Shown here: positions 1 through 13,210 of the stretch, piece after piece
How positions within the stretch are numbered: position 1 is the stretch's first letter
How the letters are laid out: every line of letters begins with the position of its first letter
NCBI GenBank assembly: GCA_031264645.1
Contig: JAISDR010000199.1
Span: 1-13,210, forward strand
Length of the DNA: 13,210 nucleotides
Reading direction: 5' to 3'
Source of the DNA: Prevotellaceae bacterium
Lineage (GTDB): Bacteria > Bacteroidota > Bacteroidia > Bacteroidales > UBA932
The notes under the pieces: generated by a model
Told to the model about the DNA's origin: nothing
The model's input: only the letters and a program-made list of their open reading frames with translations
The model's database searches: none
Translations under genes and position numbers: made by a program

Positions 1-126
1 GACCTCATCCTCTCCGGACGGAAAGAATCAACCGTAAACACCCTCCACAACTCCCTGACAACCATAGAACTGTTAGACGAAATACGCCGCCAGCTAAACG
101 TCCGCTTCCCCGCCGACAAGGCATAA
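1..126 (+). CDS. C-terminal fragment of a plus-strand protein, possibly a Gfo/Idh/MocA-family oxidoreductase
   Basis: An open frame runs from the first base of the window to a TAA stop at 124-126 and encodes the last 41 residues of a protein whose start lies outside the window. The end reads ELLDEIRRQLNVRFP followed by ADKA. An amphipathic helix of this type, preceded by a short NSLTT-like turn, resembles the C-terminal tail of many Bacteroidota Gfo/Idh/MocA NAD(P)-dependent oxidoreductases. That family call rests on a short stretch and is tentative; the NAD-binding fold is not in view. The gene is convergent with the minus-strand operon that ends at 679, and the repeat element lies between them. 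The existence of the coding end is more certain than its identity. Confidence 0.6.
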   Translation, partial: DLILSGRKESTVNTLHNSLTTIELLDEIRRQLNVRFPADKA

Positions 127-250
127 ATGATTTTACGCTTACCCCGATTATTTCGAAAGGCCGGACTGCTTCGGAGAAAACAGACGTGATGCATCGCAAT
201 AAACCCAGAATGTCCGTTAGCGCATTGATTGATTCCTTTCCGGAAAAAGG

Positions 251-512
251 CCAACACCCAACGGGTATTGGTCTCCTGCACGCTACGGGAAGCAAATACC
301 CAACGGGTATTGGCCCCCTGCACGCTACGGGAGGCAAATACCCAACGGGTATTGGCTCCCTGCACGCTACGAGAGGCAAATACCCAACGGGTATTGGCTC
401 CCTGCACGCTACGGGAGGCAAATACCCAATGGGTATTGGTCTCCTGCACGCTACGGGAAGCAAATACCCAACGGGTACCGGCTTCCTGCACGCTGCAGGA
501 GGCCGGTACCCG
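251..512. repeat. Tandem array of seven 42-bp hairpin-forming units
   Basis: A landmark CCC recurs at 257, 299, 341, 383, 425, 467 and 509, exactly 42 bp apart. Each unit carries AATACCC-AAC-GGGTATT (a 7-bp stem with a 3-nt loop) and a second inverted pair of the type CTCCC/GGGAG around TGCACGCTAC. Neighbouring units can also pair across their boundary into a longer hairpin. Middle units differ at only a few bases, which suggests recent amplification; the last unit is the most diverged. There are no unique spacers, so this is not a CRISPR array. Function is unknown. Confidence 0.95.
472..512. repeat. Near-perfect 19-bp stem-loop at the array edge
   Basis: Positions 472-490 pair with 494-512 around a 3-nt CGC loop. 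Eighteen of 19 pairs are Watson-Crick; the odd one (483/501) is T opposite G, which would be a G-U wobble in plus-strand RNA and an A-C mismatch in minus-strand RNA. Compared with the middle units, both arms changed together: TT became CC on the left and AA became GG on the right, keeping the stem intact. No T-run follows on either strand, so it is not a standard intrinsic terminator. Confidence 0.9.
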
Positions 513-596
513 CGGCAGATTGTCTCCCGAAACTTCCGGAGAGGAATCAATGAATGTTCCAATGGACATTTCGGGATAAATTTGTATACAAATACA

Positions 597-620
597 AGAG
601 ACGCGATGCATCGCGTCTCT
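597..620. repeat. 24-bp perfect palindrome; possible weak terminator
   Basis: The sequence is its own reverse complement over 24 bases, centred on GATGCATC with arms beginning AGAGACGC. On the plus strand it is followed, after six bases, by a run of T residues (627-632), so it could end transcription arriving from the gene that stops at 126. On the minus strand no T-run follows, so it is a poor intrinsic terminator for the operon that ends at 679. A one-mismatch 16-base partial copy lies at 182-197. A 12-bp palindrome, TTTGTATACAAA, lies beside it at 581-592. Confidence 0.7.
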
Positions 621-678
621 ACGACAATTTTTTCTGTTTTCATCTCACAATTTTAGCCCGCGTGCAGTATCATAACTG

Positions 679-1038
679 TCAATCAAACCAGTTCGTACGG
701 TTGTCTAATTGAATTCGGGTTATCTTTCCGAAAGTCAGCGTATAATTAGCCGAAAAAAACGGATCATAGCCTTCCCATATTACAAAATAAATTTTGGGAT
801 AATCCGAAGTGAATGTTGTACTTCTGCCCGGCGCCAGGTCGCCCAGCGGGTCGCGCCGGACGATTTCGTCGTCACTGTTCAGATGGTATACCTCTAAATC
901 CCGCAAGGTATAATCCGAGTTGTTTGTCACTTCGACTGTTGCCGACTCAACCTCGTCGTCCTTGTTACATGCTGAAAATACACTTGCCCCCAACACAATA
1001 AAGCACATCCATACATAAATCAATTTCATCTTTTCCAT
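679..1038 (-). CDS. Small predicted surface lipoprotein of unknown function
   Basis: The protein has 119 residues from the chosen ATG at 1038. An in-frame ATG three codons upstream (1047) is also possible, but 1038 places the start directly after the leader AATTTTAAA...AAGTATG that also precedes the genes starting at 1849 and 2207. The N-terminus is a lipoprotein signal: a hydrophobic core ending VFSAC. The residues after the cysteine, NKDDEVE, form the acidic stretch known in Bacteroidota as a lipoprotein export signal for the cell surface. The remaining 95 or so residues alternate in a way that suggests a small beta-sandwich (TVEVTNNSDYTLRDLEVYHL). I do not recognise a named family. It is the last gene of the minus-strand run, 31 bp after the stop of the preceding gene. 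Confidence 0.8.
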   Translation of the reverse strand: MEKMKLIYVWMCFIVLGASVFSACNKDDEVESATVEVTNNSDYTLRDLEVYHLNSDDEIVRRDPLGDLAPGRSTTFTSDYPKIYFVIWEGYDPFFSANYTLTFGKITRIQLDNRTNWFD

Positions 1039-1069
1039 ACTTATCATTATTTAAAATTATAAATCATAT

Positions 1070-1849
1070 TTATTTAGGCGTTTCCGGTTCCTTCTCCAAT
1101 TCATCCCAATCAATGCCGGACAAATCTACTGCCGGTTCGGAGCTTTTCAACTCAGCAATGTCGTCAAGCATCCGGATTTTGTCCGGAGGCGGGACAATGC
1201 TTTCGTCCATGGGCAAGATGATGGCCTCTTCGGTCGAACCTTCCTGACGGCTGTCGCGCATTTGTTTCAGTTCTTTAGTTTGCGCTTTCAGGGCGTTTAC
1301 AATGTCTTTGAACTCGTGATAAGCCATATAAACAATCAGAGGGCCACCTTTCAAACATTTGGTATAGCCGAATGCAAGCAGGGGGTTACTGACAAGCGAG
1401 AGACCGGCATTCGTCGTGGCAAGAGTGACATTGGCGGCATCCAGGATGATATTGCTTCCCGCCAATGCCGTTTCTGCGCCCTGCAGGATAGCGCCTCCCA
1501 CATTCTTGGCATTGCCTTCTTCATCAAGTGCGCGGACGACCATGCATTTTTCGGTCGGCGAATAGAGCGTATCAAGCGAATAGAAATGAATGGATTCCTC
1601 GTAGGACTGGATTTCTTCCCACAGCGTATCACACATGAGGATATAATTATCCAAATTCTCGTCGCCGCTCAGTTTGGATGGCCGGTAATCGTCCCAGTCA
1701 AACTCTTTTTTCTCTTTTTTCGGCTTCTTTTCTTTCTTTTTTTGTTGTGATTCCTGTTTCGGGTTCACTCCGTTTCCGGCTCTTGAAACGGGTATCACAA
1801 ACGTTGTCGCCATCATCAGGATGACCATTTTAATAACTAATGTTTTCAT
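1070..1849 (-). CDS. Exported protein of unknown function with a Lys-rich segment and a small-residue central region
   Basis: The protein has 259 residues from the ATG at 1849. A longer frame with an ATG at 1894 exists, but that start lies inside the upstream gene and hides the signal peptide; 1849 gives MKTLVIKMVILMMATTFV ending at an SRA-G cleavage site and matches the start of the neighbouring gene at 2207. After the signal come a lysine/glutamate-rich stretch (about residues 36-49), an acidic FDWDDY segment, a mixed domain, and a central region rich in Ala, Gly, Leu and Asn (about 115-170) that could be a membrane-interacting or packed helical hairpin. The tail is acidic with a proline-rich linker. 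No family is recognised. Its position at the end of the tubulin-like operon suggests an envelope role; this is inference. Confidence 0.8.
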   Translation of the reverse strand: MKTLVIKMVILMMATTFVIPVSRAGNGVNPKQESQQKKKEKKPKKEKKEFDWDDYRPSKLSGDENLDNYILMCDTLWEEIQSYEESIHFYSLDTLYSPTEKCMVVRALDEEGNAKNVGGAILQGAETALAGSNIILDAANVTLATTNAGLSLVSNPLLAFGYTKCLKGGPLIVYMAYHEFKDIVNALKAQTKELKQMRDSRQEGSTEEAIILPMDESIVPPPDKIRMLDDIAELKSSEPAVDLSGIDWDELEKEPETPK

Positions 1850-2309
1850 ACTTCTACTTTTTAAAATTGTTTTACTTCTTTTTATTTTTGACATATTTAG
1901 TTTGGCTATTCTGTTTCTGTCGTCCTTCTACCGCTTGTTGACGCTGTTGATTATGCGTTTGTGACTCCTTCACTTTCTTTTCCTTTATTTCCTTTATCTC
2001 CTTTATCTCTGCCGTCTTTTTCGTCTTCGTTTTCGTCTTTTCCTTTACCTCCTTTACTTCCTTTACTTCCTTTACCTCTTTCGCCTTTTCCTTCTTTTTT
2101 CTCTGTAATTCCAGTTTCTGATACACTTCGTTGCCTGCTTTTGCAACGGGCGCCACGAACGTCGTCGCCATCATCAGGACAAGCAGTTTAATAACTAATG
2201 CTTTCATGCTTCTATTTTTTTAAAATTATTTTTATACTTCTATTTTTGATCTGATTCGTTTGGCTGAATGTGTTTCCATCGTCTATCTATCGCTTGTTAA
2301 CGCTGTTCA
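1738..2309. repeat. Diverged tandem duplication spanning two gene starts and a gene end
   Basis: About 210 bp at 1738-1950 align with about 2097-2309 at an offset of 358-359 bp. Shared pieces, in plus-strand order, are the signal-peptide coding region (GTCGCCATCATCAGGA), the start region (TTTAATAACTAATG), the leader (TTAAAATT plus TACTTCT), then GTTTGGCT, TCGTC and CGCTTGTT-ACGCTGTT. In the distal copy this last part is the 3' end of the gene stopping at 2287. In the proximal copy it lies inside the small gene 1872-2207. The TAG stop at 2287-2289 has its counterpart, out of frame, at 1928-1930. Confidence 0.8.
1872..2207 (-). CDS. Small exported Lys/Glu-rich protein made by partial duplication
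   Basis: The protein has 111 residues. The signal peptide MKALVIKLLVLMMATTFV, ending VAKA-GN, is nearly identical to that of the next gene (start 1849), and the first 40 or so residues of the two align. The middle is low complexity: repeated KEV and KEI triplets from 9-bp DNA repeats, probably a charged helix or a disordered basic segment. The last 25 or so residues (from QQRQQAVEGRQKQ) correspond, in another reading frame, to duplicated DNA of the end of the gene stopping at 2287 plus the following spacer. The result is a chimera with a borrowed signal peptide and an out-of-frame tail. It may be functional, for example as a charged periplasmic peptide, or a decaying by-product of the duplication. 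Confidence 0.65.
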   Translation of the reverse strand: MKALVIKLLVLMMATTFVAPVAKAGNEVYQKLELQRKKKEKAKEVKEVKEVKEVKEKTKTKTKKTAEIKEIKEIKEKKVKESQTHNQQRQQAVEGRQKQNSQTKYVKNKKK

Positions 2310-3711
2310 AGCCTTTAGGATTAATTCTAATTTTCAAATCACTGATTACGTCGTTGTCGGTGGGGACGTAGTCGAAGTCGTCCGAGGCTATGCCGTAATC
2401 CTCTCTGCTGGCGACGAAGATGAGCCTGTATATGCTCTCTGCCGTATTCCGGGGCACACTGACCTTAAAGCTGCCGTCGACAGAGGTTTGTCCGAGCAAC
2501 TTTCGCAACTCCTTCTTTTCCTTGCCCGGACCGGGCATCTCAACGCCGTTGATTTTCTTCAGCTTGTTCTCGTGGGTACAGAGAACAATATAAGTATTCG
2601 GAACCGGAAGGTTATTTCCCTGCATGTCCATGCGCGTATTATCGAGGATTTTCCCGGAGACGATGCGTCCGATACTCTCCACAAATTTGTAGTACTCCCG
2701 ATTATGCTCCAGGCAGTAGGGATCCGCCGGATTATGTTTAAGGATCAGGTTGCGCCACGTGAAAGCCTCGGCCTGACAGTGCATGCAACTGTCGATGAGA
2801 CCATTCTTGCGGAAATCCAGCGCACGGTTGTATTGGTGGCGGGCGAGCAGGAAGTAGCGATACAAACTATCCATTTGCATGATTTTTTTCTGTTCGTCCG
2901 ACAGGTCGATAGGTTTGCTGCTGCAATCGTTCGTTTCGACTAATTTTTTGTACACGTCACGGGCTTCGTGATAGACGCCATTCCGGAAGTGTTGCTGCGC
3001 CAGTGCGATTTGGTTGTCGTAGCAATTGCGACCGATGACGATGACCGCTATGTCAATACCCTGCTTGGGCGCTAACCGGCCGAGCAGATGCTCGTAAGGC
3101 GCTTCGTCGTCGCCGGAGAAGATTTTCAGCTTGTGTTCCCTTTCGCGGTTCTCCGGCGCACTCAGCTCGAAGTAAACTTTATAATCATACGTTTGGTTAT
3201 CGTTCAACACCGGCCCGACCACTTTTGCGGCTGTAGGTGATTCGACCTTAAGGCTATTAGAAGCGGAAGTAAGCGTGACGAGCGACGTGTTTTCCTCCCG
3301 GATAACCGCGTGATCATTTGTCACCCGCACTCTGATATTTCTTACGAATACGTTGTATTCCAATAACTGGCCTTCTTCGATATACACAGACTGAAACTGA
3401 GGCGTCACCATCCCTGACAGCGAGATATTGAAGCCAAATTTGTTCTTGTCGTTCACGTCGCAGATGCAGGTGTAGACATACAGGCTGTCGTCCCTTTGCT
3501 GCGGCGACTGGACAGTCTCGCCGGCGTTTTCCTTAAACTTCAGATCGGACGAACGGGAAATAAAGTCAACACGCGCCTGCGCCGGTTGTCCGGCGAATGT
3601 TTTCTCCCCTGCAACAGGTTCTATCTCTATGACCTGAGCCTCCGCAACGCTCGACGCCAGCCAGATACTCGCGGCGAGCAATATCGTTTTTACTGTGTTT
3701 TTACTTTTCAT
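2287..3711 (-). CDS. Exported TPR-like protein with a C-terminal carboxypeptidase-regulatory-like domain
   Basis: The protein has 474 residues. A Sec signal peptide ends at about residue 25 (VAEA-Q). Residues 75-215 look beta-rich (VYIEEGQLLEYNVFVRNIRV). Residues 233-335 are helical and TPR-like: ALAQQHFRNGVYHEARDVY is a typical repeat helix pair, with further helices around YNRALDFRKNGLIDSC. Residues 347-440 fit the carboxypeptidase-regulatory-like/CNA-B-type fold common in Bacteroidota envelope proteins: GRIVSGKILDNT, then LPVPNTYIVLCT, then GQTSVDGSFKVSVP. Six or more cysteines are present outside the signal, which is unusual for a periplasmic Bacteroidota protein. It starts 5 bp after the stop of the upstream gene, so the two are translationally close. 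A structural or adaptor role in the envelope is likely; no enzyme motif is seen. Confidence 0.85.
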   Translation of the reverse strand: MKSKNTVKTILLAASIWLASSVAEAQVIEIEPVAGEKTFAGQPAQARVDFISRSSDLKFKENAGETVQSPQQRDDSLYVYTCICDVNDKNKFGFNISLSGMVTPQFQSVYIEEGQLLEYNVFVRNIRVRVTNDHAVIREENTSLVTLTSASNSLKVESPTAAKVVGPVLNDNQTYDYKVYFELSAPENREREHKLKIFSGDDEAPYEHLLGRLAPKQGIDIAVIVIGRNCYDNQIALAQQHFRNGVYHEARDVYKKLVETNDCSSKPIDLSDEQKKIMQMDSLYRYFLLARHQYNRALDFRKNGLIDSCMHCQAEAFTWRNLILKHNPADPYCLEHNREYYKFVESIGRIVSGKILDNTRMDMQGNNLPVPNTYIVLCTHENKLKKINGVEMPGPGKEKKELRKLLGQTSVDGSFKVSVPRNTAESIYRLIFVASREDYGIASDDFDYVPTDNDVISDLKIRINPKGLNSVNKR

Positions 3712-3716
3712 AAATA

Positions 3717-4712
3717 CTATTCTTTAATGAGAAAATCGCCTGTGTCGAAGACTTTTTCCTTCGGCGTTTCGTCATAGGGCTGCCACGTGCGCACATGTAT
3801 CTGCGGCTTGTTTTCATTCTTGAAGTCCCAGAGGAGGAAAAGATAGCCCTTGTCGCTGTAGCTTCCCGAATTCCAGTGCTGAATCAGCTTGACGCCATAG
3901 ATTTCGTCTTTCGTTCCGTGCTTGTTTACTTTGACGTCCTCGAACACGACATTGATCCGCGCATTGTTCTGAAAAACACGGGAGAGGCCAGTCAGATACT
4001 GCTCTTTGTTCTGGACTTTGTACTCGACGTCCGGCTTGAGCTTGTAGCCGCCTACCCCATCCGCCGGCTTCCTCTCTACTACTTTGCCGGTGATGATCAG
4101 GGCGTCGTCGCTGAAGATGTCGCGTATATAGTCGAGGTCCTTGCGGTTGTAGGCCGTCCGGAACTGCTCGACAAACTCGACTACCATCGAGCGCCGGCGC
4201 AGGTCGGTTACTTCCAGACCGGTGCGCATGATCTGTGCATACTGGTTCTTACTGATCGCAAAGCACAGGTCGCTGATCCGGCCGGAAGCATCGAAATTAA
4301 GTACGAGTTCCTGATATTTGTCTTCGTCGAAACGCTCGCCTTTGCGAGGCTCCATGATGGCCGGAATGTTGCGTATCTGGTAACCGCCGGAAGGAGTATT
4401 CAGGCAACGCTCGACGATCTCCAGTTCGTCGCAACGGAAGGGGCATATCTCCCACATCGTCGTCAGGGATGAAACGGCGCTCCTGTCGATCTCGATATTG
4501 CCCAGCGAGAGGCTGCGGGCTTCGCCCTGGGCGTTGTTTAATTCCGTTAGCAGCGCGCCGCCGTTTTTTTCCATCTTCGCCTTGATTTGGGAATTGGGCG
4601 CGCCGCTTTGGAGGTCAATGCTTGTCGTATACTGCGCCTTCGCCACATGCGCCATGAGCAGGCAGACGCAGCCGACTATCAGCCTGTAATGATAAATACT
4701 TTTCTTTTTCAT
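3717..4712 (-). CDS. Exported protein with a C-terminal NTF2-like domain
   Basis: The protein has 331 residues from the ATG at 4712. A TTG three codons upstream (4721) could extend it, but the ATG gives a compact signal peptide, MKKKSIYHY then a hydrophobic core, ending HVAKA-Q. Residues 28-165 form an N-terminal domain I do not recognise, with paired cysteines in the segment EICPFRCDE. Residues 175-310 match the pattern of the NTF2-like/SnoaL fold: a long first helix with FRTAYNRKDLDYIRDIFSDD, then DALIITG, and later strands ending YLFLLWDF and IHVRTWQP. NTF2-like folds usually bind small ligands or act as scaffolds, and no catalytic pair can be assigned. It lies 16 bp after the upstream stop and 5 bp before the next gene. 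Confidence 0.85.
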   Translation of the reverse strand: MKKKSIYHYRLIVGCVCLLMAHVAKAQYTTSIDLQSGAPNSQIKAKMEKNGGALLTELNNAQGEARSLSLGNIEIDRSAVSSLTTMWEICPFRCDELEIVERCLNTPSGGYQIRNIPAIMEPRKGERFDEDKYQELVLNFDASGRISDLCFAISKNQYAQIMRTGLEVTDLRRRSMVVEFVEQFRTAYNRKDLDYIRDIFSDDALIITGKVVERKPADGVGGYKLKPDVEYKVQNKEQYLTGLSRVFQNNARINVVFEDVKVNKHGTKDEIYGVKLIQHWNSGSYSDKGYLFLLWDFKNENKPQIHVRTWQPYDETPKEKVFDTGDFLIKE

Positions 4713-4728
4713 CTGTTTCAATTGTTTT

Positions 4729-5463
4729 TTATTCGTAAATCGTCAACCATATTTTAGTACAATGGTCGTAACTGTTCAAATTCTCCTTTTCGCCGGTGAG
4801 GAAATTCTTGCGTACATTCAGCCCCTTGTCGAATACGGCTTCGATCTTGCCGTTCGAAACGGCAATGATATACCAGGCCGGATTGATATCCGACGTCACC
4901 CTGTCCCACATGATCTTGTGAGCCGCCTTCTGTCCCTTGAGATAGTTTTGGAGAGAGGTGAGGTCGGTAGCCGCGACAATATCGGAAATGATCCGCGGCA
5001 TGGACTGACTTTGCACGGGAGGGGAATGAGTTTCCGGTACGGTTTCCTCAACGGGTTCCGGCTCCAATTCCGGCTCCGGCTCCCTGTCCGTATTCCGGTG
5101 GATTTCCATAACTTGATTGCCGGCCGAGATGTTGTCCTTGTCGACATACAGGAATACCCTGTCCATCGTTCCGCGTTTCAGTTTGACTACGGAAGAATTT
5201 TTCTTGATGTTGTTTACGATAATGGTTTCCGCATCCTGCAAGGATTCGCGTTCGCTGATCACGCGCCGGATTTCCGATTCGATAATGGTTTCCGCAGCCA
5301 GCAGGGCCTCTTCGGGCGTATCGGCGATTCCTTCGCCGTAAATATACCGGGAGTTTTTCTTGATGCTTGCAATCTTCGTCTTCTCTTCCGCGTAATCTAC
5401 CTGTCCGTACATCTGGAAAGCGAAAAGCGCCAGCCAGATCATCCATATACTTTTTCTTTTCAT
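4729..5463 (-). CDS. Exported LPP20-like protein
   Basis: The protein has 244 residues with a short signal peptide (MKRKSIWMIWLALFAFQMYG, cleaved before Gln). Residues 38-115 resemble the LPP20 domain: YIYGEGIADTPEEALLAAE is the usual aromatic-GxG stretch followed by an Ala-rich helix, then further helices and the strand RVFLYVDKD. LPP20 proteins are often lipoproteins; here the residue after the cleavage site is Gln, so this copy is probably soluble. A Glu-Pro-rich linker (about 127-150) leads to a C-terminal domain (155-244) with WYIIAVSNGKIEAVFDK, which I do not recognise. It is 22 bp after the upstream gene and 16 bp before the next. The role is unknown; LPP20-like proteins often sit in envelope operons. 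Confidence 0.8.
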   Translation of the reverse strand: MKRKSIWMIWLALFAFQMYGQVDYAEEKTKIASIKKNSRYIYGEGIADTPEEALLAAETIIESEIRRVISERESLQDAETIIVNNIKKNSSVVKLKRGTMDRVFLYVDKDNISAGNQVMEIHRNTDREPEPELEPEPVEETVPETHSPPVQSQSMPRIISDIVAATDLTSLQNYLKGQKAAHKIMWDRVTSDINPAWYIIAVSNGKIEAVFDKGLNVRKNFLTGEKENLNSYDHCTKIWLTIYE

Positions 5464-5485
5464 TGTTCACTTGTTTTTAATATGA

Positions 5486-6643
5486 TTACTGATGTTCATT
5501 CCGGTCTTCATAGAGGGTAGCAATATTCCGGATGGGAATGTAAGGGTACAGCGTAACGATGACCGGAATATCGTCCCGCCGAAACGCTTCCGTCGGAAAT
5601 TTGAAATAAAGCAGATGCTTATACATCAAATCCCGGTTTACATACATGACCGTTCCTGTAAATTCCCTGTCCGTCGCTGTCTCCAATCCCACGTAAGCTT
5701 TGCATTTCTGCGCTTTCATGTAGGCGCACAGGCGGTTCGCTTCCAGTGAAAACTCATCGGCAAGGCGATACCCCATGACCGTCAGTTGCAGTTTGTTTTT
5801 CCGCTTCATTTCGTCGGCGTTCGCAAAGAGGTTCAACAGTGATTCTGCGCCCATATCCTCGTGAAAAACGTATTCGTAGCCCGTTCCGGTACGGTACAGA
5901 AAACGGCCGCTCCTCATCTGCGGAATCAGATATGTATCGTCTATCTCCTCACGGACATCCCACGCTTGAATGTATGGAAAGGGCAGCCAAGCCGATCCGG
6001 CATTGCCGGAAGCCGTTTCTCTGCCGGTCTCCGGGCAGAGAAATGTTTCCAATTCCTTTCGGAAGCCTTCGGCCAGTTCCTTCTTGTCCCTGCCCAGAAT
6101 CAGGTCGTACTGCTTTGGAAAGGACAGTTCCACATCTTCATGTTCCAGCGCCCACCGTATCCGAAAATGAGACGAATCTCCGGTCAGTGTGAAAGGCGAC
6201 AGACTGTCAATAGGCTGGAGGATGAGGGACAACGATCGTTTGCCGTCAAGGAAATTACGCCCGTTTACGTTCAGGGTCACAAAATCTTCGCGCAGCAGAT
6301 AACGCTGTTCAGCAGGGTTGCGTTTCAAGAGCAACGCCAGCAGGTAACGTTCGACGAAGCCGTATATCGGACGGGCAAAATCCCTGTCCATCGTTTGAGG
6401 AAAGAGGAGCAGGCCCATGTCCAGCAGGGTTGAATCCGCCATCTCCACGCGCAACTGTTTGCCCGGACAGAGCGCACCCAAATCCCGGATTCCCGCCCTC
6501 TCTATCTGCAACCCCCGCGCCTGTGCATCGGCAAACATGCGTTTCATCGTTTCGCTTCCCGCCTTTACCCGGGCTGCCGCCGGTAACGGCGGCGCCAGGA
6601 TAAGGAGGCTGATCAACATATAAAAAATGACTCGACACATCAT
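5486..6643 (-). CDS. Exported protein of unknown function with a weak OmpA-like C-terminal stretch
   Basis: The protein has 385 residues. The signal peptide is MMCRVIFYMLISLLILAPPL with cleavage near PAAA. The start at 6643 is preceded by the purine stretch GAAGAAGGCG, a better ribosome-binding sequence than most here; a second ATG follows directly. Residues 30-240 are mixed alpha/beta with no family I recognise (YLLREDFVTLNVNGRNFLDG, LSLILQPIDSL). Residues 265-310 (ESLLNLFANADEMKRKN, LQLTVMGYRLADEFSLEANR) have the order helix, strand, Gly, Leu/Ala-rich helix seen in OmpA peptidoglycan-binding domains. The conserved GHTD-type residues are missing, so this is a faint similarity only. It lies 15 bp after the preceding gene. 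Confidence 0.8.
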   Translation of the reverse strand: MMCRVIFYMLISLLILAPPLPAAARVKAGSETMKRMFADAQARGLQIERAGIRDLGALCPGKQLRVEMADSTLLDMGLLLFPQTMDRDFARPIYGFVERYLLALLLKRNPAEQRYLLREDFVTLNVNGRNFLDGKRSLSLILQPIDSLSPFTLTGDSSHFRIRWALEHEDVELSFPKQYDLILGRDKKELAEGFRKELETFLCPETGRETASGNAGSAWLPFPYIQAWDVREEIDDTYLIPQMRSGRFLYRTGTGYEYVFHEDMGAESLLNLFANADEMKRKNKLQLTVMGYRLADEFSLEANRLCAYMKAQKCKAYVGLETATDREFTGTVMYVNRDLMYKHLLYFKFPTEAFRRDDIPVIVTLYPYIPIRNIATLYEDRNEHQ

Positions 6644-6658
6644 CGCCTTCTTCGTTTT

Positions 6659-7528
6659 TTACGGTTTCGCAGGTATTCCCGAACTCCCGATCATGATTGT
6701 TCCCTTTTGATTTTTCTCCCTGTCATACCATTTTGCCTGAAGCACCTCGTTGTTTTCAAACTGGCCAATCAGGTAGTCGCCCGATGCACCTTCCCGTTGA
6801 CGGTCGTCCCGGCGGCTGATCCGGCAGGATTTGAAGAATTGAAACGTACCGTTCCCGTTCGCCTTGCTGTCTTTCAGGTCACCCTGATAGTTTCCGTAAG
6901 GCGTACTGATCGTACCTGTCCCGTTGCCGTTATCCGTGACATGTCCGGCGTTCAGGGCAGCGGCGATGTCATAACCTTCCGGCGGCACCTCTTCACCGCC
7001 TCCCGGTTCGTTACCGCCCGGCGGCAACATCTCCGGCTGACTGACCGTCACCGCGCATTGAGCCGAAACCTTGCCGTCCGGGGAAGAAAGACTGATTCGA
7101 ACTTCTCCGGCGGCAATGGCCGTAACGGTTCCTTCGCTTACGGTGGCAACGGCGTTGTTGCTACTGTTCCATACCAACCCTTTCGCCGAAGCGCCGTCCG
7201 GTTTGACCTTGTACGTCAGCCGACGGGTATCCCCGACTGTCAATGCGACCTTCGATTCGCTTAACGTCAACTCTTTTACGGAAGTATCGGACGACAGGAG
7301 AAAATACGTCGAGAGGCCGCCGCCCAATGCGACGACAGCGGCGATAATCCCGATAATCAATCCTTTTTTAGGCCCTCCCCCACCGGTCGAACCTCTTTCT
7401 TCCAATTCACTGTTACATTCCGGACATACGAAATCTTCCGTAAAGTCCAGTTCGATCATTTCGTTTCTGTCCGCCTTGGGACAGTTTCCGAAATTGATAC
7501 ATTTGCCTGTTCTTTTTGTAGTACTCAT
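6659..7528 (-). CDS. Single-pass membrane protein: zinc ribbon, TM, BIG2 domain, MORN-like repeats
   Basis: The protein has 289 residues. The N-terminal domain has a four-cysteine zinc-ribbon pattern: C10-x5-C16 and C35-x2-C38 in GKCINFGNCPKADRN and DFVCPEC. A Gly-rich linker with two lysines leads to one membrane helix (57-78). The positive charges before the helix predict a cytoplasmic ribbon and a periplasmic remainder. Residues 84-163 are a BIG2 bacterial Ig-like domain: LTLSESKVALTVGDTRRLTY, then VWNSSNNAVATVSEGTVTA, then GEVRISLSS. A Pro-Gly-rich linker follows. Residues 202-280 contain MORN-like repeats (YGNYQGDLKDSKANGNGTFQ and YLIGQFENNEVLQAKWYD). It starts 18 bp after the tubulin-like gene, so it is very likely co-translated and a direct partner. 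No enzymatic motif is present. Confidence 0.88.
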   Translation of the reverse strand: MSTTKRTGKCINFGNCPKADRNEMIELDFTEDFVCPECNSELEERGSTGGGGPKKGLIIGIIAAVVALGGGLSTYFLLSSDTSVKELTLSESKVALTVGDTRRLTYKVKPDGASAKGLVWNSSNNAVATVSEGTVTAIAAGEVRISLSSPDGKVSAQCAVTVSQPEMLPPGGNEPGGGEEVPPEGYDIAAALNAGHVTDNGNGTGTISTPYGNYQGDLKDSKANGNGTFQFFKSCRISRRDDRQREGASGDYLIGQFENNEVLQAKWYDREKNQKGTIMIGSSGIPAKP

Positions 7529-7546
7529 TGTTTATTCATTTTCTTG

Positions 7547-10500
7547 TTAATTTCTTAATATTTGACCGGCTTCCTTTGCCGCATTTCGGAATTTCACAAA
7601 AACGGGATCTCCTGGATTGCTTTTACATTCGGGAAGAACAACCGTATTTATCAGATTTTTAACGGCGTCTTCCAGTTCCGCGCGTTTCGTGACGTGCAGG
7701 TATTCGCCTTGCAATGCCACACTGATTTTGGACTTGATTTCCGTTGCAAAATCCTCGTCGACAGCCGGCGATTCAATGATATCGGTCACTTTCTCTCCAA
7801 GCGCCAGCGGAGGCAGCGGATAACCGTCTTCGTCTATCTGCGTCATGCACCAGGCTTTCTTGCCCGTGCCGTCGCCCCGATCCTGATAGGCAATATCGTT
7901 TTTCACCACGGCAATCAGCATATACGGAAGCGACGAAGCAATCATCGCCTTTCGTTCTTCCTCCTCTTCCGCACGCGTCCTCGTAAACATCTTCGGATAC
8001 TGCGACCCGTCGCCTTCCAGATGCAATACCAATCGGGCCACTTCGGGATTGTTTCCCCTCAAAACCAAATCGTATTTCTGTTTCAGAATCCGGGCGTCGT
8101 TCACCATGCGGATGGAGAAACAGGACGTCAGGTTGATAACCGTGATTTCATTCTTCCGCCGGCTTTTCGTATCTATATAGATGTGCTTGCTCCCGTCGGA
8201 ATTATGCTTGAACGCATCTACCAGCTTGTCGATAAACTTTGTATTTTCGGGCGACTCCGGAAGGCTGATCAGCGTGCTTTTCATCATGATCAGTGTGCCG
8301 GGCTGGGGAGCGTCATTGTTTTTCAATTGCTTGGTAACCTCGCTCTGATCAAACGTCAGGAACACGCCGCTGGATTCCATCACATTTCGTGCAAATTCGT
8401 CCAGTTCGGTTTGTTTATCGGAAGAATCATACTGTTCTTTCAGTTTCTCGATGATGTTGATTCCGATAAGTTTCTGCTTTTTGTTTGTTATCAATTCGTT
8501 ATGCGCCTGAATGGAACTCTCGCGCGCCTTCTGGGAGAAAATATCCATCAGGACGTCTTCGGCGGTATGTTCGTTGAGCCTGGTAAATGTTTTTTCGCTG
8601 CCGGCCAGGTCGGCGATCGCATTCCGTATGGATGCGCTTTGAGCCGACTGAATTTGCTGGTCGCGCGTCACCCTGTCCATGAAATTCCGCACTTCCTGCG
8701 TATCGTAATATTTCACAACGGTCTCCTTGAACGTTTCGTTTGAAATTTTCTTTTCACGACAGTGGGAAGCGATTTCCTTTTCGGAGGCGGTCAGCGCACT
8801 CGTCAGAACGTCCGAAAACCGTTTCACTTCACTGTTGAGCAATTGCATTTCATTGATGGCTTCCGCCAGCAGCTTCTTGGCGAAACGCAGACCCTCCAGC
8901 TCCGTCTTTTTGATATACAGTTGTTGCATCAGCGTCGTCTGCGCCTGGAAAAGTTTCTTTCGCTTGCCCAGCAAGTCCGTGAGGACGCCGGAGGAAGCCC
9001 AAGCCACTTCATTTTGCTTCTTGACTGCATACATTTTGTCTATCTCTTCAGTTTTGGAGATGATTTTACCGTCGAATGTTTTCAGGCGGTTTTCGGTTTG
9101 AGAAATCAGCGTGTCCATCATCCGACCGATTTCATAGACGGACTTTTGCCCGGTTTGCCACTGGCTGAACAAGTCCCGCCCGATCGTATCTGTCACTTCC
9201 TTCGCATGTTCCTTGCGTGCCTGTTCCTTGATGTGGTAAAATTCGGGTACGCCCACTTTCCGGAAGTTCTTTTCAAAACGCTCATCGCAGAACTTGGCCA
9301 ATTCGTTAATAGCGCGGGACGAGTTCTTTTCCCAGGCCACGTTCGCCAGATTGGGAATAATGGCATTCCAGTCGTCCTGAAACGATTTCCATTTCTGTTC
9401 TTTCTCGCCAGCCAGGATGGGTAACGAAAGCATCAGATGGGCGTCCGACAGCATCCAGCCGTTCAGCGTGGCCTTGTCGTTTACGAAACTGACGTAATCT
9501 TCGTTCTTCGGCTGATCCCGAAAGCCCAGGTCGTCCGACCAGTTGTTATACTTGAATTGCAGCAGGGCCTGCTTGGCAAAAGTGTAGGTGAAATATTCGA
9601 CGATTTCTTCTTCCGGATTGACGACCCGTTTGATTCCAAATGCGTTGAAACGACGGGTACGAACCGGTTTTTCCCGGTTGGCAATGTCCTGCGTCTTGGC
9701 CAGTTCATTTTTCTCCTTTTCGCCGTCCACAATATTTTCCAGCGTGAAAGCATCTTCAAATGCTCGCGTCGTATCGTCCACTTGCAGAAACAGGTAATGG
9801 AATATCAAGTCGGAAACGATTTCAGGCAAATCGTCTTTCGTATCTACCGTAATCCCGTTTTCGTTGGCATTGGTAAACAGAAAACAACTGTTGAAAACCC
9901 GGTCTACGTCGTCGAGGGGTACCAATTCATATTGCCCGCTGACGTCATGCGGAATAAAGCGTTTTACCTGCAAGGCATTCAATTCCTGCAAGGCCGCAAA
10001 ACCATTGGCATGATAAAAACCCTTATCCCAGCCGGGTAACGGGGCATGCTCAGGCACCAGACAATATACCAGTATCTTGTACTTCAAGCCCGAACCGATA
10101 TTCGGCTGATAATGTTTCCGGGTTTGAGCAATCACATCGACGACCGAACCGCTGCCCGTACCACCAGCCAGACCGGCAATGATATGAAACGTCACATCGG
10201 TTTTCCCGCTTTTGTTTTTTACTTCCTTGACCTGGTTTTTGAGGACGCTTTCGTATTCATTGACGGCGCAGGAAAAAAGGAACCGTCCCAGGCGGCGGCG
10301 CTGTGCTGCAGCGCCATCGTCGCCGATGGAGCCGACTAAGTTGTCCCATATTTTCCGGTCGCCAATCCAACTTTTGATACCGGGATAATTGTCCACATTT
10401 TCCAACTGGCTGCCCAGTGAAGCGCCGCGGATAAAGAGAAAATTGTCTCTTCCCAGTTGCGCATTTTCGCCCAATATTTTCCACGTGGGATCATTGGGTT

Positions 10501-10666
10501 TCATGTTCTCTTTACTTGAATCCACATAGACAAAGCCTAACGGCATTGTTCTCCGGTCTTCGGCGGAAGACACTTCCAGAAAAAAACGTTTCCGGATAGC
10601 TTTCAATATATTGCCACCGGTTCCGCCAATACCGATGATTACATGATTTTCGTTTATCGTATTCAT
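7547..10666 (-). CDS. Large tubulin/FtsZ-superfamily GTPase-like protein (Tubulin_2 / FtsZ-like type)
   Basis: The protein has 1039 residues, about three times the size of FtsZ. The N-terminal nucleotide-binding region is well preserved. The first loop is GIGGTGGN at 12-19, like the FtsZ/tubulin T1 loop. YVDSSKE follows the next strand (47-53). GDDGAAAQRRRLGRFLF at 115-131 is typical of this subfamily. The signature glycine loop is AGGTGSGS at 167-174, close to the tubulin GGGTGSG. A later helix, NGFAALQELNAL, may be the base-contacting region. Residues about 480-700 are long charged helices, probably coiled coil. The last 300 residues form a further domain I cannot name. There is no signal peptide or membrane helix, so it is cytoplasmic. 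It probably binds GTP and polymerises; that is inferred from the family. It is not FtsZ itself. The gene heads a tight operon of membrane and exported proteins. Confidence 0.93.
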   Translation of the reverse strand: MNTINENHVIIGIGGTGGNILKAIRKRFFLEVSSAEDRRTMPLGFVYVDSSKENMKPNDPTWKILGENAQLGRDNFLFIRGASLGSQLENVDNYPGIKSWIGDRKIWDNLVGSIGDDGAAAQRRRLGRFLFSCAVNEYESVLKNQVKEVKNKSGKTDVTFHIIAGLAGGTGSGSVVDVIAQTRKHYQPNIGSGLKYKILVYCLVPEHAPLPGWDKGFYHANGFAALQELNALQVKRFIPHDVSGQYELVPLDDVDRVFNSCFLFTNANENGITVDTKDDLPEIVSDLIFHYLFLQVDDTTRAFEDAFTLENIVDGEKEKNELAKTQDIANREKPVRTRRFNAFGIKRVVNPEEEIVEYFTYTFAKQALLQFKYNNWSDDLGFRDQPKNEDYVSFVNDKATLNGWMLSDAHLMLSLPILAGEKEQKWKSFQDDWNAIIPNLANVAWEKNSSRAINELAKFCDERFEKNFRKVGVPEFYHIKEQARKEHAKEVTDTIGRDLFSQWQTGQKSVYEIGRMMDTLISQTENRLKTFDGKIISKTEEIDKMYAVKKQNEVAWASSGVLTDLLGKRKKLFQAQTTLMQQLYIKKTELEGLRFAKKLLAEAINEMQLLNSEVKRFSDVLTSALTASEKEIASHCREKKISNETFKETVVKYYDTQEVRNFMDRVTRDQQIQSAQSASIRNAIADLAGSEKTFTRLNEHTAEDVLMDIFSQKARESSIQAHNELITNKKQKLIGINIIEKLKEQYDSSDKQTELDEFARNVMESSGVFLTFDQSEVTKQLKNNDAPQPGTLIMMKSTLISLPESPENTKFIDKLVDAFKHNSDGSKHIYIDTKSRRKNEITVINLTSCFSIRMVNDARILKQKYDLVLRGNNPEVARLVLHLEGDGSQYPKMFTRTRAEEEEERKAMIASSLPYMLIAVVKNDIAYQDRGDGTGKKAWCMTQIDEDGYPLPPLALGEKVTDIIESPAVDEDFATEIKSKISVALQGEYLHVTKRAELEDAVKNLINTVVLPECKSNPGDPVFVKFRNAAKEAGQILRN

Positions 10667-10717
10667 TTTTGTAATATTAAATTATATTATTCATGCGAAT
10701 TAGTAGTTAGTAATTAG

Positions 10718-10737
10718 GGGCGAAAAATTTTTCGCCC
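10718..10737. repeat. 20-bp perfect palindrome upstream of the tubulin-like gene
   Basis: GGGCGAAAAATTTTTCGCCC reads the same on both strands. It ends 51 bp upstream of the tubulin-like start codon (10666), in the region that would be the 5' leader or promoter. It lies next to TTAGTAGTTAGTAATTAG-like sequence of a kind often repeated in Bacteroidales intergenic DNA. It could be a protein-binding site, an RNA hairpin in the leader, or just part of the repeat element. No convincing Bacteroidota promoter (TTTG with TAnnTTTG) was found near it. Confidence 0.85.
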
Positions 10738-10761
10738 GTACAGGCGAGCAGCCTGCAGTAC

Positions 10762-11046
10762 GAAGCATTTTTCCCAATTTGTTTTGTCCTTCTTGCTTAA
10801 GCAAGAAGCATTTTTCTGACCTGTTTTGCCTTTCTTGCTTAAGCAAGAAGCATTTTTCCGGCTTGTTTTGCCCTTCTTGCTTAAGCAAGAAGCATTTTTC
10901 CGGCCGATTTTGTCCTTCGTACTTAAGTAAGAAGCATTTTTCCGACCGATTTTGCCCTTCGTACTTAAGTAAGAAGCATTTTTCCAACTTATTTTGTCCT
11001 TTAAGCAAGCGCGCAAAGCTTTTCGCAAGCTTGTTTTGTCCTTCGT
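10762..11046. repeat. Tandem array of 42-bp units, each with a 20-bp palindrome
   Basis: Five palindromes are centred at 10798.5, 10840.5, 10882.5, 10924.5 and 10966.5, exactly 42 bp apart, with decayed copies at both ends; the leftmost repeat is one base longer. The first three are CTTCTTGCTTAAGCAAGAAG or one base different. The last two carry CTTCGTACTTAAGTAAGAAG, in which an inner C-G pair is replaced by an A-T pair on both arms, and one G/A mismatch appears. Between palindromes is GCATTTTTCC followed by a variable five to seven bases and GTTTTGCC or GTTTTGTCC. In RNA each gives an 8-bp stem with a TTAA loop. The sequence is unrelated to the array at 251-512. Confidence 0.95.
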
Positions 11047-11068
11047 CGTTACTACTGATTTGCATTAT

Positions 11069-11842
11069 TCAGTTATATTCATTTCTAATACGCAAGTCCT
11101 TATAGGCGCAATACCCGATCCATCCGAACGGAACGGACTGTACAAGCAGAAACAGAAAGGCAAGCAGCCAGCGCGTTTTCGCGACCGTTCCCGGAGCCTG
11201 TGCAACCAGTTCTTCCCGGATATAACGCGCGGCAAGCGCTACGGCCCTTTCAAGAGGATATCTATCTTTGCCCGTTTCTTTGAAATAAGTCACAATATCC
11301 TGTGTGATTGCTTCCTCCGAAAGACCCACTTCGGCATGTACCAGCATATTCAAGTAACGATGATTTGTACGGAATGATCCACAAGCCGCATCCACATACG
11401 CAGTAACGCAGGTCTTTGTCATTTCATCCGTATAAATGGGGATGAAACAATTCTCTTCTCCCGGCCTCGCAAGGCCGCGGAATGCATCGGGATTCACCTT
11501 TTCTACGGCAAGATAAGCCTGCTCAAAGGTTTCGTTTCCCCATTCATCATCCGTAACAAGCTGTTCTTCCCATTCGTCGACGGTCCGGCATACGATTTCC
11601 TCCAGATTGCCGAACGCACGGAACGACAGCGTAAACAAAACGGTCAGAATGACGGCTATCCCGCAAATGAAATGGTGCCGGGGTTTCACATGAAACCGAT
11701 TGTTCCACAATTTCGTATAATACACGCAAACAAACCAGCATAACGCGGCCAAGCCCAGACTTGCCCATATAATGCCGATCCATTGTTTGCCCGTTAAGTC
11801 GGAGATGCACTCCGATAATACATCAAAAAAATCTTTTATCAT
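11069..11842 (-). CDS. Integral membrane protein with an extracytoplasmic domain, unknown family
   Basis: The protein has 257 residues. Two membrane helices lie at about 21-42 (WIGIIWASLGLAALCWFVCV) and 57-76 (HFICGIAVILTVLFTLSF). A loop of about 145 residues follows, and a third helix at 223-246 ends in a short basic tail (KDLRIRNEYN). By the positive-inside rule the loop linking helices 1 and 2 and the C-terminus are cytoplasmic, and the large loop is periplasmic. The loop contains three cysteines (C85, C132, C145) and a further C154, which could form disulfides. No family is recognised. The topology matches the next gene upstream (start 12448), which suggests a pair. Whether it belongs to the same transcript as the tubulin-like gene is unclear because of the 402-bp repeat element between them. 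Confidence 0.8.
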   Translation of the reverse strand: MIKDFFDVLSECISDLTGKQWIGIIWASLGLAALCWFVCVYYTKLWNNRFHVKPRHHFICGIAVILTVLFTLSFRAFGNLEEIVCRTVDEWEEQLVTDDEWGNETFEQAYLAVEKVNPDAFRGLARPGEENCFIPIYTDEMTKTCVTAYVDAACGSFRTNHRYLNMLVHAEVGLSEEAITQDIVTYFKETGKDRYPLERAVALAARYIREELVAQAPGTVAKTRWLLAFLFLLVQSVPFGWIGYCAYKDLRIRNEYN

Positions 11843-11908
11843 ACTGCTTATCTATTTAAAAAGTTTATAATATAATTAATTCCATACCTGTTGTTTATGT
11901 TCATTCCA

Positions 11909-12448
11909 TTACATTTCTTCCATAAATTCCATGAATGAGTTATTCTGACGCCGGCTCTGTTTCGAGGCGTCATTAGCCAGCCAGCATCCCAGCAATAGCA
12001 GGCCGGCAGCGATCCAGCCCGTTCGACGCCAGAGATAACGGTTAATTTTGTGTCTCACCTCACGAACATAAAAGGTAATCAGGTCAGTCTGATCGGAAAA
12101 CGATTGCCGGATCGTTTCCTGTTCCGTTTTCCCGATAAAAGGTTTAAGCATGGGATAGGCGTTCGCCAATTCGTCGCCGAATGTATCCGCCCGTTCCACA
12201 GCTATACCGAGCTGTTCGACTTGCCCCACGCTTGGAATATAGCCCTTCAGTTTGAACCCTCCGACCCATAACATCGACTGGAAGGTAAAAAAACAAAAGC
12301 CGGCGATTAGCAGAACGATTCCCGCAAGTTTGTGTCCATACCTTGAGTAAATCATCCGGGGAAAATAAACCAGTATCACCGTAAGCAGCAATGCTATCAG
12401 CACTCCCCAGAAAACGCTCGCCATCAAATTTCCTATCACTTGAAACAT
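11909..12448 (-). CDS. Small integral membrane protein, unknown family
   Basis: The protein has 179 residues. Membrane helices lie at about 11-30 (SVFWGVLIALLLTVILVYF), 41-63 (LAGIVLLIAGFCFFTFQSML) and 142-158 (GWIAAGLLLLGCWL). The segment between helices 2 and 3 (about 64-138) is soluble, probably periplasmic and helical (TFGDELANAYPMLKPFIGKT). The C-terminal tail is charged, with SKQSRRQ then FMEFMEEM, and would be cytoplasmic. The plan of two N-terminal helices, an outer domain and one C-terminal helix is the same as in the following gene (start 11842), which lies 66 bp downstream. It is the first gene of the minus-strand run in view. Its function is not recognised. Confidence 0.78.
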   Translation of the reverse strand: MFQVIGNLMASVFWGVLIALLLTVILVYFPRMIYSRYGHKLAGIVLLIAGFCFFTFQSMLWVGGFKLKGYIPSVGQVEQLGIAVERADTFGDELANAYPMLKPFIGKTEQETIRQSFSDQTDLITFYVREVRHKINRYLWRRTGWIAAGLLLLGCWLANDASKQSRRQNNSFMEFMEEM

Positions 12449-12873
12449 AGTTTTTTGTTTTATTTAATAATATACATATTCAGCCGTCTTGATATACGAT
12501 GTTGTCTCCACGATTTTCTTTTCATCCGCTTCAAAATCTGTCTTTCGTTCTCAACACAGGTATGTATTAAAAATATAAAATTCGTTTAGAATTTTTTGTA
12601 TTATTCATGTTTCGTTTCCTTATTATTTACAAACGATCCGGTTTTATGCATTTCCGTTTCATCGGTTATTATGAACCTGTCGGCATCTGTAATTTTTGAA
12701 AGCCTTTCACGACCCGCCGGACTGTTTATAACATACCATCGAACTGTTTATAATGCAACCCCGGATCCGGTCAAAACCCGGTCAAGCATGATATTTGTTT
12801 TATTCGTGTATCATTCAATAAAAGTTTATTATTCTCTCCCAATGAATCGGTTCATGGAAATACGACGAAGCTA

Positions 12874-12914
12874 CGTGTAGGGAGGGTCGTCTTTCGGATA
12901 ACCCTCCCTACACG
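12874..12914. repeat. Perfect 14-bp inverted repeat with a 13-nt loop
   Basis: CGTGTAGGGAGGGT at 12874-12887 pairs exactly with ACCCTCCCTACACG at 12901-12914. The GC-rich stem is strong, but no T-run follows on either strand, so it is not a classical terminator. It may be a dispersed palindromic repeat, or it may end transcription of an unseen gene by another mechanism. Confidence 0.85.
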
Positions 12915-13067
12915 GAATAAGATAAATAATCTGAGGATCGGAACGGCTTTCTACGGCCGATCGGATTTGCAGGTTGATAATTTGCAAATAAAAAAAATAC
13001 CCGCCGTCATTGTTTTTATGAAAAATGACGACAGGAATATATGGTTTATATGATTCGTTTTTATACC

Positions 13068-13083
13068 ATTCGCATATGCGAAT
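13068..13083. repeat. 16-bp perfect palindrome
   Basis: ATTCGCATATGCGAAT is self-complementary. It lies 18 bp before the CT tract. It could be an operator for a gene beyond the window or a repeat fragment; nothing in the window decides. Confidence 0.7.
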
Positions 13084-13098
13084 ACCGTTTATTATAAG

Positions 13099-13180
<82 letters not shown>

Positions 13181-13210
13181 CTCTCTCTCGATCTCGCTCT
13201 ATCTCTAACT

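Follow-up and report, generated by a model that had tools for sequence, protein, structure and literature searches.

Comparison of related loci shows that a divergent bacterial tubulin, FtsZl1, is encoded in a conserved gene cluster with a membrane coupler and three exported proteins (F4, F5 and F1), and that sister loci keep the coupler C-terminus, F4 and F1 and carry a fused TIR or kinase domain in place of the coupler zinc ribbon and FtsZl1. Our preferred reading, to which we give a probability of about 0.42, is that the locus encodes an envelope-spanning complex with an exchangeable cytoplasmic element. The exchange hints that the unstudied FtsZl1 tubulin family might switch signals at the envelope of the cell.

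The window, meaning the whole stretch of 13,210 nucleotides that was analysed, contains the features listed below. The first-pass annotation had placed FtsZl1 at the head of the cluster, a view that does not hold, as it had missed the two membrane-protein genes upstream, F2a and F2b, which are distant paralogues at 13% identity. The gap between F2a and FtsZl1 spans 402 bp and holds the 42-bp repeat array; in L002, a close relative from which the array is absent, it measures 25 bp. From FtsZl1 through the five next genes, the last of which ends at 2287, the gaps measure 18, 15, 22, 7 and 5 bp, in agreement with the spacing of 5-22 bp noted earlier; beyond that point they are 79, -23 and 22 bp, reaching position 679. 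The genes behind FtsZl1 had also been described as coding for membrane or exported proteins. On reading of the sequences their products have a signal-peptide-like start, except for the product of 1047-679, which has a lipobox-like SAC. By hydropathy, the coupler, F4 and each of the last three small proteins have a TM-like stretch; F5, F1 and F6 have only short hydrophobic starts and no such stretch by this measure.

Table. Features of the window, with positions, strand and character
Feature	Positions	Strand	Description
F2b	11909..12448	-	179-aa membrane protein, two TM-like stretches (hydropathy)
F2a	11069..11842	-	257-aa membrane protein, three TM-like stretches (hydropathy)
42-bp tandem array, 5.7 copies	10762..11001		palindromic units, between F2a and FtsZl1
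FtsZl1 (Tubulin_2)	7547..10666	-	1039 aa: GTPase domain, predicted helical arm and C-terminal tubulin-like domain
F3 coupler	6659..7528	-	289 aa: 4-Cys zinc-ribbon-like N-terminus, TM helix 56-74, Big_2, MORN-like C-terminus
F4	5486..6643	-	385 aa, exported, without Pfam family; domain 261-372 NTF2-like in model
F5	4729..5463	-	244 aa, exported; LPP20-like via homologous fusion proteins
F1	3717..4721	-	334 aa, exported; C-terminal half NTF2/SnoaL-like (matches below cut-off)
F6	2287..3711	-	474 aa, exported; TPR match below cut-off
Three small exported/lipoprotein genes (2207-1872, 1894-1070, 1047-679)	679..2207	-	putative module membership

The tubulin/FtsZ-type core that had been read from glycine loops in the 1039-residue protein is borne out by both loops (GGTGG at residue 14, GGTGSG at residue 168) and by a match to Pfam Tubulin_2 (PF13809) of 205.6 bits (E 1.7e-60), well above the cut-off of 27. 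The match to PF00091 reaches 23.2 bits, under the cut-off of 33, which leaves the protein outside the FtsZ cell-division family. In fact, the same genome encodes a separate PF00091 protein elsewhere (161.2 bits), and because the canonical ftsZ is thus separate, cell division is probably not the role of FtsZl1. In the predicted model, an extended helical/coiled-coil middle and a mostly helical C-terminal part are present, as is typical of the FtsZl1 family: the helical arm runs from about 429 to 777 and a C-terminal tubulin-like domain begins at about 790. On this prediction the FtsZl1 family retains the two tubulin domains, one on either side of the long helical arm, and for this reason its assembly is plausible. 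Foldseek comparison of the model with known folds gave modest TM-scores (0.35-0.50 by target); a search of the PDB with the single protein sequence gave no match, and the FtsZl1 profile retrieved one designed protein and, apart from that, matches to the T4 loop of tubulins, none better than E 0.15. A candidate T7 loop lies at 767-776, with E776 after a helix in 108/112, though not seen in L040, and its similarity to the FtsZ profile is not significant (8/60 shuffles score equally high). An initial candidate at residues 388-393 was dropped, since the C-terminal domain of the model starts near 790. Separately, profile comparison links the FtsZl1 helical arm to ORFs in L097-L100 that are 657-709 aa long (E 4e-24 to 6e-21); the one scanned had no Pfam family.

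The gene order is consistent across relatives. FtsZl1 is followed by a single-pass coupler, F4 and F1 in all 12 loci whose contig runs past F1, with the LPP20-like F5 between F4 and F1 in 10 of them. The F2 family lies directly upstream of FtsZl1 in seven of 12 loci by blastp, or in eight with L034, which is added by a profile that was itself built with L034. For F4, identity to the window protein is 18-24% in eight of the nine relatives aligned. Every full-length FtsZl1-II carrier of the order sample has F4 (8/8), as compared to 15/393 overall (Fisher p 4.9e-13, on the condition that the two samples comprise the same genomes). Five genomes with F4 have neither a coupler nor FtsZl1-II at all, and therefore F4-F1 would also work without either. 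The neighbours are conserved with FtsZl1 in other Bacteroidota, as coupler-F4-F5-F1, which supports the earlier suggestion of a distinct partner set in this phylum; given also the Tubulin_2 match, neither of the refuting outcomes named in the first-pass annotation was observed. Behind F1 the tail genes differ between loci: among the loci compared, the window has F6 in common with L002, L003 and L033 only, and the small genes 1894-1070 and 1047-679 have homologues in L002 only. Proteins of the LPP20-like and PEGA kinds are found repeatedly with the module, and the Paraburkholderia locus encodes CsgG and DUF4384 proteins. The gene cluster is also carried by a culture-collection strain, Mangrovibacterium marinum DSM 28823. 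A scan of IMG/VR for phage origin confirmed no relative among 135 stretches, and a plasmid origin was set aside, as the plasmid collection gave a single record, a 1.09-Mb Paraburkholderia replicon.

The coupler and the exported proteins were also compared at family level. The window coupler alone matches MORN below the cut-off (E 0.072), whereas 10 of 13 family members match at E up to 0.1 (best 2.3e-7) and the family profile matches MORN1 structures (E 1e-7), which places it among MORN-repeat proteins. Its zinc ribbon-TM part also adjoins FtsZl1 in L040 and in Paraburkholderia. The OmpA-like label first attached to F4 finds no support: with a limit of E 0.1, OmpA is matched by 0/10 members of the family, and the structural matches listed for the F4 model are mostly NTF2-like, none of them OmpA. 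On that model, domain 261-372 is a candidate NTF2-like fold. F1 matches Cds6_C (E 5.7e-4) and SnoaL_3 (E 1e-3) in Pfam, both below cut-off; Cds6_C is found in six of 12 F1 family members (best E 1.4e-5). A common origin of F4 and F1 is not claimed (hhalign probability 2.1). The Pfam scan gave no LPP20 match in the window F5 or in 10 family members; the F5 profile reaches 4kzs at E 0.085 and matches two LPP20-F1 fusion proteins, which themselves match Pfam LPP20.

The exchange of the cytoplasmic element is seen in two sister loci with gene context, one headed by TIR (L093) and one by a kinase (L094), and FtsZl1 is missing from both. In L093 a protein with TIR_2 (E 3.5e-14) and MORN precedes F4 and F1, each gene overlapping the preceding one by 4 bp; in L094 a Pkinase protein (E 4.7e-28) precedes F4, F5 and F1. 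A profile of the zinc-headed couplers, built without L093 and L094, hits the C-termini of both heads (E 6.1e-26 and 7.6e-19), and the matching region begins just past the coupler zinc ribbon. Among the matches listed, nine TIR-headed proteins, the L093 protein included, match at least 98% of its length, and all nine keep SKWVxxE; neither the L094 protein nor any other kinase-headed protein is among the 46 homologues listed. The F1 tree groups L094 with an FtsZl1 locus that likewise belongs to family f25 (93/90; branch not starred), and the F4 tree leaves its placement undecided. Two sister loci have additional TIR genes nearby. As a domain, TIR commonly serves as an effector.

For an envelope-spanning complex, these data suggest a working scheme. 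The periplasmic part (MORN, F4, F5 and F1) would sense the state of the envelope or surface, and the coupler would convey this information through the inner membrane. The zinc ribbon may dock FtsZl1 and control its GTP-dependent assembly; if so, tubulin assembly would be the output, the counterpart of NAD chemistry (TIR) or phosphorylation (kinase) in other bacteria, with the helical arm perhaps tying the filament to the membrane-bound coupler. A further proposal, which we regard as tentative and on the doubtful side, is that FtsZl1 tubulins are signal outputs: in a modular receptor of the envelope, a GTP-driven tubulin polymer mounted on a zinc ribbon-TM coupler would form the cytoplasmic arm, evolutionarily interchangeable with TIR or kinase domains on the same periplasmic module. 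If true, this would be bacterial receptor signalling by tubulin assembly. The TIR/kinase exchange on one periplasmic module offers a functional hypothesis and a candidate partner for FtsZl1, the coupler zinc ribbon.

Membrane remodelling, in which a GTP-driven, coupler-anchored filament bends or reorganises the inner membrane and the exported proteins form a periplasmic scaffold, was attributed in the first-pass annotation to Makarova and Koonin (2010), correctly, as that paper (PMC2875224, consulted in part) does propose it for FtsZl1. The complete tubulin fold of the model, the membrane-bound or exported partners and the separate canonical ftsZ are in keeping with such a role. Against it, the window proteins scanned gave no vWA, P-loop GTPase or OmpA match, and neither TIR nor kinase, which head modules without FtsZl1, is a remodelling device. 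These sister loci point to signal transduction, and remodelling, though possible, is not specifically supported and in our view rather unlikely. Slightly less probable still is a structural or trafficking scaffold, in which FtsZl1 positions a surface machine of F4, F5, F1 and variable tail proteins that the TIR and kinase heads regulate: the recurring LPP20-like and PEGA proteins, the CsgG and DUF4384 of Paraburkholderia and a tail that varies as cargo might are set against unconserved tail genes, and the scanned window proteins include no recognised porin, assembly platform or secretion ATPase. A role in immunity or conflict, in which the envelope part senses attack and the effector is FtsZl1, TIR or kinase, would fit the patchy distribution, the TIR genes near sister loci, the common effector role of TIR and the tubulin-GTPase conflict systems described in the consulted part of PMC7159879; we judge it improbable, as a PADLOC scan of the window proteins gave one match (E 0.025, taken as chance) and neither a GAP1-N or TRAFAC GTPase match nor a recognised defence neighbour was found. 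That the neighbours are unrelated genes co-transcribed by chance is favoured by ignorance of function only and, though it may well apply to the window tail genes, is very improbable, being contradicted for coupler, F4 and F1 by the same order in 12/12 loci and by an F4 kept at 18-24% identity.

Known systems can be compared with this proposed envelope-spanning arrangement. The 2010 paper presented FtsZl1 as a group of highly divergent tubulins, with filament formation left open and a Bacteroides caccae member already listed (PMC2875224, consulted sections); the consulted sections of that paper, PMC7159879 and PMC9871819 report no tested function. Neither this gene cluster nor the TIR/kinase exchange is described in the open-licence PMC titles and abstract starts listed. 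The GAP1-N2 tubulin-containing GTPase conflict systems (Kaur et al. 2020, PMC7159879, consulted in part) share a tubulin domain, a helical extension and an operon with membrane proteins, but are described for firmicutes and actinobacteria, where a GTPase and vWA or FNIII proteins accompany them, and none of these partners turned up here; the window proteins scanned gave no Pfam or NCBIfam match for a TRAFAC GTPase with a GAP1-N partner. The window protein shares with the FtsZl1 family, as far as the consulted text of PMC2875224 describes it, an N-terminal Tubulin_2, a helical middle, a mostly helical end, the GGTGSG loop, and exported and membrane neighbours. It differs in that vWA, P-loop GTPase, protein kinase and OmpA neighbours, frequent but not required in the family, are all missing among the window proteins scanned, as the first-pass annotation had noted for vWA and a second GTPase, and in its conserved coupler-F4-F5-F1 set; a kinase head does occur in sister locus L094, and OmpA in L040. 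The FtsZl1 model also shows a C-terminal tubulin-like domain, which that study could not find. CetZ and tubulin are the best folds for this model, at about 13% identity; they differ in that FtsZl1 carries an insertion of some 350-400 residues, the arm, ahead of its C-terminal domain. Finally, the TIR-TM-MORN proteins of Bacteroidota (P0160 and relatives, annotated 'TIR domain-containing protein') are homologous in their TM-MORN region and, in the case of L093, likewise have F4 and F1 as partners, and differ in having a TIR domain in place of the zinc ribbon and FtsZl1.

Every gene of the window discussed here lies on the minus strand, and the successive intergenic gaps, from the membrane-protein gene F2b to the last gene, are 66, 402, 18, 15, 22, 7, 5, 79, -23 and 22 bp. 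The 402-bp gap, between F2a and the gene for the Tubulin_2 (PF13809) protein FtsZl1, contains a 42-bp tandem array at 10762-11001. Since the corresponding gap is only 25 bp in a 91%-identical locus, L002, the membrane genes F2a and F2b are probably part of the FtsZl1 cluster. The window holds two distinct arrays of 42-bp units, this one and another at 248-503, with about six copies each; the array at 10762-11001 has palindromic units and is predicted to fold strongly as RNA (z -6.4). A CT-rich low-complexity repeat occupies the contig end (13101-13206), and an ORF reading RERERE likewise lies at one end of locus L032 (7607-7849); in these genomes, assemblies may break at repeats of this kind.

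Genes of the window in transcription order, and ORFs of other loci matching the FtsZl1 helical arm
Feature	Coordinates	Strand	Order or basis
F2b	12448-11909	-	1st
F2a	11842-11069	-	2nd
FtsZl1	10666-7547	-	3rd
Coupler (F3)	7528-6659	-	4th
F4	6643-5486	-	5th
F5	5463-4729	-	6th
F1	4721-3717	-	7th
F6	3711-2287	-	8th
Three genes behind F6	2207-1872, 1894-1070, 1047-679	-	9th-11th
Helical-arm ORFs, L097-L100	6724-8853, 7328-9415, 7356-9338, 7387-9360		profile match

Partner order was determined from ORF families across 21 loci together with profile scans. The same-strand order FtsZl1, coupler (zinc-ribbon-like head, single transmembrane helix, Big_2 and MORN-like C-terminus), exported protein F4 and exported, putatively NTF2-like protein F1 was found in all 12 loci whose contig extends beyond F1. 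Ten of these were retrieved with the tubulin-like protein as query (the window, L002, L003, L031, L033-L037 and L039), and L118 and L119 with F1, so that the latter two are not independent of F1; L004, L005, L007, L032 and L038 were left out as contig ends, as was L040, where about 950 bases remain behind the gene 3′ of FtsZl1. In 10 of the 12 the putatively LPP20-like F5 separates F4 from F1, the exceptions being L118 and L119; its call in the window was made by alignment, the script having taken an overlapping plus-strand ORF. F2 is immediately upstream of FtsZl1 in seven loci by blastp family, or eight with L034, through a profile that itself includes L034. A 134-aa ORF is inserted between coupler and F4 in L034, and an in-frame stop interrupts FtsZl1 in L036 (7934-11062), the remaining cluster being intact. 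F1 is tandemly duplicated in L002 (10847-14055, three copies), L031 (8692-10812, two) and L037 (4303-5818, two); no tandem duplication of coupler, F4 or F5 was seen in the same comparison.

At least four cysteines precede the transmembrane helix of the coupler in 12/12 loci, and Lys/Arg are commoner before than after it in 10/12 (exceptions L031 and L034); a cytoplasmic zinc ribbon would therefore fit. The L118 and L119 heads are divergent, and the zinc-ribbon profile does not pick them up. The ribbon may bind FtsZl1, which may itself assemble, and the periplasmic part of the module may sense something.

FtsZl1 is patchily distributed. Matches occur in 7 of 148 relatives (full-length in G000, G001, G007 and G010), in 14 of the 393 genomes sampled from the order (eight full-length or nearly so) and in 8 of 395 from the phylum (full-length in G000, G192 and G825), the others being short or weak. 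Two contig ends of genome G397, L037 and L038, are almost identical across FtsZl1 and its flanks, perhaps an assembly duplicate. The window, a single contig, belongs to a genome of 1.58 Mb that is 65% complete. Among named relatives the nearest are a Prevotellaceae MAG and several Candidatus Symbiothrix MAGs, names that suggest an insect-gut symbiont.

F4 was found in 15 of the 393 genomes of the order, including all eight full-length carriers of FtsZl1-II, the window's type; FtsZl1 and F4 are on separate contigs in G324. The order samples for FtsZl1, F4 and Tubulin_2 have equal genome numbers and the same handles, and were taken as one. In two further F4 genomes the head is exchanged: L093 (G109) encodes TIR-TM-MORN, F4 and F1 with 4-bp overlaps between successive genes, and L094 (G225) encodes kinase-TM-MORN, a short F4 (243 aa), F5 and F1, the first overlap being 4 bp. 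Pfam reports TIR_2 (E 3.5e-14) plus MORN in the former fusion protein and Pkinase (E 4.7e-28) in the latter, whose alignment contains the kinase motifs AVK, HxDxKPxN and DFG. A zinc-headed coupler profile made without either protein matches both C-termini (E 6.1e-26 and 7.6e-19, respectively), beginning at profile position 50-51, right after the zinc ribbon. The other five F4 genomes (G198, G377, G378, G441 and G447) have F4-F1 without a coupler. The upstream proteins scanned at these loci were those of L089, L091, L092 and L095; Sel1 passed the cut-off in L089 and L091 and fell short of it in L092, and the TPR matches in L095 were likewise below cut-off. Tubulin_2 matches 20 genomes of the order sample, none of them G109, G225, G198, G377, G378 or G441; G447 has a distant FtsZl1 on a different contig from F4. 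Additional TIR genes (TIR-TPR, TIR-Sel1) lie close to sister loci (L093, 11473-14677; L092, 4125-5507), and L093 also encodes a protein that combines TrkA_N and RyR domains.

A coupler-alignment search listed 46 proteins, 35 with a zinc-ribbon-like cysteine pattern and nine TIR-headed, the latter over at least 98% of the L093 protein, itself one of the nine. All nine keep SKWVxxE in the TIR head and have one TM-like stretch; Pfam calls MORN in three. No kinase-headed protein is among the 46 listed; as L094's own is missing, the list is incomplete. L094 clusters with L037 in the F1 tree (93/90, short of the starred level); L037 is an FtsZl1 locus that shares its family, f25. Replacement of zinc ribbon and FtsZl1 by a kinase within one lineage would fit this placement, which the F4 tree leaves undecided.

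The sequences establish the anatomy and conservation of the cluster, and that TIR- and kinase-headed versions exist. Exchange with gene context rests on two loci, L093 and L094, and its generality is therefore the main question.

FtsZl1 also occurs beyond Bacteroidota. On a Paraburkholderia replicon (28.6% identity over 91%) a zinc ribbon-TM-TPR gene follows it; a same-strand DUF4384 gene precedes it, and a CsgG gene lies on the opposite strand. The gene behind FtsZl1 in L040 encodes zinc ribbon-TM-PBP-OmpA. The zinc ribbon-TM head beside FtsZl1 thus bears three kinds of periplasmic part (window, L040, Paraburkholderia). ORFs of 657-709 aa in L097-L100 match the FtsZl1 helical arm without a credible tubulin domain, and the one scanned matched no Pfam family. 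In L120 (751-2586) and L121 (7281-9188) LPP20 is fused to an F1-like NTF2-like domain, with neither F4 nor coupler nearby.

The FtsZl1 paper of Makarova and Koonin (2010, PMC2875224) uses neither "zinc" nor "ribbon" in its main text. Distant FtsZl1 forms are found in L041-L044 (912-955 aa) and L084-L087 (797-1013 aa, that of L086 truncated by the contig end). Scanned neighbours gave vWA matches, all below cut-off, in L042, L044, L084 and L085, and the neighbour scanned in L041 gave none. In L042 (3863-7366) a protein with a papain-family protease domain (E 2.4e-21) adjoins the distant FtsZl1 gene and the weak vWA protein. The published FtsZl1 context (PMC2875224) is closer to these L041-L044 and L084-L087 loci than to the window.
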